Both the position numbers and the translations under genes were made by a program. Shown one piece after another: positions 1 to 64,000 of a stretch of 64,000 nt of DNA. Location of the stretch: NCBI RefSeq assembly GCF_016125955.1, contig NZ_JADEVE010000184.1:62001-126000 (forward strand). Direction: 5' to 3'. The stretch is from Acetomicrobium sp. S15 = DSM 107314. GTDB lineage: Bacteria > Synergistota > Synergistia > Synergistales > Thermosynergistaceae. The notes under the pieces were generated by a model. It had not been told where the DNA came from and made no database searches. It saw only the letters and a list, made by a program, of their open reading frames with translations. Position 1 is the first letter of the stretch, and the number at the start of each line of letters is the position of its first letter.

Positions 1-692
1 ATCACGGCGTTGAGGTTTATTACGCAAGAGAAGCGGCTTTGGACAAGCCTAACTCGCTGTACCTGAGGGATATCGTATTCATGACCCCCGAAGGTGCCAT
101 ACTGGGAAGACCGGCCATGGCGGCCCGCAGGGGAGAAGAGCGATGGGCCGCTAAGGCCTTGAGCGAGTTAGGCGTTCCGATTGTGAGGACCATAAACGGT
201 GATGGCATCTTTGAAGGTGCCTGCTGTCTGTGGATCGATAGCAAAACGGCGATCTTGGGCACTGGTGTACGTTGCAATGCCTCGGGAGCAGCCCAGGTGG
301 AGTACGAGTTGAGGAATATGGGCGTTGAAAATATCATAAAGTTCCAGATCCCCTATGGGCATGCCCATGTCGATGGCCTGATGAACTTGGCGGATCGTAA
401 AAAGGCAGTCGTATTTCCGTGGCAGGTGCCGTACGACGTGGTGGCAGCATTGAAAGAGTTGGATTTTCAGATAATAGAGGCTCAATCCGTCCTCGAGGTT
501 AAGCAGAACTTTGGGGTAAACTTCGTGGCCTTGGAGCCCGGAGTGGTCGTTATGCCGGCCGGAAACCAGCGCACTCAGGCTGCAATGGAGGAAGCAGGCA
601 TAAAGGTGATCACCGTGGACGTATCGGAGATCATGAAAGGGTGGGGCGCTATACATTGCATGACGGCCTTTTTGAGGCGTGATTCCATATAG
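1..692 (+). CDS. Amidinotransferase/dimethylarginine dimethylaminohydrolase-like protein (5' end outside window)
   Basis: The reading frame is open from base 3 upstream of the first in-window start (TTG at 39), so the gene begins before the window. The protein has the guanidino-group-modifying fold pattern (ADI/DDAH/amidinotransferase, PF02274): an early E-R rich stretch after GRPAMAARRGEER, a mid-protein GHAHVDG segment that supplies the catalytic His, and a C-terminal GAIHCMT motif whose Cys is the usual nucleophile. Such enzymes hydrolyse or transfer the amidino group of arginine derivatives. It is followed after 32 bp by an amino-acid ABC transporter, which suggests a role in arginine-type amino-acid use. 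Whether it is a deiminase, a DDAH or a transferase cannot be decided from this part. Confidence 0.8.
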   Translation, partial: HGVEVYYAREAALDKPNSLYLRDIVFMTPEGAILGRPAMAARRGEERWAAKALSELGVPIVRTINGDGIFEGACCLWIDSKTAILGTGVRCNASGAAQVEYELRNMGVENIIKFQIPYGHAHVDGLMNLADRKKAVVFPWQVPYDVVAALKELDFQIIEAQSVLEVKQNFGVNFVALEPGVVVMPAGNQRTQAAMEEAGIKVITVDVSEIMKGWGAIHCMTAFLRRDSI

Positions 693-693
693 G

Positions 694-707
694 CGTTAAG
701 TTTAACG
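694..707. promoter_or_regulatory. Perfect palindrome upstream of the ABC substrate-binding gene
   Basis: CGTTAA-GT-TTAACG is a perfect 6-bp inverted repeat spaced by 2 bases, between the amidinohydrolase stop and the Shine-Dalgarno of the next gene. Similar TTTAA(G/C)TTAA words occur at several other gene starts in the window. An operator is inferred, not shown. Confidence 0.35.
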
Positions 708-724
708 TAAAGGAGAGGTGTGAC

Positions 725-1531
725 GTGAAAAAGGTCTTGTGCTTGGTGACGGTTTTGGCGGTTATGGCTTTTTCTCACGCTGTCTTTGCCGCTGAGAAAC
801 CATGGATGGTCGACAGGGTCTTGGACAAGAAGGAGTTGGTTTTGGGCACGGCTCCCGGGTATTTCCCCTTCGAGATGATCGACAAAAAGGGAAATATCGT
901 AGGATACGATGTCGATGTCGCTAAGGAGATGGCAGATGCCTTGGGGGTCAAGCTGTCGATACAGAGATACGGCTTCGACGGACTGATCCCCGCCCTTCAG
1001 ACCGGCAAGATAGACATCGTAATGGCCGGCATGACCATAACGCCCAAGAGGGCTCTCGTCGTCTCTTTCAGCAACCCTTACTATTCTACTGGGCAGACGC
1101 TTTTGGTGTCGAAGAAAAACCCCGACGTCAAGTCGTGGCGCGATCTCGATCAGCCGGGTAAGATCATAGGCGTGTCATTGGGCACCACAGGGGCGATTCT
1201 GGCCAAACAGATCTTCGAGAAGGCCCAGGTTAGAGATTTCGATACGTTCCCCGATGCCTCGCTTGCCGCGTCCTCCGGCAGAATCGACGCGGTCGTCTAT
1301 GATGAACCTGGCGTGAGAGTATACGTGGCGCAACATCCCGATACCACCTATGGAGTTTACGACCTTATCTCTGTAGAAAACCTCGGCATAGCGGTGCCCA
1401 AGAACGACTTCGCCTCACTTCAGTGGATAAATTCCTTCTTGTATTCTTTTGTAGGAGGCCTAAAGCATCAAACGATGGTCAAGAAATGGTTTGAAGATAT
1501 GAGCTGGATACAAGAGATGGAAGCGAAATAA
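725..1531 (+). CDS. Polar amino-acid ABC transporter, substrate-binding protein
   Basis: A GTG start follows AAGGAGAGG. Residues 1-22 form a signal peptide (KK, hydrophobic core, AXA-like cleavage near VFAAEKPW). The mature part is a type-II periplasmic binding protein of the SBP_bac_3 family: LVLGTAPGYFPFEMIDKKG near the start, GYDVDVAKEMADALG, and GKIDIVMAGMTITPKR. The family binds polar or basic amino acids in the periplasm and delivers them to the membrane permease encoded next. No lipobox Cys is seen, so it is probably a soluble periplasmic protein. At 268 aa it is full length. It forms an operon with the permease and ATPase downstream. Confidence 0.93.
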   Translation: MKKVLCLVTVLAVMAFSHAVFAAEKPWMVDRVLDKKELVLGTAPGYFPFEMIDKKGNIVGYDVDVAKEMADALGVKLSIQRYGFDGLIPALQTGKIDIVMAGMTITPKRALVVSFSNPYYSTGQTLLVSKKNPDVKSWRDLDQPGKIIGVSLGTTGAILAKQIFEKAQVRDFDTFPDASLAASSGRIDAVVYDEPGVRVYVAQHPDTTYGVYDLISVENLGIAVPKNDFASLQWINSFLYSFVGGLKHQTMVKKWFEDMSWIQEMEAK

Positions 1532-1572
1532 ACTTTGCATATTAGTGCGTAAAAGTCAGAGAGGGGATTTCC

Positions 1573-2229
1573 GTGAGCGAGCTTGACTGGGGAGTGGCAA
1601 TAGACTATCTCGACGTTCTGCTCTATGGCGTGTTGCTGACGCTGAGGCTATCGGCCATCTCTACAGTAGTCGGGTTAGCGATAGGGATAACCGTTGGATT
1701 GTGTCGCATATCCAAAAACCCGCTAATAGCCATTCCCGCAGCCGTGTATGTTGAGGTCGTGAGGGGGATCCCCCTCCTCGTCCTCCTTTTTTACATCTAT
1801 TTTGGAATAGGCTATTTTGTGAACATGCCGCCCTTTATAGCTGCCGTCTCGGGCCTCGGCATATTTTCAGGGGCCTTTGTGGCCGAGATTGTGAGGAGCG
1901 GCATAGAGTCGATCTCGAGGGGTCAAATGGAGGCTGCTCGCTCCACGGGCATGACATATTTGCAGGCCATGAGGTTCGTGATCCTGCCGCAGGCCTTCAG
2001 GAGGATCCTGCCGCCGTTGGCGGGGCAATTCATATCTCTCATAAAAGACTCATCCCTGGTGTCTGTGATCTCTGTGGTGGATCTAACCCTTCAAGCGCGG
2101 AATGTGATAATTGCCACATTTCGATCGTTTGAGATCTGGACTGTAACGGCATTGCTCTATTTTTCTCTCACATTCACGTTATCTCGCGCAGTGAGGTACT
2201 TGGAAAGAAGGTTTAAGATAGTTGATTAA
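1573..2229 (+). CDS. Polar amino-acid ABC transporter, permease
   Basis: A GTG start lies 7 bases after GAGAGGGG. The 218-residue protein has five hydrophobic segments and the HisM/GlnP-type EAA loop ([25 protein letters not shown] region), which docks the ATPase. An N-terminal [11 protein letters not shown] helix and a [14 protein letters not shown] segment are typical of the His/Glu/Gln/Arg/opine permease subfamily. It would form a homodimeric inner-membrane channel with the neighbouring binding protein and ATPase. Its stop overlaps the start of the ATPase gene by 8 bp, consistent with translational coupling. Confidence 0.93.
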
Positions 2230-2947
2230 GCTCGAAAGGGTTTTTAAGAGCTTCGGCCATCTCCAAGTGCTTAAAAGCGTCAACTTGGAGGTGAAGAGTG
2301 GAGAGGTCGTGGTGGTGTTAGGGCCGAGTGGCGCCGGCAAGAGCACCATGCTTAGGGTTGTAAATGGCCTGGAGACGGTGGATTCGGGCCAGGTTTGGGT
2401 CGACGGCGTGCCTGTCCACGATAAAAGGACGAACATCAATCTGTTGAGACAAAAGATCGGCTTCGTGTTTCAACATTTCGAGCTATATCCTCATCTCACA
2501 GCGCTGCAAAATGTGACATTGGCCCCCATCGTCGTCAAGAGGATGAAGAAAGAGGATGCCGAGGCGAAAGGGGTTCAGCTCCTTTCGGCTTTGGGCCTCT
2601 CCGATAAGGTCGGCTCATTTCCGGCGCAGCTCTCCGGCGGCCAAAGGCAACGCGTGGCAATAGCCAGGGCCTTGGCGATGGACCCCAAAGTGATGCTCTT
2701 TGACGAACCCACTTCAGCGCTGGATCCTGAGATGATAAAAGAGGTCTTGGATGCGATGAAGTCATTGGCGAAGGGCGGTATGACGATGATCATCGTTTCT
2801 CACGAGATGGGTTTTGCCAGGGAAGTCGCCGATAGGGTTGTCTTTATGGATAAGGGGATGATCCTGGAAGAAGGTGCGCCGGAGGCATTCTTTTCTTCGC
2901 CGACTCATCCCAGGGCGGTCGAGTTCCTGGAGAAAGTACTGCGATGA
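2222..2947 (+). CDS. Polar amino-acid ABC transporter, ATP-binding protein
   Basis: TTG is used as start and overlaps the permease by 8 bp. The 241-residue protein has Walker [10 protein letters not shown] (about 33-41), the Q-loop in [12 protein letters not shown], signature [15 protein letters not shown], Walker [15 protein letters not shown] and the switch His in VSHEMGFA. This is the GlnQ/HisP class of amino-acid importer ATPase, acting at the cytoplasmic membrane face to power uptake. All catalytic motifs are intact. It is the last gene of the three-gene transporter operon. Confidence 0.95.
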
Positions 2948-3046
2948 CCTCGCCCTCGCTTGAGGGTGCGAAATGGATAAACGCGGGGAATGCAGGCGAA
3001 CGCACTTTGATCTCGCAAAGCCTATTGCCTATGTGTGGGAGTCTTG

Positions 3047-3055
3047 TGATATACT
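3047..3055 (+). promoter_or_regulatory. Extended -10 promoter for tRNA-Leu(CAA)
   Basis: TGA-TATACT (extended -10: TG at 3047, hexamer 3050-3055) ends 28 bases before the tRNA. No good -35 is visible; TTGCCT lies 19 bases upstream. Confidence 0.5.
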
Positions 3056-3083
3056 TACTGCGTTAGATTCCCCAGTCTTGTGT

Positions 3084-3171
3084 GCCGGGGTGGCGGAACA
3101 GGTAGACGCAGTGGACTCAAAATCCACCGGTGGTTGCCATCGTGCGGGTTCGAGTCCCGCCCCCGGCACCA
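3084..3171 (+). tRNA. tRNA-Leu (anticodon CAA)
   Basis: An 88-nt class-II tRNA. The acceptor stem GCCGGGG/CCCCGGC closes at both ends and the 3' CCA is encoded. The anticodon arm is TGGA-CTCAAAA-TCCA with anticodon CAA, reading UUG. A long variable arm and the T-arm GCGGG-TTCGAGT-CCCGC are present. The class-II fold plus CAA identify leucine. Confidence 0.97.
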
Positions 3172-3435
3172 CTTTTTACAAACCCAGTCGGAATTAACAC
3201 TTGCCTTTTTGAAGCTCAACGCGGGGGAGCGTATATGCGCTTTACCTGCCTATAAACAGCCCTCATTTCGTTTTCCTTGTAATGAAGTATAAGTGCGTTC
3301 TTGACCTTGCAAAATGGGCAATGATAATATTCTTGCGGCGCAGGGCAAGATTTCGTCGTTGGTAAGCAGACAAAGGCGTGTTGTGTTATGATTAAAAAAC
3401 TTGGCGTTAAAATTTGAAGCTGGGGGTTTTAACAG

Positions 3436-4038
3436 GTGAGGTCTTCGTTTAAACGTTTTTCGGAAAACCGTGTCCGCCGTAGGCGACTGTGGTTATTGCC
3501 GGTGTTGTTTCTTTTAGCGGGCCTTTCGTTTTGGGGCATTAAAACCCTTTGGACTTCCGAGAGCGCTACCGCCGGCGGCGGTCAAAAAGAAAAGGACGTC
3601 TCAGTTGCTTCCATTGCGGCGACCGCTCCTGCTAAGGGCGGAGAGGTGTGGGTGAAAGTGGTAAAGAGTTCCCATACACTTTATTTATATGAGGGTGACA
3701 AGATAATTAAGACCTCTATCGTCGCGGTGGGCGAAAATCCCGGAGATAAACAGAGAGCCGGCGATCGCAGAACGCCCGAGGGAGAGTTTGTCGTCGAGCA
3801 GATTCAAAATTCGAGCTACTGGAAATACGACTTCGGAGACGGCCCTGTGGAAGGAGCTTATGGACCGTGGTTTATACGGTTAAAGACCGGATGGCAGGGT
3901 ATAGGAATTCATGGCACCCACGACGAATCTTTTCTGGGGAAGGACGTCACAGAGGGGTGCATTAGGATGAAAAACGAGGATTTAGAGTTTTTGAAGAGTC
4001 GCATAAGCATCGGGACAAGGGTGGTAATAGAACCTTAA
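3436..4038 (+). CDS. L,D-transpeptidase (YkuD family), membrane-anchored
   Basis: A GTG start; residues about 18-36 form a single transmembrane anchor after a basic stretch (RRRR). A linker leads to a YkuD catalytic domain (about 70-200) with the HGTHD motif at 159 and the catalytic Cys175 in TEGCIRM. These enzymes make 3-3 peptidoglycan cross-links or attach proteins to peptidoglycan in the cell envelope. The Gly/Ser-to-Glu change before GCIRM is a small deviation from the common SxGC context. The gene is followed after 23 bp by a small DNA-binding protein on the same strand. Confidence 0.88.
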   Translation: MRSSFKRFSENRVRRRRLWLLPVLFLLAGLSFWGIKTLWTSESATAGGGQKEKDVSVASIAATAPAKGGEVWVKVVKSSHTLYLYEGDKIIKTSIVAVGENPGDKQRAGDRRTPEGEFVVEQIQNSSYWKYDFGDGPVEGAYGPWFIRLKTGWQGIGIHGTHDESFLGKDVTEGCIRMKNEDLEFLKSRISIGTRVVIEP

Positions 4039-4061
4039 AGGGCGCAAGGGGGGCGAAGGGG

Positions 4062-4280
4062 ATGGATAGGGTCGACACAGAAGAGATAGGAAAGACGGCT
4101 GGATTGGTATGGGATTATTTGGAAGAGAATGGGCGAAGCTCTATCAATGCCCTCTATAAAAATTTAAGGGTTTCCAAGCGGTTGGTCGATGCGGCCATAG
4201 GTTGGCTGGCCAGGGAGGGGAAGTTATCGTTCAGTCACGAGCAAAGGGGTACTTACGTAGAACTCCTTGAGTCCAAGTAG
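4062..4280 (+). CDS. Small winged-helix protein (DUF2582-like)
   Basis: A 72-residue protein starting at ATG behind GGGGCGAAGGGG. It consists of one winged helix-turn-helix: helix TAGLVWDYLEENG, SSINALYKNLRVSKRLVDAAIGWLAREGKL as recognition unit, and a short beta-wing (SHEQRGTYVELLE). The pattern matches the family annotated as winged helix DUF2582, whose targets are unknown. It lies in a same-strand run with the L,D-transpeptidase and the J-domain protein. Confidence 0.75.
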   Translation: MDRVDTEEIGKTAGLVWDYLEENGRSSINALYKNLRVSKRLVDAAIGWLAREGKLSFSHEQRGTYVELLESK

Positions 4281-4297
4281 TCCTGCGGCGAATCCCT

Positions 4298-4657
4298 ATG
4301 GCTATAATCCTCAAAATAACCGGTTTTATACTTCCCTTTTTGCTGCTTTCAGCGGTGGCCTGCGTTGTCAATGGTACCGCTTCTCGCTTGCAGAATCTGA
4401 GAGGTTTGCGTCTGCGAAGAGCGTTGCCGCCACAGAAGTTTGGCGCCTTGCGTGATCCTTACTCCGTTTTGGGTTGCCAGCCGGGAGCCACTGAGGATGA
4501 AATAAGGCGTGCGTATAAGAGCCTGGTCCTCAAATATCACCCCGACAGGGTTAAAACTTTGGGGTTGGACGAGGAGTTCGTTCAATTGGCCTCAAAAAGG
4601 TTTCAAGAAATTAGGGTTGCATACGTGTATCTGATGGCACTTAAGCGCAGATCTTGA
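4298..4657 (+). CDS. Membrane-anchored J-domain protein
   Basis: A 119-residue protein with an N-terminal transmembrane segment (about 5-25), a short basic linker and a C-terminal J domain from about residue 54 (DPYSVLGCQPGATEDEIRRAY) with the essential HPD at 81-83. J domains stimulate the ATPase of DnaK-type Hsp70s. With no zinc finger or substrate domain, it resembles a minimal DjlA-type co-chaperone that recruits DnaK to the membrane. It is transcribed with the genes on either side. Confidence 0.85.
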   Translation: MAIILKITGFILPFLLLSAVACVVNGTASRLQNLRGLRLRRALPPQKFGALRDPYSVLGCQPGATEDEIRRAYKSLVLKYHPDRVKTLGLDEEFVQLASKRFQEIRVAYVYLMALKRRS

Positions 4658-4689
4658 TATAGACCTTTAGCTACCGGGAGGGAGCGACG

Positions 4690-5538
4690 TTGGATAATTT
4701 GAAGGACTACAAAATAGCGGTGATCGGAGCGGGCATTATAGGAGGAGCCATTGCCGATGCCCTGGCTCCTTATTGTCAAGTAATGGCTACGAGGCGCAGC
4801 AAGGAGAAGCTCGAGGAGATCAAGAAAAAGGGCATCGAAACGACGCAGGATAACATTGCGGCGGCCACATGGGCAGATGTGGTGGTGGTCGCTGTAAAAC
4901 CGAAGCAGGTGGTTCCCGTTCTACAGGAGATAACCTCGGCGGTAGAGGACAAACTCGTCATATCCTTCGCTGCAGCCATATCTTTAGACATTATGAGGCG
5001 CGTCGCACCGCGCTCGCGCTTCATAAGAGCCATGACCAATATAGCAGCGATTGTGCGTAAGGGTTACACAGTGTATGCCTACGGCGGTGAGGTCCTACAA
5101 AAGGACATAGCCTTAGCCGAGGCGATATTTGCAAACCTAGGCGAGGCGAGGGCTGTGGACGAGCAATTTCTCGACGTCTTGACCGCCATGTCCGGCTCTG
5201 GCCCAGCGTATATATATACCGTAGTGGAGTCCATGATTTATGGAGCTTTGAGGATGGGTTTGCCTCGCGACTTGGCGTTGCAGGCTGCTGCCCATACAGC
5301 CATCGGTGCCTCGCACCTCCTGCTCGCCTCTGGGAGGCATCCGGCCGAACTGAGGGACCTCGTCGTCACGCCGGGCGGCGTGACGATAGAGGGAATCTAC
5401 GAATTAGAAGAAAGCCGCATACGCACGGCCTTTATGAAGGCAATCAGCGCCGCCTCCGTAAAGGCGCAACAATTCTCTGAGGATGCGAGGGTGCAGGCGG
5501 AGAAAACCTTAGGTAACATCAGCGAGGGCTCGGATTAG
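4690..5538 (+). CDS. proC: Pyrroline-5-carboxylate reductase
   Basis: TTG start after GGGAGGGAGC. The 282-residue protein has an N-terminal Rossmann motif VIGAGIIGGAIADA, the conserved AVKPKQV segment, and the C-terminal MSGSGPAYIY and VTPGGVTIEGI motifs that bind pyrroline-5-carboxylate. It makes proline from P5C with NAD(P)H in the cytosol. Length is typical of the family. Its last 20 bases overlap the 3' end of a convergent hypothetical gene. Confidence 0.95.
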   Translation: MDNLKDYKIAVIGAGIIGGAIADALAPYCQVMATRRSKEKLEEIKKKGIETTQDNIAAATWADVVVVAVKPKQVVPVLQEITSAVEDKLVISFAAAISLDIMRRVAPRSRFIRAMTNIAAIVRKGYTVYAYGGEVLQKDIALAEAIFANLGEARAVDEQFLDVLTAMSGSGPAYIYTVVESMIYGALRMGLPRDLALQAAAHTAIGASHLLLASGRHPAELRDLVVTPGGVTIEGIYELEESRIRTAFMKAISAASVKAQQFSEDARVQAEKTLGNISEGSD

Positions 5539-6082
5539 CACCGGCCTTCCAACGGATCAGTTTCTTGAACAGCTGGAAAGAGGTTTTATCGTCCCTCGGG
5601 CTATTGTCCGAGGGATAATTTTCGGGGGCGATATCTCTCTGGACGACTTCTTTAACCGCCGCGCGAGTCACCTCTTTGCTACTTCCCTTATCGTGAGCGC
5701 ACCTCTGTGGCAAAGGAGTATTATTTACAACTGCGCAGTTATGCTTTAACAGCTTTTCTATCTCCGCCCTTATTTCCTCCAATTGGTGACGGAGGTGTGC
5801 GTTTTCTCGTGAAAGGCGGTCCACCTCAGCCTCCGTTTTCTCTAAAGACGAGAGCAGCTTTGGTATATCGTCTTTGGCTGCTGCAATGAAGCGGCCGTCT
5901 GCCTCTCGCTGTTGGATCACGTTCCCTTTTCGGCGGCCATAGTCCCCAATCACCTCGCAGACAAAAAAATTCAAGGGACTTTTCGATTTCATGGAAACTG
6001 CACGCCCTGAGAACTGCCAAGGGCCAGGGGTGGCAGATTCGTGGCGCCTTCGTATCTCTTCACGCTCTTCTTTATTTAACAA
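5519..6082 (-). CDS. Hypothetical coiled-coil protein of phage type
   Basis: TTG start behind GGAGGGGG; 187 residues. The N-terminal part has the ATPGPW...DGRFIAAAKDDIPKLLSSLEKTEAEV pattern often seen in small prophage/mobile-element proteins (ead/Ea22-like). Residues about 75-115 form a coiled coil (EVDRLSRENAHLRHQLEEIRAEIEKLL), followed by a polar tail. No enzymatic motif is visible. It converges on and overlaps proC by 20 bp, lies alone on the minus strand, and is followed by a poorly coding stretch with a long inverted repeat. An acquired gene is likely; function unknown. Confidence 0.6.
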   Translation of the reverse strand: MLNKEEREEIRRRHESATPGPWQFSGRAVSMKSKSPLNFFVCEVIGDYGRRKGNVIQQREADGRFIAAAKDDIPKLLSSLEKTEAEVDRLSRENAHLRHQLEEIRAEIEKLLKHNCAVVNNTPLPQRCAHDKGSSKEVTRAAVKEVVQRDIAPENYPSDNSPRDDKTSFQLFKKLIRWKAGANPSPR

Positions 6083-6451
6083 GGCTACCCCCTCCGCCTA
6101 AAGGATGAAAATCGTGCATGCTTCTCGCTGCGCAAACGAGGCTTACTCGACTATTATACGTAAACCGTGGCTCTTCTGTACGTGTGCCCGTCGTAGAGGC
6201 GACTGCGTCTTTCAGAGATGACTAAAAAAGATCAAAGACTAAAGGTAGACGAATAACGTTATTGAAGACGCAGATGATATCGGCCGAAGAGTTGAAGGCG
6301 CTAAAAGCAAGCAGAGCGAGGAAATTAAAGGAAGCGCAATAGAAGCCACAGAACATTTTAGCTAAAACTCGATAAGTTGCGTTTTTACCCTAAACCATTC
6401 GGAGGGAAGAGCGCATGCTTTTGTTCCGAATGGTTTAGGGTAAACCAAATC
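6083..6451. other. Non-coding stretch with short decayed frames
   Basis: No convincing gene. A 22-codon frame at 6274-6342 (starting MISAEELKALKASR) and an overlapping start-less frame in another phase are the only coding-like parts. The 20-bp inverted repeat at 6384-6444 lies here. The stretch separates two minus-strand hypothetical genes and may be mobile-element debris. Confidence 0.4.
6384..6444. repeat. Perfect 20-bp inverted repeat, 21-nt loop
   Basis: Bases 6384-6403 and 6425-6444 are exact reverse complements (arm TTTACCCTAAACCATTCGGA). Flanking bases are TTT before and CCAAAT after. The loop contains GCATGC. It could end transcription of the minus-strand gene whose stop is at 6452, but its length and perfection exceed the usual terminator. 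Confidence 0.85.
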
Positions 6452-6724
6452 CTACTGCGAGTTGGACTCTGGGATTTGGGATAGTTTTTTGAGGAGCTCC
6501 TTCAGATGCCCCTCTCTTTCTATTGGTTGCATTTTGAAGTGAGCGTTCAAAAACTCAAAGGCATCTACCCCGGCCATTTCAGTTAATTTGACGAATATGT
6601 CTGCGATCTCGTCGCTGTGCTTCTTCAAAAAGCGTTGTTTTGTTTTCTCCAGCTTTTGCTGGGTTTTCTGGATTACTTCCTCTATGGAGCTCCTTCTCCT
6701 TCTTTGTCTCATCTGATCGATCAT
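6452..6724 (-). CDS. Hypothetical basic helical protein
   Basis: A 90-residue protein with an ATG start behind GGGGGGTT. An arginine-rich start (MRQRRRR) is followed by a helix (SIEEVIQKTQQKLEKTKQRFLKK), then FVKLTEMAGVDAFEFLNAHFKM. No signal peptide or membrane segment is present. I do not recognise the family. Its stop is 8 bases from the 20-bp inverted repeat, which may serve as its terminator. Confidence 0.5.
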   Translation of the reverse strand: MIDQMRQRRRRSSIEEVIQKTQQKLEKTKQRFLKKHSDEIADIFVKLTEMAGVDAFEFLNAHFKMQPIEREGHLKELLKKLSQIPESNSQ

Positions 6725-7027
6725 ATTTAACCCCCCTATTTTTTTAAGATCTCAAGTGCTGTCAAGTAATTATACACCTTTTCGCGTAAACTTCCATATC
6801 TGTCTAAAGATAGGGCATAATGTGACTACGCGGTGAAAAAGAGGGCGCTATCGTTATCGTAAAGTTAACAATGCCAGTTAACTTGTGAGCCAATATAAAA
6901 GTGCAGTGTGCGCAAGCGCCGGTATTTTTGACGCCATGAATAGGGCACAGAAGGCGGCAGTAGTATAATCTTTGGAACGGATCATGTTCGTCGTAGGCTT
7001 TTTAATATAGCTTTGGAGGTGGATGTA
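6725..7027. promoter_or_regulatory. Intergenic region with 8-bp inverted repeat upstream of pepA
   Basis: AAGTTAAC-(7)-GTTAACTT at 6862-6884 is a perfect inverted repeat suited to a dimeric regulator. A TATAAT at 6964-6969 is a possible -10 for pepA, without a recognisable -35. Nothing coding is seen. Confidence 0.4.
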
Positions 7028-8482
7028 ATGCGCGTAGAGTCTATGCCCCACGATCTATCCGGTTTCGAGGGGGAATCGCTGGGGCTTTTGCTGTTCGAGG
7101 GTGATCTCGACGGTATCAATTGTCTGGGGGATCTGGCATCTGAGGTACGCTCCAGGGCTGAGCTTGAGCGGTTCACCGGAAATAAGGAAAGCTTTATCAA
7201 GGCCACATTCCCTGACGGGCGTATCAAGCGCGTAATTTTAGCCGGCTTGGGGAAGAGGGAAAAAGCCACGCCCGATGCCTTTCGTACGGGCGCAGCTTTG
7301 GTCGTAAAGGAGGCAGCTAAATCAGGGGCAGCTTCTTTGGCTCTTGCAACGCCAACCGCGCCGGATGCCTCGGTCTCTCAAGCCCTCACCGAGGGAGCGC
7401 TGCTTGGAAGCTACAGCTTTGACCGCTATAGATCTAAGAAAGATGAACCCGAGACTAAGATAAAGCAAGTTATGGTAGCAGGCGGAGACGAGGAGGCATT
7501 GAACAGGGGTGCGCTTTTCGCCTGCGGTCAAAACTACGCCAGAGACTTGGCTAACGAGCCGGCCAACGTAATCAACCCGCTTACCTTCTCGGGTGAAGCT
7601 CAGAAGGTGGCAAAGGAAGTAGGGCTCGAATGCACCGTATACGACGAGAGCCACCTACAAGGGATGGGCATGAACGCCCTTTTGGCAGTCGGCAAGGGAT
7701 CCGCTATTCCTCCCAAGTTCGTTCATCTGGTGTATCGTCCGGCGGAAAGGTCGGCGAAGCGGGTAGCTTTCGTCGGCAAGGGGATCACTTTCGACAGCGG
7801 CGGTTTGAACATAAAGCCAGATGAACACATGAGGGGGATGAAAGGAGACAAGATGGGCGCCTGTAACGTTTTGGCCGCCATGCGCACGATTGCCCACCTG
7901 CGCCCTCCTGTGGAAGTCCACGGCCTTATAGGGCTCGCTGAGAATATGCCCAGCGGAGATGCCTACAGGCCAGATGACGTGATTAAAGCATATAATGGCA
8001 AGACCATAGAAATAGGGAGCACCGATGCCGAAGGGCGCGTCACCATGGCCGATGTCCTGTCTTATGCTTCGAAGCTTAAGCCAGATTACATCATAGATAT
8101 GGCTACACTGACCGGGGCTTGCATAATCGCATTGGGAGGCTACATGGCTGGCCTCTTTTCAAACGACGAGGACTTTGCAAGAGACCTCCTTTCGGCGTCA
8201 TCTCGAAGCGGCGAGAGGGTGTGGCGTCTTCCGCTCGATGATGAGCGGCTGCGGAAGCGTATCGATTCCCCCATAGCCGATGTGGCAAATGTAGGGGGAC
8301 GTCCTGGCGGTGCCATCACGGCGGCCATGTTCCTTCAGGAGTTCGTGGAGGAGGGCATACCCTGGGCGCACCTCGACGTTGCCGGTGTGGACAATTACAA
8401 GGAGCCGTTCGGATATTATGCCAAAGGGGCTACGGGCTTCGGTGTCCGCTTATTTCTTGAATGGCTCTATTCGATAATCTGA
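7028..8482 (+). CDS. pepA: Leucyl aminopeptidase (M17)
   Basis: ATG at 7028 is chosen because GGAGGTGG (7015-7022) sits 5 bases upstream; an in-frame TTG at 7013 would lie on the Shine-Dalgarno itself. The 484-residue product has an M17 N-terminal macrodomain-like part and a catalytic C-terminal half with VGKGITFDSGGLNIKP (metal-ligand Lys/Asp), MKGDKMGA and STDAEGRVTMADVL (usual NTDAEGRL, so Asn is replaced by Ser). It is a two-metal cytosolic exopeptidase that releases N-terminal residues from peptides, fitting an amino-acid-fermenting lifestyle. Transcribed alone. Confidence 0.93.
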   Translation: MRVESMPHDLSGFEGESLGLLLFEGDLDGINCLGDLASEVRSRAELERFTGNKESFIKATFPDGRIKRVILAGLGKREKATPDAFRTGAALVVKEAAKSGAASLALATPTAPDASVSQALTEGALLGSYSFDRYRSKKDEPETKIKQVMVAGGDEEALNRGALFACGQNYARDLANEPANVINPLTFSGEAQKVAKEVGLECTVYDESHLQGMGMNALLAVGKGSAIPPKFVHLVYRPAERSAKRVAFVGKGITFDSGGLNIKPDEHMRGMKGDKMGACNVLAAMRTIAHLRPPVEVHGLIGLAENMPSGDAYRPDDVIKAYNGKTIEIGSTDAEGRVTMADVLSYASKLKPDYIIDMATLTGACIIALGGYMAGLFSNDEDFARDLLSASSRSGERVWRLPLDDERLRKRIDSPIADVANVGGRPGGAITAAMFLQEFVEEGIPWAHLDVAGVDNYKEPFGYYAKGATGFGVRLFLEWLYSII

Positions 8483-8520
8483 GAGGTTTGAGGCGGGTTT
8501 AACTTAACAGTCTTTCGCGA

Positions 8521-8554
8521 AGTGGACGGGAGGTCGCAAGGCCTTCCGTCCACT
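8521..8554 (+). terminator. Hairpin downstream of pepA
   Basis: AGTGGACGGGAGG (8521-8533) pairs with CCTTCCGTCCACT (8542-8554), 13 bp with one G-T wobble. Only a weak T-tract (GTTTAT) follows, so it may be a leaky terminator. Confidence 0.55.
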
Positions 8555-8575
8555 GTTTATGTCGGTTCACGAGTA

Positions 8576-8604
8576 TTGACAGACGAAGGCGAGGTCGCTA
8601 TGAT
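8576..8604 (+). promoter_or_regulatory. Sigma-70 promoter of the rpiR-type gene
   Basis: TTGACA (8576-8581), 17-base spacer, TATGAT (8599-8604). Transcription should start near 8611. TGC-GCATAA words at 8609-8628 and an inverted copy at 8648-8657 lie just downstream and could be the regulator's own operator. Confidence 0.8.
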
Positions 8605-8671
8605 GTAGTTGCATAATTTGCTGCATAAATTAAAAATAGATGCAAGTTATGCTGCAGAAAGGTGGGGTCGC

Positions 8672-9505
8672 GTGATCCAAAGGCTTATTCGAGAGAGGTT
8701 GAGCACCCTCCCTCCAGGTCAAGCTGAGGTGGCGCGCTTCATAGCGCAAAATCCACAGGAGGCAGCCTTCCTCACCGCCGCTCAGATAGGCTTCAGGGTG
8801 GGTGTGAGCGAATCCACGGTCATCCGCTTGGCGATGGCCTTGGGTTATCCAGGTTTTCCCGAGATGAGGACAGCTATCGCCGGCCAGGTTAAAGATCAAC
8901 TTTCTACGCTCGAGCGCCTGCATCGTTATGATGAAACTTCAGTGGACTCTTCTCTTCTGCGACGAGCGCTTAGAGAGGACATGGGCAATCTCTCCGGGGC
9001 CCTCTTATCGGTGGACGAAGGAGCGCTTGAGGCACTATCTTATGCCATAGTTCAGGCTAAAGAGACTTACATTCTGGGCTTACGGAGCGCTCATTCCCTC
9101 GCCTACTATCTGTGGTTTTACCTGTCTTGGTTTTTGCCTCACGTGCAGCTTTTGGGAAGGGAGAACATCTGGGAGAGGATAGCGCAGGGAACGCCCGAAA
9201 CGCTCTTTGTTGGGATGAGCTTTCCCCGCTATACGCGCCTTACCGTCGAGGCCTTAGAGGCTGCAAGGGTGAAAGGGCTTTCCACGGCAGCCATAACCGA
9301 TTCTTTGGTCAGTCCCTTGGCTGCCTGCGCTCAAATCGTCCTCGCCATTCCATCTAAGCCCATCTCTTTCATAGATTCGTTTTCTGCCCCGATGAGCGTC
9401 TTAAACGCTCTTATCCTCGGTGTAGTGGGGAAATGCAAGGATTGCGCGGAAGAGCGCTTAGAAGAACTCGAACGGATGTGGCAAGAAAGGCAAATCTATC
9501 TATAG
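8672..9505 (+). CDS. RpiR/MurR-family transcriptional regulator
   Basis: GTG at 8672 is preferred, behind AAAGGTGGGG. The in-frame TTG at 8609 lies at or before the predicted transcription start. The 277-residue protein has the N-terminal RpiR helix-turn-helix (about 1-75: VARFIAQNPQEAAFLTAAQIGFRVGVSESTVIRLAMALGYPGFPEMR) and a SIS domain from about 105 (YILGLRSAHSLAYYLW). SIS domains usually bind phosphosugars; in this setting a different ligand is possible, since the next genes encode an aminotransferase and CoA-transferase. Confidence 0.88.
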   Translation: MIQRLIRERLSTLPPGQAEVARFIAQNPQEAAFLTAAQIGFRVGVSESTVIRLAMALGYPGFPEMRTAIAGQVKDQLSTLERLHRYDETSVDSSLLRRALREDMGNLSGALLSVDEGALEALSYAIVQAKETYILGLRSAHSLAYYLWFYLSWFLPHVQLLGRENIWERIAQGTPETLFVGMSFPRYTRLTVEALEAARVKGLSTAAITDSLVSPLAACAQIVLAIPSKPISFIDSFSAPMSVLNALILGVVGKCKDCAEERLEELERMWQERQIYL

Positions 9506-9565
9506 TGTGGGCGATGGACTCCGTCGGGTAAGGGAATTGGGGTAAAAAGGGGGGTGTATTTTGTT

Positions 9566-10915
9566 ATGAGCGAAAAATGTCACGTCTTTCCGAGGGATTT
9601 CACTCAGGATTTGCCTATGGCGGTTAAGGCGAGCGGCATTTACATCTACGACGATCAAGGCAAGGAATATATCGACGGTTGCAGCGGTGCCCTCATATCA
9701 AATGTGGGGCACTGCGTGCCGGAAGTGGTCGAGGCGGTATGTGAACAATTGCGTCGCTTGGAATTTGCCCACACCTCCCGCTGGAGCAACGAGGCCATAG
9801 AGCGAGCTGCCGCCCAGGTAGCAAGCCTTGCCCCCATGGGGATGAGTTACGTCTGGTTCGTCTCCGGCGGGAGCGAGGCCGTGGAATCGGCAGTGAGGCT
9901 CGCTCGGAGCTTTTATCTTGAGCGAGACGGAGGGGGGTCGCAGAAGCACCTCATCATAGGCAGGTGGAACTCGTATCACGGAAGCACCATGGGGGCCGTG
10001 GCAGTAGGGGGCAATATCCCAAGGCGCAGGGCCTTTGTCCCCATGTTCATGGAGCATCCAAAAATTGAGACCCACTATTGCTATCGTTGCCCTTTTTCTC
10101 TCGCCTATCCGTCATGTGGCTGCGCTTGCGCGAAAAAGCTCGAAGAGGCGATCAAACGCATAGGCCCTCAATATATAGCGGCGTTTTTAGCTGAGCCAAT
10201 TGTGGGTTCGACTGTGGGGGCGCTCCCTCCGCCTGACGAATATTGGCCCATGGTGAGGGAAATCTGTGATCGCTACGACGTATTGTTGATAGCAGACGAG
10301 GTGATGACTGGTTTCGGCAGGACGGGGGAGAACTTCGCCGTGGATCACTGGAGCGTGATCCCGGATATCATCGCCTGCGCCAAGGGGATGGCGGCAGGCT
10401 ATGTTCCCACCGGCGGGGTCATCGTAAAAGATGCCGTAGCGGAAGTAATAAAGAAGGGAAGCGGCGCATTTCCCATGGCGCACACTTATTGCGGCAATCC
10501 AGTGAGCGGCGCTGCCGTCGAGGCTGTGATCAAATACATAAAGGCTCACAACCTCGTGAAAAATGCACGCGTCCAGGGAGAACTTTTGGGGTCACTCTTA
10601 AAAGAACTGGAAGAGATTCCTATCGTGGGTGAGGCGAGAGGCAAAGGGCTCATGTGGGGGGTGGAGCTCGTGGCCGATAAAGCTACCAAGCGTCCATTCC
10701 CCAGAAAGCTCAAGACTTCTGGCGTCGTAACGCGTGAGTGCATGAGGCGCGGCCTCGTGGTCTATCCCGGTGGAGGCATGGCTGACGGCGTGGACGGCGA
10801 CAACTTCATGGTGGCTCCTCCTCTAACAGTTAAAGAAGGTGAAGTGCGCGAAATAGCTTCTCGCCTGAAAGGTGCCCTTGAGGCCGCCTCAGAAGCGGTA
10901 CGTGTGGGCGCATGA
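9566..10915 (+). CDS. Class-III PLP-dependent aminotransferase
   Basis: ATG 9566 is taken as start; a GTG at 9554 lies on the GGGGGG ribosome-binding run. 449 residues. Motifs: SGGSEAVESAVRLAR near 105, DEVMTGFGRTG (the Asp contacts the PLP ring), and the Schiff-base Lys273 in CAKGMAAGYVPTGG. A Cys-rich insert HYCYRCPFSLAYPSCGCACAKK near 172 is seen in a subgroup annotated as aspartate/omega-amino-acid aminotransferases. The likely role is transamination of an omega- or beta-amino acid to an oxo acid, which the CoA-transferase encoded next could activate. Substrate unknown. Confidence 0.88.
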   Translation: MSEKCHVFPRDFTQDLPMAVKASGIYIYDDQGKEYIDGCSGALISNVGHCVPEVVEAVCEQLRRLEFAHTSRWSNEAIERAAAQVASLAPMGMSYVWFVSGGSEAVESAVRLARSFYLERDGGGSQKHLIIGRWNSYHGSTMGAVAVGGNIPRRRAFVPMFMEHPKIETHYCYRCPFSLAYPSCGCACAKKLEEAIKRIGPQYIAAFLAEPIVGSTVGALPPPDEYWPMVREICDRYDVLLIADEVMTGFGRTGENFAVDHWSVIPDIIACAKGMAAGYVPTGGVIVKDAVAEVIKKGSGAFPMAHTYCGNPVSGAAVEAVIKYIKAHNLVKNARVQGELLGSLLKELEEIPIVGEARGKGLMWGVELVADKATKRPFPRKLKTSGVVTRECMRRGLVVYPGGGMADGVDGDNFMVAPPLTVKEGEVREIASRLKGALEAASEAVRVGA

Positions 10916-10962
10916 AGCAGACAGCGCTTTAAAAAAAATAGATCGAGGAGGTTGGTATTGGC

Positions 10963-11652
10963 GTGCCTACGAAAGTGATAAAACCGGTAACCTCGGCCAA
11001 GGAAGCGGTTAGCGGCATCAAAGACGGAAGCAGCATTATGGTCGGAGGTTTTAACTATGGAGGCATTCCTTACACATTGATCGATGCCCTTGTGGAGAAG
11101 GGGGTAAAGGGCCTCACTCTTATATCCAACGACACCGCCTATGAAGACGTAGGGCATGGCAAACTCATATCTGGAGGACAAGCTAAGAAGGTGATCGCCT
11201 CCCATGTAGGGTTAAATAAGGCTACAAGTCGCCTTTACAACGAGGACAAACTCGAATTGGAACTGGTGCCCCAGGGGACGCTTGTGGAGCGGATCAGGGC
11301 CGGCGGTTTCGGCCTGGGCGGCTTTCTAACTCCTACGGGAGTGGGCACCGTGGCGGAGGAGGGGCATCAAGTTGTGGAGGTGGGTGGCAAGAAATTCATC
11401 CTGGAGCTCCCGTTAAAGGCGGATTTTGCCCTTATCCGAGCCCATTATGCCGATCGAATGGGCAATCTCACGTATTTCGGCACCAACAGAAATTTCAATC
11501 CTATAATGGCCACGGCAGCTGACGTCGTCGTGGCCGAGGTGGATGCCGTAGTGGACGTGGGATGCATCGATCCCAACGATGTGGTGACGCCCGGCATCTT
11601 CGTTGACATCTTAGTGGTAAAGGGGGACTCCTACTATGCTGCCCGCACTTAG
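10963..11652 (+). CDS. 3-oxoacid/acyl CoA-transferase subunit A
   Basis: GTG start behind GAGGAGG. The 229-residue protein has the family I CoA-transferase alpha pattern: IKDGSSIMVGGFNYGGIP near the N terminus, LISNDTAYEDVG, and GGFLTPTGVGT. It forms a heteromer with subunit B, which moves CoA between a short acyl-CoA and a (3-oxo)acid in the cytosol. It overlaps subunit B by 17 bp. The aminotransferase upstream suggests both act in one amino-acid degradation route. Confidence 0.93.
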   Translation: MPTKVIKPVTSAKEAVSGIKDGSSIMVGGFNYGGIPYTLIDALVEKGVKGLTLISNDTAYEDVGHGKLISGGQAKKVIASHVGLNKATSRLYNEDKLELELVPQGTLVERIRAGGFGLGGFLTPTGVGTVAEEGHQVVEVGGKKFILELPLKADFALIRAHYADRMGNLTYFGTNRNFNPIMATAADVVVAEVDAVVDVGCIDPNDVVTPGIFVDILVVKGDSYYAART

Positions 11653-12313
11653 CGAAGAGGAGAAAAAGCATCGCATCGCCAAAAGGGTTGCCCTGGAGTT
11701 CAGCGATGGCGATGTCGTGAATCTGGGCATAGGCATTCCTGCACTGGTTTCAGATTATATCCCGGAGGGGGTCAGGGTCATCCTGCAGACGGAAAACGGT
11801 GCTGTGGGGGCCGGTCCCAAGCCGGACGTAGAAGATCTGCGCTTCATAGGCGCAGGGGGTAGATGCCTTTCCATCGCGCCTGGCGGGTCATGCATAGCCA
11901 GCGACTTGAGTTTTGGCATCATTCGAGGAGGGCATTTAGACGCCACCGTCTTGGGAGCCTTGCAGGTGGATTCCGAAGGAAATTTGGCTAACTGGATGGT
12001 GCCGGGTGGCCTCGTGGCCGGTATGGGTGGCGCTATGGATTTGGTTGTGGGCGCCAAAAGAGTAATTATAGCCACGACTCATACGACAAAGGATGGTCGT
12101 CCTAAGCTCGTAAAAAAGTGCACGCTCCCTCTTACGGCCGTGAACGTCGTAGATGTGGTCGTAACAGAGCTCGCTCTCTTTCGTTTCTACGATGGGAAGA
12201 TGGTCTTGGAGGAAGTGGCTCCCGGCGTTACGGTGGACGATATAAGGGCTTGCACCGAAGCCGATTTTGCGGCAGCGGAGCCCGTTCAAGTCATGAAAGG
12301 CATAACGCAGTAG
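11636..12313 (+). CDS. 3-oxoacid/acyl CoA-transferase subunit B
   Basis: ATG start inside the end of subunit A. The 225-residue protein carries the catalytic Glu53 in TENGAVGAGP, the residue that forms the glutamyl-CoA intermediate, plus VNLGIGIPALVSDYIP and GAMDLVVGAKRVI of the beta subunit (AtoA/ScoB-like). It completes the CoA-transferase with the preceding gene. A perfect hairpin at 12388-12432 separates it from the convergent carrier gene. Confidence 0.93.
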   Translation: MLPALSEEEKKHRIAKRVALEFSDGDVVNLGIGIPALVSDYIPEGVRVILQTENGAVGAGPKPDVEDLRFIGAGGRCLSIAPGGSCIASDLSFGIIRGGHLDATVLGALQVDSEGNLANWMVPGGLVAGMGGAMDLVVGAKRVIIATTHTTKDGRPKLVKKCTLPLTAVNVVDVVVTELALFRFYDGKMVLEEVAPGVTVDDIRACTEADFAAAEPVQVMKGITQ

Positions 12314-12387
12314 AATTATCTTGACAGCGACTCACTGTTTAGGCGAGGTGAGTTGCCCGCAAATAAGGGATGCCGCAAGAAATCTGC

Positions 12388-12432
12388 GATGGACAAGCCG
12401 CATCGGTTCCTTCATGAGACGGCTTGTCCATC
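12388..12432. terminator. Hairpin between convergent genes
   Basis: GATGGACAAGCCG (12388-12400) and CGGCTTGTCCATC (12420-12432) form a perfect 13-bp stem with a 19-base loop, between the CoA-transferase and the convergent carrier. No T-run on the plus strand, so it may be a weak or bidirectional terminator. Confidence 0.55.
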
Positions 12433-12449
12433 GAGTCAGCGGCTCTTCT

Positions 12450-13814
12450 TTATAGGCCCAAGATGCCGAAGAAGAGCATGCATACAAAACCGCCCACTAC
12501 AGACATGGAAAGCCCCCAGATCAAAAGATGTCGGAACAGTTTGGATTTGTCCTCATGTTCCGGTGCGCAAGCTATGCAGAGAGCCCCGAGAGTCGAAAGG
12601 GGCGACATATCCACCATGTGCGCGCCAACGTTCACAGTGGAGATCAAAGCGACAGCGTATGCCACCTGCCCTGGCGTGCCCATGATGCCGAGGCTTCGCA
12701 TCAACCCAGGCACGAGAGGTAAGAACATGGGCATTACCACGCCAGAAGAGCTCGAGTAGGCCGAGATGATGCCGGCTATCAGCGCCACCCAGAAGTGAAG
12801 GGTCAACGGTGTGGATATGGAGCCTATGAGCTCGACCAGCACGTTTAGACCTCCTGTTTTGTCCATGACTTCGACGAGCACCGTGACGCCGCAGACAAGT
12901 GTCAGGACGAACCACGGCACGCGAGCGATGGACTTCCTTACGTTTGCGGCGCCACAGAGCATCAAGATACCCGACAACAAGAAGGCTACAGACCCTACAT
13001 TGGAGAATAGGCGTATCGCCCATTTGGGGAGCACTTGTGAAGCTCCCGGCAGCAGCGGCAAAAGGATCAAAATCACGTAAGCCGCCATGATCGCCACAGT
13101 AATCCGCTGCTTGTCGTCGAAGGGTTCCGGTTTAGGGGCGATCTCGTCGATGTTTAGTGTCCCGCGCGCTTTCCGCATCCAGGCTAAACCACCCAAAAGC
13201 AAAAAGCCAGCGATGTTGGTAATACATTGGGCTACCAAAGAATTCCAGTAGACCTTCCATTCTATGGGAACTATTCTCCCTACCTCTATACCTAAGTCAC
13301 CTGCCATTTTCGATACGATCTCCATAGACACAATTCCCGTGGGAGCGAAGGGAGAAAAGGCGGCAGCGTTAGCCGTCCCTACCACTAAAAGCGTCATCAG
13401 AAAAGCCTTCATGCCTATTCGCCCTGCGATGGCCATGGCAAAAGGGGCTATCAGGGCTACGGTGGCGATATTGCCGGGGCCGATTGTGGTTAGAACCAAC
13501 ACGATCAGAAAGATTATGAGCGGAATGAGTGCAGTGTTTCCCTTGGCCAGGCGCACGGCGCTGATGGTGAGCTTATCCAGCGTGCCGTTCTCTTGGGCCA
13601 TACCGAAGAGAAATGTGACGCCGAAGAGCGTCATGAATAGCGAGGTAGGCCAAAACCCCAAGACTTTGCTTCCGCTTAAACCTCCCCAGATTGTTCCCAC
13701 CAAGAGAGCGAAAAAAATTCCCAAAAGGCCCGGATTCCATTCCTCCCTGAAGCAGCTTATGATGATGACGATCGCGAGAGCCACTAAGGAAAGCAACGCT
13801 GCTGTAGAAAACAT
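12450..13814 (-). CDS. MatC/SLC13-type dicarboxylate carrier
   Basis: ATG start at 13814 behind a GGGAGGGG run. The 454-residue protein has about 11-12 hydrophobic segments. The N-terminal half resembles the MatC dicarboxylate-carrier domain (LVGTIWGGLSGSKVLGF, TTIGPGNIATVALIAPFAMAIAG), and the second half ends with SSSGVVMPMFLPLVPGL and VNVGAHMVDMSPLSTLGALC, matching ion-transporter superfamily hairpin repeats. It probably imports a C3-C4 dicarboxylate or a related organic acid across the inner membrane. It is convergent with the aminotransferase/CoA-transferase genes; a shared substrate is plausible but unproven. Confidence 0.8.
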   Translation of the reverse strand: MFSTAALLSLVALAIVIIISCFREEWNPGLLGIFFALLVGTIWGGLSGSKVLGFWPTSLFMTLFGVTFLFGMAQENGTLDKLTISAVRLAKGNTALIPLIIFLIVLVLTTIGPGNIATVALIAPFAMAIAGRIGMKAFLMTLLVVGTANAAAFSPFAPTGIVSMEIVSKMAGDLGIEVGRIVPIEWKVYWNSLVAQCITNIAGFLLLGGLAWMRKARGTLNIDEIAPKPEPFDDKQRITVAIMAAYVILILLPLLPGASQVLPKWAIRLFSNVGSVAFLLSGILMLCGAANVRKSIARVPWFVLTLVCGVTVLVEVMDKTGGLNVLVELIGSISTPLTLHFWVALIAGIISAYSSSSGVVMPMFLPLVPGLMRSLGIMGTPGQVAYAVALISTVNVGAHMVDMSPLSTLGALCIACAPEHEDKSKLFRHLLIWGLSMSVVGGFVCMLFFGILGL

Positions 13815-14399
13815 CCGTTACCCCTCCCGTTTTTAAAAGAGTCATAGGATCACGACAACTATGCTTTTTACTTATCATATTATCTTAGAAACGTCAAGAT
13901 AGGGTTCTCCGCTGTAAGACGACGTAATTTCGTCTTGGCCATAGCGCATGACCCATTTGCTTAATTACTACTTTGATCATCAATACTACGACGTGAATTA
14001 TGAGAATTAAGAAAATACCCGGTATTATCTGTAAGGCTAATTGCTACAAGGACACATTTCAACTTAATTAGCTGCAATCTATTATGTTTTTCGCATGATT
14101 TTGATGGATTTTGCGTACAATAATTTGTCTCACCCTTGACAAATTGAGAGATCAAGGTTAAATTAACAATCAAGCGATTATGGTGTGTTCGAATGATGAT
14201 AACATATATAATGCTAAAATTACTGAGATTAGCTATACCTAACATAATATACTATTTGAGGATTTTAAAGTATGAATCGTGAGAGGCGATTATGAAAGAG
14301 TGAAATTTTAGATGTAAAAGCAGTTATGGAGGGTATCATTATTCGAGGAAAGATATTTGAATCGATTATAAATTGTAAACTTACACGGAGGGATGAGAA
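13815..14399. other. AT-rich intergenic region and long leader of the tusA-yedE cluster
   Basis: About 580 bases clearly richer in A+T than the neighbours. No frame in it looks like a protein; a minus-strand 94-codon frame (13961-14245) has atypical composition. It holds a promoter at 14136-14164, giving a leader of about 230 nt before tusA. No known riboswitch was recognised. Confidence 0.45.
14136..14164 (+). promoter_or_regulatory. Promoter upstream of tusA-like gene
   Basis: TTGACA (14136-14141), 17-base spacer, TAAATT (14159-14164). GTTAAATTAAC straddles the -10, a possible operator. Confidence 0.55.
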
Positions 14400-14645
14400 A
14401 TGGCAGATTACGAGGTGTCGAGGGTCATCGATGTGAGAGGCGAAGTGTGTCCTGTGCCGGACGTGGAGACGAAGAGGGCCATAAAGGGCGCAAAAGAAGG
14501 CGAGATCCTCAAGGTGCTCGTCGATTACCCGCTTTCGGTGGAGAGAATCCCTGAGAGCGTGAAGAAGCTGGGGAGCGAGGTTTTAGAAGTTAGAAAGAAC
14601 GGCGGAAGCGACTGGGAGATCTACGTGAAGGTTAAAAAGCAATAG
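14400..14645 (+). CDS. TusA/YedF-like sulfur (selenium) carrier protein
   Basis: ATG behind CGGAGGGA. The 81-residue protein is a single TusA (SirA) domain with the signature CPVP, Cys17 being the persulfide/perselenide carrier residue. TusA proteins pass activated sulfur between partners in the cytosol; YedF-type relatives occur with selenium genes. It is the first gene of a cluster with a YedE-like membrane protein and three DsrE/F/H-like proteins. Whether it handles sulfur or selenium is not shown by its own sequence, but the putative Sec codon in the next gene makes selenium attractive. Confidence 0.9.
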   Translation: MADYEVSRVIDVRGEVCPVPDVETKRAIKGAKEGEILKVLVDYPLSVERIPESVKKLGSEVLEVRKNGGSDWEIYVKVKKQ

Positions 14646-14711
14646 AGATTGCGAATGGCGCCGTGGCGAGATGCGGCGCCATTCGCGATGAGCGAGAGGG
14701 AGGGTAAAAAC

Positions 14712-15734
14712 ATGATCTTCAGCGGTTTTTTGATTGGCCTGATATTCGGGGCGCTCTTACAGAGGAGCAGGATGTGTTTCAATTCGGCCTTCAGGGATGT
14801 GTTGCTATTCAAAGATAACTACCTTCTAAAAATGGCCTTGCTCGCCGTGGCCGTCCAGATGGTCTTAGTGCATTTGCTGGCCCAGATGGGCTTGATCGCG
14901 CTTGCGCCTTCTGGCCTCAACTGGGTTGCGAACATAGTCGGTGCGTATATCTTTGGCCTTGGCATGGTTTTGGCAGGAGGATGTGCCAGCGGCGTGACCT
15001 ATAGAGCCGGAGAAGGTCTTACAACCGCGTGGTTCGCCGCCATCTTTTACGGCGGGACGGCTTATGCCATGAGGAACGGTGGGGTATTCAGCGGCGTATG
15101 GAAATGGTTCCAAGGGTTCGGCGTTGCGCCATTTCAGTATTTTGATCAAGCCACAGGAGAAGGATTTTCAAGGCTGTATCTGCAGAAAGCCGGGCAAACG
15201 CTGCCCTCCGTCTTTGGCGTCAACCCGTGGATCGTTGTGGTCATATGCGTGGGCCTGATCCTCTGGTATGTCTTCGGCACGCAGACCAGCGAGAGGGAGT
15301 CGAAAATAGGGTTAAAAATGGCCGCCGTGCTGTTGGGCGCCGTAGGGGCTTTTGCCTGGTATTTCAGTGAACTGGTCGGAAGAAACTACGGGATGGGTAT
15401 CACGGGAGGATGGTCTAACATATGGAGCGTCTGGCTTTCGGGTAAACCCTTCAGCTGGGATGGGTTGAGTGTCTTCGGCATCGTGGTGGGCGCTGCGATA
15501 TCCGCCGTTATGGCGAAGGAATTTAAGCTCAGGATGCCGAGAAACCCCATCACATACGTGCAAGTCATGGGCGGTGGCATCGTCATGGGTTTCGGTGCCA
15601 CCATAGCTGGCGGGTGAAACATCGGTCACTTCTTCACCGGCGTGCCGGTGCTCGCGATTTCTTCTATAGTTGCTTCGGTGTTTTTTGTGTTGGGAAACTG
15701 GACGCTTGCCTGGTTCCTATACGGGCGGGAATAA
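14712..15734 (+). CDS. yedE: YedE/YeeE-family membrane transporter, putative selenoprotein (in-frame TGA = Sec302)
   Basis: ATG 14712 follows GAGAGGGAGGG. Translation to the TGA at 15615-15617 gives 301 residues ending IAGG. The same frame then continues 38 codons (NIGHFFTGVPVL...LGNWTLAWFLYG) to TAA at 15732-15734, which is the normal C terminus of the family, whose conserved motif is GGCNIGH. The TGA thus replaces the motif Cys. A hairpin CACCGG-CGTG-CCGGTG lies at 15635-15650, with a G in the first two loop bases, at a distance typical of bacterial SECIS elements. The protein has about 9-10 membrane helices with early RSRMCFNSAFRD and GGCASGVTYR motifs. YeeE/YedE proteins import thiosulfate or are linked to selenium metabolism. 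A simple nonsense mutation is the alternative. Confidence 0.8.
15615..15650 (+). promoter_or_regulatory. Candidate bacterial SECIS element
   Basis: Starts at the in-frame TGA. The stem CACCGG (15635-15640)/CCGGTG (15645-15650) closes a CGTG loop, 17 bases after the UGA. Outer ATCG/CGAT (15621-15624 and about 15654) could extend it with internal loops. It lies within the coding sequence, as in bacterial selenoprotein genes. Confidence 0.6.
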
Positions 15735-15755
15735 CTCGACGGGAGGCTTGAAGCT

Positions 15756-16112
15756 ATGAAGATAGCCATACAGGTAATGACTCCGCCCTACTCTTACCAA
15801 GATATGGACAGCGCGATAAAGATCGCCGAGGCAGCCCTCAACAAGGGACATGAGGTGGCGATATTCCTCTTTGCCGACGCAGTAAATGCTGCCAACTCGC
15901 GCGTCAAGCCGATCAGAATTGACAGGAATATTCCGAAAAAGTTAGAGGAGCTCATAAAGGAGAAGGGCTTGAGGGTTGACATTTGCGGGCTTTGTATGGA
16001 GTATAGGGGGCTTACGGAAGAGGCGATTATAGAGGGGGCGCGCCCCAGCGGGTTGCCTGAGCTGGCCAAGCTGATCGCCGAAAGCGACAGGTTCTTGAGC
16101 TTTCCTGCATGA
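15756..16112 (+). CDS. DsrE/TusD-like protein
   Basis: ATG after GGGAGG, 21 bases beyond the yedE TAA, which supports read-through of the TGA as the real gene end. The 118-residue DsrE-fold protein begins MKIAIQVMTPPYSY and has a pair Cys77 and Cys80 in ICGLC; the position corresponds to the active-site Cys of TusD/DsrE. Such proteins accept persulfide sulfur from TusA-type carriers. With the next two genes it resembles a TusBCD/DsrEFH set placed with a TusA carrier and a YedE channel. Confidence 0.85.
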   Translation: MKIAIQVMTPPYSYQDMDSAIKIAEAALNKGHEVAIFLFADAVNAANSRVKPIRIDRNIPKKLEELIKEKGLRVDICGLCMEYRGLTEEAIIEGARPSGLPELAKLIAESDRFLSFPA

Positions 16113-16123
16113 GGTGACAGACG

Positions 16124-16480
16124 ATGTCCAAGAAGGTGCTCTTTGTGGTTTATCAGTCCCCCGTGGGCTCTATATGGGTCAACGAGGCGTTTCGCACGGC
16201 TTTCGGCATGTATGGCGAGGATGTGGAGCCATCGATCCTGCTCATGAGTGAGGGCGTAGTCGCGTTGGCTCGCGAGTGTAAGCCAGAGAAATTGGGCTTG
16301 CTTTCGGTGAAGATGGTGCAGCGCTATGTCAAGCGTTACGGCACGCCCGTATATGCCGTCGGGGAAGATCTCGATACTTACGGCGTGAGGGATGTGGATG
16401 AGGGGTTTTCGGCCCAGATTATCAGAAAAGACGAACTCCCCGAGCTCTTCCGTCAACACGATTACGTGATATTCATGTGA
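16124..16480 (+). CDS. DsrF/TusC-like protein
   Basis: ATG behind GAGGTGA, 11 bases after the DsrE-like gene. The 118-residue protein has the DsrE/F fold: KKVLFVVYQSPVGSIWVNEAFRTAFG, then YGEDVEPSILLMSEGVVALA. It is likely the middle subunit of a DsrEFH/TusBCD-like complex in the cytosol; TusC-type subunits often lack a catalytic Cys, and here only Cys in ARECKPE is present. Tight spacing on both sides indicates one operon. Confidence 0.75.
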   Translation: MSKKVLFVVYQSPVGSIWVNEAFRTAFGMYGEDVEPSILLMSEGVVALARECKPEKLGLLSVKMVQRYVKRYGTPVYAVGEDLDTYGVRDVDEGFSAQIIRKDELPELFRQHDYVIFM

Positions 16481-16490
16481 GGTGAAGGCT

Positions 16491-16760
16491 ATGGCTCTTA
16501 TTTTGATAAAATACGGCCCAGATCATCCGGCGGAAGGGGTAAAGCTTTCGAGTGCAAGGGAGGGAGATTGTGCGGTACTCGTCCAAAACGGCGTCTATTG
16601 GGCTGCCTGTGATGCCTTGAAAGACGCAAAATGTCCGGTCTACGCCATAAAGGACGACTTCCTTGCCAGGGGTTATGAGGAAGAACAACTCGATATCGAG
16701 CTTATAGACTACGATGCTTTAGTCGAGCTGATTGAGAGAAACGAAGGGTTCCTGGGTTAG
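16491..16760 (+). CDS. DsrH/TusB-like protein
   Basis: ATG 16491 is chosen with GAGGTGA (16479-16485) upstream; the GTG at 16482 lies within that Shine-Dalgarno. The 89-residue protein reads ALILIKYGPDHPAEG, then REGDCAVLVQNGVYWAA and KCPVYAIKDDFLARG, the usual DsrH/TusB layout (small, one strand-loop with VLLIQDGVYAA-like core). It closes the five-gene cluster and is followed by a terminator at 16796. Confidence 0.75.
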   Translation: MALILIKYGPDHPAEGVKLSSAREGDCAVLVQNGVYWAACDALKDAKCPVYAIKDDFLARGYEEEQLDIELIDYDALVELIERNEGFLG

Positions 16761-16795
16761 GTAGTTTGTAAGTTTTTAATCACGGTGTTCAGCGT

Positions 16796-16838
16796 AGCGG
16801 ATGGGCCAAGATTCAGGAGATCCCATCCGCTTATTTTT
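16796..16838 (+). terminator. Rho-independent terminator after the Tus/YedE cluster
   Basis: AGCGGATGGG (16796-16805) and CCCATCCGCT (16822-16831) form a perfect 10-bp stem followed by TATTTTTG. Confidence 0.85.
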
Positions 16839-16993
16839 GCGTTCACAGCTGCACACGTGCTGCTGCCTGCGTGGAAATAGAGCGGGCATGCCCCTCGCTG
16901 GGATTTGTGATAATATCAACGATAAAGCGGTGGCTTTCGAGATCGGATGAATGAAGCGCTTATGCTTTAAAGATCGATGCGAAGGGGGTAAAC

Positions 16994-18769
16994 ATGGTGT
17001 CTTTTTTTGGATCGCTCAGGCTCAGAAGCAGGTTATTCCTTTTGGTGCTGTTGCTTGTGGCCATCAACGCGGCCACGGGGTGGTATCTTATAACTGCCTT
17101 GAAAGGGCAAGGGAAAGCCATTGAAGAGCTTTATGGCGGGGGAATGGAAATAAGCAAGGCTGCTGAGGTCAATGTCGGCGCTTCTGGTCTGTTGACCTCC
17201 ATGTACAGCACTTTTAACAGCCCGGAGGTGATATGGTCGGGCCAGGCGCTCATCATGGAGTCGATGCTGCAGAACCTCGAAAGGGCTATAAGTGGCTACG
17301 AAGAGATCACCGTGATCGAGGGCAATAAGGCGAGATGGGATGAAACGGCTAAAACATTCGCCGAATGGAGTGCCGGCGTCAAAGAAGTAATTGAGCTTTT
17401 CCGCAACGAAGCGCCGAGGGAAGAGGTTTCGAAAAAAATTGGTGGCATTTACCTCTCCACCAACGCCCTATCGCAGAGACTGGGCGAGATATTTTCCTTC
17501 TCTCAGATCGGCCTCGATACGATCTCCAACAACGCAACCTCTCGCCTGAACGAGGCGATAAAGACTTCTACCATCGCTATGGCCATCGCCGCCGCCGTCG
17601 CGCTGGTCCTTGGATTCTTGGTGGCCAGCTCCATAACTAAACCTTTGAAAAAACTCGTAACAAGCGTCCAAAACATAGCGGAAGAGTTGGATCTCACAGT
17701 TAGAGGCAATTCCAAAAGCAGGGATGAGACGGGCGACGTGAGCCGCTCTCTCGATCATCTCCTCGAGCGCTTCTCCGAAGCTCTGAAGGAGGTCTCCGGC
17801 GTTAGCCTGAGAGTGGCGGAGTCGGCTGAAAACTTCTCGGCCTCGAGCGAGGAGACGAGCGCCAACCTTCAAGAGGTCAAATCGAGCGCGGAGGCTATGG
17901 CCGCTCAGGTGGAAAACTTGGCCGCTGGGGTGGAGGAGATAAATGCCTCTGTGGAGGAGGTGGCCGCTGGGGCTCAGTCGGCTGCCCAGAGGAGTCAAGA
18001 AGTGACCGAGGAAGTAGAGAGGGCTCGAGGGGCAGGGGAGGATGGAATAAGGGCTGTTCAGAACGCCGTCGCTGCCTCTGTAAATGTGGCAGACGGAGCA
18101 CTCAAGGCCTCGAATGTTGTGAGTGAACTCGCTGAGAGGGCCAAGCAGATTCAATCGTTTGTGGATGTTATAGGTTCTATAGCGGATCAAACTAACTTGC
18201 TCGCCCTGAACGCTGCCATAGAAGCAGCTCGTGCCGGCGAACACGGCAGGGGTTTTGCCGTGGTAGCGGAAGAGGTGAGAAAACTTGCCGAGGCGAGCAA
18301 TGAGGCTGCCCTGAAGATCGCCGATCTCGCTCAAACGATAGTGGCAGACCTTGGCGAAGTCGTCGACGTCACTAAGGAGAACGCACGGATGGCCGATGGC
18401 GCCAAAGCTCAAGCTCAAGAGGCTGAAACTGCAATAAGCCGGATTATGGAGGCGCTGAGATCCATCACTGCCGCTGCTCAAGACATGGCTGCGCTGGCCG
18501 AAGAACAGGCTGCCTCGAGCGAGGAGATAGCCAGCACCGTTCAAAACATGGCAGAACGGACTCAGGACGTCGCCAGCGCCGTAGACAGTGTTCACAGGAG
18601 CATCGAAGAGGTTGCCCAGGCATCCAGGCATATCGCCGAAGGCTCCTCTGAGCTCGCAGATCTGGCCGGAAAGCTTCAGGAACTCGTGAGGCAATTCAAG
18701 ATTGAGAAGGAAGAAGAGAAGACAACAGAAAAAACCACAGCGGAGGCTGGACTCGTGCCGGTGAGTTAA
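16994..18769 (+). CDS. Methyl-accepting chemotaxis protein
   Basis: 591 residues. TM1 about 12-30, an extracytoplasmic helical sensor (about 31-190, 4HB-like), TM2 about 192-212, HAMP (about 213-265) and a long coiled-coil signalling domain. The hairpin tip near 395-430 has the canonical [20 protein letters not shown] and [16 protein letters not shown] motifs that bind CheW/CheA. It is a transmembrane chemoreceptor; ligand unknown. A small secreted PDZ protein follows 14 bp downstream in what looks like an operon. Confidence 0.93.
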
Positions 18770-18783
18770 TATCGGAGGTAGAG

Positions 18784-19524
18784 ATGGCTTTGGTTTGGAA
18801 AGCAGCCAGACTGCTCGTTGTGGCGCTGATGGGGTGTTTGTTTTCTACGGCTGCCTGGGCTGATGTGGGGTGGTCAACCAGGGTAGCGGGGTTGTTAGTA
18901 GAACTCGCCAAGGGAGACAAAGCTTACAAGGTGGTCATAAGGAATGGCTCGCCTGATGATGTGCGTACGGTCATAAAAGAAGCAATGGAGAAGCACGACT
19001 TTGCTCTTGACCGAGAGGAGGAAGAAGTGCTCCTCTTTACAAAAAAATACGGCCTCTCTCGCTATGACGTAGTTTATCGTATCAGCAGCGTTAGAGATGG
19101 CACAGAGGTGATCGTGGCTGAAAGTATGCCGAGGAGCATCGTCTTTTTTGATCCTGGCATATTGGGGCGTACATATCGCAACCCAACTTACCTCAAGCCT
19201 ATCCTGGATTCGGTAAAAGATCGTTTCGACAGGAGCGAACCCCAACTGCCGAAGACGGGGATCTTTTTGGGAGGTTCCGATGCAGGCGGTTATGTTATAT
19301 CTTCTGTGGCGCAAGGAAGTCCGGCGGATGAGGCAGGTCTAAAAGCCGGAGATTTGGTGACGGAAGTAGACGGTGTGCCCTTAGCGGACCTCGCGATCGA
19401 TGCGGCGAGGTTTCTGGCAGAAGACGGGCTGGGGAAACCTTCGATCCTCCTTACGGTTCATAGCCAGGGAGAGAGCCGCGTAGTGCGGTTGTATATGAAA
19501 GAACCCGCACAGGTTACTCCGTGA
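18784..19524 (+). CDS. Exported protein with C-terminal PDZ domain
   Basis: A signal peptide covers residues 1-27 (ARLLVVALMGCLFSTAAWA). The middle (about 40-150) is a region I do not recognise, with VRTVIKEAMEKHDFALDREEEEVLLFTKKYG. The C-terminal PDZ domain (about 158-240) shows ISSVAQGSPADEAGLKAGDLVTEVDGVPL, a carboxylate-binding-type peptide pocket. No protease domain is seen. A Cys at 18 lies within the leader but does not fit a lipobox well. It is probably periplasmic and co-transcribed with the chemoreceptor. Its last 11 bases overlap the convergent UDG gene. Confidence 0.65.
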   Translation: MALVWKAARLLVVALMGCLFSTAAWADVGWSTRVAGLLVELAKGDKAYKVVIRNGSPDDVRTVIKEAMEKHDFALDREEEEVLLFTKKYGLSRYDVVYRISSVRDGTEVIVAESMPRSIVFFDPGILGRTYRNPTYLKPILDSVKDRFDRSEPQLPKTGIFLGGSDAGGYVISSVAQGSPADEAGLKAGDLVTEVDGVPLADLAIDAARFLAEDGLGKPSILLTVHSQGESRVVRLYMKEPAQVTP

Positions 19525-20116
19525 GGTTTTCTTGTAGGAAACGCCCGAGGGCGCGAAAGCCTTCCATGGTATCGGGGAGGAGTGAGTGATTGTATATGAT
19601 CGAGGCCGGGTGAGGCATTGGGAATATGACCTTACCCTGTGCCTCGTAAGGCTTGCCGAAAAGAGCCGGTATGGCGCGATTTTCCGGCGGAACCGGCAGG
19701 CCGTGCAATTTGAAGATCACTTTCGCGGGAAACTTCCCCAATGTTAGGATCACCCTCGGAGATATGAGCGCTATTTCTCGTTCGAGGAAGGGAAGACAGG
19801 CGCAAACAGAACTCCATTTGGGGCGGCTGTAGCGAGGGATCATGCACTTCAAAAGGTTTGTACGGTATGTATCGCCAAACGAGAGACCCGCTGCTTCCAT
19901 AAAATAACGCAAAAGGTGGCCCGATGGTCCGATGAAGGGACGGCCTACCATGTCCTCGCCTTCGCCAGGAGCTTGCCCCACTATCATAAGGAAAGCGCGG
20001 TCGTTGCCTTCCCCTGGCACCGCACAAAAACGACGCTCGCTCAAAATGCAGCGATGGCAGTTCCTCACTTCCTGAGCCAATTCTTCGAGCGCTTTTTTGT
20101 CATTTCCCATATACAT
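19514..20116 (-). CDS. Uracil-DNA glycosylase, family 4
   Basis: ATG at 20116; a second in-frame ATG is at 20110. The 200-residue protein has the family 4 motif 1 GQAPGEGEDMVGRPFIGPSGHLL and the four-Cys Fe-S pattern NCHRC...C-(about 70)-C...C (CHRC near 19-22, LKCMIPRY and VCACLPFL). Motif 2 is MPHPAS near the C terminus. It removes uracil from DNA to start base-excision repair and carries a 4Fe-4S cluster, common in thermophiles and anaerobes. It is 3'-overlapping with the PDZ protein gene. Confidence 0.9.
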   Translation of the reverse strand: MYMGNDKKALEELAQEVRNCHRCILSERRFCAVPGEGNDRAFLMIVGQAPGEGEDMVGRPFIGPSGHLLRYFMEAAGLSFGDTYRTNLLKCMIPRYSRPKWSSVCACLPFLEREIALISPRVILTLGKFPAKVIFKLHGLPVPPENRAIPALFGKPYEAQGKVIFPMPHPASIIYNHSLLPDTMEGFRALGRFLQENLTE

Positions 20117-20156
20117 AGATATCTTGTAAAGGGGCTGAAATTATCGCGAACGTGAG

Positions 20157-20507
20157 TTAGACGGACGAAACAACGGCGATGGCCTGATCTAAGGCAGCCC
20201 TTAGCTCATCCCATGAAGGGATGCCTCGGAAGATTGCCTTGTTATCCAGCACCCACGCTATCTCCTTTGCTCTGATCTTGTATTTAAATATTTCGAAGAA
20301 ATAGAGGACATTTCGAGGGTCTATAAGTTCTACCTCTATCTTGTCTCCGTATTCCCTCTTGATTCTTCTCAAAAGCGACCCTACCTTTTCTCTCTCCCCC
20401 AAGAGGTGGAACGTCTCCATCTCCTCCATCTCTCTGTAGTCGATCGGGAGGCAGCAGGAATAGATCTCTGGCTTTTCCATAAATATCTTCAAAACCGGCC
20501 TTCTCAT
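20157..20507 (-). CDS. Hypothetical protein, possibly thioredoxin-like
   Basis: ATG 20507 is preferred because GGGAGAG lies 8 bases upstream; the frame extends to 20561. 116 residues. The start (RRPVLKIFMEKPEIYSCC) and the end (IAWVLDNKAIFRGIPSWDELRAALDQAI) recall the beta-alpha layout and cis-Pro-less tail of thioredoxin-like proteins, but no CxxC is present; a CC pair is at about 17-18. Family not recognised. It lies 40 bases upstream of the UDG gene on the same strand. Confidence 0.55.
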   Translation of the reverse strand: MRRPVLKIFMEKPEIYSCCLPIDYREMEEMETFHLLGEREKVGSLLRRIKREYGDKIEVELIDPRNVLYFFEIFKYKIRAKEIAWVLDNKAIFRGIPSWDELRAALDQAIAVVSSV

Positions 20508-20665
20508 ATTCTCTTCTCTCCCTTCTGCACGCTGGTAGTCCAGACGACACATGTCTTTCAATCGTTTAAAACCATTATATCTTATGTCCGAAGATCTACA
20601 GCTCTTTTACTCTCATCCTTTGTGCTATTTTTAAATGCTCGTGTCATGCACTGCCCTTGATTTTA

Positions 20666-20674
20666 TGGTATTAT
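20666..20674 (+). promoter_or_regulatory. Possible extended -10 promoter of hutH
   Basis: TGG-TATTAT with TG at 20666-20667 and hexamer 20669-20674, 43 bases before the hutH ATG. No clear -35. Confidence 0.4.
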
Positions 20675-20716
20675 ATTATGAAAGGGCATAACAGCTTCCT
20701 TCAGGGGGCGGTGGCT

Positions 20717-22246
20717 ATGCATATTATATGGCTCAATGGGCATTCCCTCACCATCGAGGATATCGTGCGCGTAGCCAGAAATGGCTACGGCGTTGCCCTG
20801 GATCCCTCTGCCAGAGCCTTCGTGCCGAGAGGCTCGTCTATGGTGGAGAAGTGGGCTGACGCTGGAGAAACGATTTACGGCATCACCACCGGCTTCGGCG
20901 ACCTGGCGTCTACGTCTATCTCTCCCGAACTGAGCGAAAAACTCCAAGAAAACCTCCTGAAAAGCCATTCCTGCGGAGTGGGAGAACCGTTTCCCGAGGA
21001 GATCGTCAGGGCTGCAATGCTGCTTCGCATCAACACTCTCACGAGAGGTTATTCGGGCATCAGGCTGAAGACATTAGATCAAATGGTCGCCTATCTCAAC
21101 GAAGGGATTCACCCCGTAATTCCGTCGCAGGGCTCCGTCGGTTCGAGCGGCGACCTTTGCCCGCTTTCGCATCTGGCCATCACCCTTCTTGGACTGGGAG
21201 AGGTCTTCTATCGAGGGAGGAGGGTTCCCACGCTTCGAGCTCTCAAAGAGGCTGGGCTTAAACCCCTCGACGGGCTCGGCCCTAAGGAGGGCTTGGCCTT
21301 AAACAACGGCACTGCCATGACGACAGCCGTTTCGGCCCTGTCTCTTTACGATGCCCTCGAGCTTGCCAAGGCCGTGGACGTAGCGGCGGCACTCTCTTTG
21401 GAAGCGCTTCACGGCGTGCCAGATGCCTTCGATCCCCGCATTCATGAGCTTCGCCCGCACATAGGGCAGAAGTTGGTGGCATCCAACATACGAAGGCTAA
21501 TCGAGGGGAGCGAAATCGTCGAAGCCTACAGAGACAAAAGGGTGCAGGACGCCTACTCGTTGCGCTGTATTCCTCAAGTCCACGGAGCCAGCCGCGACGC
21601 GATGGATTTTGTGCGTCAAAAGATAGAGATCGAAATCAACTCCGTGACAGATAATCCTCTCATATTCCCAGCCGAGGGCGAGGTTTTAAGCGGCGGAAAT
21701 TTTCACGCCCAACCCATCGCGTTGGCCATGGACTTTCTCGGGATTGCCGTCGCCGAACTTGCGGATATCTCCGAAAGGCGCGTCGCCAGGTTGGTCGACC
21801 ATAAACTTTCAGGGCTTCCGCGCTTCCTCATAAAAAACAGCGGACTGAACAGCGGCCTCATGATCCCCCAATATACCTGTGCGGCATTGGTTTCGGAGAA
21901 CAAGGTCCTCGCACACCCCGCCTCTGTCGATTCCATACCGACGTCGGCCAACCAAGAAGATCATGTTTCTATGGGGGCCTATGCCGCCCGCAAGGCCAGG
22001 ACCATTGTAGAGAATGCCCAAAAAGTGGCGGCTATAGAATTTCTGGTCGCAGCGCAGGCTTTGGACTTCAGTGCGCCACTTAAACCCGGTAAGGGCACCG
22101 GAGCCGCTTATCGCCGCATAAGAGATGAAGTCCCGTTTTTGGAGGAGGACGTTATCCTTTATCCTTTGATCGATGTGGTCTTGAAGCTGCTATGCTCTGG
22201 TGAGGTTGTAGCATTTGCAGAAGGGGTCATTGGAGAGCTCGACTGA
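20717..22246 (+). CDS. hutH: Histidine ammonia-lyase
   Basis: ATG 20717 follows AGGGGGCGG. The 509-residue length and motifs fit HAL: YGITTGFGDL near 55, GSVGSSGDLCPLSH, and FSAPLKPGKGTGAAYRRIR near the end. The residues that cyclise to the MIO cofactor are S143-S144-G145; most family members have Ala-Ser-Gly, so the first position is changed. It deaminates histidine to urocanate. No other intact hut gene adjoins it, but remnants of fchA and a possible hutU lie near 49.3-50.1 kb. Confidence 0.9.
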   Translation: MHIIWLNGHSLTIEDIVRVARNGYGVALDPSARAFVPRGSSMVEKWADAGETIYGITTGFGDLASTSISPELSEKLQENLLKSHSCGVGEPFPEEIVRAAMLLRINTLTRGYSGIRLKTLDQMVAYLNEGIHPVIPSQGSVGSSGDLCPLSHLAITLLGLGEVFYRGRRVPTLRALKEAGLKPLDGLGPKEGLALNNGTAMTTAVSALSLYDALELAKAVDVAAALSLEALHGVPDAFDPRIHELRPHIGQKLVASNIRRLIEGSEIVEAYRDKRVQDAYSLRCIPQVHGASRDAMDFVRQKIEIEINSVTDNPLIFPAEGEVLSGGNFHAQPIALAMDFLGIAVAELADISERRVARLVDHKLSGLPRFLIKNSGLNSGLMIPQYTCAALVSENKVLAHPASVDSIPTSANQEDHVSMGAYAARKARTIVENAQKVAAIEFLVAAQALDFSAPLKPGKGTGAAYRRIRDEVPFLEEDVILYPLIDVVLKLLCSGEVVAFAEGVIGELD

Positions 22247-22250
22247 CTCA

Positions 22251-22284
22251 AAAATGAGCTCCGGAGTTTGTGCCCCGGAGCTCA
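22251..22284 (-). terminator. Terminator, mainly for the minus-strand pfpI-like gene
   Basis: TGAGCTCCGG (22255-22264) and CCGGAGCTCA (22275-22284) form a perfect 10-bp stem. On the minus strand it is followed by TTTTTGAG, a T-run; it lies just beyond the hutH stop, so it may serve both genes. Confidence 0.8.
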
Positions 22285-22314
22285 GATCGTTCTCATGGAG
22301 CCTTTCGGTGCCCT

Positions 22315-22842
22315 TTAGTTGCTTGAAGCTGCCTCGATTATGGCCTTGCAGAAATGAGGCAAATCGGCAGGCGTACGGCTGCTTATGAGGTTTTTGTCCA
22401 CGACGACGGGTTCATCCACCCAATTTACCCCCGCGTTTACCATGTCATCTTTTATCGCGGAAAACGATGTGGCCTTAGCACCTTTCAGTATGCCGGCCGA
22501 GATGGGCACCCATCCTGCGTGGCAGATGAAGGCGACGATTTTACCGGCCTTATGGAATTCTTTGGTGAGTTCCAAAGCCTTGGGGTACCTTCTGATTTTG
22601 TCGGGAGCATAACCTCCCGGGATCAGCAGACCGTCGAAATCTCCGGCTCCTACCTCGTCGAACGAAGAGTCAGCCTTGCACGGGTAACCGTTTTTGCCTC
22701 GGTAGACTCGCCCTTTTTCCGGTCCGACTGTTACGACTTGAGCCCCCTCTTCAGTGAGGCGAATTTTGGGATACCATAGCTCGAGGTCCTCATATTCGTC
22801 CTCTACAAATTGCAGAAAGCGCTTTCCCGATAAACGAGACAT
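22315..22842 (-). CDS. DJ-1/PfpI family protein
   Basis: 175 residues, type-1 glutamine amidotransferase-like fold: GDFDGLLIPGGYAPDKIRR and the nucleophile elbow ICHAGWVPISAGILKGAKAT with Cys107. The C-terminal DLPHFCKAI matches the family. PfpI/YhbO/YajL members are described as proteases, deglycases or glyoxalase-like stress proteins; the sequence does not separate these roles. The N-terminal LSGKRFLQFVEDEYEDLELWYPKIRL is normal for the subgroup. It is transcribed alone, ending at the hairpin near 22284. Confidence 0.88.
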   Translation of the reverse strand: MSRLSGKRFLQFVEDEYEDLELWYPKIRLTEEGAQVVTVGPEKGRVYRGKNGYPCKADSSFDEVGAGDFDGLLIPGGYAPDKIRRYPKALELTKEFHKAGKIVAFICHAGWVPISAGILKGAKATSFSAIKDDMVNAGVNWVDEPVVVDKNLISSRTPADLPHFCKAIIEAASSN

Positions 22843-23190
22843 AAAACACCACCTCCGTCTCTTCTTTGTTCAGATTTTATAATCATTTTAATCGTTTTTC
22901 AACCCTCTTTGATGCTCTCTTTTTGCCCTGTTTAAAACCCTCATTTACATCTGGCGAACGATTTGCCATCTGATGCCTGCTTGGGCGATGGTTTCCCTCG
23001 GTTGTCAGCACCGACAGCCCAAAGACAACGACGGCTTCGCTTCTGTTTTTTCAGGTAGAGCACTTTTGCCCACCCTGATACTCATATAAAAGTGTAGGTG
23101 GAATGGATACGGTGCCTCATATAAAATTCTAAGCCAAAACGAGCTCTTTCTCGCATTGCTCAACATCTGCTTTCTGCTTGAGATATGCCC
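22843..23190. other. Intergenic region without recognisable gene
   Basis: Between the divergent pfpI-like and LysX-like genes. The word CTCATATAAAA occurs twice (about 23081 and 23116). No frame looks coding and no RNA element was recognised. Confidence 0.3.
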
Positions 23191-23220
23191 TTGACAGATT
23201 TTGGTAATCCGGTTTAGAAT
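23191..23220 (+). promoter_or_regulatory. Promoter of the LysX-like gene
   Basis: TTGACA (23191-23196), 18-base spacer, TAGAAT (23215-23220). An ATTTAAGTTAACG motif at about 23236 lies just downstream of the expected start. Confidence 0.7.
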
Positions 23221-23276
23221 TCGTTCATATTGTAAATTTAAGTTAACGCCTTTTGTCTTTCGAGGAGGGATTCATT

Positions 23277-24194
23277 ATGGCAGAGTCTGCCCAAAGCGTC
23301 AATCTCATGGGGGAAGCTAATGGAGCGTTTCCCTTGCGCATCATCTATTCTCGCCTGCGCACGGAGGAAAAGATGCTCTTTCAAGCGGCCGATAGACTGG
23401 GGATACCGTATGTGGCAGAAGACATCCGCACAAAGAGATGGCCCGACTTGGGCGGCTATCCCGGCGAGGTTGTCATCTGCCGCTGTGTGAGTCATACACA
23501 AAATGTCGCGTTGGCCCAACTCTTGGAGTCTAAGGGCGTGCGCACGATCAACAATTCTTCGATAATGCTTCTATGCGGCGATAAGATTGCCACGGCGGCG
23601 CGCTTGGACGCGGCCTGTATACCTCAACCTGAATACCGTGTAGCTTTTTCCCCGGAAGGGGCAGTCGAAGCCGCGGAGGAGCTCGGATACCCTGTAGTCT
23701 TTAAGCCTTCGGTGGGGAGCTGGGGCAGACTTTTAGCGAAGGTGAATGACCGCGACGCCGCTGAAGCCTTGGTAGAGCACAAGAGCTACCTTGGGCCTCA
23801 TCATCAGGTCTTTTTCTTGCAACGTTATGTGGAGAAAAATGGCTATGACCTGCGGGTTACCGTGGTCGGCGGAAAGCCCGTTACGGCCATAAAACGATGT
23901 AGCAGCCACTGGATAACCAACACCGCCCGCGGGGCCCAAGCTGTGAGGTATCCCTTAGAGGAAGATCGGGAATTGGTCTCCCTTTTGCAGCGACTTTATA
24001 AAGCCATCCCAGGCGACTTTTTGGCCGTAGATCTATTTAGGATGGATGGACGATGGGTTATAAACGAGGTCAACGGCCAGCCGGAGTTTCGAAGTTCTAC
24101 GATCAGCACCACGGGGGTTGATTTGGCGGCCTTGATGATGCAATACGCCTGGTCGCTTGTCCCCGAGGAAGCGCTCCTCGTTGGTCAGGGTTAG
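23277..24194 (+). CDS. LysX/RimK-like ATP-grasp ligase
   Basis: ATG 23277 sits 7 bases after GAGGAGGG. 305 residues. After an N-terminal extension, IIYSRLRTEEKMLFQAADRLGIP and the ATP-grasp core (GYPVVFKPSVGSWGR, FFLQRYVEKNGYDLRVTVVGG, FLAVDLFRMDGRWVINEVNGQPEF) match LysX, which joins an amino group donor to the C-terminal Glu of the carrier LysW. No LysW-like carrier or other lysine/arginine genes are nearby, so the substrate may be different (a peptide, ribosomal protein or small molecule). Its stop overlaps the convergent murB by 4 bp. Confidence 0.82.
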   Translation: MAESAQSVNLMGEANGAFPLRIIYSRLRTEEKMLFQAADRLGIPYVAEDIRTKRWPDLGGYPGEVVICRCVSHTQNVALAQLLESKGVRTINNSSIMLLCGDKIATAARLDAACIPQPEYRVAFSPEGAVEAAEELGYPVVFKPSVGSWGRLLAKVNDRDAAEALVEHKSYLGPHHQVFFLQRYVEKNGYDLRVTVVGGKPVTAIKRCSSHWITNTARGAQAVRYPLEEDRELVSLLQRLYKAIPGDFLAVDLFRMDGRWVINEVNGQPEFRSSTISTTGVDLAALMMQYAWSLVPEEALLVGQG

Positions 24195-25153
24195 TTTGCC
24201 TCGTCGAGGAAGGTGTGCAGGGGGCCCAAGCGCCCCCTTTCGTCCACATAGCGCACCTCGCACTCCAAGTATAAGCCGGTGCGTTTAAATGTTGCTGCCC
24301 TAATCAGGCTAACCAACTTAAAGACATCAGCGGCCTTTCCGCCGCCGAGGTTTACGATGAAGTTGGCATGCTTTTGACTCACTTGGACGCCGCCTACCGT
24401 AAGCCCCTTCAATCCCAGGTCTTGTATCACCTTGCCCGGAGGGCCGAAGCTATCATAGAGCTCCGGGTGGTTGGAGAAGACAGAGCCGCAGTTCGGAAGC
24501 TTTAAGGGGAATTTCCTTTTCCTCTCCTCGAGGATCTCAAGCGTTTGCCGCCTGATTCGGGATGGGTCGTCGGGTCGACACAATAGCTCTGCCTGGAGGA
24601 TTACAAGATCCGTGTCTTGGAAAATGGAACGACGATAGGAAAAGGCACATTCGGCGTTATGCATGACCTTCACATTTCCGAAGCGGTCCATTGCCCATAC
24701 CCTGCGGACGGTTTCGCCTATGCTGTGCCTTAAACTGCCGCCGTTCATATATATAAGGCCGCCCAAGGTGCCGGGTATGCCCGCAGCGTGCTCGAGTCCG
24801 CTTAGGCCCCTATTCGCAGCCGCTCTTGCCAAGGCTGGCACCCACGCGCCGGCCTGGGCCGTTATGATGTTGCCTTTGACTGTATAGTGGGAGAATTTGC
24901 GGCCTATCTTCAGCACGGCGCCGCGCAACCCTGCGTCGCTGAAGAGGAGGTTAGACCCATTACCTACGATAACAAGAGCGACGCCCTCTTCTTCAGCACG
25001 AGCGCAGGCCCTTGCTACTTGATCTGCCCGGAGCGGCTCTATGAAGAGATCCGCCACCCCCCCGATCCTCCAACGGGAATGAAGCCAGAGGGGCTCATTC
25101 ACGCGGATGAGCCCCAGATCTTCTGCAGTGCGAAGCCTTTCTATTCCCTTCAT
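24191..25153 (-). CDS. murB: UDP-N-acetylenolpyruvoylglucosamine reductase
   Basis: ATG behind GGGCGGGGG. The 320-residue FAD enzyme has SRWRIGGVADLFIEP, the PP-loop VGNGSNLLFSDAG, the active YRRSIF and NCGSVFSN segments (Ser as general acid) and a C-terminal EVRYVDERG. It reduces UDP-GlcNAc-enolpyruvate to UDP-MurNAc in peptidoglycan synthesis. The gene stands apart from any mur/dcw cluster and is convergent with the LysX-like gene. Confidence 0.95.
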   Translation of the reverse strand: MKGIERLRTAEDLGLIRVNEPLWLHSRWRIGGVADLFIEPLRADQVARACARAEEEGVALVIVGNGSNLLFSDAGLRGAVLKIGRKFSHYTVKGNIITAQAGAWVPALARAAANRGLSGLEHAAGIPGTLGGLIYMNGGSLRHSIGETVRRVWAMDRFGNVKVMHNAECAFSYRRSIFQDTDLVILQAELLCRPDDPSRIRRQTLEILEERKRKFPLKLPNCGSVFSNHPELYDSFGPPGKVIQDLGLKGLTVGGVQVSQKHANFIVNLGGGKAADVFKLVSLIRAATFKRTGLYLECEVRYVDERGRLGPLHTFLDEAN

Positions 25154-25189
25154 CTAACCCCCGCCCGTATAGCCTTTTGTAGCATTGTA

Positions 25190-27328
25190 TCACGGGCGGG
25201 AGGCGAAGGCTTGCGCGACTTTCGAGTCGGCGGCAGATGCGGAAGCGGTTACCGGCAAAGCCCTCAGACCTGTGGGCGCCTCAAGAGGCGCCTCGCCTTT
25301 ACATATGGCAAGGCACCTTTCCATCAACGCTGTGAGCTTGCGGCTCGCCTCCTCGGCGCGACCATACATAGCTTTAGCGGCGTCGAAATCGCGCCTCGAT
25401 ACCGCTTCGATAGCGGGAAGTGCAGATTTGTGGACGATTTCGTGGATTTTCCCTATCTCCTCCCAAAGCGCAGCGATCTCTTGAGGTGGGATAGAAATGG
25501 CATAAAAAACGCCGAAGTGGCAGCGGGTAGGGTCCGTCTGAACGAAGGAGAAGGCTTCGTCTCCGCTCGTTACGGCTTTCAGCCTCTTGACCCAGCGTTT
25601 GTGGGCCTCCAAAGCTCCTTCGACTTCGGCGATAAAATCTTCTTTCTGGGCGAGTTTGAACCTGGAAAATTTATCCAGCATCGCTCGAGAAAGATTCACC
25701 ACGCGCTTTGTCTCTTCGCTTAAGGAGACCAGCGATCCCTCCATGGTCTTTGCCGTATGTGTTACGCGCTCCATTATCTCTTTGAGGTCAGAGGTGCGAG
25801 ATGCGATCTGTTCCGACGCTGCCGACATCTCCTCCGTAGAGGCTGACAACTCCTCGGCGCTGGAAGCCACACCCTCGGCGCTCGTTCCCACCGAAGCGAT
25901 TCCCTTCAACACGGCGGCAATCTCTTCTATTACGCGATCGCTTCTTTTGGCCACGCTGTCCATCTCCTCGGCCATAGAGGCGATCTCTTTGGCGTTTCCT
26001 TCGACCTCTTCCATCACGGCGTTGAGATTTTCCCCTATCTGAACGGCTGCCCTCCTGCTCTCCTCAGCGAGCTTCCTCACCTCTTCTGCAACCACCGCAA
26101 AGCCCTTGCCGTGCTCACCGGCCCGGGCGGCCTCTATAGCGGCGTTCAATGCCAATAGATTAGTCCTATCGGCGATGGCCGTTATAGCCTTCACCACGTC
26201 TTGGATAAGGGAGGCCTTTTCGGTCACGGCCTCTGTGCTTTGGGCCACCCCATGGCCCTGGTCTCTCATGGTAAGGATGGACTTTCTTACCTCCTCAAGG
26301 GCAGATTGGCCTGAAGCGGCCCTTTCTCCGATTTCTGCGGCAGCGGCGTTCAGCTCCTCCGCCATCCGAGCCAGACCTTCGCTAGCCGCAGCTATTTCGG
26401 CTATCCCCGAATTGGCCTCTTGAACCGAGGCAGCAATTTCATCTATGTCCTTGGACCCTCTGGATAGCTCTTCGTGCATCTCTTTAAATACGGACGAGGA
26501 GCGCCTTACCTGGTCTTCCACGGCGCTCATTTGAACTGCGCTATCCCTGAACGTGCAGAATGTGTCCCAGAAAGAACGCCGCAGAAATTCGATGAAGTGG
26601 TTGAACGCGGCGCTTAAATAGCCCAATTCATCCCTGGATTTGACCGGTAAGCGCTGAGTCAGGTCTAAGGTGTCTTCGGCGAGCGCTTTTACGAATGATA
26701 GGAGGTTTTTTAGCGGACGGACGATGCCCCTGCTTATGAGCAACCCCACCAAAAAGGCAAAGACCGTACCTGCGATAAGTGTTGCCGATCGAACGCGCCT
26801 CCACCATGCTGTTTTGCCTACAGCGTGTTCAGCTAGTACGGCCTGAAGGCGGTTTAACTCGTCTAAGAGCGTTCTCCGATCCTCTGCCAAGGCCTCTGCT
26901 GTCATTTGAGCGTTGCTGCTGCTGGAGATGGCGTCGAGCCTTTCCCGCACCTGGCGCCAAAGGCTCAATATGCTTTTGATTTGGTCTTGCACCTCGGGCG
27001 GGGCAGGATGGATTGTGTCAATGTGCAAGTAGGAGAGGATTTGGGGTGGAAGAACCCCTCCTTCCAAGAGTAGTTTCAGCCCTTGGTCGAAAGCCTTGAT
27101 TTTATCGGATAGATTTCGCCGTATTGCGTCGTTTTGATCATAGCTTAAGTAAGTAGCTGTAGCAAATATACCTTCCGCCAAGAAGGCTTGCCTCAAGGCA
27201 ATGGCCTCTATGGCAGCGTCTTCCTTCTCAAGTCCATTCACGATGTTGTTCAAGCTGTAAACTCCCACGATGAGGATGACGAAAAGTGCGATCAAAATTG
27301 CACTGCGCCTCATAAGGCCCTTTCCCAT
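25190..27328 (-). CDS. Chemoreceptor (MCP) with C-terminal CZB zinc-binding domain
   Basis: 712 residues. TM1 about 8-26, a helical sensor to about 185 with TM2 at about 187-207, HAMP (about 208-260), then a signalling coiled coil with the tip [38 protein letters not shown] near 378-415. The C-terminal 560-670 shows the CZB pattern: [14 protein letters not shown] (Cys about 604) and KIHEIVHK, i.e. the His/Cys/His/His zinc site used in chemoreceptors for zinc or oxidant sensing. The 36-base gap to murB suggests independent transcription. Confidence 0.92.
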
Positions 27329-27374
27329 TTTTTCACCTCCGCAGCGATATGTTGACGATCAGGGTCAAATTCGA

Positions 27375-27599
27375 TCAAGTTTTCCCTCGCTCGATAATCT
27401 CCTGGGCCTTTTCTGTTTGGTTTGGGAACAGATCCTTCGGCACCTTCTCTCTCCCCACAGCCTTAAATACTGCGTAGCGAGCACATTGTGAATTATCACT
27501 CAGGCAGTAGCGCTTTTTCATCATATTGGCCGTCGCCGGCATCTTTTCCATTAAGTCGTTAAAGAATGGGCACTTTTCGACTAATTCACACTTTTGCAT
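27375..27599 (-). CDS. Small Cys-rich protein upstream of the chemoreceptor
   Basis: ATG 27599 follows GGAGGTG by 9 bases. 74 residues with C-x5-CPFFNDLMEKMPATANMMKKRYC-x6-CARY. The four Cys pattern suggests a metal or Fe-S site. I recall similar short domains beside or fused to signalling proteins but do not have a functional name. It is 46 bases upstream of the CZB chemoreceptor on the same strand, so a shared regulatory role, perhaps redox or metal sensing, is a reasonable guess. Confidence 0.65.
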   Translation of the reverse strand: MQKCELVEKCPFFNDLMEKMPATANMMKKRYCLSDNSQCARYAVFKAVGREKVPKDLFPNQTEKAQEIIERGKT

Positions 27600-27770
27600 C
27601 GTCTGTACACCTCCGCTCAAAGATTTGTACCGCCACGCAAAATTGAATCATTTTTGAAAATCTAATTTTATACTAATGCTTCGAGCCTTTCTTCGTCAAT
27701 GCCCTTTGGTCACACTTTCGTCGCAACATTTGGCAGATGAGGGATCGTTGCGGCGCAAAAAGGAGGTATG

Positions 27771-27806
27771 GTTTAACTTAAACTCCTTCCAATTGCGTGA
27801 TATAAT
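27771..27806 (+). promoter_or_regulatory. Extended -10 promoter with palindrome, nitroreductase gene
   Basis: TGA-TATAAT: TG at 27798-27799, hexamer 27801-27806. The weak -35 is covered by GTTTAA-C-TTAAAC (27771-27783), a perfect 6-bp inverted repeat, placed where a repressor would act. Confidence 0.6.
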
Positions 27807-27841
27807 TCCACTTGAGACCATTTTACAGAGGAGGGATCGCA

Positions 27842-28465
27842 GTGGATGTCATCCAGGCGTTGAAAGAGAGGCGCTCCATAAATTTCTTTGATCCCGAGCG
27901 CAGCATACCCGATAATACGTTGAAGGAGCTCTTGGAGATCGCAAATCTCGCCCCGTCTTCGTTCAATCTGCAGCCGTGGAAGGTCATCGCTGTCAAAGAC
28001 AGGGAGCGAAAAAAGGTCCTCAGGCGCTGTGCCTTCGACCAACCAAAGGTGGAAGAGGCCTCGGTTGTGCTCATAATCGTGGCCGATCCGATGGGCGTTG
28101 AGGAAAACCGGGATGCAGTTATAAAGTCCAACATAGAGTTAGGCTATATGAAGCCGGAGGCCACGGAGTCGACTCTGGGAATGATCCAGACCCTTTACGG
28201 CCCTCCCAATAGCCTGCAGAGGAAGATCTTCGCGGTCAAAAACGCGTCGCTTTTCGCCATGAGCGTAATGGCTGCCGCCAGGGGGTTGGGATTGGAAACG
28301 CACCCGATGGACGGCTTTGACGAGGGGGCCATAAAGAAGGAATTCGGCATTCCCAACGATAAGATAGTTCCCATGATCATCGCGGTTGGTTACCTTAAGC
28401 CGGGAGTCAAGCTTCTTCCTCGGGCATATAGGAGAAAGATCGAGGATTTCGTCAGGTTTGAGTAG
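27842..28465 (+). CDS. Nitroreductase-family flavoprotein
   Basis: GTG 27842 is chosen, 7 bases after AGGAGGG. 207 residues with the family opening DVIQALKERRSINFFDPERSIPDNTL (FMN phosphate-binding Arg-Arg-Ser) and a C-terminal MIIAVGYLKPG. NLAPSSFNLQPWKVI is the second FMN contact. Such FMN enzymes reduce nitro compounds, quinones or other acceptors with NAD(P)H. It has its own promoter and a terminator hairpin immediately after. Confidence 0.9.
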   Translation: MDVIQALKERRSINFFDPERSIPDNTLKELLEIANLAPSSFNLQPWKVIAVKDRERKKVLRRCAFDQPKVEEASVVLIIVADPMGVEENRDAVIKSNIELGYMKPEATESTLGMIQTLYGPPNSLQRKIFAVKNASLFAMSVMAAARGLGLETHPMDGFDEGAIKKEFGIPNDKIVPMIIAVGYLKPGVKLLPRAYRRKIEDFVRFE

Positions 28466-28488
28466 AGCTTCCTGTATAAAAGCGCTGC

Positions 28489-28522
28489 CAAAACGGCGCT
28501 GCGACAAAAGGGCGCCGTTTTG
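28489..28522 (+). terminator. Terminator after nitroreductase
   Basis: CAAAACGGCGC (28489-28499) pairs perfectly with GCGCCGTTTTG (28512-28522), 11 bp; T-tract is inside the stem end. Confidence 0.7.
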
Positions 28523-28555
28523 TACAAAAGGTTTTAGGAAACGGAGGGAAAAGTT

Positions 28556-29347
28556 ATGGACCTCGGACTCGAGGGCAAAAGTGTTTTAGTGTTGGCTTCG
28601 AGCTCTGGCCTCGGCAAGGCCATAGCCGCTGAGTTTGCAAAAGAGGGGTCGCGCGTCATGATATCCTCTTCCAACGAAGAAAAATTGCGGATCGCCCAAA
28701 GGGAGATAAGGGAAGCCACCGGCAATGAGCCTCTGTATAGGGTTTGTGACATCACGAAGGCCGATCAAATAAAAGCGCTGGTGCGCGAGACCGCCAACGC
28801 CTTCGGCACGATCCATGTGCTCGTCAACAACGCGGGCGGCCCACCTCCAGGCACATTCGAGAGCTTCGGTGACGATGCGTGGCAGCGCGCTTTCGAGCTC
28901 GACCTCTTGAGCTACGTGAGGAGTATCCGGGAGGTGCTTCCCTATATGAAGAAAGAGCGCTGGGGAAGGATAGTGAACTCCACCTCCTCTTCGGTCAAAG
29001 AGGTCATAGACAATCTCATACTCTCCAATACGTTCCGCATCGGTGTGGCTGGGATGAGCAAGACTTTGGCACGGGAGGTGGCCCCTTATGGCATCCTCGT
29101 AAACGTCATAGGGCCGGGCCGGATACTCACGCCGCGCCTGGAGCAAGTGGACAAGGCGAACGCGCAAAAAATGGGAAAGAGCGTAGAGGATGTCCGAGCA
29201 GTCACGCTTTCGGCCATACCGTTGGGGCGGTTTGGCGACCCAGTGGAATACGCCAAGCTCGCCGTTTTCCTGTGTTCCGAGGCCAACACCTACATAACTG
29301 GACAGACTATCATAGTCGATGGCGGGATGGTGAAGGCCGTCCCATAA
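28556..29347 (+). CDS. Short-chain dehydrogenase/reductase, atypical active site
   Basis: 263 residues with ATG behind GGAGGG. The Rossmann motif is [13 protein letters not shown], the NNAG signature is [12 protein letters not shown], and the C-terminal [12 protein letters not shown] is standard. At the expected Tyr-x-x-x-Lys, the sequence has VAGMSKTLA, so the Lys is kept but the catalytic Tyr is replaced by Ala; the [18 protein letters not shown] stretch before it marks a known subgroup with this change. It may be an oxidoreductase with altered chemistry or a binding protein. It is 20 bases from the next gene, so probably co-transcribed. Confidence 0.85.
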
Positions 29348-29366
29348 GTCGAGGGAGGAAACATCT

Positions 29367-30539
29367 GTGGAAGCTAAGATCAAGGATGTCCTCAAGGTCG
29401 AGGGCAAGAAAGCTCTTGTGACGCTTTGCGAAAATCCCTTCCGCCCGGCCGGGGGAGGACAGCCTGGAGACACGGGCACCTTGGAGGGCACAAATCTTTT
29501 GGCGGTTGTTAATGATTGCACCGAAGAAGACGCAGGGCCTGTGCTCCACTTGGCTGTGAAGCGGGGGGAAGTGAGGCCTGGTGATGTTGTAACGGTCAAA
29601 GTTGACTACGGACGCCATGCGACACTTTCGCGCATGCACACCGGCGAACACATACTATCCCGGGCTTTAGAAAGGCAGGTCTCAGGTCTCAAGGTGTATA
29701 AGGTTTCCATAGATTCCAAAGAGAGCTCTATATACCTGCGCTACGACGGAGAACTCACATGGGAGATGCTCTTTTCCGCCGAGGATGAGGCGAACTCTAT
29801 CATCGCCTCCGATATCCCCGTAAAAATTTATAGCCTTTCTCCTCAAGAAGCCCAAAGCCTTCCCAATTTAAAGGCCAACTGGGAGAGAATAGAAAGCGAG
29901 AAGATAAGGATCGTCCAGATCGGTGATTACGATCTGATAGCCTGTTCGGGCAGCCACGTATCCTCGACGGCTCAAGTCGGAGGGGTGATCGTGACGGCCT
30001 TCAGGGGTTCACCTCCCGAGTGGGAAGTGAAGTTCTCTCTGGAGAGGGCGCACCTCTTGGATGATTACGGCAGGGTCATGAGGAAACTTTTGCGCAAGGT
30101 CGGATGCAAGCCTGAAGACCTTGAGCCCATTTACGACAGGCTGAGGGAAGAGAAAGAATCGCTCCAAAAGCTCCTCGGCAAGGTGAGGAGCTACATCTCC
30201 TTTCCCTTCTCGGAAGAACAAGTGGACGGATACGAGCTGTTATCCGCCGAGGCGCCAGGCTTGACGGTGGAGGTCGCGACGCCCGCCTTGAAGAAGCTCA
30301 CCGAAGAAAGAAAAAAGGCCGTGGTTGTCTTGCTGATTCAGGTGGGCGAAGAAAGGGAGGCCTACTTCGTTTTAACGGCCGGCAACGACGTCGCTGTGGA
30401 CCTGCGGAAGATCGTAAAGGACAGAAAAGAGCTCGAAGCCAAAGGCGGCGGGAGCGCTTCCTGGGTTTCCGGGGTTACGGCATGTCTTTCCGTGGCGCGC
30501 TGGAGGGAAGCGCTGAGCGAGCTTCTCCGCTCCTCTTAG
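29367..30539 (+). CDS. AlaX-type alanyl-tRNA editing protein with DHHA1 domain
   Basis: GTG start after GAGGGAGG. 390 residues. N-terminal second-additional domain of AlaRS: FRPAGGGQPGDTGTL, zinc ligands H91 and H95 in MHTGEHIL and C193/H197 in CSGSHV. A coiled linker (REEKESLQKLLGKVRSY) leads to a C-terminal DHHA1 domain with GGGSASWVSG. AlaX-L proteins hydrolyse mischarged Ser- or Gly-tRNA(Ala) in the cytosol. All four zinc-binding residues are present. It ends at a strong bidirectional hairpin shared with tctA. Confidence 0.9.
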   Translation: MEAKIKDVLKVEGKKALVTLCENPFRPAGGGQPGDTGTLEGTNLLAVVNDCTEEDAGPVLHLAVKRGEVRPGDVVTVKVDYGRHATLSRMHTGEHILSRALERQVSGLKVYKVSIDSKESSIYLRYDGELTWEMLFSAEDEANSIIASDIPVKIYSLSPQEAQSLPNLKANWERIESEKIRIVQIGDYDLIACSGSHVSSTAQVGGVIVTAFRGSPPEWEVKFSLERAHLLDDYGRVMRKLLRKVGCKPEDLEPIYDRLREEKESLQKLLGKVRSYISFPFSEEQVDGYELLSAEAPGLTVEVATPALKKLTEERKKAVVVLLIQVGEEREAYFVLTAGNDVAVDLRKIVKDRKELEAKGGGSASWVSGVTACLSVARWREALSELLRSS

Positions 30540-30553
30540 CGGCGTCTCCAGGT

Positions 30554-30605
30554 CGTAAAGAGACAGGGAATCGAGCGCCATCTCCCGATTCCCTGTCTCT
30601 TTACG
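30554..30605. terminator. Bidirectional terminator with 20-bp perfect stem
   Basis: CGTAAAGAGACAGGGAATCG (30554-30573) is the exact reverse complement of 30586-30605. It lies between convergent alaX and tctA; the tctA stop codon (30601-30603) is inside the stem. Confidence 0.85.
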
Positions 30606-32097
30606 AGGCAACGCTTCTGCGCCTTCTTCTCGCCGACCAGAGCGGGATCGTCCACGCGCATGCTACGCAGATCACCAGCACGGTGCTTATGGGGCGCGTT
30701 ACGAACTGGTTCAAGGCGCCGCCGGTCTTTATAACGCTCATCATGAAGTTGCGCTCCACCATGGGCCCGAGTATCAGCCCCAAGACTATCGGGGCGACGG
30801 GCACATCGCTCTTCTCGAAGAAATATCCCAAGAGCCCCATGACAAGCATCACGCCCACGTCGAAGAGGCTGTTGTTTATGGCGTAAGAGCCGACGCAGCA
30901 AAAAAGCAGTATAGCAGGCATGAGAATCCCCTTCGGTACTTTGAGCATCTGCATGCCAGACCTGGCGGCCAAATATCCGAGGGGAATCAGTAGCACATTG
31001 GCGATGAGAAAGATCAGATATATGGCGTAGACGAGGTCCCCTTGCCTTTCAAAGATAAGGGGACCAGGACGCAACCCCTTCATCATGAGGATGCCGAGCA
31101 ATATGGCCGTTATGGAATCACCCGGTATGCCGAAAACGAGCGCCGGGATCCATGCTCCGCCCAAAGCTGCGTTGTTGGCCGACGTTGCGGTTAGGACTGC
31201 TTCTTCCGAGCCTTTGCCATATTCTTCCGGATGTTTCGATGAAAGTTTACCGACGCCGTAAGAGATCCAGGCAGCGATGTCGCCCCCTGCACCCGGCAGA
31301 GCTCCTATGACCATGCCCAGCACTGCAGAGCGCAGCAGTATTCCTAAACGGTTTTTCATCGCTGCCCATGCGCTTTTGAGCATTTCAAAAAAGCCGAAGG
31401 AGAGCTTTTGCGCCGTGAAGCTGACCGACTCCTCCGTCGTGCGTATAACCTCACTCACGCCGAATAGTCCGACCATCGCCGGGATGAAGTTCACGCCGCC
31501 CAAAAGTTCGCTGCTTCCGAAGGTAAAGCGCGGTATGCCGAGCGTTATATCTATTCCTATAGTGGAGAAAAAGAGCCCCAACAGGAGCGCTATACAGCTT
31601 TTAACCGTGGAGCCCTTTGATACCGTGACGGTGGTGGAAAGGCCCAAAATAGCGAGCCAGAAGTACTCAAACGAAGTGAAACGCGTGGCAAATTGGGCTA
31701 ACGTAGGAGCGATAAGCATTAGCGAAAGTGCCCCAATGATCCCACCCGTAGCACTACAACAAGCGCAAAGGGCCAACGCCTTCACGGCCATTCCTTTATT
31801 GCACAGTTGGTATGCATCTTCTACATAGGCGCTGCTCGACGGGGTGCCGGGAACGCGCACCAGCGTCGCAGGAATGTCTCCGGCAAATATCGCCATGGCC
31901 GAGAGGACTATCACACCCGCTAAGGCGGGGAGCGGATCCATGAAGAATGTGAAGGGAACGAACAAAGCGGTGGCCATCGTGGCCGTTAGCCCCGGGACGA
32001 GCCCCACAAAGAGGCCATAGACCGCCGTAATGACCATGATGAAAATTAAATAGGGGCTCGATAATAATTGAATTGCTGCCGCGAGGTTTGCCATCAT
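30601..32097 (-). CDS. tctA: Tripartite tricarboxylate transporter, large membrane subunit TctA
   Basis: 498 residues with about 12 hydrophobic segments. The family motif GLVPGLTATMATALFVPFTF near 30 and the paired GALPGAGGDIAAWISYGVGK and VFGIPGDSITAILLGILM are the conserved substrate/ion motifs of TctA. It uses an ion gradient to import carboxylates delivered by the periplasmic TctC protein. It is preceded by tctB with 4 bases between the genes. Confidence 0.95.
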   Translation of the reverse strand: MMANLAAAIQLLSSPYLIFIMVITAVYGLFVGLVPGLTATMATALFVPFTFFMDPLPALAGVIVLSAMAIFAGDIPATLVRVPGTPSSSAYVEDAYQLCNKGMAVKALALCACCSATGGIIGALSLMLIAPTLAQFATRFTSFEYFWLAILGLSTTVTVSKGSTVKSCIALLLGLFFSTIGIDITLGIPRFTFGSSELLGGVNFIPAMVGLFGVSEVIRTTEESVSFTAQKLSFGFFEMLKSAWAAMKNRLGILLRSAVLGMVIGALPGAGGDIAAWISYGVGKLSSKHPEEYGKGSEEAVLTATSANNAALGGAWIPALVFGIPGDSITAILLGILMMKGLRPGPLIFERQGDLVYAIYLIFLIANVLLIPLGYLAARSGMQMLKVPKGILMPAILLFCCVGSYAINNSLFDVGVMLVMGLLGYFFEKSDVPVAPIVLGLILGPMVERNFMMSVIKTGGALNQFVTRPISTVLVICVACAWTIPLWSARRRRRSVAS

Positions 32098-32101
32098 CTT
32101 T

Positions 32102-32551
32102 CTACCACCCCCACGGTCCCACGGGAAGCGGAACCCTGAGCGCCTTTGTGAATAACCCCCACACTACTGCTACCAATATCGTGGCCGTAACGGCGCTGCG
32201 CAAAAGGCTATTCTTGCGCAAGCATAACTCTGCCATCATCATGATCCACGACGTTAGAATGAAGCCCAACTTGGGAGCACAGGCGATCAGAAATATTACC
32301 AGCCCCGTAACTTCCACGAGCCTTAAGCGTTCGCCCGGCCCGCTGAAGAATTTCTCCCCTTTCTCCTTTTGACGCAAAGCGGGCGCTAACACCAATATAC
32401 CGCAGATACATAAAGCGATGCCTATAAGCGTGGGGAAAAGCCCTGGCCCGGCATATGAACCAGGGACATTCCCTAACTGCATGCTCCTATGTACAATGAG
32501 CACCCCTCCGACAGCGCACCCGGTGCCTATAACGGCATCTTTTGCGAGCAA
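32102..32551 (-). CDS. tctB: Tripartite tricarboxylate transporter, small membrane subunit TctB
   Basis: Start set at TTG 32551, with GAGAGGGTGG about 9 bases upstream; in-frame starts also exist at 32560 and 32572. About 149 residues with four hydrophobic segments (DAVIGTGCAVGGVLIV..., PGSYAGPGLFPTLIGIALCICGILVL, VTGLVIFLIACAPKLGFILTSWIMM). This is the poorly conserved small subunit (DUF1468) of TTT transporters. It lies between tctC and tctA, with an attenuator-like hairpin upstream. Confidence 0.88.
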   Translation of the reverse strand: MLAKDAVIGTGCAVGGVLIVHRSMQLGNVPGSYAGPGLFPTLIGIALCICGILVLAPALRQKEKGEKFFSGPGERLRLVEVTGLVIFLIACAPKLGFILTSWIMMMAELCLRKNSLLRSAVTATILVAVVWGLFTKALRVPLPVGPWGW

Positions 32552-32574
32552 TGTGACCACCCTCTCACACAAAT

Positions 32575-32606
32575 AAGAGCAGGGAGAGCTAAGTCTCCCC
32601 GCTCTT
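32575..32606 (-). terminator. Intercistronic hairpin between tctC and tctB
   Basis: AAGAGCAGGGAGA (32575-32587) and TCTCCCCGCTCTT (32594-32606) pair with one mismatch. On the minus strand ATTT follows. It probably dampens read-through so that the binding protein is made in excess of the membrane subunits. Confidence 0.65.
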
Positions 32607-32622
32607 GCAAGTCTCCTTCCTT

Positions 32623-33597
32623 CTACTTGGCTAATCCCAGCTCTTTCATGAGATTGCCCAGCTCTTCATCGTTTTCTGCCAAAAACTTTACTGCCTCGTC
32701 GGTCGGAATCCAGGCCACACCGTATCCAACTTGATCCATAAAGCTTGTGAAACGCTCGCTTTCGACCGCCTTTTTCAATGCCGGTTCCAAAACACTTACG
32801 ACGTCGTCGGAAAGCCCCTTGGGGCCGGCTATGCCGCGCCACGTGCCCAGGCTCCAGTCTATGCCGAGTTCCTTCAGCGTCGGTATGTCGGGGAAGGCTT
32901 TGACGCGCTCATCTGCCATGACTGCGAGCCCCTTGATCTTGCCGGCCGAATAGAGACTCATGCCCTCGGGCAAGCTGCACGGCACCAGATCCACGCCTCC
33001 GCCTATCAGCTCGCGCAGGCCTTCAGCGGCCCCTGTAGAGGGAACCCAAGTGACCGCGTCAGGCGGAAGGCCCATAGAGGCGAGCCACCCGGCCATGGCG
33101 AGGTGCCATATGCCACCGGTGCCCGTGCCGGAGGCGCGCAGTTTTCCTGGGTTTGCCTTTATCTCATTTACGAGGTCTTCCAATTTCCCCCACTTCGAGT
33201 CGGCCGAAACCCATACCGCCGCAGGGTCGATGTTTACAATCCCTATGGGGCGAAAGTCGTTGTAAGTTACCTCCGCCATGCCCATCCAATGCATCATGTT
33301 GAGCTCGGCGGTGATGATAGTGAGCGTATATCCGTCTGGCTGAGCCTTGGCTCCGGCTATATGACCTATGGCTCCGCCTCCGCCGGTGCGGTTTACCACG
33401 TTAAACGGAACGCCCAGATCTTCCTGCAAGATGGCGGCTATTGTCCTTGCTACTTGATCCGTTCCTCCGCCCGCGCCCCAGGGGCAAATGATCTGTACTG
33501 GTCTATCTGGGTAAGCCGCTTGTGCGCCTACCGACGAGGCAAAAAGCGCAAACGCTGCAACAAATACAACACACGCTAAACGCCACTTTCCCTTCAT
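32623..33597 (-). CDS. tctC: Tripartite tricarboxylate transporter, substrate-binding protein TctC
   Basis: ATG behind GGGAGGG. 324 residues; signal peptide about 1-27 (ending VGAQAAYPDRP). The Bug/TctC signatures are present: PDRPVQIICPWGAGGGTDQVARTIA, VVNRTGGGGAIGH, and the carboxylate-binding Asp/Thr loops in the middle. It binds an organic acid in the periplasm for the TctAB membrane unit. The promoter lies at 33641-33670. Confidence 0.95.
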   Translation of the reverse strand: MKGKWRLACVVFVAAFALFASSVGAQAAYPDRPVQIICPWGAGGGTDQVARTIAAILQEDLGVPFNVVNRTGGGGAIGHIAGAKAQPDGYTLTIITAELNMMHWMGMAEVTYNDFRPIGIVNIDPAAVWVSADSKWGKLEDLVNEIKANPGKLRASGTGTGGIWHLAMAGWLASMGLPPDAVTWVPSTGAAEGLRELIGGGVDLVPCSLPEGMSLYSAGKIKGLAVMADERVKAFPDIPTLKELGIDWSLGTWRGIAGPKGLSDDVVSVLEPALKKAVESERFTSFMDQVGYGVAWIPTDEAVKFLAENDEELGNLMKELGLAK

Positions 33598-33640
33598 GCC
33601 TATCCCTCCCAGATGAGATTAAATGCTCTTGAACATCGAT

Positions 33641-33670
33641 ATTTTAGGCTAATCTTGTCGTACTTGTCAA
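33641..33670 (-). promoter_or_regulatory. Promoter of the tctCBA operon
   Basis: On the minus strand TTGACA (33670-33665), 18-base spacer, TAAAAT (33646-33641). The expected start is about 40 bases before the tctC ATG. Confidence 0.75.
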
Positions 33671-33713
33671 CCGAAATTGCACTTTAGTTTCACATAGTGA
33701 ACCATATTTAGAT

Positions 33714-35105
33714 TCACCGCTTGGGCATGTGTATACTTATGCCATCGGCAGCGAGGGCAGCTTCGAATATGGCCTCTCCCACTGTAGGGTGGGCGTGAAT
33801 TGTGGAAGTTATCTCTTCCAGCGTGGCCTCGAGTGTCATGGCTATCGTTCCTTCGGCGATGAGCTCTGTGGCCTTGGGGCCCAATATGTGCAGTCCTAAA
33901 ATCTCGCCATATTTTGCGTCTGCTATAATCTTCACCATGCCCTGTGTTTCGCCCAAAATGAGAGCCTTGCCGTTCGCCGCCAAGGGAAATCGCCCTACTT
34001 TTATTTCACCTGCGTGCTTTTTGGCCTCCTCCTCCGTCAAACCCACACCTGCGAGCTCGGGAGAGGTGTAGAGGCAGTTTGGAACAGCCTTGTAATTCAT
34101 GGCTTTGTGCTCGCCCATAATGTTTTCTGCCGCTATAGCTCCTTCCGTCATCGCCACGTGGGCTAACATTATAGGGCTTGCGCAGTCGCCTATGGCGTAT
34201 ATCCCTGCGACGCTCGTCTCCATCTGCTCATTCACGGCGATGCGCCCGCGCTCTACCTTGACGCCTATGTCTTCAAGGTTCAGGCCCGCCGTATAGGGCT
34301 TGCGCCCCACGGCCACGAGCACTTTCTTTCCGGCGAGAGAGAGCTCTCCTTCCCCGGCTTTCGCTTTCACCTGGAGTAGGCCTTCCTCCCTTGTGATGCC
34401 CGTTACGGTTGTGCTCGTGTGAAAGCGCACGCCCCTGCGCTCCATAATTTTTTTAAGTGCGGCGGCCATCTCCGAATCCATAGGGGGAAGTATCTCGGGC
34501 AACATTTCCACTACCGCAACCTGCGATCCGAGGCTCGAAAAGATTGAGGTGAACTCCATCCCTATTACGCCGCCACCGACGATGACGATAGACTCCGGAA
34601 CCTCGTCGAGTGAGAGCGCTTCGTCGCTGGTTATCACGCCCTCGAGGTCCATACCGGGTAGGGGGAGTTTAACCGGCGCTGATCCGGTGGCTATGACGAA
34701 GGCATCGCCCTTTATGTTCTCCTTTGTTCCGTCTTTTTTGGTTACCAAAACCTCTTTGGGCGTCGCAAATGAGCCTTCTCCTTGAACGACGGAGACACCG
34801 TTAGACGAAAGGAGTGCCTTTACTCCGTTGGTAAGTTGCTTTACTACGGAACTTTTCCTGTCCATGAGAGCTTTCCAGTCGACCGACAAGCCTTCCGTGT
34901 TCAAACCGATGCGCTTGCCTCCCTTGACGGATGAATAGAGTTCAGCTGTATGAAGGAGGACTTTGGTAGGAATACATCCCCTGTTTAGACATGTGCCTCC
35001 GAGCTCGCCCTTTTCGACCAATGTGACGTCGGCACCCAGTTGAGCGGCTCTGATGGCGGCCACATATCCGCCAGGTCCTCCTCCTATGACGACTACCCGC
35101 TTCAT
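33714..35105 (-). CDS. lpdA: Dihydrolipoyl dehydrogenase
   Basis: 463 residues. FAD motif VVVIGGGPGGYVAAIRAAQLG, redox disulfide C39/C44 in GGTCLNRGCIPTK, NAD-binding IVIVGGGVIGMEF, and the C-terminal active-site His in HAHPTVGEAIFEAA. It reoxidises dihydrolipoamide in a 2-oxoacid dehydrogenase or glycine cleavage complex with NAD+ as acceptor. No partner E1/E2 or gcv gene lies in the window, so the complex it serves is unknown. Transcribed alone. Confidence 0.95.
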   Translation of the reverse strand: MKRVVVIGGGPGGYVAAIRAAQLGADVTLVEKGELGGTCLNRGCIPTKVLLHTAELYSSVKGGKRIGLNTEGLSVDWKALMDRKSSVVKQLTNGVKALLSSNGVSVVQGEGSFATPKEVLVTKKDGTKENIKGDAFVIATGSAPVKLPLPGMDLEGVITSDEALSLDEVPESIVIVGGGVIGMEFTSIFSSLGSQVAVVEMLPEILPPMDSEMAAALKKIMERRGVRFHTSTTVTGITREEGLLQVKAKAGEGELSLAGKKVLVAVGRKPYTAGLNLEDIGVKVERGRIAVNEQMETSVAGIYAIGDCASPIMLAHVAMTEGAIAAENIMGEHKAMNYKAVPNCLYTSPELAGVGLTEEEAKKHAGEIKVGRFPLAANGKALILGETQGMVKIIADAKYGEILGLHILGPKATELIAEGTIAMTLEATLEEITSTIHAHPTVGEAIFEAALAADGISIHMPKR

Positions 35106-35225
35106 TTGTATCTCTCCTTTCGGCGTCAGAGCTTATTGCTGCATGTTCATCTTTACAATTATACTCGGTGCATGATGCATAAACCTACTTGCACTGCGGT
35201 ATTTACCTCTCCTCCTCGTGTCCTC

Positions 35226-35234
35226 TGGTATAAT
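35226..35234 (+). promoter_or_regulatory. Extended -10 promoter of miaB
   Basis: TGG-TATAAT: TG at 35226-35227, hexamer 35229-35234, 70 bases before miaB. No clear -35. Confidence 0.55.
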
Positions 35235-35304
35235 ATTGAAGCTATTTTCAATAGGCTTATATACACACATGTATTTGAGCTGATTTTTTCGGTGGTGAAG
35301 TTGA

Positions 35305-36675
35305 ATGCCCAAGGGGACGAAGTTTTATCTGCACGTCTTCGGTTGCCAGATGAACGTCTACGATGCCGACCGCCTCAGGAGTGCACTGGTAAATAGAGGA
35401 TGGGTCGAGGTGCCGGAAGACACGGCTAAAGTGATCGTCTTTGTGACGTGCAGCATCAGGGAGAAGGCCGAGCAAAAGGTCCTGAGTGCACTGGGGCGGC
35501 ACGGCCGTTCCCGGTCTCGCGCTTCACGGCCTCTTGTGGCCGTGATCGGATGCATGGCCCAGCGGATGGGTGAGGAATTGATGCGCCGCTTCCCCTGGGT
35601 GAGCCTGGTGGCCGGACCCAGACATCTCGGATTAGTGCCGGAGGCGCTCGACGACGCGCTGCGAAACGGAAGAAGGCATCTTCTCCTCGATGCAAACGCC
35701 AGGGAAGTTATAGACTTAGACGAGATTCCCATCGTGCGAAGCAACCCCTATAAGGCATATGTGACGATAGCACATGGCTGCGACAATTTCTGCACATATT
35801 GCATCGTGCCTTATGTGCGCGGACGCTTTCGCTCTCGCAGGCCAGAAGACGTGATCTATGAGGTAGAGCACCTCGTCAAAAGCGGCGTATTGGAGGTCAC
35901 GCTTGTGGGGCAGAACGTGAACAGCTACGGTCGCGACCTGAAGGGATACGGCTTCCCCCGCCTTTTGGAGGACGTGGCGTCCATTCCTGGCCTTGTTAGG
36001 TTGCGCTTCACCACGTCTCATCCGCGCGACTTCACGGACGATCTGATCGAAGTTATGGCGCGGGTTGAATCTATCTGCCCCTCGGTCAATCTGCCGATAC
36101 AATCCGGAAGCGACCGGATATTGCGCCTCATGAACCGCGGCTACACTGTGGCTGAATACGCTGCCAAAGTGGAGAGGTTGAGGGATGCCTTGCCTCAGCT
36201 CGGCTTGACCAGCGATCTCATCGTGGGCTTTCCCACGGAAAGCGACGAAGATTTCAGGGCCTCCCTGCGAGCTCTGGAGGTTTTTCGCTTCGATCAGGTG
36301 CATACGGCCTCCTATTCCCCTCGAGAAGGCACGCCCGCTGCGCGGATGACAGGGCAGATTCCAGAAGAGACGAAGAGAGAGCGCCTCTGCGCAGTGAATG
36401 CCCTTCAATCCGAGATAGCGCTTGAGATCAACAAGGGCCTCGTGGGGAAGGAATGCGAAATCTTGCTTGACGGTTTCGCCCCCAAGGGTGAGGGGTTGCT
36501 TCAGGGCCGAACCGTTACCGATAAAGTGGTTATTGTGCCAGGAGGCGCAAATTGCTTGGGGAAGTTTGCCCTCGTTAAATTAGTGCGCGCCGAACACTGG
36601 TGCCTTCACGGAGAGATCCTCTCTCTGCGTGCTTTTCCCTTGCGGGAGCGTGAGGTTCGTGATAGGGCAGGGTAG
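35305..36675 (+). CDS. miaB: tRNA-2-methylthio-N6-dimethylallyladenosine synthase
   Basis: 456 residues. N-terminal cluster-binding C14, C49 and C83 (UPF0004 domain), radical-SAM C159-x3-C163-x2-C166 in HGCDNFCTYC, and a C-terminal TRAM-type domain from about 375. The motif PYVRGRFRSR after the radical SAM triad is typical of MiaB. It adds the methylthio group to i6A37 in tRNAs reading UNN codons. It is first in a run with comEA and comEC, with which it slightly overlaps. Confidence 0.95.
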   Translation: MPKGTKFYLHVFGCQMNVYDADRLRSALVNRGWVEVPEDTAKVIVFVTCSIREKAEQKVLSALGRHGRSRSRASRPLVAVIGCMAQRMGEELMRRFPWVSLVAGPRHLGLVPEALDDALRNGRRHLLLDANAREVIDLDEIPIVRSNPYKAYVTIAHGCDNFCTYCIVPYVRGRFRSRRPEDVIYEVEHLVKSGVLEVTLVGQNVNSYGRDLKGYGFPRLLEDVASIPGLVRLRFTTSHPRDFTDDLIEVMARVESICPSVNLPIQSGSDRILRLMNRGYTVAEYAAKVERLRDALPQLGLTSDLIVGFPTESDEDFRASLRALEVFRFDQVHTASYSPREGTPAARMTGQIPEETKRERLCAVNALQSEIALEINKGLVGKECEILLDGFAPKGEGLLQGRTVTDKVVIVPGGANCLGKFALVKLVRAEHWCLHGEILSLRAFPLREREVRDRAG

Positions 36676-37318
36676 GTGGCGCGGCTTTCTTTTTCTCGCA
36701 GGTGGTGTGGGGTGCTTCCTTTTGGCTTCGTTTTTGCTGTGGACTTTCTCCGGTCGTTTTTCCGACGATGGGCCCACCACTGAAGCCGGTCCCTCCTTAG
36801 GGGTTAGGTCCCGGGAGGCGCAAGTGGAACCGGTTGCAGCGCCTCTTAAGGAAGAGGGGTGGGTGGTTTACGTCACCGGCGCCGTCGCGAGGCCCGGGGT
36901 TTACAACCTTCCGGCCGGCTCCAGGGTCTACCAGCTCGTCGAGAAATCCGGCGGGCTTACAGATAAGGCCGACGCCGAATCCATAAACCTCGCGGCAAAG
37001 CTATCCGACGGCGTCCATGTGCACGTCCCTAAGAAGGGCGAGGCCAAGACGCCGGCACAAGGCTTTGTGGCCCAAGAGAATCAGAAAAAGGGGAGTTTTT
37101 TAGACAGCACTTCCACTGGTTCGGTTGATATAAACAGGGCCTCTAAGGAAGACCTTGAGCGGCTTCCCGGGATCGGACCGAAGACGGCAGAGGCCATAAT
37201 AGCTTACAGAGAAAGCCACGGCCCCTTTAGGCGTGTCGAAGACCTGCTGCAGGTCAAGGGGATAGGCCCTAAGAAGTTGGAAGCCGTTCGAAACCTCATA
37301 ACCGTGGGTTCACCGTGA
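36659..37318 (+). CDS. comEA: ComEA-like DNA-binding protein
   Basis: The start is uncertain; GTG 36659 (spacer 10 from GGGAG) gives 219 residues with a short basic N terminus and one transmembrane anchor (about 6-27). Then a SLBB-type beta-grasp domain (VYVTGAVARPGVYNLPAGSRVYQLVEKSGG) and two C-terminal helix-hairpin-helix motifs (VDINRASKEDLERLPGIGPKTAEAII, LLQVKGIGPKKLEAVRNL). ComEA binds DNA at the outer face of the membrane during uptake. It overlaps miaB by 17 bases and comEC by 4. Confidence 0.92.
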   Translation: MIGQGRWRGFLFLAGGVGCFLLASFLLWTFSGRFSDDGPTTEAGPSLGVRSREAQVEPVAAPLKEEGWVVYVTGAVARPGVYNLPAGSRVYQLVEKSGGLTDKADAESINLAAKLSDGVHVHVPKKGEAKTPAQGFVAQENQKKGSFLDSTSTGSVDINRASKEDLERLPGIGPKTAEAIIAYRESHGPFRRVEDLLQVKGIGPKKLEAVRNLITVGSP

Positions 37319-38721
37319 CGCTTTTACACACTTCTCCCGCGCTGGTTTTGCTTTTGGGTTGGAGCGGTGCCCTCCTTTCCCTTTCAAGGGGAGTATCTCC
37401 CTTGGTTTGTGGGGTAATAGGAGGACTTGCCGCCCTGGGCCTATCGCTCCTCAGCGTCAAGAGGATGGACAAGCGACTGACCTGTGTGACATCTCTCATC
37501 GTGGCCCTCGCAGTCTTGGGAGGTTTTTTCATCTCCTGGAGATCCTCCGTTGAACCTTCGCTTCCTCAAGCTGTCGAAGGTAAGGGCGTTATAGTCACGG
37601 AGCGGCCCTGGGGAGGCAGAAGGGCTATCGTGGCGGATGTATCGGGCAAAAGGTGGCTCGTATATGCTTCGCCAGCGCTTGCGTTGAAAGAGGGCGACGG
37701 TGTTTACTTAAAAGGTTTTCCACGTCAGCTTTCCGAAGCTCGAGAACCAGGAGAGTTCGATCCGCATCTGTATTGGAGGGCCAGGGGCGTAAGCGGCGAG
37801 GTTGTCGTGGCTGAGCTCAAACGCTCCGGCGGCGATGGTTCGCCTTTGGCGCGGTGGCGCACGCGACTGAGGCGCTTCCTGCTTTTGAGGCTACCTCCAC
37901 GCCTGCGCGGTTACATGAGCGCCGCCCTATTGGGGGTCAGAGATCCAGGTCTGGAGGAACGACATCGTCGGTGGGGCACCGTGCACCTCCTTGCTGTATC
38001 TGGCTTCCATGTCGGTTTAGTAGCCGTCGTATTTCGCAAGCTCTTCCGAAATATGCCTCTTGCGCCGGCGTGGGTGAGCGCTTGTATATGGTTTTATACG
38101 CTGATTACAGGTGCCGCACCTAGCGCCCTGAGGGCCGCGCTCATGATCGAGGCGATAATACTGGCCGGCTGGATTGGCCGTCCTCAATCCTCTGTGCACT
38201 CTGTGTCCCTTGCAGCTATCGCGTTGCTTTTGTGGCGCCCCTGGTGGTTTTGGGATGTGGGGTGGAGACTTTCGGTGTTGGCCGCCTTGACGCTCGCTTC
38301 CTTGGCAAGCGTGAAACGCACTTGGCATGGCGCCATCGCGGCCAGCCCATCTGTTTGGGTTACGACGGCGGCGCAGATAGCCCACACCTTCGGCAGCGTC
38401 CCCTTGGGGGGATTGGTCGTAAACCTCGTCGCCATCCCAGCTTTTTCGCTGCTCTTTCCCCTCGGCGCAGCGGCTTCGCTTTTGGCTCTATTGCCGCTAC
38501 CTTTGGTGGGATGGGCTCTTTGGGGAGTTGAATTCATTTTTGCCCTGTGCGAGTTCGGCCTGAGCACCCTTTCTAAGTTGCTTCCCGGTGAGCTCGTCTG
38601 GTTTCCGCAGCTTTCCATCGTTTCTGCCGTGGTGTTTTTTGCGCTTCTCGGCCGAGCGGTTAAATTGAGCGGCGTGCGCTGGTTCATTTTCCTACTCGTA
38701 GCTTTGGTGCCATTCGTGTAG
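37315..38721 (+). CDS. comEC: ComEC/Rec2-type DNA channel protein, short form
   Basis: GTG overlaps the comEA stop (GTGA). 468 residues with about 10 hydrophobic segments. The Competence core is seen with HLLAVSGFHVGLV, TGAAPSALRAALM and WRLSVLAALTLASL. The N-terminal OB-like part (VEGKGVIVTERPWGGRR, PGEFDPHLYWRARGV) is present. The C-terminal metallo-beta-lactamase domain found in long ComEC proteins is absent, so this is the short form. With ComEA it suggests a DNA-uptake system; pilus genes are not in the window. Confidence 0.92.
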   Translation: MTLLHTSPALVLLLGWSGALLSLSRGVSPLVCGVIGGLAALGLSLLSVKRMDKRLTCVTSLIVALAVLGGFFISWRSSVEPSLPQAVEGKGVIVTERPWGGRRAIVADVSGKRWLVYASPALALKEGDGVYLKGFPRQLSEAREPGEFDPHLYWRARGVSGEVVVAELKRSGGDGSPLARWRTRLRRFLLLRLPPRLRGYMSAALLGVRDPGLEERHRRWGTVHLLAVSGFHVGLVAVVFRKLFRNMPLAPAWVSACIWFYTLITGAAPSALRAALMIEAIILAGWIGRPQSSVHSVSLAAIALLLWRPWWFWDVGWRLSVLAALTLASLASVKRTWHGAIAASPSVWVTTAAQIAHTFGSVPLGGLVVNLVAIPAFSLLFPLGAAASLLALLPLPLVGWALWGVEFIFALCEFGLSTLSKLLPGELVWFPQLSIVSAVVFFALLGRAVKLSGVRWFIFLLVALVPFV

Positions 38722-38752
38722 CGCCCTTTGGTATCAGTTCAAATTGCTATCA

Positions 38753-39541
38753 TTAGCTCAGGTCTTTTAGCGCACATGCCGCAGTGGCGCATTTCCCACA
38801 AGCATCTACTTCATTTCCTATGACCGATCTGTAACGTTCGTTGACTTCGTTGAGACGGTTGAAGCATTTATGCTTGTCGACTCCATTAAGTGAGATGGCA
38901 CCGACCGGGCACGCTTTAATACAGGCATTGCAGGCTTTACCCTCCAGAGTTGGGCATATTTCGACTTTGGGCGACAACAGTGGCTCGGTGGGTTTAAGGT
39001 GATAGTCTAAAATCAGGCTCCCAAACCGTCCAGCGCATCCAAGCGGCGTGATCAACATCTGATGGAGGCCAAATTTGCCCAGCCCTGCCATATATCCTAC
39101 GCTTTTATGCGACCATCTGCTCAACAACGTTGATTTATCAAAATTGTGGGTCGGTTCAACCCATCCGGCTGTGATGTCTAAGCCCAAAAGGGCGTCTCTG
39201 ATGAGTTCGCAAGTGCTCGATATCAAGGCGTTAGTCTGGGCATATGCATATAGCCAGCTGATATCGGGGTCCCCTTCTTTGCGCCTGTTTTTATTCACTA
39301 TATCTGGTGTAAAGGGAAAGAAAAACGAGACCACCGTCTCTGCTCCTCTTAAGATGTCATTGGGTAATAGATGTTTTGGGTTCACTTTATCGCGAAGCGT
39401 TATAAATCGGTCGTCTGAGGCATCTAAAAATCCGATGAGGGGTCGCCGGTATTTGGTTTCATACCTCCCCCACCCAATGCCGCCTTCGGCAGCCTTGTTT
39501 ATGATTGCCCTGATGATGTCGACCACCGTGATTTCATCCAT
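38753..39541 (-). CDS. Epoxyqueuosine-reductase-like Fe-S protein
   Basis: 262 residues. The C-terminal half has an 8-Fe ferredoxin-like set: CNACIKACPVGAISLNG near 205-222, a Cys in KHKCFNR, and CGKCATAACAL near the end; upstream Cys in ICPTLEGKAC. The N-terminal part (YRRPLIGFLDASDDRF, DILRGAETVVSFFFPF) resembles the QueG/ferredoxin-domain reductase family. It is shorter than QueG and lacks the HEAT-like tail, so a related reductase of unknown substrate is more likely than QueG itself. Transcribed alone on the minus strand. Confidence 0.72.
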   Translation of the reverse strand: MDEITVVDIIRAIINKAAEGGIGWGRYETKYRRPLIGFLDASDDRFITLRDKVNPKHLLPNDILRGAETVVSFFFPFTPDIVNKNRRKEGDPDISWLYAYAQTNALISSTCELIRDALLGLDITAGWVEPTHNFDKSTLLSRWSHKSVGYMAGLGKFGLHQMLITPLGCAGRFGSLILDYHLKPTEPLLSPKVEICPTLEGKACNACIKACPVGAISLNGVDKHKCFNRLNEVNERYRSVIGNEVDACGKCATAACALKDLS

Positions 39542-39691
39542 GAAGCTTCACCCCTCAAAACACTCTTGGGACCACGTCTTTGTTTTTGTCTTTCTTAGTC
39601 TTCTCCTCCTTTCATACCTTACGTCTCACACGAACACTGCAGCCACCAGACCGAGCCTAAGGCAATATGTATTGGTTGTTAGTTTGTATGC

Positions 39692-40675
39692 TTAGCGGAG
39701 CAGGTATTGCTGCAGGACATCACCAGTGTAGCCTGCGCCGATTCCGACGGCCAACTTGAGCCGTGCCTGTAGCGGAGACAGGTGCCCTCCGTTTAACACA
39801 CCTGCTTTGAATAATTTTAGGGCACTGCCTTCATAGCTATATATCGGCAACACTTGCCCTCTTTGACAACGCGATGCGAGCACGACCGGAATTCCCCTCC
39901 GAACTATGTTCTTAATTGGCGGCAACCACAGAGGATTTACGTTGCCCGATCCGAAGGCAGCCAGCACTATCCCATCTAACTCTTCTTCGGTCAGGAGGTT
40001 TAATAACACCTCACCTCCGCCCAGAGAGGCCCAGATTATCTCGACATCTTTCGCCGGCACAACCGGCTCCGGCAAAGGTGTAGACCGCTTTGGCGACCTC
40101 AAGATTTGAACGTTCCTCTCCACTATCTCTCCAACTGGACCGCGCCCAGGCGCCTCGAAGGCATCTCTGCGATAATTTGTCACCTTGCAAACCTCTGAGG
40201 CGGCGAAGAGTTGGTCTTGCATGCAGACAAGAACTCCCAAGCCCCATGTGACCTTTGAGGCGGCCGCTAAAACGGCCTGGTTTAAGTTCAGGATGGCGTC
40301 TGTGCCGATGTGATCCGATGGGATCATGGCTCCCGTGAATATCAACGGCTGCGGATAAGACCAGAGCAGGTCCGCAAGATATGCCATCTCTTCCATAGCA
40401 TCCGTGCCACAGGTGACCGCTATGCCTTCGAAGCCGTCCTCTACAAGTTTGCGGAGTATCTGGATGAGGTCTATAGTCATTCTGGTGGTGTAATGGCAGC
40501 TGGGTTGATGACTCCAGTCGACCACCTCTATGGAACAATTCAGTCGAGCCTGGTCGATCCATCGAAACATATCTTGGGCTCCAAGAGCTGGAGCGTAGCC
40601 ACCCTCTCGCTCGCTGTAACTCATGCCGATCGTTCCTCCAGCTACGACCAAGGCTATTTTGGGTTGATCGGGCAC
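39692..40675 (-). CDS. L-asparaginase-family amidohydrolase
   Basis: GTG start behind AGGGGGTG. 327 residues. ALVVAGGTIGM holds the first catalytic Thr; the second motif reads TCGTDAMEEMAYL where HGTDT is usual, with the Thr-Asp kept but His replaced by Cys; the Lys is in VCKVTNYRRDAF. The family hydrolyses asparagine or glutamine. It is the first of two asparaginases in this region (the other at 43616) and is divergent from trkA, only 77 bases away. Confidence 0.88.
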   Translation of the reverse strand: MPDQPKIALVVAGGTIGMSYSEREGGYAPALGAQDMFRWIDQARLNCSIEVVDWSHQPSCHYTTRMTIDLIQILRKLVEDGFEGIAVTCGTDAMEEMAYLADLLWSYPQPLIFTGAMIPSDHIGTDAILNLNQAVLAAASKVTWGLGVLVCMQDQLFAASEVCKVTNYRRDAFEAPGRGPVGEIVERNVQILRSPKRSTPLPEPVVPAKDVEIIWASLGGGEVLLNLLTEEELDGIVLAAFGSGNVNPLWLPPIKNIVRRGIPVVLASRCQRGQVLPIYSYEGSALKLFKAGVLNGGHLSPLQARLKLAVGIGAGYTGDVLQQYLLR

Positions 40676-40752
40676 GGTTTCACCCCCTTATTGGTCTATA
40701 ATATCCATCGCTATGAAATTGCTTTGACAAGGATAGCACAAGGGGTGCGAAA

Positions 40753-42114
40753 ATGCGCGTCGTAATAATAGGTGCCGGAGAAGTGGGATTTAGCCTCGCT
40801 CAAAAATTGATAGAAGAGAGTCACGACGTCATAATCGTAGAACAGGACGAGGGAAAAGCAGCTAAAGCCGATGGCGAGCTCGATGCCATGGTTATCCGAG
40901 GGAACGGCGCCCGCCCTCAAGTTTTAGCAAAGGCGGGTGTGCAGCAGGGTGGGAATGTAGATCTTTTGGTCGGCTGTACCGATCGTGATGAGGTTAACAT
41001 ATTGGCCTGCTGGATCGCCAAGAGGGCGGGCGTTAAGCGAGTCATATCCAGAGTGCGGAGTCTGGAGTTCACCGATACGCAGGCATGGGCTCACGAGTTT
41101 GGGATCGATCTCATGGCTTCTCCTGAACGGTCAGTGGCAAGAGAGATCGAAGAATTGCTCTTCGTGCAGGCCGCTTCTTACGCTGGAGAGCTCATCAGGG
41201 GACAGGTCGGCATATATGCCTTTCGAGTAGCTCCCGATTCGCCAGTGGTCAACACGACCTTGAGCGATGTCAGAAAGCGATATTCCAAACTTCGATCCAT
41301 CATCGTCTTCATCGAGAGGGGCGACGAGGGTTTTGTCCCATCCGGCGACTCGAGGTTTTGCGAGGGCGATCTCTGTTATCTCGTGTGCATGAGGGAAGAC
41401 CTTCCATTTGTGGAATCGTTATTGCAGCCCAAAAAGAAGCGCCCCTTACACCGCGTCTTCATCGTGGGAGGGGGCAAAATAGGTTTTCAACTCGCCTCCA
41501 GGCTTGAACGTAGCCCAAATTTCATCGATGTAAGGCTGATCGATATGGACAAGGAGAAATGCGAGCGCCTGGCCCAAGAGCTGAAAAAGACCGTCGTATT
41601 GTGTGCCAGCGCCGACGATGAAGAGTTCTTGAAACAGGAGGGCGTCGAGAATGTCGATGGCTTTGTTTGCACGACAGCCAACGACGAAACCAATATATTA
41701 ATCGCCGTATTGGGCAAAGCCCTCGGCGCGAAGAAGAGCATAGCCGTGGTGCGTCATAAGACGTATTTGAACATGGATCGGTATCTGCCAGTGGATTCTT
41801 TGGTAAATCCGAACGAAGCCTTAATTTCCATGATACTGCGTTTTGTTCGCTATTCTGAGCAGGCCACATCGCTCTCTATAATTGACAAAATCGGCGCAGA
41901 GATGTTGGAAGTGTCTGTGCCTGCGGATAGCCCGACGATCGGGAAACCCTTGAGAGAACTCAATCTGCCCAAAGGGGTTGTAATAGCCTTTGTAGAGAGA
42001 AATGGAGAGATCTTCGTTCCCGACGGAGACGCCGTGCTTCAGGCCAACGATACAGTAGTGTTGTTTGCGTCGAGCGGGCTCGTTTCTAAAGCCTTAAACA
42101 TCCTCGAGGGGTAG
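40753..42114 (+). CDS. trkA: Trk potassium uptake system NAD-binding protein TrkA
   Basis: 453 residues, two RCK modules. Each has a Rossmann NAD-binding motif (VVIIGAGEVGFSLAQKL and VFIVGGGKIGFQLASRL) followed by a TrkA-C domain (about 145-215 and 375-450). It sits on the cytoplasmic side of the TrkH channel and gates it by nucleotide binding. ATG behind AGGGGTG. trkH starts 8 bases later, so they form an operon. Confidence 0.95.
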   Translation: MRVVIIGAGEVGFSLAQKLIEESHDVIIVEQDEGKAAKADGELDAMVIRGNGARPQVLAKAGVQQGGNVDLLVGCTDRDEVNILACWIAKRAGVKRVISRVRSLEFTDTQAWAHEFGIDLMASPERSVAREIEELLFVQAASYAGELIRGQVGIYAFRVAPDSPVVNTTLSDVRKRYSKLRSIIVFIERGDEGFVPSGDSRFCEGDLCYLVCMREDLPFVESLLQPKKKRPLHRVFIVGGGKIGFQLASRLERSPNFIDVRLIDMDKEKCERLAQELKKTVVLCASADDEEFLKQEGVENVDGFVCTTANDETNILIAVLGKALGAKKSIAVVRHKTYLNMDRYLPVDSLVNPNEALISMILRFVRYSEQATSLSIIDKIGAEMLEVSVPADSPTIGKPLRELNLPKGVVIAFVERNGEIFVPDGDAVLQANDTVVLFASSGLVSKALNILEG

Positions 42115-42121
42115 TATTTAA

Positions 42122-43573
42122 ATGCGGGTTGGCATAGTTTACAAAATTCTCGGCCTACTTGGAATAGTTGTATCGCTCTGGATGTTGTGGCCGATCTTTT
42201 GGGCGGCGATCGACGGCAGCGACGACTTGTTTCCCCTCCTTTACAGCATGGTCTTAGGCTTAGCCATATCCGGTGTTTTTTTGCTCCTCGGTCGCGGAAA
42301 GAAAGCGGGAGATATGGGTCCCAGAGAGGCCTTTGCGGCGGTGGGGTTGTCGTGGTTTTTTGTTTCGGCTATCGGGGGGCTGCCCTTATGGCTACACGGA
42401 ACACTTCCCTCCTATACAGATGCCTTTTTCGAGGCTGCGTCCGGCTTCACCACCACCGGAGCCTCTGTGCTGATCGACATCCAGTCTGTCCCGCGAGGGA
42501 TTCTATTTTGGCGCAGCCTCACGCATTGGCTCGGCGGAATGGGCATCATCGTATTGAGTTTGGCCATATTGCCCATGCTCGGAGTGGGAGGGATGCAACT
42601 TTATAAGGCCGAGGTGCCTGGCCCTGTGCCGGAGAAGCTCACGCCGCGCATCCAGCATACCGCTCTTTTGTTGTGGGGGGTTTATGTCTTGCTGTCAGCA
42701 CTCGAAACCGGGCTCCTATTCTTGGGCGGGATGAACATATTCGAGGCACTTACCCACACGTTTGGCACGATGGCTACGGGTGGCTTCTCGCCACTGAATG
42801 CCAGCATAGGGCAGTATGGCAACGCTTATTTTGATTGGGTGATAATCCTATTCATGTTTTTGGCCGGTGCCAATTTTACGCTGCATTTTCAGATCCTAAA
42901 AGGCGATATAAGTGCTTGGTGGAGAGATGAGGAATTTCGTTTCTACGCCTCTTTGGTGGTCGGCGGCGTCCTTTCCGTCGCTGCCTTCTTGCTCCTTTCT
43001 GGCAACTATGACACGTTCTTGGATGCCTTGCGATTCGGGGCGTTTCAAGTAGTGAGCATAATTACGACTACAGGTTATGTCACGGCGGATTATGAGACGT
43101 GGCCGTTTTATGTTCAGGTTCTCCTGCTCGTATTCATGTTCATCGGAGGGTGCGCAGGTTCGACCGGAGGAGGCATCAAAAACGTTCGAATCTTGATGCT
43201 ATTCAAGGAGATCTACGCCGAACTGATGAGATTGCTTCATCCCAAAGCCGTTATCTACACACGTTTAAATGATCAAGTGGTTAGCAGGGAGGTCGTCTCA
43301 TCGATATTGGTCTTTTTCAGTATTTACATAGTGGTATTTACCGTGGGCACTATAATCATGGCTGGATTGGGCGTTGACGTCTTAACGGCCATTGCCAGCG
43401 TTGCCGCTACGCTCAACAATATAGGTCCTGGCCTCGGAAGCGTCGGCCCTACGGATAACTACGCCTCGATCCCGATGGCTGGTAAGTGGGTGCTTTCCGT
43501 GTGCATGGTCATGGGGAGACTCGAGCTGTACGAGGTGCTCCTGCTCTTTGTGCCGGCCACCTGGCGCAGGTAG
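42122..43573 (+). CDS. trkH: Trk potassium uptake protein TrkH
   Basis: 483 residues with about 10 membrane segments and four filter loops: SGFTTTGASVLID, HTFGTMATGGFSP, SIITTTGYVTADY and ATLNNIGPGLGSVG, whose Gly residues make the K+ selectivity filter. FIGGCAGSTGGGIKN is the conserved loop near the third repeat. It moves K+ (with Na+ or H+) into the cell, regulated by TrkA. The C-terminal TWRR end is normal length. Confidence 0.95.
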   Translation: MRVGIVYKILGLLGIVVSLWMLWPIFWAAIDGSDDLFPLLYSMVLGLAISGVFLLLGRGKKAGDMGPREAFAAVGLSWFFVSAIGGLPLWLHGTLPSYTDAFFEAASGFTTTGASVLIDIQSVPRGILFWRSLTHWLGGMGIIVLSLAILPMLGVGGMQLYKAEVPGPVPEKLTPRIQHTALLLWGVYVLLSALETGLLFLGGMNIFEALTHTFGTMATGGFSPLNASIGQYGNAYFDWVIILFMFLAGANFTLHFQILKGDISAWWRDEEFRFYASLVVGGVLSVAAFLLLSGNYDTFLDALRFGAFQVVSIITTTGYVTADYETWPFYVQVLLLVFMFIGGCAGSTGGGIKNVRILMLFKEIYAELMRLLHPKAVIYTRLNDQVVSREVVSSILVFFSIYIVVFTVGTIIMAGLGVDVLTAIASVAATLNNIGPGLGSVGPTDNYASIPMAGKWVLSVCMVMGRLELYEVLLLFVPATWRR

Positions 43574-43615
43574 CGCCATTGTAATCGACAAAAGAAAGAA
43601 GGAAGGGGACGATTT

Positions 43616-44623
43616 TTGTTGAAAAGAATCCTCATCTTAAGTACAGGCGGAACCATAGCTAGTGTCAAGACGAAAGAAGGACTTACTCCCAAGCTTGGTC
43701 CTGAGGATATATTTGTGCTTGCCGGGGTCGACCGAAACATAGCAAGCGTTGAGTTTAAGGAAATCTTGAACATCGATAGCTCTCTTATGCAGCCGGAAGA
43801 TTGGGAACTTATTGCAAAGGAGGCCTTCGCCGGCCTGCAAAAGTACGACGGGATTGTGGTCACCCATGGCACGGACACCTTGGCGTACACAGCTTCTATG
43901 CTCTCCTTCATGTTGAAGAACTTGGAAAAACCGGTTGTGTTGACCGGCGCAATGATCCCTGCGGGTATGCCCGAAAGCGATGCTCACAGAAACTTGAGGG
44001 ATGCCCTCCTGTTCGCATCCTCCAATTTCGGTGGTGTGTTTGTGGCGTTCGCTGGAAAGATCATGAAAGGCTGTAGAACTTCAAAAGTGAGCACAGTAAG
44101 GGTAGATGCTTTTGATAGTATAAATTATCCTGTCGTGGCATATATAAGCGACGATGGAAAGTTAAGTTTTAATGTAAGTCCAACCGAGCTTACCGGCCGC
44201 CCCGAGCTGGATGCAAAATGGGACAGCCCTGTCTTCCTCCTCAAACTGACTCCAGGCATCGATCCGAGGATAATCGGCAAGTTAGTCGAGATGGGTTATA
44301 GAGGATTGATTCTCGAGTGCTTTGGGTCGGGTGGCCTTCCTTATAGAAAAAGAGATCTGCTTAAAGAAGTGGAGAAAGTGGCTAACACTCTGCCCATTAT
44401 CCTAACCACCCAAGTGCCTTATGGCATTGTCGACTTGAGGGAATACGAGATAGGGGTAAGGGCAATGAGGGCTGGCGCGATATCTGCCTATGATATGACG
44501 AGGGAGGCATGCGTCACCAAACTCATGTGGGCTTTGGGACATTCGAGCGATGTGGAAGATATAAGACGCATTGTTCACATGAACGTATCAGGGGAAATAT
44601 CGATTCCTTCAGAGGAGGCGTAG
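43616..44623 (+). CDS. L-asparaginase
   Basis: TTG start (a second TTG codon follows at 43619) behind GGAAGGGG. 335 residues with TGGTIASVKTKEG (nucleophilic Thr), VVTHGTDTLAYTASML (Thr-Asp pair) and the Lys in SKVSTVRVDAF. These are all canonical. It deamidates asparagine to aspartate and ammonia. No signal peptide, so cytosolic. It opens a tight three-gene run: an unrecognised protein 2 bases on and a DAACS symporter, an arrangement that suggests uptake and breakdown of asparagine/aspartate-like compounds. Confidence 0.93.
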   Translation: MLKRILILSTGGTIASVKTKEGLTPKLGPEDIFVLAGVDRNIASVEFKEILNIDSSLMQPEDWELIAKEAFAGLQKYDGIVVTHGTDTLAYTASMLSFMLKNLEKPVVLTGAMIPAGMPESDAHRNLRDALLFASSNFGGVFVAFAGKIMKGCRTSKVSTVRVDAFDSINYPVVAYISDDGKLSFNVSPTELTGRPELDAKWDSPVFLLKLTPGIDPRIIGKLVEMGYRGLILECFGSGGLPYRKRDLLKEVEKVANTLPIILTTQVPYGIVDLREYEIGVRAMRAGAISAYDMTREACVTKLMWALGHSSDVEDIRRIVHMNVSGEISIPSEEA

Positions 44624-44625
44624 CC

Positions 44626-45792
44626 ATGGCTATATGTATAGCAGGTCATATAGGGGTGGGCCACGTCTTCAGCCATTCGGGGATAAACCAGGACGACTCA
44701 CAAGGCTTTGCTGCCATAAGTCGCATATTGTGCGAGCGCTTTGGCATTAGGACTATCATTAAGGAGGTTTTCGTGGAAAAGGGAACGCTTTTGGTGAGAA
44801 CCGAGGACGGGGGGATAGGGAAAGCCGTTCCAAGGCGTGGCATAGCGCCCTTTGAGGCAGAAATCCTAAAAAGGCTTATCGGTGAGGATGCCGCTTTGCC
44901 TCATCTAACAGTCTTAAAAGTCTTCGGCAGAATGTATGGCCACGGTGTGACCGATCTCCCCGTGGCGACGGAATATGCCGTGGCAGCTTCCGTCGTGGAT
45001 GCCTTTGTTAGAAAGATTCCAGGTTTTGTCGTCGCAACCAGCGAAGGTGAAGTTGCAAGTGACGTTATAGGTGGAGTACAGATTGATGCGGAAGGGGTCC
45101 ATTTAGCTCTTTTGCTCACGATAAATGGGTCGAGAATTGGCATCGGCCCCGTGGAAGATTTAGAAGGAAACGTACCTTTGCCACCCAAGCGGGAGGTGAT
45201 GCAGAGGATAGGAGCGCTAAAGGCTCCTACTATAGTGGTAGAGAGCAAAGCCTACCTGCCGCATTTAAAGCTCGAGAAGGAAGCTTTTTTGATCAGGTTT
45301 AACGAGGCGATCGATAATGTTGTCGTTGGAGAAAGCTTAGAGGAGGCGCTGAAGAAAGAGAGGTTAAATTACATCCTTGTAAGAGATGCCTTTCCTGAGA
45401 AAAAGGGCGAAATGAAGGATAAGCTGGTTGAAATATCGAGCAACATAGCGCGGCTTGCTATCCTAATGGCGGCTACAGATAATGCTGATGGCAGGGCGAT
45501 GGCAATCGCAGAACTGGCAAGGCTCATCTCCGAAGATGTAGGCGGCGTAATATTTATGAGCAATGCTTTAAACGATGTCGTTCGAGGTGCCGGTCTTGTG
45601 CCAGGCACTGGAGTTGTGTTGTCTATAGCTGTGCCTAAAAGTTACCTCGATACCCATGTGGCGCTCTTTACCACTAAAGAGGAAGCTGGTATAATTAGTA
45701 TGGCAGTTTTGGCCGCAGCAAGGGTGCTTTGGGGTCGTTACGATGAAGCGATGAAAGAGCTTGAGGAAAAATATATAGAGCCGTTAGGCTAA
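44626..45792 (+). CDS. Unrecognised protein between asparaginase and symporter
   Basis: ATG 44626 follows AGAGGAGG by 8 bases. 388 residues, no signal peptide, no clear membrane helix. The N terminus reads AGHIGVGHVFSHSGINQDDSQGFA, a Gly/His-rich loop that could hold a metal. Other motifs are FGRMYGHGVTDLPVATEYA, EVASDVIGGVQIDAEGVH and a C-terminal helical part (DNADGRAMAIAELARLISEDVGG, GAGLVPGTGVVLSIAV). I do not recognise the family. The operon, two bases after asparaginase and 12 before a dicarboxylate-type symporter, suggests a second enzyme in the same catabolic route. Confidence 0.8.
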   Translation: MAICIAGHIGVGHVFSHSGINQDDSQGFAAISRILCERFGIRTIIKEVFVEKGTLLVRTEDGGIGKAVPRRGIAPFEAEILKRLIGEDAALPHLTVLKVFGRMYGHGVTDLPVATEYAVAASVVDAFVRKIPGFVVATSEGEVASDVIGGVQIDAEGVHLALLLTINGSRIGIGPVEDLEGNVPLPPKREVMQRIGALKAPTIVVESKAYLPHLKLEKEAFLIRFNEAIDNVVVGESLEEALKKERLNYILVRDAFPEKKGEMKDKLVEISSNIARLAILMAATDNADGRAMAIAELARLISEDVGGVIFMSNALNDVVRGAGLVPGTGVVLSIAVPKSYLDTHVALFTTKEEAGIISMAVLAAARVLWGRYDEAMKELEEKYIEPLG

Positions 45793-45804
45793 GGGGGTGT
45801 TGTT

Positions 45805-47046
45805 ATGGCAGAGTTAGATACTGTGTTGAGGCTCGGCAAGAGGCCGCTTTATATTCTCATGGGAGCCGTGATCGGCGCAGTCGTGGGGGCCATCATCGGT
45901 CCTGAGATCTCGGTCATAAAACCCTTCGGTGACGCATTTATCTATCTTTTAAGGTTCATAGTGGGTCCGCTTATCCTTGTTTCGATAGCCCACTCAGCTA
46001 CTGTTGTAGAGGATTATCGCAGAATGGGGAGGGTTTTTGGTTGGTTTATGGCCTATTGGGCGATTATGGGTATTATTGCCGCTGTTATTGGATATACAAC
46101 AGCTAATATTATGAAGCCTGGTATAGGCGTCGCGCTCGGAGAGAAAGAGATTCAACTGGCTGCCGTATCGGTGCGGGATGTTATATTAGGGTGGATACCC
46201 CAGAACAGCATCAGACCGCTATTGGAACTCAACATCGTACAGGTCATAATTATAGCTCTATTGGTAGGCTTTAGCGTAGTCTTAGTCAAGGATGTAGCCC
46301 CTCAAGAGAGCAAATTCATGAAAGATTTCCTCGCCTCAGCATTGGCAGTAATCTATAAGATTGTTGATATTATACTCTGGTATGCGCCTATTGGAGTGTT
46401 CGCTCTCATGGGCGATCTCGTTGGGACCATTGGAGGAGTGGGTCTTGCCGCCGTAGGCAAAATGGTGCTCACTCAATGGACAGCTTATTTGCTGATTTTT
46501 ATTATAGTGCATCCGATTGTTTTGCTCTTGATACTTCGAGTCAACCCGCTAACATTTTGGAAAAAGGTTTACCCTGCCATGATAACAGCCTTCTCTACCC
46601 AGAGCAGTTCTGCTACACTTCCGGTGACGTTGAGGGTAACGAAGGCACTGGGCGTCCCGGATGATGCAGCCAATCTGATCCTTCCCATAGCGGCTACCAT
46701 CAACATGCAAGCTGTGGCTGCAGAAATGCCCATTTATGCGGTATGGGCGGCACAGATGTATGGCGCACAGCTCACCGTGGCGCACGTGGTCGTGGCGCTC
46801 CTCATGGGGGTTTTCGGCGCTGCTGCATGTGCCGGCGTTCCTGGTGGCGGTATATTGATCGCCGCCATTACGCTCCAAACGTTGGGGTTGCCCCTCGCGC
46901 CGGTGGGGTGGATAGCTGGCATATATGTCGCCATAGATGTTTTAAACACGACATTGAACGTTACGGGCGATCCGCTCGGCGTGATGGTGGCGAGCAAGGC
47001 ATTGGGAGAGTTCGACAGGGAAAGATTCTATGCTCCTATAAAATAG
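45805..47046 (+). CDS. Dicarboxylate/amino-acid:cation symporter (DAACS), divergent
   Basis: ATG behind AAGGGGGTG. 413 residues with the SDF fold: STQSSSATLPVTLRV (serine-rich hairpin 1), GVPGGGILIAAITLQTLGLP (hairpin 2) and about 8 helices. The usual TM7 NMDGT reads NMQAVAAE, and the TM8 DRxRTxxNVTGD reads DVLNTTLNVTGD, so Asp of the cation site and the substrate Arg/Asp pattern are changed. It is an inner-membrane importer whose coupling ion and substrate may differ from GltP. It is last in the asparaginase operon and ends at a terminator. Confidence 0.9.
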   Translation: MAELDTVLRLGKRPLYILMGAVIGAVVGAIIGPEISVIKPFGDAFIYLLRFIVGPLILVSIAHSATVVEDYRRMGRVFGWFMAYWAIMGIIAAVIGYTTANIMKPGIGVALGEKEIQLAAVSVRDVILGWIPQNSIRPLLELNIVQVIIIALLVGFSVVLVKDVAPQESKFMKDFLASALAVIYKIVDIILWYAPIGVFALMGDLVGTIGGVGLAAVGKMVLTQWTAYLLIFIIVHPIVLLLILRVNPLTFWKKVYPAMITAFSTQSSSATLPVTLRVTKALGVPDDAANLILPIAATINMQAVAAEMPIYAVWAAQMYGAQLTVAHVVVALLMGVFGAAACAGVPGGGILIAAITLQTLGLPLAPVGWIAGIYVAIDVLNTTLNVTGDPLGVMVASKALGEFDRERFYAPIK

Positions 47047-47047
47047 A

Positions 47048-47108
47048 ATAGCAAGTGGGGTGCGACGAGCTGCTGCGCGTGCAACAATCCGTCGCGCCCC
47101 CTTGCTAT
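47048..47108. terminator. Terminator between convergent symporter and LUD genes
   Basis: ATAGCAAGTGGGGTGCGACG (47048-47067) pairs with 47090-47108 over about 19 bp with one bulge; TTTT follows on the plus strand. Confidence 0.8.
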
Positions 47109-47109
47109 T

Positions 47110-47760
47110 TTAGTAGCCGAGCGCTTCGCCGACCAAGATCACATGAGCGTCGCGACCCGTAGGTACCCGCTCGAGGGTTAACACTGCCCTGCAAAGCCGC
47201 TCTGGACTGTTGCAGTTTACGCAGTGCCCCACGCTCTTGCAGGGGACGTTCGTGTTCAGACGGATAGCATTCATAGGGGTAGCCACGTCTCTGATCCGCT
47301 GTATGGCAGATTCTACGTCGCGACACACCTTGTTTATCCCTACTACAAAAATTATCCTGTTGCTCGCCCAGGCCATTCCTGAGACGCGGTTGCCGGAGCC
47401 ATCGATATTGACGAGGATTCCGTCGAGCGTCACGGCGTTTGAGCTAGTCAACAATACATCCGATGCGTTTTCGTCCATGAGCCTTTTGGCTCTCTCTTCG
47501 GGTGACAGAGATACACCCCAATGGTGGAATATCTTGTGTCCTCGCGACTCGAGAGCCTCGGGCAAACCCAGCTCCCTGATCGTTACACTTCCTGGGATGC
47601 CGACGGATGCACCGGGGGGTATGAGTTCCAAGACAGCCTCCCTGGCCGCATTTCCTGTCTCTACATAGCGAGCCTTGAATCCGTTTCCTTCCAGTGCCTT
47701 GGTAACGCTTGCTCCCAGACGTCGGTAGTATTCTTTGCGCACATCATCCCACGACGACAT
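47110..47760 (-). CDS. LUD-domain protein (LutC/YkgG-like)
   Basis: 216 residues. A LUD (DUF162) domain is recognised by PPGASVGIPGSVTIRELGL, LTSSNAVTLDGILVNIDGSGNRVSGMAW and VVGINKVC. C-terminal Cys in CKSVGHCVNCNSPERLC may bind a metal or Fe-S cluster. LUD proteins include LutB/LutC of lactate oxidation; stand-alone relatives such as this are common in anaerobes and unassigned. It is not next to lutA or lutB. Convergent with the symporter. Confidence 0.85.
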   Translation of the reverse strand: MSSWDDVRKEYYRRLGASVTKALEGNGFKARYVETGNAAREAVLELIPPGASVGIPGSVTIRELGLPEALESRGHKIFHHWGVSLSPEERAKRLMDENASDVLLTSSNAVTLDGILVNIDGSGNRVSGMAWASNRIIFVVGINKVCRDVESAIQRIRDVATPMNAIRLNTNVPCKSVGHCVNCNSPERLCRAVLTLERVPTGRDAHVILVGEALGY

Positions 47761-47862
47761 GGTTTCACCTCCAGCTATGAGATGTTAAAATAAATTTAAC
47801 GTATTGGGCTCTGCAGCCCGACGTTAATTAGCATAACACAAGCGAGAGGGAGGTTAAAGGAA

Positions 47863-48132
47863 GTGTGCGACGTCATTACTCCTGAATCCGTAGGTCATCA
47901 CCATGTGAGCGACCCCTTAGAGGTGGCCGAACTGCTCCGAGAGACTTTGGCTGAGGAGCTTCGCTCTATGAACGACATCCAGGCACGGTGGCACATGATA
48001 GAGGACGACAAGGTGAAACATGCCCTGGAGCACATCTTGGGAGACAAAAGACGCCTTTTGGTGGCCCTGTGGGGCCTCCTCTCAGAGGTGGAGACGCGTG
48101 CTTGGAGCGATGCCGGCGAGAGGCATGCCTGA
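47863..48132 (+). CDS. Small helical protein, degenerate ferritin-like
   Basis: GTG start behind GAGGGAGG. 89 residues, mostly two helices: DPLEVAELLRETLAEELRSMNDIQARWHMIEDDKVKHALEHILGDKRRLL. The spacing resembles small ferritin-like/encapsulated ferritin proteins, but the second-helix E-x-x-H is replaced by D-K-R-R, so iron binding is doubtful. A His-His-His stretch lies near residue 12. It overlaps the 3' end of the convergent sfsA-DUF123 gene by 51 bases. Family assignment is tentative. Confidence 0.5.
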   Translation: MCDVITPESVGHHHVSDPLEVAELLRETLAEELRSMNDIQARWHMIEDDKVKHALEHILGDKRRLLVALWGLLSEVETRAWSDAGERHA

Positions 48133-49269
48133 CGTGGATGAGGTGTGCCCGATAAGGGCGCCCCTGTACGGCCTGTCTAAACGATAGTAGAGCAGCAAAT
48201 TTACGAAGTCGGTGCGTTTAATGGGGTCTTTCAAGAAGCCGAACAAATGCGATCTGCAATCGCAATCGCTTGCGCCGAAGTTGGTTATAGCGAAGTCGCA
48301 TATCCCCATGAGATCCTTCGATAGGAGACATTCTATGTCTTCTTGGGTCCTTATGGGAAGAAGACGTGTAGCTTTGGAAGCGCTGCTCAGATAATCTATA
48401 TGCCAATGCTCGTTCTTTCTCTTTCTGCTGTGGCGATTAACGCGCGCCGACAGGTTCTTTTTGGCGGAGCCGACGTAGACGTAATACGCTGGGCGGAAGG
48501 AAATCTCTCCTAAGGAGCCGATTTTTATAGTCTTCGGCTCCTTCAGCTCGAAAATAACCATATAGGCGCCGCTATCGGCCATTTCCCTATCGATAATTTG
48601 CCAAGGGATGGTAAGCCTTTCGGGATTTACCCGCATTGTGAGCTCTTCGTCCCAACGCACTGCGACAGGGGCTATGTCGATGATGTTGCGGGCATTCGCA
48701 AGGGCAGTCGCAAAGTCGAAATCGGTGTGGTAGTCTGGGATGAACGCCCTTGGGCTTAAAGAATTTACAATGAACAACAGGAAGGCTTTGAAACCCTCCT
48801 TAGTCAGCCTGGCCATCTCCTCGATGTGCCTTTTACCCCTCGCGGTGACGGCGTCAGGAAAGGCAGCTACCTCTTTTCCGAAGAGCGTGCAGGATTTGAC
48901 TTCCAGCAAGACCTTTTGGCCGTCCCTTTCGAGCAAAAAGTCGAAACGGCTATCGCCTATCGTAAATTCCGGCCGTATCAGCTCAGAATCCTCGAGTCCG
49001 GGAACGAGGTTTCTCGCGAGCATGTGTCTCGCCGCGCGATTGGCCATGTGAGTGTGCAGCAGTATCCATTCGTTCGCCCTTTTAGCGGCCATGACTACAT
49101 ACGGCAATGTGCCCGATGACGCCGCCAGTAGCAATGGAGTGCCTGGCAACAAGATTTCCCACAGCCTTCCTGGGTTTGGCAGGTAAGCGGAGACGACGCC
49201 ATTTTTGGTCTCGACCCTAACGACGAACCTGTTTGGGCGATCAAGAAAATATGCCAATATCCTTTTCAA
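48082..49269 (-). CDS. SfsA-DUF123 fusion protein
   Basis: TTG start (AAAAGG...). 395 residues. Residues about 1-225 are SfsA: GVVSAYLPNPGRLWEILLPG (OB-like part) and the nuclease-like core RFDFLLERDGQKVLLEVKSCTLFG with FPDAVTARGKRHIEEM. Residues about 240-365 are DUF123 (GIY-YIG-like): SGAYMVIFELKE, YYVYVGSAKKNLSARVNRHSRK and HWHIDYLSS, then CDCRSHLFGF. SfsA has a DNA-binding/nuclease-type fold; DUF123 is elsewhere attached to endonuclease III. The fusion suggests a role in DNA handling. A C-terminal 30-residue tail (PYRGALIGHTSS) is of unknown use. Confidence 0.85.
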   Translation of the reverse strand: MKRILAYFLDRPNRFVVRVETKNGVVSAYLPNPGRLWEILLPGTPLLLAASSGTLPYVVMAAKRANEWILLHTHMANRAARHMLARNLVPGLEDSELIRPEFTIGDSRFDFLLERDGQKVLLEVKSCTLFGKEVAAFPDAVTARGKRHIEEMARLTKEGFKAFLLFIVNSLSPRAFIPDYHTDFDFATALANARNIIDIAPVAVRWDEELTMRVNPERLTIPWQIIDREMADSGAYMVIFELKEPKTIKIGSLGEISFRPAYYVYVGSAKKNLSARVNRHSRKRKNEHWHIDYLSSASKATRLLPIRTQEDIECLLSKDLMGICDFAITNFGASDCDCRSHLFGFLKDPIKRTDFVNLLLYYRLDRPYRGALIGHTSSTSGMPLAGIAPSTRLHL

Positions 49270-49273
49270 TCGT

Positions 49274-49366
49274 TTACACCCCCGTTTCCCCGCTACGGAT
49301 ACCTTCTGCGAACTCTGGATATTCGGGGAGCCTCAAGCCAAGCTTCATGGTCTTGTCGTTTAACAT
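49274..49366 (-). pseudogene. N-terminal fragment resembling urocanate hydratase
   Basis: A 30-codon frame with ATG behind GAGGGGAATAAC. It reads LNDKTMKLGLRLPEYPEFAEGIR and then departs. From memory of the long-type urocanate hydratases, their start has the pattern LP-x-x-PEF-x-EGIRRAP-x-R; the frame here ends 7 residues later at a stop. It is read in the same direction as the fchA remnant upstream and just before sfsA. Probably an eroded hutU; confidence is moderate because the match is short and recalled. Confidence 0.45.
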
Positions 49367-49367
49367 G

Positions 49368-49457
49368 TTATTCCCCTCGTTCTACGAAAATCCTCTCTCT
49401 CAAGCGTTCCTGTAGCAATTCCCGATCTTTACCAAGGCCTGCCCGTTTCTTTATCAT
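49368..49457 (-). other. 29-codon frame between fchA remnant and hutU-like fragment
   Basis: ATG overlaps the end of the fchA frame (ATGA) and its TAA is one base before the next ATG. It encodes a basic, helical peptide (KKRAGLGKDRELLQERLRER). Such coupling is typical of operons, so this may be the fused ends of a deleted gene. No family recognised. Confidence 0.3.
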
Positions 49458-50092
49458 CTAAGGAAACTTCCTGTGGCTTCTTCAACATTGGCCACGTGGT
49501 TTTTGATCTCAGATAGGAGAGTGTCTATTTTACTTCTCGCGTCGACGGTTAAGGTTTCATTCGCTAACTCCATGAGGTTGATCTTGACGTTGTAGGCTGG
49601 TGAACGGGCCGCAGCTTGGGCGAGAGTAGCCGCTGTTCCGATATCCGAAATGGCGTTAGGGTTTTACATGACGCAAGCCGTTTCAGCCAGCGTCGTGACG
49701 TCGTGGCCGACACGAAGGGTCCTCATAGACACATGAAAGGTCTCTTTCTCAGCCTCTTGGGTGGCTTCTCTTCGGCGGTTTTTTCGTCTTCCATATTTCC
49801 ATATTTCCTTTGGGAGCCTCAGGGCGGCCATGAAGGTATCGAACGCCTCAATGCCATCTTCCGTAAGTTCCAAAAGGTGGATTTTCAGATCCGCTACTCT
49901 CTTGCCGACATCTTCCATGGCCTTCCGCCTGTCCCGATACTTTTCCTTTACCACGGCAAGGGTCGCCACCATGGAGATCAGGGCGGCGCCGAGTGATGCC
50001 GACAATGGAGCATTGCTCCCTCCACCTGGGGTAGGGGAGCCGGAAGCCAGTCCTTCTATGAATTCCTTTATGGTCATTTTGGACAGTTTCAT
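49454..50092 (-). pseudogene. fchA: Formiminotransferase-cyclodeaminase-like (FchA) gene broken by a stop codon
   Basis: ATG at 50092. The frame opens with the cyclodeaminase motif IEGLASGSPTPGGGSNAPLSASLGAALISMVATL and continues to residue 142, ACVM, then TAA (49664-49666). The same frame goes on without another stop for 69 codons, beginning NPNAISDIGTAATLAQAAARSPAYNVKINL, which is the family's normal C-terminal half. A single nonsense change therefore interrupts an otherwise complete 212-codon gene. The intact enzyme converts formimino-THF to methenyl-THF in histidine breakdown. Confidence 0.8.
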
Positions 50093-50596
50093 CTTTGCTC
50101 TTTTCTTTTTATTATAGGGCTGATTATCGAGTGACGAGCACTTCTTTTTGGACTTCTATATCAGATAATACGCCGGCATGATAGGTAGGTAAACCGCTTA
50201 GGGGTTGACGAAAATCCTTGAGAGTTATAAAAACCAAATCAGACATTCATCAGAAGCAGAGGAATATGCGTTCATCTCTATAGTGTAAAATGTGTGGCAT
50301 GTGGGTTATTTGGATAGCTCGTCAAGCGTCAGGGATCTTGCCTTCTTTGTAGGCTATGGATTAAAGCATTGTGCTTAACGATGGCGCAACTGGCATGTTT
50401 TTGAAGGAGTCCGTGAGGATGATTGCCCTTTTTGTTAGTTGTTAGACAAAGTGGAATTGTGGGCAATGGGGTTAAGGATTTTGGCCTTTGTGTCGTTAGG
50501 CGTTTTGGGTAAAATTTATACGATCTTTTTGTCGATGAATTAGTTTTGATTACTCCTTCATCAGCCTGCAATTGTTCCGTGAAAAGGGGGAACCGC
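50093..50596. other. AT-rich spacer upstream of the Mrp operon
   Basis: About 500 bases without a convincing gene. A 25-codon hydrophobic frame at 50466-50543 and a low-quality 80-codon minus frame (50329-50571) are the only candidates. Several TTGAC and TATAA-like words occur but no confident promoter pair. Confidence 0.35.
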
Positions 50597-51118
50597 TTGC
50601 GGACTTACAGAAAGGCACCTGTTGTCCTTTTCTTCGCTCTTTTTTCATTCTGGGTACTGTTTACAGGCAGAGTGGAGTTGTCGGTTCTGGCGATCGGAAT
50701 TGTGCTCAGCATGGTTGTTACCCGCATCACTTGGCGGACTTTTTTTTCGTCGGCTCACGAAATACAACATCACGTGGAGTCTCCGTTGCATTTTCGCCTG
50801 CGTGAGGCAGTGGTCTTTTTTCCGTTTTATGCCTGGAATATTTTTAAGGCGACCGCACAGGTGGCCTTTTTGGCGCTAAGGCCCCGCATTGAACTGATGC
50901 CGGGAATTATCAAGGTTGAGACCGGCCTTAAAAACAAAACTACTCTCGTGATCCTTGCAAATCAAATCACTCTTACGCCGGGCACCTTGACTGTTGACAC
51001 CGACATAACTAATCATAGTCTTTTTGTGCACTCCTTGAACCTCAGCACATTGGATGCATGCTCTGCCCGCGAGGAAATCAGACACCTTGAGGAGCGACTG
51101 AGGAGGCTCATGGAATGA
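50597..51118 (+). CDS. mnhE: Mrp-type cation antiporter subunit E
   Basis: TTG 50597 is chosen, 6 bases after AAGGGGG. 173 residues; two hydrophobic segments near the N terminus (APVVLFFALFSFWVLFTG, LSVLAIGIVLSMVVT), then FFPFYAWNIFKATAQVAFLALRP and a C-terminal soluble domain with LANQITLTPGTLTVD. This is the MnhE/MrpE (MbhA) family. It belongs to a multi-subunit membrane complex exchanging Na+ for H+. It is the first gene of an eight-plus gene operon with overlapping ends. Confidence 0.92.
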   Translation: MRTYRKAPVVLFFALFSFWVLFTGRVELSVLAIGIVLSMVVTRITWRTFFSSAHEIQHHVESPLHFRLREAVVFFPFYAWNIFKATAQVAFLALRPRIELMPGIIKVETGLKNKTTLVILANQITLTPGTLTVDTDITNHSLFVHSLNLSTLDACSAREEIRHLEERLRRLME

Positions 51119-51372
51119 TATTTTTTGTCTTGTGGGGGCTCATGCTTGCAGCGATAGCGGGATTCTGGCGAGTTATAGTGGGCCCTACGGTTCCCGACAG
51201 AATTGTCGCAGCCGACGCCCTGTCTATCATTCTGACCACGGTACTGACATTACTGGCCTTGGTCTTTGGGAACGGCATCTTCCTGGATATAGCTTTGGCC
51301 TTTGCGGTCTTGGCTTTCGCAGACGTGCTTATAATGGCTAAATACTTTGAGCATGGAGAGCTCCATCGATGA
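51115..51372 (+). CDS. mnhF: Mrp-type cation antiporter subunit F
   Basis: ATG overlaps the mnhE stop by 4 bases. 85 residues, three hydrophobic helices: FFVLWGLMLAAIAGFWRVIVGPTVPDRIVAADALS, then LTLLALVFGNGIFLDIALAFAVLAFADVLIMAKYFE. This matches MnhF/MrpF (MbhB). The conserved D-R pair in VPDRIVAAD is present. Confidence 0.92.
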   Translation: MIFFVLWGLMLAAIAGFWRVIVGPTVPDRIVAADALSIILTTVLTLLALVFGNGIFLDIALAFAVLAFADVLIMAKYFEHGELHR

Positions 51373-51728
51373 GGATCGAAGTGTCTCTTGTCGTCGCTTA
51401 TACCTTTATGGTCGTCGGTGTGTTTTTCTCCATAACCTCGGCTTTGGGGATAATAAGGTTTCCAGATGTTTATGCGCGAATTCACGCCGGCACGAAGGCA
51501 CTTACCGGAGGAGCTTTGATGGTTTTAGTCGGTGCGGCGATTTACGCCCCAACCTGGCAGGCTACGGCAAAGATACTCCTCATTGCCCTTTTCTTCGTGT
51601 TCACAAACCCCCTTTCGTCTCATGCCATTGCCAGGGCATGCTTTCGTCACGGTATTAGGCCCAAAATTGTCTTCAAGGATGACTATAGTGAAGCTCTGGC
51701 CAACAGCAAGGAGGAAATACAGTCGTGA
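51369..51728 (+). CDS. mnhG: Mrp-type cation antiporter subunit G
   Basis: ATG overlaps mnhF by 4 bases. 119 residues with three hydrophobic helices and the MnhG/PhaG pattern GVFFSITSALGIIRFPDVYARIHAGTKA (family motif RLPDVYTRLHAATK). The tail (KIVFKDDYSEALANSKEEIQ) is hydrophilic. MbhC equivalent. Confidence 0.93.
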   Translation: MRIEVSLVVAYTFMVVGVFFSITSALGIIRFPDVYARIHAGTKALTGGALMVLVGAAIYAPTWQATAKILLIALFFVFTNPLSSHAIARACFRHGIRPKIVFKDDYSEALANSKEEIQS

Positions 51729-51985
51729 ACATTTCCTTCTACGCTTTGATCTGCGGCTTTCTGGTTTTGACTGCCGCAGTTGCTTCCGAGATAGAGGACA
51801 TCTTAAGCGCAGTGATAAGCCTCTCTGTATTTAGCGTTTTACTTGTCATTGCATTTGTTATACTTCAGGCGCCCGATGTGGGTTTGACACAGGCTGTTAT
51901 TAGCTCGGGGCTTATTACGTCGCTGTTTTTGGTTGCGTATAGTCAAACGAAAAAACAAGGCCTTTGGGGAAAGGATGGCAATTAA
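51725..51985 (+). CDS. DUF4040/MbhD-like antiporter subunit
   Basis: GTG overlaps mnhG by 4 bases. 86 residues, three hydrophobic helices: DILSAVISLSVFSVLLVIAFVILQAPDVGLTQAVISSGLITSLFLVAYSQT. This corresponds to the C-terminal part of MrpA that stands alone as MbhD in Mbh/Mrp-like complexes. The conserved APDVAxTEA-type motif reads APDVGLTQA. A separate MrpA is absent from the operon. Confidence 0.88.
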   Translation: MNISFYALICGFLVLTAAVASEIEDILSAVISLSVFSVLLVIAFVILQAPDVGLTQAVISSGLITSLFLVAYSQTKKQGLWGKDGN

Positions 51986-52737
51986 TGCCAAGGCTGTCGG
52001 TTTTCCCCCGCATAGCGGCATTATTTCTTTGCCTTTCTCTGGGATGGTGGCTCTGGAAGGGTATCGTGGTTTTGGAGGAACCCGAATACATCACGGGCCC
52101 AGCGGTGCATTACATCGAAAAGACAGCCGAAGAAACCGGAGCCTCTAACATAGTTGCGGCTATCCTGTTCGACTATCGGGCTCTTGACACTCTGTGTGAG
52201 GCCACGGTGATTTATACGGCCGTCTGCGGTATTGCTCTACTTTTTGCCAAAAGTAAATATAGGAAGTCTTCGATAGGGCTTTCGTTCATCGTAAAAAGGG
52301 GGCTCGGTTTCGTTGTTCCCTTCCTGTTGTTATACGCTGCTGGTATAGTCCTCATGGGCCACCTTACCCCTGGTGGGGGTTTTCAAGGCGGAGTAGTTTT
52401 TGCGACTGCTACGATCCTCTTTTGCATAGTTTATGGGTCCAACTTTGAAGCCGCCAAGATTAACCCCAAGGCAAAGGAATTCATCGAATCGTCGGGAGCC
52501 GTTCTCTTTACTCTTATCGGATTTATAGGATTCTGCGCCGGAGCAGGTTTTTTGGCCAATGTAGCGGCGGGTTTTCCCAAGGGCGAGGTGGGGAGTTTTC
52601 TTAGCGGAGGCACCATACCGCTACTTAACATTGCTGTTGGAATGAAAGTTGGTGCGGGTATGTCAACCATTTTTTATAGCATGGTCAAGTTTTTGGAGGT
52701 AAGACCTGAAGAATCTCCGGAGGTGGATAAACCGTGA
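51985..52737 (+). CDS. mnhB: MbhE-MnhB fused antiporter subunit
   Basis: ATG shares a base with the previous TAA (TAATG). 250 residues. The first ~95 residues (ALFLCLSLGWWLWKGIV, NIVAAILFDYRALDTLCEATVIYTAVCGIALLF) match MbhE; the rest (about 110-240: VKRGLGFVVPFLLLYAAGIVLMGHLTPGGGFQGGVVFATATILFCIVYG) is the MnhB domain. In Pyrococcus Mbh these are separate subunits E and F; here they are one chain. Confidence 0.88.
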   Translation: MPRLSVFPRIAALFLCLSLGWWLWKGIVVLEEPEYITGPAVHYIEKTAEETGASNIVAAILFDYRALDTLCEATVIYTAVCGIALLFAKSKYRKSSIGLSFIVKRGLGFVVPFLLLYAAGIVLMGHLTPGGGFQGGVVFATATILFCIVYGSNFEAAKINPKAKEFIESSGAVLFTLIGFIGFCAGAGFLANVAAGFPKGEVGSFLSGGTIPLLNIAVGMKVGAGMSTIFYSMVKFLEVRPEESPEVDKP

Positions 52738-53075
52738 CGGTGATCAGGTTGAGCTACGGTACGGCTATCTTGATATTCTGCATAGGCCTGTATACGATAA
52801 TCTCAAAAAGAAACCTTTTTAAAACTGTCATAGGGCTTGCGCTCATGGAGTCTGCAGTGCTGCTTTTAATAGTGACTTCTGGCTACATTCCTGGTGGAGT
52901 ACCCCCCATCATACCGATAAACGGCGTTGCCGTTAATCCCCTTCCCCATGCCTTTACGCTGACGGCGATTGTAATTGGAGCAAGCGACGTCGCTATGGCT
53001 CTTGCTCTCATAATGAAGCTCCACCAGCGATATGGCACAGTGGACCTGGATAAGATCAGAGGACTTCGTGGATGA
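52734..53075 (+). CDS. mnhC: Mrp-type cation antiporter subunit C
   Basis: GTG overlaps mnhB by 4. 113 residues, NuoK-like three-helix protein: AILIFCIGLYTIISKRNLFKTVIGLALMESAVLLLIV, and a C-terminal LPHAFTLTAIVIGASDVAMALALIMKLHQRYGT with the conserved Glu in the second helix. MnhC/MrpC (MbhG). Confidence 0.92.
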   Translation: MTVIRLSYGTAILIFCIGLYTIISKRNLFKTVIGLALMESAVLLLIVTSGYIPGGVPPIIPINGVAVNPLPHAFTLTAIVIGASDVAMALALIMKLHQRYGTVDLDKIRGLRG

Positions 53076-54535
53076 CTCCAGTCTTGGCCATAGTTACGCC
53101 TCTTGCCTGGGGGTTTTTGATCCCGCTGGTATATCTTTTTCGAAAATCCCTGCTAAAGTGGGCCATTCCACTTTTCGAGTTTGCCATCTTCGCGATTACC
53201 CTTGCTGCAGCTTTTTCTGGATGGCGACAATACACTCTTTCATTCCTTGGAGGGTGGCCTGCTGAACTTGGAATAGTGTTCGTTGTGGACAAGTTGTCAG
53301 CCTTTTTTTTGGTCCTTGTGGCCATAGGAGGTGGCGGCGCATTTCTGTGTTCCTACGGGCGCCTAAAAAGTGGGCCCTGGAGATACTACGTTATCTTTTT
53401 CCTACTCCAAGGGGCCATGAACGGCGTTATAGTCACGGGAGACATATTCAACCTCTTCGTCTTCTACGAGATATTCTCGCTGGCAGCATATCTCCTAGTT
53501 GCCTTTACCATGTCCTGGCAGGCCATAGAGGCGGGGCTAAAATACCTCGTGATGGGAACTGTCGGAGCCTTCTTTATTCTGCTCGGTATTGCCTATATCT
53601 TCATGGCCACAGGCTCCCTGAATATGGCAATCCTTTCGGTATCACTTTCGCAAATTCCGAAAGAAACGCTGACTGTGATTGCTGTCTGTTTGTTAGTGGG
53701 GCTCTTTATAAAAATTGGCGCTTTCCCGGTTCACTTTTGGCTACCTGACGCCCACTCATCGGCACAGACGGCAGTGAGTGCCCTTCTTTCGGGTGTGGTA
53801 GTAAAGATCTCCGTATATGCCCTAATAAGGGTATCGCTTTTATTTTTTCTTGAAGCAAGACCGAACATCTTTGCCGTAATTACCGCGGTGGGAGTGTTGT
53901 CCGTAATGGGCGGGCATCTGATGGCGCTGAGACAGGAAGACATAAAGAGGCTTCTTGCTTATTCTACGGTGGCACAGATCGGTTATATTTTAATAGGCGT
54001 AGGAGTAGGCACGGCGGCAGGGATCACCGCGGCCGCTTTTCACGCGGTCAATCACATGTTCATGAAAGCCGGGTTGTTTATCACGGCGGGACATATTACA
54101 GAAGATATGAAGACTCGTAACATTTCGGAACTGCGGGGTCTTTATCATCATCGCCGTGGGTTTGTTGTTATCTTCACTATACTGGCTGCAGCGATAATAG
54201 GCATTCCTCCGCTAAGCGGTTTCATGGGTAAGTGGTATCTGATGCTCGCCTCTGTGTCTGCAGGAAACATAGTTCCAGCCCTGGCTCTGGCGATTGGGAC
54301 AGTTCTTTCGGCCTTGTACTACCTGCGCATTTTGTCAGCCTTTTATTCACCCGGTGACGCTCCGCCTGCACGGGAAAATCCTTACTGGCCTTTCTTGGTT
54401 GCGGGAGCTTTTTCGGTATGCTGCGTTATTCTGGGGTTTGCCCCTTTCTTTCCTCCTCTCTGGGGTGTCTTTTCGGAAATAGGGATTTGCGCCATGGATA
54501 GGGCGGGGTATGTAGCGGCGGTGTTTTTGGAATGA
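53072..54535 (+). CDS. mnhD: Mrp-type proton-conducting subunit D
   Basis: ATG overlaps mnhC by 4. 487 residues, 13-14 hydrophobic helices. Typical of the MrpD/NuoN proton channel family: FVFYEIFSLAAYLLVAFTM (channel Glu), IKIGAFPVHFWLPDAHSSAQTAVSALLSGVVVKISVY (key Lys), and RLLAYSTVAQIGYILIGVGVGT. It carries the H+/Na+ antiport path in the membrane. It is followed by a possible frameshifted small gene and a second D-like subunit. Confidence 0.93.
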   Translation: MTPVLAIVTPLAWGFLIPLVYLFRKSLLKWAIPLFEFAIFAITLAAAFSGWRQYTLSFLGGWPAELGIVFVVDKLSAFFLVLVAIGGGGAFLCSYGRLKSGPWRYYVIFFLLQGAMNGVIVTGDIFNLFVFYEIFSLAAYLLVAFTMSWQAIEAGLKYLVMGTVGAFFILLGIAYIFMATGSLNMAILSVSLSQIPKETLTVIAVCLLVGLFIKIGAFPVHFWLPDAHSSAQTAVSALLSGVVVKISVYALIRVSLLFFLEARPNIFAVITAVGVLSVMGGHLMALRQEDIKRLLAYSTVAQIGYILIGVGVGTAAGITAAAFHAVNHMFMKAGLFITAGHITEDMKTRNISELRGLYHHRRGFVVIFTILAAAIIGIPPLSGFMGKWYLMLASVSAGNIVPALALAIGTVLSALYYLRILSAFYSPGDAPPARENPYWPFLVAGAFSVCCVILGFAPFFPPLWGVFSEIGICAMDRAGYVAAVFLE

Positions 54536-54686
54536 CAATGGAAGCGAAGCGCTATACTGCGCCGGGTGCTTCTTTTTGGTGCGGTTGAAGCTGGCTCATT
54601 GCCTGGTCTCTTTAACTATTGGCTTCACTGCCGGATTTGTGGTCTTTTTTCTTGTCACGATGGTAGCACTTTGCGGGTTGGGGTGA
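54532..54686 (+). pseudogene. Small membrane protein split by a -1 frameshift at a T-run
   Basis: ATG at 54532 overlaps the mnhD stop (ATGA), as in the rest of the operon. The frame runs 18 codons (MTMEAKRYTAPGASFWCG) to a stop. From the T5 run at 54573-54577, the -1 phase reads on as LVRLKLAHCLVSLTIGFTAGFVVFFLVTMVALCGLG, a clear membrane helix, to TGA 54684-54686. Joined, this is about 52 residues. It may be an eroded gene, a sequence error or programmed slippage. Confidence 0.45.
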
Positions 54687-54696
54687 TGAGGTGTTG

Positions 54697-56160
54697 ATGT
54701 CGGCGGGATTGAGGCTTTCTTTTGTGTTCGACCCACTCTCCATATTGATGGCGACGTTGGCCCTGTTTATGACAGCCGCAGTCTCGATTTATTCCCTTGG
54801 ATATGCAAAACCCGAAAACAGGAGGGAACGCAAACTTTTCTCCATTGCCCCCTGGCTCTTTTGTCTTTTTTCGTGTCTTTCTGTTTTTTCAAGTGACTGG
54901 TTCTTTTTCGCTCTGTTCCTCGAATTATCCTCAGTCGTGCTCTTTTTCATGATCCTGCCGGTGAATTTCCGCACCGCTGTTTACTATCTGTTGGCTCAGC
55001 TTTCGGGGTCGCTTTTAGTCCTTCTTGGCGCGGCTTTCATGTTGCGCGAAACAGGTACGGCCGCTATGGGGCCTGTCCCCGCCAAACTGCTTTGGCTTTT
55101 TATACCTGGAGTCGGTATCAAGGCTGCCTTACCTGGACTACATTTCTGGCTCCCAAAGGTCCATAGCGAGGCACCCACCCCAGCAAGCGCTCTGCTGTCG
55201 GGTTTTGCCGTCAAGCTTGGTATATATGGACTCGCCAGGCTGGTTTCGCCCCCTGCAGCACCGGCGCTTTTGTTTCTTGGCCCCGCTATGGCCCTCTACG
55301 GTGTCTTTCAGGCCCTCATGCAGCATGATGCAAAACGACTGCTGGCCTACCATACTGTGAGCCAGCTCGGCTATATAGTATCTGCCATAGGGGCAGGGAC
55401 GGCTCTTGGCGTTGCCGCTGGTGCCTATCATGCCGTAGCTCACGCACTCTTTAAAGGTCTTCTCTTTCTGACTGTGGGCACCCTCGAAAAGGCGTACGGG
55501 ACTAGAGATCTCCGTTTTTTGGGCTCCGGAGCTGCGCGTACCTTCCCCCTCACTTTTGCGCTATTTTTGGTGGGAGCTCTGGCAATAGCGGGCTTTCCTG
55601 GCATGAGTGGCTTCGCTAGCAAGGCCATGGTAAAAACCTCGTTGAAAGAAACATCCCATTACGCCATCCTTTGGATGCTCCAGGCGGCAAGCGTGGGAAC
55701 TGTTTTGTCCTTCTGCAAGCTCGGATATTTTGGTTTTTTTGCTAAGGACAGACAGCCGCTACAGCCATGCGCAAAAGAACTGCCCCGCGCTAAAAAAGAC
55801 AAATTTCGCAACGCAGGAATGGGACTTCTTGCTGCGGGAACTGTTTTTTTAGGACTTCGTCCGCAGGTTTTACCCACTTTTATGCAGATAAATTGTCCAG
55901 CTTTTTTCGAAAGCGACGCTATCCTCTCGGCGGTCGTTCCTATTTTTATCGGTGGAATCCTGTTTTTGGTGCTCAGGAAGGTTCTGGCCCCAGCAGACCA
56001 CAAAACCCACGACGTGGATAGTTTGTTAACCAAAATCTATGTCGTCCTGGCGTGCTGCCCTGCCTTGGTCGCCAAACTCCACACAGGCAGGCTCCGCTTT
56101 TATATCGTTACCGTCATCATTACTGCTTTATCGGCCTTCTTTTTCATCGCAAGTTATTAA
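54697..56160 (+). CDS. Second Mrp/NuoL-N-type proton-conducting subunit
   Basis: ATG 54697 taken as start; GTG 54691 and TTG 54694 are in frame and lie in the GAGGTG region. About 487 residues and 13-14 helices. Channel motifs are FFALFLELSSVVLFFMIL (Glu), GIKAALPGLHFWLPKVHSEAPTPASALLSGFAVKLG and KRLLAYHTVSQLGYIVSAIGAG. It is a second antiporter-like subunit, as in Mrp complexes that have both MrpA-type and MrpD-type channels, and probably substitutes for the missing N-terminal part of MrpA. Confidence 0.9.
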   Translation: MSAGLRLSFVFDPLSILMATLALFMTAAVSIYSLGYAKPENRRERKLFSIAPWLFCLFSCLSVFSSDWFFFALFLELSSVVLFFMILPVNFRTAVYYLLAQLSGSLLVLLGAAFMLRETGTAAMGPVPAKLLWLFIPGVGIKAALPGLHFWLPKVHSEAPTPASALLSGFAVKLGIYGLARLVSPPAAPALLFLGPAMALYGVFQALMQHDAKRLLAYHTVSQLGYIVSAIGAGTALGVAAGAYHAVAHALFKGLLFLTVGTLEKAYGTRDLRFLGSGAARTFPLTFALFLVGALAIAGFPGMSGFASKAMVKTSLKETSHYAILWMLQAASVGTVLSFCKLGYFGFFAKDRQPLQPCAKELPRAKKDKFRNAGMGLLAAGTVFLGLRPQVLPTFMQINCPAFFESDAILSAVVPIFIGGILFLVLRKVLAPADHKTHDVDSLLTKIYVVLACCPALVAKLHTGRLRFYIVTVIITALSAFFFIASY

Positions 56161-56246
56161 CGATTTCACTGTACAGCAGTATAAAAGTCAGACTGAGCTT
56201 GTAAAGCAATTAAGGCGATGGTTCTGACCCTTTTACCCACTCCATT

Positions 56247-56570
56247 CTATAGGTACTTTGTTAAAATATCGGAAATCAGCATAAAAAGAACTCCTGACGA
56301 TATTGTCCAAAACATACTTTTCGTAAAAATAGCAGTTATGATAGCCACTATGCCTGCCAGCAGCTTCATGTTTTCAAAAGAAATTAAAAACTGGCCTGAC
56401 CTTATGAAAAGCTCAGGCGCTATTAAAGCTGATAGTACAACCGGTGGCACGTAGCGCAAGGATTTTTGCAACCACAAAGGCATTTCCCATAAACCAAAGA
56501 GGTAGACGAAAGATAGCCTCGTAAGATAAGTTAAAATTCCCCCTAAAAATAAAACCAGCCATACTTTCAT
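56247..56570 (-). CDS. azlD: AzlD-family branched-chain amino-acid exporter subunit
   Basis: 107 residues with four hydrophobic segments: WLVLFLGGILTYLTRLSFVYLFG, LRYVPPVVLSALIAPELF, and KLLAGIVAIITAIFTKSMFWTISSGVLFML. The family motif TYLxRxxF and YxPPAVLxALxxP are clear. It overlaps azlC by 4 bases. AzlCD exports branched-chain amino acids or analogues across the inner membrane. It converges with the Mrp operon, 87 bases apart. Confidence 0.92.
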   Translation of the reverse strand: MKVWLVLFLGGILTYLTRLSFVYLFGLWEMPLWLQKSLRYVPPVVLSALIAPELFIRSGQFLISFENMKLLAGIVAIITAIFTKSMFWTISSGVLFMLISDILTKYL

Positions 56571-57277
56571 GGCCGCCTTCTTCTTGCCTCTAAAACAAAA
56601 CCGCTCATTATGCCGATCAAGGCCGCCGCGATTGGGCCTAATTTATAGGGGAGTTCATAAAGCAATAAAGATGAAACCCCTGCCACAAGAGCCACGATAA
56701 CACTTGAATGGCTCTTTAAAGTTGGGACCAAAATAGCGATAAAGGTTAAAGGGAGGAAAAAATCCAGTGGCCACTTCGGAGGAAGCATTTTACCTAAAGT
56801 GATACCAACCGCAGTGCTCAGCTGCCAACTTATCCATAAGGCAATGCCGGCACCTAAAAAGTATAGGTGTCCATAGCTGTGCTCTTGTTGTTTTTGATAG
56901 TGATTTATAGTTACGGCATAAGCTTCATCGGTCAAAAGATATGCCAAAAGGGCTTTCCAACCGAATGAGAGCTCTTGTAAATATGGCGCAACCGAAGCAC
57001 TGTAGAGCAAATGACGCAAGTTTATTATCGCTACCGTGAGGACAATCACAGACCAAGGAGCGGCCTCGGCAAAGAGTTTGCTGGCCGCGAATTGCGAAGA
57101 ACCGCCAAAGATCATGCAAGACATCAATTGAGTCTGGAGTTTTGTCAAACCTGCCTCTAAAGCCGTAATGCCGTAAATTACTCCGAATGGCACAACGGCA
57201 AAGAGTAGAGGGGTTTCGTCGCGAACCCCCTCTAAAAAAGCATACAAACTTCCTTGAACCTTCAAACCTATTCCCAT
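56567..57277 (-). CDS. azlC: AzlC-family branched-chain amino-acid exporter subunit
   Basis: ATG 57277 is taken; upstream in-frame TTG/GTG at 57292/57289 and a downstream TTG at 57265 leave the start uncertain. About 236 residues, seven-eight hydrophobic helices. AzlC signatures are FAVVPFGVIYGITALEAGL, SCMIFGGSSQFAASKLF and LTDEAYAVTINHY. Export of branched-chain amino acids would help a cell fermenting proteins balance its pools. Divergent from ffh. Confidence 0.92.
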   Translation of the reverse strand: MGIGLKVQGSLYAFLEGVRDETPLLFAVVPFGVIYGITALEAGLTKLQTQLMSCMIFGGSSQFAASKLFAEAAPWSVIVLTVAIINLRHLLYSASVAPYLQELSFGWKALLAYLLTDEAYAVTINHYQKQQEHSYGHLYFLGAGIALWISWQLSTAVGITLGKMLPPKWPLDFFLPLTFIAILVPTLKSHSSVIVALVAGVSSLLLYELPYKLGPIAAALIGIMSGFVLEARRRRP

Positions 57278-57388
57278 CTCCAAAAGCACCAAAATTCAAA
57301 GCAAATAAAAAGCCAGAGAATGGTACCATGTCAGATTTTAATAAACAACTGCCCTGCAGAAAGTCGATACGTTACGACCGCCGGTGAC

Positions 57389-57420
57389 TTGACAGTTTGA
57401 GGCGCTCCTCATAATATAAT
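57389..57420 (+). promoter_or_regulatory. Promoter of the ffh operon
   Basis: TTGACA (57389-57394). Overlapping -10 candidates follow: TAATAT (57412-57417, spacer 17) and TATAAT (57415-57420, spacer 20). Confidence 0.65.
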
Positions 57421-57445
57421 CGAGCTGCTTTCTGGGGGAATGTCT

Positions 57446-58777
57446 ATGTTTGAGGGTTTAAGAGAGCGCCTGGAGGGTGCGTTTTCCAGGCTGAGAAGCA
57501 AGGGAAAACTCACGGAGGCCGACGTGGAGGAGGCGCTTCGAGAGGTGAGGCGCGCCCTTCTTGAAGCCGACGTGAACTATAAGGTCGTAAAGGAATTCAC
57601 GTCGCGCCTGAAAGAAAGAGCTGTAGGACGAGCCGTCCTCGATTCAATCACGCCTGCTCAACAAGTCCTCGCCATAGTATATGAGGAGCTCATCTCACTC
57701 ATGGGCGGAGGGGCAGAGCCTCTCGCTGTCGCTTCGAACCCGCCAACCCTTTATATGCTCGTGGGGCTTCAAGGTTCCGGCAAGACTTCGACGGCCGTAA
57801 AGCTCGCGAAGCGCTTATCTTCCGGTCATAGGCCGATGGTTGTGGCCTGCGACCTGCAAAGGCCTGCGGCGGTAGAGCAGCTCAAGGTTTTGGCGAGCGA
57901 GGCGAAAATACCCTGTTTTGCGCCTTATACGTCAGGCGACCCTCTTAGGGTGGCCGAAGAGGCTATGTCGTATGCGCGAGATCGGCTCGTAGATGTTATT
58001 ATATTCGATACGGCTGGTCGTCTTCATGTGGACGAGGCGCTCATGGATGAACTGGCTAAAATGAAGGCTCTCCTCTCCCCTCATGAGATTTTGCTCGTAG
58101 TGGATGCCATGACGGGGCAAGAGGCGGTAAACGTAGCCTTGACATTTAAAGAGCGTCTGTCTATTACAGGGGCAATATTGACAAAGCTCGACGGCGATGC
58201 ACGGGGCGGCGCTGCCTTGGCGATAAGGGCAGCGACAGGGGTTCCAGTGAGGCTCGTGGGTGTTGGGGAACACTTGGACGATCTGGAAGTCTTTGACGCC
58301 GCCCGGATGGCCCAGCGCATCTTGGGAATGGGAGACGTAGCCGGCCTTGTGGAGAAGATCCAGTCCACTGCCGACATGGGCGAAGCGGAGCGTTTGGCCA
58401 AGAGCTTAAAGGAAAACCGTTTTACTATGGAAGAGGTGTTGCTTCAGATTCGACAACTTCAGAAGCTTGGCCCTCTGGAAAAGGTCCTGGAGATGGTTCC
58501 TCTGCCTGGCAAGCTAAAACAGTTGAAAGGCGTAGAGGTGGACCCTAAGAGGCTTAAACATGTGGAAGCTGTTATACTCTCTATGACGCCGGAGGAGAGA
58601 CGGCGCCCTGAAATCATCAAGGGAAGCCGCAGGCGCCGGATAGCGCAGGGGTCAGGCACGAGTGTTCAGTTAGTGAACCAGGTATTAAAGCAATATGAAG
58701 AAATGAAAGGGATTTGGAAGCGTCTGAACAAAGGCAAGGCAAAGGGTTTCAAGTTGCCTAAAGAATTATTTCAATAG
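57446..58777 (+). CDS. ffh: Signal recognition particle protein
   Basis: ATG 57446 is 7 bases from GGGGG; the ATG at 57440 is only one base from it. 443 residues: N domain (1-85), G domain with GLQGSGKTSTAVKLAKRL, DLQRPAAVEQL, FDTAGRLHVDE and TKLDGDARGG, and a Met-rich M domain (about 310-443). It binds signal sequences and 4.5S RNA to target membrane proteins co-translationally. It starts the ribosome/targeting operon with rpsP, KH, rimM, trmD and rplS. Confidence 0.96.
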   Translation: MFEGLRERLEGAFSRLRSKGKLTEADVEEALREVRRALLEADVNYKVVKEFTSRLKERAVGRAVLDSITPAQQVLAIVYEELISLMGGGAEPLAVASNPPTLYMLVGLQGSGKTSTAVKLAKRLSSGHRPMVVACDLQRPAAVEQLKVLASEAKIPCFAPYTSGDPLRVAEEAMSYARDRLVDVIIFDTAGRLHVDEALMDELAKMKALLSPHEILLVVDAMTGQEAVNVALTFKERLSITGAILTKLDGDARGGAALAIRAATGVPVRLVGVGEHLDDLEVFDAARMAQRILGMGDVAGLVEKIQSTADMGEAERLAKSLKENRFTMEEVLLQIRQLQKLGPLEKVLEMVPLPGKLKQLKGVEVDPKRLKHVEAVILSMTPEERRRPEIIKGSRRRRIAQGSGTSVQLVNQVLKQYEEMKGIWKRLNKGKAKGFKLPKELFQ

Positions 58778-58798
58778 TTTGTGGAGGTGTTTTATCTT

Positions 58799-59077
58799 AT
58801 GGCGGTGTGCATTCGTTTGGCCAGGCATGGCCGCAAGAAATTGCCATTTTATCGCTTAGTGGTGGCGGACTCCCGCTCGCCGAGAGACGGGCGCTTTATC
58901 GAGAAAATAGGCCACTATAATCCGTTGAGGGACCCTGCCGAGATAGCGGTCGACGAAGAGAGGGCCCTATATTGGCTCAAGGCAGGGGCGAAGGCATCCG
59001 ACACGGCTCGCTCGATCCTGGTCAAAGCCGGAGTCTGGAGCAAATTCGAAGAGAGCGCAAAGGCGGGTCAGCTATAG
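58799..59077 (+). CDS. rpsP: 30S ribosomal protein S16
   Basis: ATG 58799 behind GGAGGTG; 92 residues. [42 protein letters not shown] is the S16 core. The C-terminal [19 protein letters not shown] is normal. It lies 21 bases after ffh and 2 bases before the KH gene. Confidence 0.97.
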
Positions 59078-59079
59078 GT

Positions 59080-59319
59080 ATGCCGGATTATTGCCGCTTG
59101 GTCGAGGGCATCGTGAAGCAGCTCGTGACTGTAAGCGATGCCGTGAGCGTTACAGAAGAGCGCGATAGCGGCACAGTGAGGGTCAAGGTCAGCGTTGACC
59201 CTCAAGATTTGGGGCGCGTCATAGGCAGGAGAGGCGTCACGGTTAACGCCATCAGGACGGTCGTCAAGGCTGCGTCTATGAAGTCGGGCGAAAGGGTCGA
59301 GGTCGACGTCGTCGAGTGA
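59080..59319 (+). CDS. khpA: KH-domain RNA-binding protein (KhpA/YlqC)
   Basis: ATG 59080 is two bases after the rpsP stop. 79 residues with a type-II KH domain: LVEGIVKQLV, then VKVSVDPQDLGRVIGRRGVTVNAIRTVVKAAS with the GxxG loop as GRRG. KhpA-type proteins bind RNA and influence translation and cell division. Position between rpsP and rimM is the usual one. Confidence 0.93.
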   Translation: MPDYCRLVEGIVKQLVTVSDAVSVTEERDSGTVRVKVSVDPQDLGRVIGRRGVTVNAIRTVVKAASMKSGERVEVDVVE

Positions 59320-59382
59320 GACAATATTTCTACAGATTGTGTCCGAGGGCCGATTAAAACGAAAAGCGGAAGGTGAAAAGAG

Positions 59383-59916
59383 ATCGCAGACTCAAAGGAG
59401 CTCGTCACCGTCGGCGTAGTGGCTGGTGCTCATGGCATCAAGGGCGCAATGAGGGTGGTGCCGCTCACCGACTTTCCTGAGCGCTTCTTGAGACAGAAGG
59501 AGCTCAACCTTTATAGCGATGATGGTGAGTTTATCCGTTGCCTCCATGTCAGGATGGCAAAGTTTTTGGACGCCAAGAGAGAGTTCCTTGTAGAGGTTGA
59601 GGAGTTTGGTGATCGCGGCTCAGCGGAGTCCCTTAGGGGCATGCTCATAAAGGTGGCCAAAGAGCATCGCGCCGTCCTGCCTGATGGGCAATACTGGATA
59701 GAAGATATCGTGGGCCTCGCCGTGAAAGATCTCGCTACTGGCGAGGTCTTGGGTGAAGTTATAGACGTATTGTCGACCGGCGCTAACGACATCTATGTGG
59801 TGAAAGCTGCCTCGGGAGAGGAAAAGCTTCTCCCCGCCATAAGAGACGTTGTTCGGCGGATCGATTTAGACGAGGGAGTCATCGAGGTGACCTTGATCGA
59901 GGGGTTGTGGGAGTGA
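59383..59916 (+). CDS. rimM: 16S rRNA processing protein RimM, apparent AUC start
   Basis: The first standard start in frame is GTG 59419, which would cut off the conserved N-terminal strand. Upstream, the frame is open from ATC 59383 (stop 6 bases before), with AGGTGA spaced 6 bases; the peptide from there (ADSKELVTVGVVAGAHGIKGAMRV) is the expected RimM start. AUC initiation or an ATG-to-ATC change is inferred. The 177-residue protein has the RimM beta-barrel and a C-terminal PRC domain (YWIEDIVGLAVKDLATGEVLGEVIDVL). It assists 30S maturation with S19. Confidence 0.85.
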   Translation: MADSKELVTVGVVAGAHGIKGAMRVVPLTDFPERFLRQKELNLYSDDGEFIRCLHVRMAKFLDAKREFLVEVEEFGDRGSAESLRGMLIKVAKEHRAVLPDGQYWIEDIVGLAVKDLATGEVLGEVIDVLSTGANDIYVVKAASGEEKLLPAIRDVVRRIDLDEGVIEVTLIEGLWE

Positions 59917-61055
59917 AGCGTTTTTCTGTCATAACCGCCTTCCCCGAGATTTTCAACGGGTTTCTATCCTCGAGCATAATCGGCAGGGCTATATCCTCTG
60001 GCCTCATAGAAGTTGAGCTTTTGAACTTGCGCGACTTCGCTGAGGGCAAGCACCGGCAGGTGGACGATTATACTTACGGCGGCGGTGGTATGGTGCTGAT
60101 GGCCGAGCCGCTCTATAAGGCCGTGCAGGCAGCGTGTAGCATCTCTGGGAGGGCCATGGTCATTTTCCCCTCTCCTCAAGGGGTCATGCTGTCGCAGGAG
60201 GTAGTCGAAAGCTTGGCCCAGGAGGATCACCTGATCATCGCCTGCGGTCACTACGAGGGGGTGGACGAGCGCTTCGTGGAGAGCTGCGTGGATTTGGAGC
60301 TGTCGATAGGGGATTATGTCTTGACGGGAGGAGAGCTCCCCGCTATGGTTATAATTGACGCTGTGTCTCGTCAGCTCCCTGGTGTGGTGGGTAAGGCCGA
60401 GTCCGTCGCAGAGGATTCCTTTTTCAGGGGTTTTCTCGATCACCCTCATTACACTCGCCCTGTCGAGTGGAGAGGAAAGCGAGTCCCCGAAGTTTTGCTA
60501 TCTGGCGATCATGGCGCGGTCCTCGACTGGAGGCGAAGGCAGGCTGCAGACAGGACGATCGTCCGCAGGCCGGATCTGTTGAGCCGGGCCAATATTTTGC
60601 CCTATTTGAGCTGTGGCTTTTACGTCACGTTGTTTTCGGCGCCGGATATATCACTCGAGGAGCTCGAGCGGATATGCACGGTGTCTGGCGCTTATGGCGC
60701 AAAGAAGGTGCTCGTCGTGACGCCTCTGCAAAAACCCGTCACGACAGATTTGTCGATGGTAAAGCGCTTTTCTTCGTTAGAGAGTGCTATGTCATGGATA
60801 GGGAAGAGCGAAAAGAAGGTTCCTTATGTGGTTGGCATGACGGAAGCGCCCTGCGGCGGCGTTCATTGGCTTGAGTTGAAGAGGCGCGTCCTTGAAAGAG
60901 ACCTTCCGCTCTCCCTGGTCTTTTGTGCCGATGAGCTCCTTGCGAAGGAAGCGTCGCACTTTGACACTATGATGTGTTTGGACGAGAGGGGGGATAAAAT
61001 CCCGCTCTCTTGCGAGGTTTCGGTGGTATTAGATCGCCTGTTCGGCTCGAGGTAA
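59913..61055 (+). CDS. trmD: TrmD fused to a TM1570-type RNA methyltransferase domain
   Basis: GTG overlaps the rimM stop by 4 bases, with GAGGGG 8 bases upstream. 380 residues. The first ~225 are TrmD: DDYTYGGGGMVLMAEPL, GHYEGVDERF and the trefoil-knot SIGDYVLTGGELPAM, with HPHYTRPVEWRG. They make m1G37 in tRNA. From about 232 a second domain begins (FYVTLFSAPDISLEELERICTVSGAYGAKKVLVVTP), the pattern of the SPOUT-type RNA methyltransferase family next to trmD in Thermotoga (TM1570, PF09936). A fusion of two neighbouring genes is inferred. The added catalytic or targeting role is unknown. Confidence 0.88.
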   Translation: MKRFSVITAFPEIFNGFLSSSIIGRAISSGLIEVELLNLRDFAEGKHRQVDDYTYGGGGMVLMAEPLYKAVQAACSISGRAMVIFPSPQGVMLSQEVVESLAQEDHLIIACGHYEGVDERFVESCVDLELSIGDYVLTGGELPAMVIIDAVSRQLPGVVGKAESVAEDSFFRGFLDHPHYTRPVEWRGKRVPEVLLSGDHGAVLDWRRRQAADRTIVRRPDLLSRANILPYLSCGFYVTLFSAPDISLEELERICTVSGAYGAKKVLVVTPLQKPVTTDLSMVKRFSSLESAMSWIGKSEKKVPYVVGMTEAPCGGVHWLELKRRVLERDLPLSLVFCADELLAKEASHFDTMMCLDERGDKIPLSCEVSVVLDRLFGSR

Positions 61056-61229
61056 CCGTTTGTCGTGCCAGGTCTTTCCAATTTTATTTTTGAGCGGTTG
61101 GCGTGATCGAACTTTTGTCTCTTATGTGTCTATGCTACAATGCAACGGAGCAACATGCGCTGTGACCGAATCTTGTTTTTTTAAAACATTTGACTTTATC
61201 GAGAAAGAATTTAGAAGGAGGATATAGCG

Positions 61230-61580
61230 ATGGACCCAAGGGTCGCTCTTATAGAGAGGCGTTTTAAAACCAAGGAAGTGCCGGATTTCAGGCCAGGCGA
61301 TACCGTGAAAGTGCACGTTAAAGTCTCGGAGGCCAATAGGCAGCGTATCCAGATCTTTGAAGGCGTTGTAATAGCGAGGAAGCATGGCGGCGTCAGAGAG
61401 ACCTTTACAGTGCGCAAGGTCTCCGGCGGCGTAGGGGTGGAGCGCATCTTCCCCCTTTATTCTCCGGTCATAGACAAGATCGAGATTGTGCGTAGGGGCA
61501 AGGTGAGGAGGGCCAAACTCTACTACCTGCGCAAGCTCAGCGGTAAAGCCGCCCGCATAAAGGAAGCTCGAAGACGATAG
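61230..61580 (+). CDS. rplS: 50S ribosomal protein L19
   Basis: ATG behind AGAAGGAGG. 116 residues; [58 protein letters not shown] and a basic tail [11 protein letters not shown] are L19. It ends the ffh-rpsP-trmD operon, 174 bases after trmD; a separate weak promoter in that gap is possible. Confidence 0.97.
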
Positions 61581-61662
61581 AGGATTGTGAATTTGTCAGC
61601 TCGCGCAAAAGCGCAAAGGTGCGGCTTTCTTCCGCAGATGAGCGGCAAAGGCCCGGACAGCC

Positions 61663-61692
61663 TTGACGGATTTGCGCCCCGGTTGCTATAAT
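61663..61692 (+). promoter_or_regulatory. Promoter of tRNA-Leu(GAG)
   Basis: TTGACG (61663-61668), 18-base spacer, TATAAT (61687-61692). The tRNA begins 12 bases later. Confidence 0.8.
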
Positions 61693-61704
61693 CGCTGGCG
61701 TAGT

Positions 61705-61789
61705 GCCGAGGTGGTGGAACTGGTAGACACGCACGTTTGAGGGGCGTGTGGGGAAACCCATGGGGGTTCGAGTCCCCCCCTCGGCACCA
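61705..61789 (+). tRNA. tRNA-Leu (anticodon GAG)
   Basis: An 85-nt class-II tRNA. Acceptor GCCGAGG/CCTCGGC, anticodon arm CACGT-TTGAGGG-GCGTG giving anticodon GAG (CUC/CUU), a long variable arm, a T-arm with GGTTCGAGTCC, and an encoded CCA. Confidence 0.97.
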
Positions 61790-61960
61790 TTTTTGTGCCC
61801 TTTTACCTCTTTTTGCTTCGAAGGCGAGAATTGCCGCCCTCTCTTCCGCATAGTTCGCTTCAAGGTGTATAGTTGTGGTCGTAAGAATAAAAAACGCTAC
61901 GGAGGCTTAGGTCATCAGAGCCTCCATAAGTGCTTGTGTCTTAAGCGAGGAGGGAAAGCC

Positions 61961-64000
61961 GTGCCGCAAGACCTTAACGCGTTGCTTTGCCCTAAGAGCG
62001 TGGCGGTAGTTGGGGCTTCGTCCAATTTAGAAAGCATCTCAGGTAGGCCTTTGAAGCTGCTGCTGCGATATAAATTCGACGGGCGCATTTACCCCGTCAA
62101 TCCAAAGTACGAATCTCTCCATGGCCTTCCGTGTTTCCCCGATGTTTTGTCGTTGCCGGAGACCCCCGATGTGGCTCTGATCGCTGTTCGCTCCTCTCTT
62201 GTGCCTGAGGTGATCGAGCAGTGCGCGGCGCGGCGCGTTCCTTTTGTGGTGATCTTTTCCTCCGGCTTTGCCGAGAGCGGCGACGCGACTTCTCAGGAGC
62301 GGGTGATCGAGCTCGCCAGAAAAGGCGGCGTGCGAATAGTGGGGCCTAATTGCCAGGGACTTGCGAACCTCGCACGGGGCATCCCTTTGAGCTTTTCTGC
62401 CTCCCTCGACAGCGATAGGCCTTGTAAAGGTCCGGTGGCATATGTGTCCCAGAGTGGCGCCTTCGGATTTTCGTCGTATTCGCTCGCTGTGGACGGAGGG
62501 GTCGGCTTTCGTTACGTCGTGACGACCGGCAACCAGGCGGATCTGGATGTGGTGGATTTCGGCATGCACTTTTTAAAGGATCCAGAGGTGCGCCTCCTGC
62601 TCGTTTATCTGGAAGGGTTGAACGACGGAGAGCGTTTTTTGGAGTTGCTGCGGACCGCCAAGGAGAAGGAGATCCCTGTGGCAGTATTGAAGGCCGGCAA
62701 GAGCCCATCGGCGCAGGCTGCGGCGAAGAGTCACACCGCAGCCGTTGCCGGGGACAGGGTCGTGTGGGAAGCGGTTTTGCGGCAATATGGAGCTATAGAG
62801 CTCGATGATGTAGAGGACATGATAGACTTAGGCATTGCCTTTGCTGCGCCGCAGCGCCCGGAAGGCAAGAGGGTGGCGATACTGACAACGTCCGGCGGCG
62901 CCGGCATAATCATGGCAGATCGATGTTCCGATCTTGGCCTTGATGTGCCTCGTTTTTCGCCGCAAATCCAGGAGCGCATAGCAGCGCACATTCCGCCATT
63001 CGGGTCTCCCGCCAATCCCGTCGACATGACCGCTCAGGTCATAAACGATCCGGAGGGTTTTCCTATATGCCTCGATTCTGCGCTCTCTTCCGGCGAGGCA
63101 GATGCCGTAGTCTGCATAATATCCATGATCACGGGCAGCTCTGGGCAGGCAATGGCGGACGAGCTGGAGAGGGCCTTTCGCCGTTCCTCCAAGCCTATCC
63201 TATGCTCTTGGCTTATAGATGAAGAACATGGAGGGCAGTTTTTGAAGCAGCTTCACGCTGCAGGCCTGCCGGTCTATCGCAGCCTGCGGAGGTGCGCCTT
63301 TGCACTGGCCTCGATGGTCAAGTGGCAGACCGGTAGAGCGCCGATGCGTCCCGCGATCGAAGCTTCTGTCCCCTTTCTCTCGACGCTGCCCGAAGAGCTG
63401 ACGGAGTACGATTCCAAATTGCTCCTCGCCCATTACGGGGTCCCCATCACCAGGGAAAAACTCTGTTTGAGCCTGGAAGAAGCGCTCTCTGCGGCTAACG
63501 ACATCGGTTTTCCCGTGGCTTTAAAGGTCATTTCCCCCCAGATCTTGCACAAGACCGAGGCCGGCGTCGTTGCCCTTCGCCTCAGCGACGAAGAGGAGGT
63601 ACGGAATGCCTATGGCAGGCTCCTCGAACGCGCGCGTCGCTTCGACAAAGATGCCCAGATCAAAGGAGTGCTCGTCCAAGAGATGGTCGAGGGCGGGCTT
63701 GAGTGTATGATAGGGGCGAAAAGGGATCCCGTCTTTGGCCCAATCATAGCCGTGGGTTTGGGCGGAATATACGTCGAGGTTTTGAGAGACGTGGCACTGC
63801 GTCGCTGTCCCGTAGATGAAGAGGAAGCGTTGGAGATGGTGCGATCGCTGAAAGGCTTCCCGCTTTTGGCCGGTGCCCGCGGGAGTACCAAAAAGGACAT
63901 TTCGGCTTTGGCGGATATGACCAGGCGGATCTCGGAGCTGGCTTATGTGGAGAAGGACTTGAAGGAGCTCGATGTCAACCCGGTCATCGTGCTGGATGAA
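61961..64000 (+). CDS. ADP-forming acyl-CoA synthetase, single-chain (3' end outside window)
   Basis: GTG 61961 behind GAGGAGGG. The frame stays open to the window end (about 680 residues). Order: CoA-binding domain (SVAVVGASSNLESISGRPLK, YPVNPKYESLHGL), succinyl-CoA-synthetase-like domain with VSQSGAFGF and the phospho-His loop KSHTAAVAGD (His258), then a C-terminal ATP-grasp domain from about 470 (LAHYGVPITREKL, GFPVALKVISPQILHKTEAGVV, DLKELDVNPVIV). It forms acid + ATP from acyl-CoA + ADP + Pi, or the reverse, the usual energy-yielding last step of amino-acid fermentation in such anaerobes. Confidence 0.92.
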   Translation, partial: MPQDLNALLCPKSVAVVGASSNLESISGRPLKLLLRYKFDGRIYPVNPKYESLHGLPCFPDVLSLPETPDVALIAVRSSLVPEVIEQCAARRVPFVVIFSSGFAESGDATSQERVIELARKGGVRIVGPNCQGLANLARGIPLSFSASLDSDRPCKGPVAYVSQSGAFGFSSYSLAVDGGVGFRYVVTTGNQADLDVVDFGMHFLKDPEVRLLLVYLEGLNDGERFLELLRTAKEKEIPVAVLKAGKSPSAQAAAKSHTAAVAGDRVVWEAVLRQYGAIELDDVEDMIDLGIAFAAPQRPEGKRVAILTTSGGAGIIMADRCSDLGLDVPRFSPQIQERIAAHIPPFGSPANPVDMTAQVINDPEGFPICLDSALSSGEADAVVCIISMITGSSGQAMADELERAFRRSSKPILCSWLIDEEHGGQFLKQLHAAGLPVYRSLRRCAFALASMVKWQTGRAPMRPAIEASVPFLSTLPEELTEYDSKLLLAHYGVPITREKLCLSLEEALSAANDIGFPVALKVISPQILHKTEAGVVALRLSDEEEVRNAYGRLLERARRFDKDAQIKGVLVQEMVEGGLECMIGAKRDPVFGPIIAVGLGGIYVEVLRDVALRRCPVDEEEALEMVRSLKGFPLLAGARGSTKKDISALADMTRRISELAYVEKDLKELDVNPVIVLDE

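Follow-up and report, generated by a model that had tools for sequence, protein, structure and literature searches.

The window, a 64,000-nucleotide stretch of DNA from Acetomicrobium sp. S15, carries five genes on the forward strand between positions 14400 and 16760, in the order tusA–tsuA–dsrE–dsrF–dsrH. The features are listed below with the evidence for each in brackets.

14400..14645, + strand: tusA/tsuB-like gene for a sulfur carrier of 81 aa with a CPxP motif that includes Cys17 (Pfam TusA, 77 bits)
14712..15734, + strand: tsuA, predicted full-length thiosulfate importer of 340 residues with relay residues C22, C91 and U302 (NF052577; PDB 6leo)
15615..15617, + strand: in-frame TGA, predicted Sec302, at the column of Cys293 in Spirochaeta thermophila TsuA (alignments, sister species, selenocysteine machinery)
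15635..15650, + strand: candidate SECIS hairpin with six Watson–Crick pairs and a CGTG loop from +24 nt (grdA loop at equal distance)
15756..16112, + strand: DsrE/TusD-like sulfurtransferase subunit of 118 aa with Cys77 and Cys80 (Pfam DsrE, 91 bits; PDB DsrE 2hy5)
16124..16480, + strand: DsrF/TusC-like subunit of 118 aa (weak TusC match, 24.7 bits; mainly position in the cluster)
16491..16760, + strand: DsrH/TusB-like subunit of 89 aa (TIGR03011, 51.3 bits against a cut-off of 49.2; PDB TM0979)

The tsuA frame starts at ATG 14712, with GGAGGG upstream, and its TGA stands in the context GGG-TGA-AAC-ATC-GGT-CAC. The frame continues past this codon for 38 codons to the TAA at 15732-15734. When the tail is translated, the gap between tsuA and dsrE is 21 nt, and the two gaps that follow are 11 and 10 nt; a protein ending at the TGA would leave 138 nt before dsrE. 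An earlier sequence-only reading of this locus was accurate in all its coordinates (TGA at 15615-15617, TAA at 15732, a hairpin 17 nt past the TGA whose second loop base is G) and in its residue numbers, Sec302 counted from ATG 14712, Cys17 of TusA, and Cys77 and Cys80 of the DsrE-like protein.

The carrier upstream of tsuA has the motif RGEVCPVPD, and its closest matches in the PDB are TM0983 (1jdq) and, within the TsuA–TsuB construct of S. thermophila, the YeeD (TsuB) portion. Among the curated models for DsrEFH/TusBCD, only the DsrH-like member reaches its cut-off (TusB); TusD scores 66.8 bits against 89.25 and TusC 24.7 bits against cut-offs of 79–94.15, and the DsrE and DsrF proteins are assigned as relatives. 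Ahead of the cluster, about 500 bases (13880-14400) hold no evident gene and are A+T-rich by eye. This stretch includes a promoter-like site at 14136-14164, TTGACA and TAAATT separated by 17 nt.

Family identity of the transporter

The sequence-only reading took the transporter for one of YedE type, a type associated with selenium traits, that feeds a selenium/sulfur relay. The label of a YedE selenium transporter in a selenium relay is not supported. The product of tsuA scores 485.4 bits with the TsuA equivalog model NF052577 (cut-off 400), covering profile positions 1-330 of 330, and fails the seleno-YedE model TIGR04112 (56.6 bits, cut-off 200) as well as the YedE/FdhT model NF033796 (134 bits, cut-off 350). 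Because NF052577 is passed and TIGR04112 is failed, we correct the label to TsuA thiosulfate importer. The protein is 56% identical to S. thermophila TsuA/YeeE (6leo); C22 and C91 bear the same numbers in both proteins, and the TGA falls at the C293 column. All three relay residues of a TsuA are therefore found, provided that selenocysteine counts as the equivalent of cysteine. The TusA-family CPxP partner expected of a TsuA is encoded at 14400-14645. Of 188 Synergistota genomes, just two pass the NF052577 cut-off, both from this genus and each with one internal TGA. A control search found a match to the TsuA model in Thermotoga maritima.

The five-gene order recurs, with a Cys codon in tsuA, in Thermosipho and Coprothermobacter. 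The part of the earlier reading that saw a dedicated sulfur-relay cluster is supported. The recurrence with Cys argues against a relay of selenium, and none of the four cluster partners is selenium-specific. What a YedE-type selenium transporter can claim is distant homology, visible in the 57 and 134 bits mentioned above; both scores are far under their cut-offs, the TsuA equivalog is passed instead, and selA–selB, selC and selD lie on contigs other than that of tsuA. We regard a selenium transporter within a selenium relay as improbable. From comparison with known TsuA proteins, the transporter most probably carries thiosulfate or its sulfane sulfur, with selenium being in the protein and not in the cargo.

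The in-frame TGA and the selenocysteine machinery

The sequence-only reading had named the absence of selC or selB as an observation that would speak against it; all four genes of the machinery are found in the genome. A tRNA-Sec with a TCA anticodon was identified at 77.6 bits, SelA (569 bits) and SelB (369 bits) are encoded by adjacent genes, and SelD scores 346 bits. The selD gene (L066, G000 C388:123188-124117) itself contains a TGA in frame; a 7-bp hairpin whose loop, GGC, lies at +18 comes after it, and for this reason SelD of Acetomicrobium sp. S15 is probably a selenoprotein too. The GrdA gene of the same genome also contains an in-frame TGA. A second, weak match to the SelD model (70 bits, below the cut-off; L067, G000 C73:44596-45354) was seen on the grdA contig.

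At the TGA column, cysteine stands in S. thermophila TsuA and in eight more close relatives of full length, which come from Thermotogota and Coprothermobacter. The same TGA is found in a second species, Synergistales bacterium 54_24, the one other genome of the family that was compared; its protein is 96% identical and comes from a separate assembly. Relatives with neither Cys nor TGA at this column, the other contrary result anticipated by the earlier reading, are absent from the alignment. The two species differ in the 38 codons past the TGA by five synonymous and no non-synonymous codons; before the TGA they differ by 63 synonymous and 13 non-synonymous codons (dN 0.018, dS 0.376). Full-length TsuA bearing selenocysteine was found in these two closely related species only, in a Synergistota survey and one genome-contig scan, and a search of a plasmid collection for such a relative returned distant proteins only. 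A simple screen of the window yielded 28 read-through TGA frames; by eye, a conserved Cys context was seen in the tsuA frame only.

A change of the genetic code that makes TGA a general sense codon was ruled out, as dsrE and dsrF both terminate at ordinary TGA stops. These same stops, just downstream, might suggest that the TGA in tsuA is a genuine stop in a transporter gene that is truncated or decaying, and the hairpin by itself is too weak to argue otherwise. However, the tail shows no amino-acid changes between the two species while its synonymous sites drift, and a protein cut short at the TGA would lack the first relay residue, which is indispensable. The remaining cluster is intact in both species of the genus, and the TGA codons of grdA and selD are read as selenocysteine on similar evidence. 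A genuine stop is therefore very unlikely in our judgment.

The hairpin behind the tsuA TGA, CACCGG-CGTG-CCGGTG, spans +18 to +33 from the TGA with G among its first two loop bases, and its loop starts at the same distance (+24 nt) as the candidate loop in grdA of the same genome. A 6-bp stem that satisfies the loop-G rule occurs by chance after 15% of nearby ordinary codons when G-U pairs are allowed and after 1.1% when only Watson–Crick pairs are counted; among synonymous re-codings, about 5% reach the folding stability of the tsuA hairpin. Because the 15% figure applies once G-U pairs are admitted, the hairpin alone is non-significant and constitutes weak stand-alone evidence for a SECIS. 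Folding alone is not relied on either, since folding from the TGA onward yields another structure that exceeds the SECIS-like hairpin slightly in stability, and the z-score is unremarkable. Seven of eight Cys-bearing full-length relatives have little structure at this site, and the eighth (L056) folds differently, at a similar energy. An Rfam search at the TGA site found no RNA family.

Cysteine and selenocysteine in half-size homologues

Half-size PmpA-like YeeE proteins match the TsuA model over its C-terminal half, and the PmpA cysteine has been matched to Cys293 of TsuA (PMC11582611). Among 30 Synergistota loci for such proteins, the column equivalent to Cys293 is TGA in nine (L071-L075, L078, L081, L082 and L086) and Cys in 21. 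Their tree requires five changes between the Cys and Sec labels, at least four of them on supported branches. A stable hairpin, CUGAGCG-loop-CGCUUCAG or near-identical, follows the TGA in all nine Sec genes and ends about 33 nt past the codon, a distance equal to that in tsuA of the window. Judged from these sequences, PmpA-like proteins in Synergistota are a case of repeated Cys/Sec switching at one column. One gene with the Cys codon TGC (L084, genome G029) retains the hairpin of its Sec relatives. This combination of a Cys codon with a kept hairpin looks like a recent Sec-to-Cys change.

The half-size genes also bear on the rival explanation that a TGC or TGT was turned into TGA by a sequencing or assembly error. 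The assembly is a draft of 438 contigs, which leaves room for such errors, but the same TGA recurs in the independent assembly of the second species, and the equivalent column also holds TGA in half-size homologues of the phylum. The likelihood of an error is negligible.

Four lines agree, namely the machinery, the conservation, the Cys-bearing homologues and the recurrence in half-size proteins, and because of this agreement we infer that selenocysteine is actually inserted. The earlier proposal of selenocysteine at position 302 is well supported by the Cys column, the TGA of the sister species, the constraint on the tail and the presence of the Sec machinery. It is highly probable that tsuA specifies a full-length thiosulfate importer of the TsuA type and that SelA, SelB, SelC and SelD, guided by the hairpin behind the UGA, decode this codon as Sec302. 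An annotation that stops tsuA at the TGA drops an essential residue together with the end of the protein.

Proposed sulfur relay and comparison with known systems

In S. thermophila, C293, C91 and C22 are the first to third cysteines of the relay and C17 of YeeD is the fourth (PMC11073785). Both C91 and C293 are indispensable in TsuA (PMC11582611). Sec302 would take the place of the outermost relay cysteine, Cys293 of S. thermophila TsuA. External thiosulfate would be captured at Sec302, moved inward past Cys91 and then Cys22, and handed over to the TusA/TsuB-like carrier encoded alongside, at its Cys17, from which the DsrE/F/H-like proteins might carry the sulfane sulfur onward. By comparison with the S. 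thermophila relay, the order Sec302, C91, C22 and TusA Cys17 is likely.

An advantage of selenium over sulfur is conceivable. By general selenium chemistry, a selenolate would favour a covalent Se–S step over a hydrogen bond. A selenolate at position 302, ionised at neutral pH, might form a transient covalent Se–S bond with the sulfane sulfur in place of an S–H···S hydrogen bond, and selection on that step might drive the repeated exchange of Cys and Sec; we put this forward as a rather doubtful possibility. If it were true, sulfur import would depend on the supply of selenium, since without selenocysteine the protein stops ahead of an essential residue. The relay along the three TsuA cysteines has been proposed to use hydrogen bonds (PMC11073785), and the natural Sec-for-Cys exchange at the first relay residue offers a probe of hydrogen bonding versus covalent chemistry.

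Synergistota is a phylum known to be rich in selenoproteins (PMC5029168). Selenocysteine in YeeE/YedE proteins (PF04143) was predicted earlier with the motif GUxSG, for example in WP_012471001.1 (PMC13188914). Since selenocysteine-containing YeeE/YedE proteins had been predicted before, the Acetomicrobium Sec-TsuA is a further member of this known selenoprotein family, one of a mechanistically studied subtype. A non-exhaustive literature search found no report of a full-length TsuA with selenocysteine in place of C293. The published motif GUxSG is compatible both with GCASG, the sequence around C91, and with GCPSG, which surrounds the C293-like residue of the half-size proteins. The present case extends selenoproteins to a transporter subtype of known structure, and the half-size proteins show Cys and Sec replacing each other repeatedly at a single column across the phylum.

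The closest known system is S. thermophila TsuA (PDB 6leo and 8j4c; NF052577), which resembles the Acetomicrobium protein in sequence, length class, the positions of C22 and C91 and the TusA/YeeD partner, and differs in having Cys at the first relay position where Sec is predicted here. The clusters of Thermosipho and Coprothermobacter have the same genes in the same order, whereas their tsuA has a Cys codon, mostly without a hairpin behind it. T. maritima TM0983 and TM0979 are solved relatives of the products of the two end genes of the cluster. YedE/FdhT (NF033796) and seleno-YedE (TIGR04112) are distant relatives within one Pfam family, but the tsuA product falls short of their curated cut-offs, and the gene neighbourhood for selenium is absent here. 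The YeeE/YedE selenoproteins represented by WP_012471001.1 share the Pfam family and a predicted Sec, which they carry in GUxSG, whereas the full-length TsuA described here has GUNIGH. The Sec PmpA-like proteins of Synergistota share both the predicted Sec at the column matching Cys293 and the hairpin past the TGA, and differ in being half-size, in their motif GUPSGHG and in the PmpB-like gene that follows in the one case read (L028).
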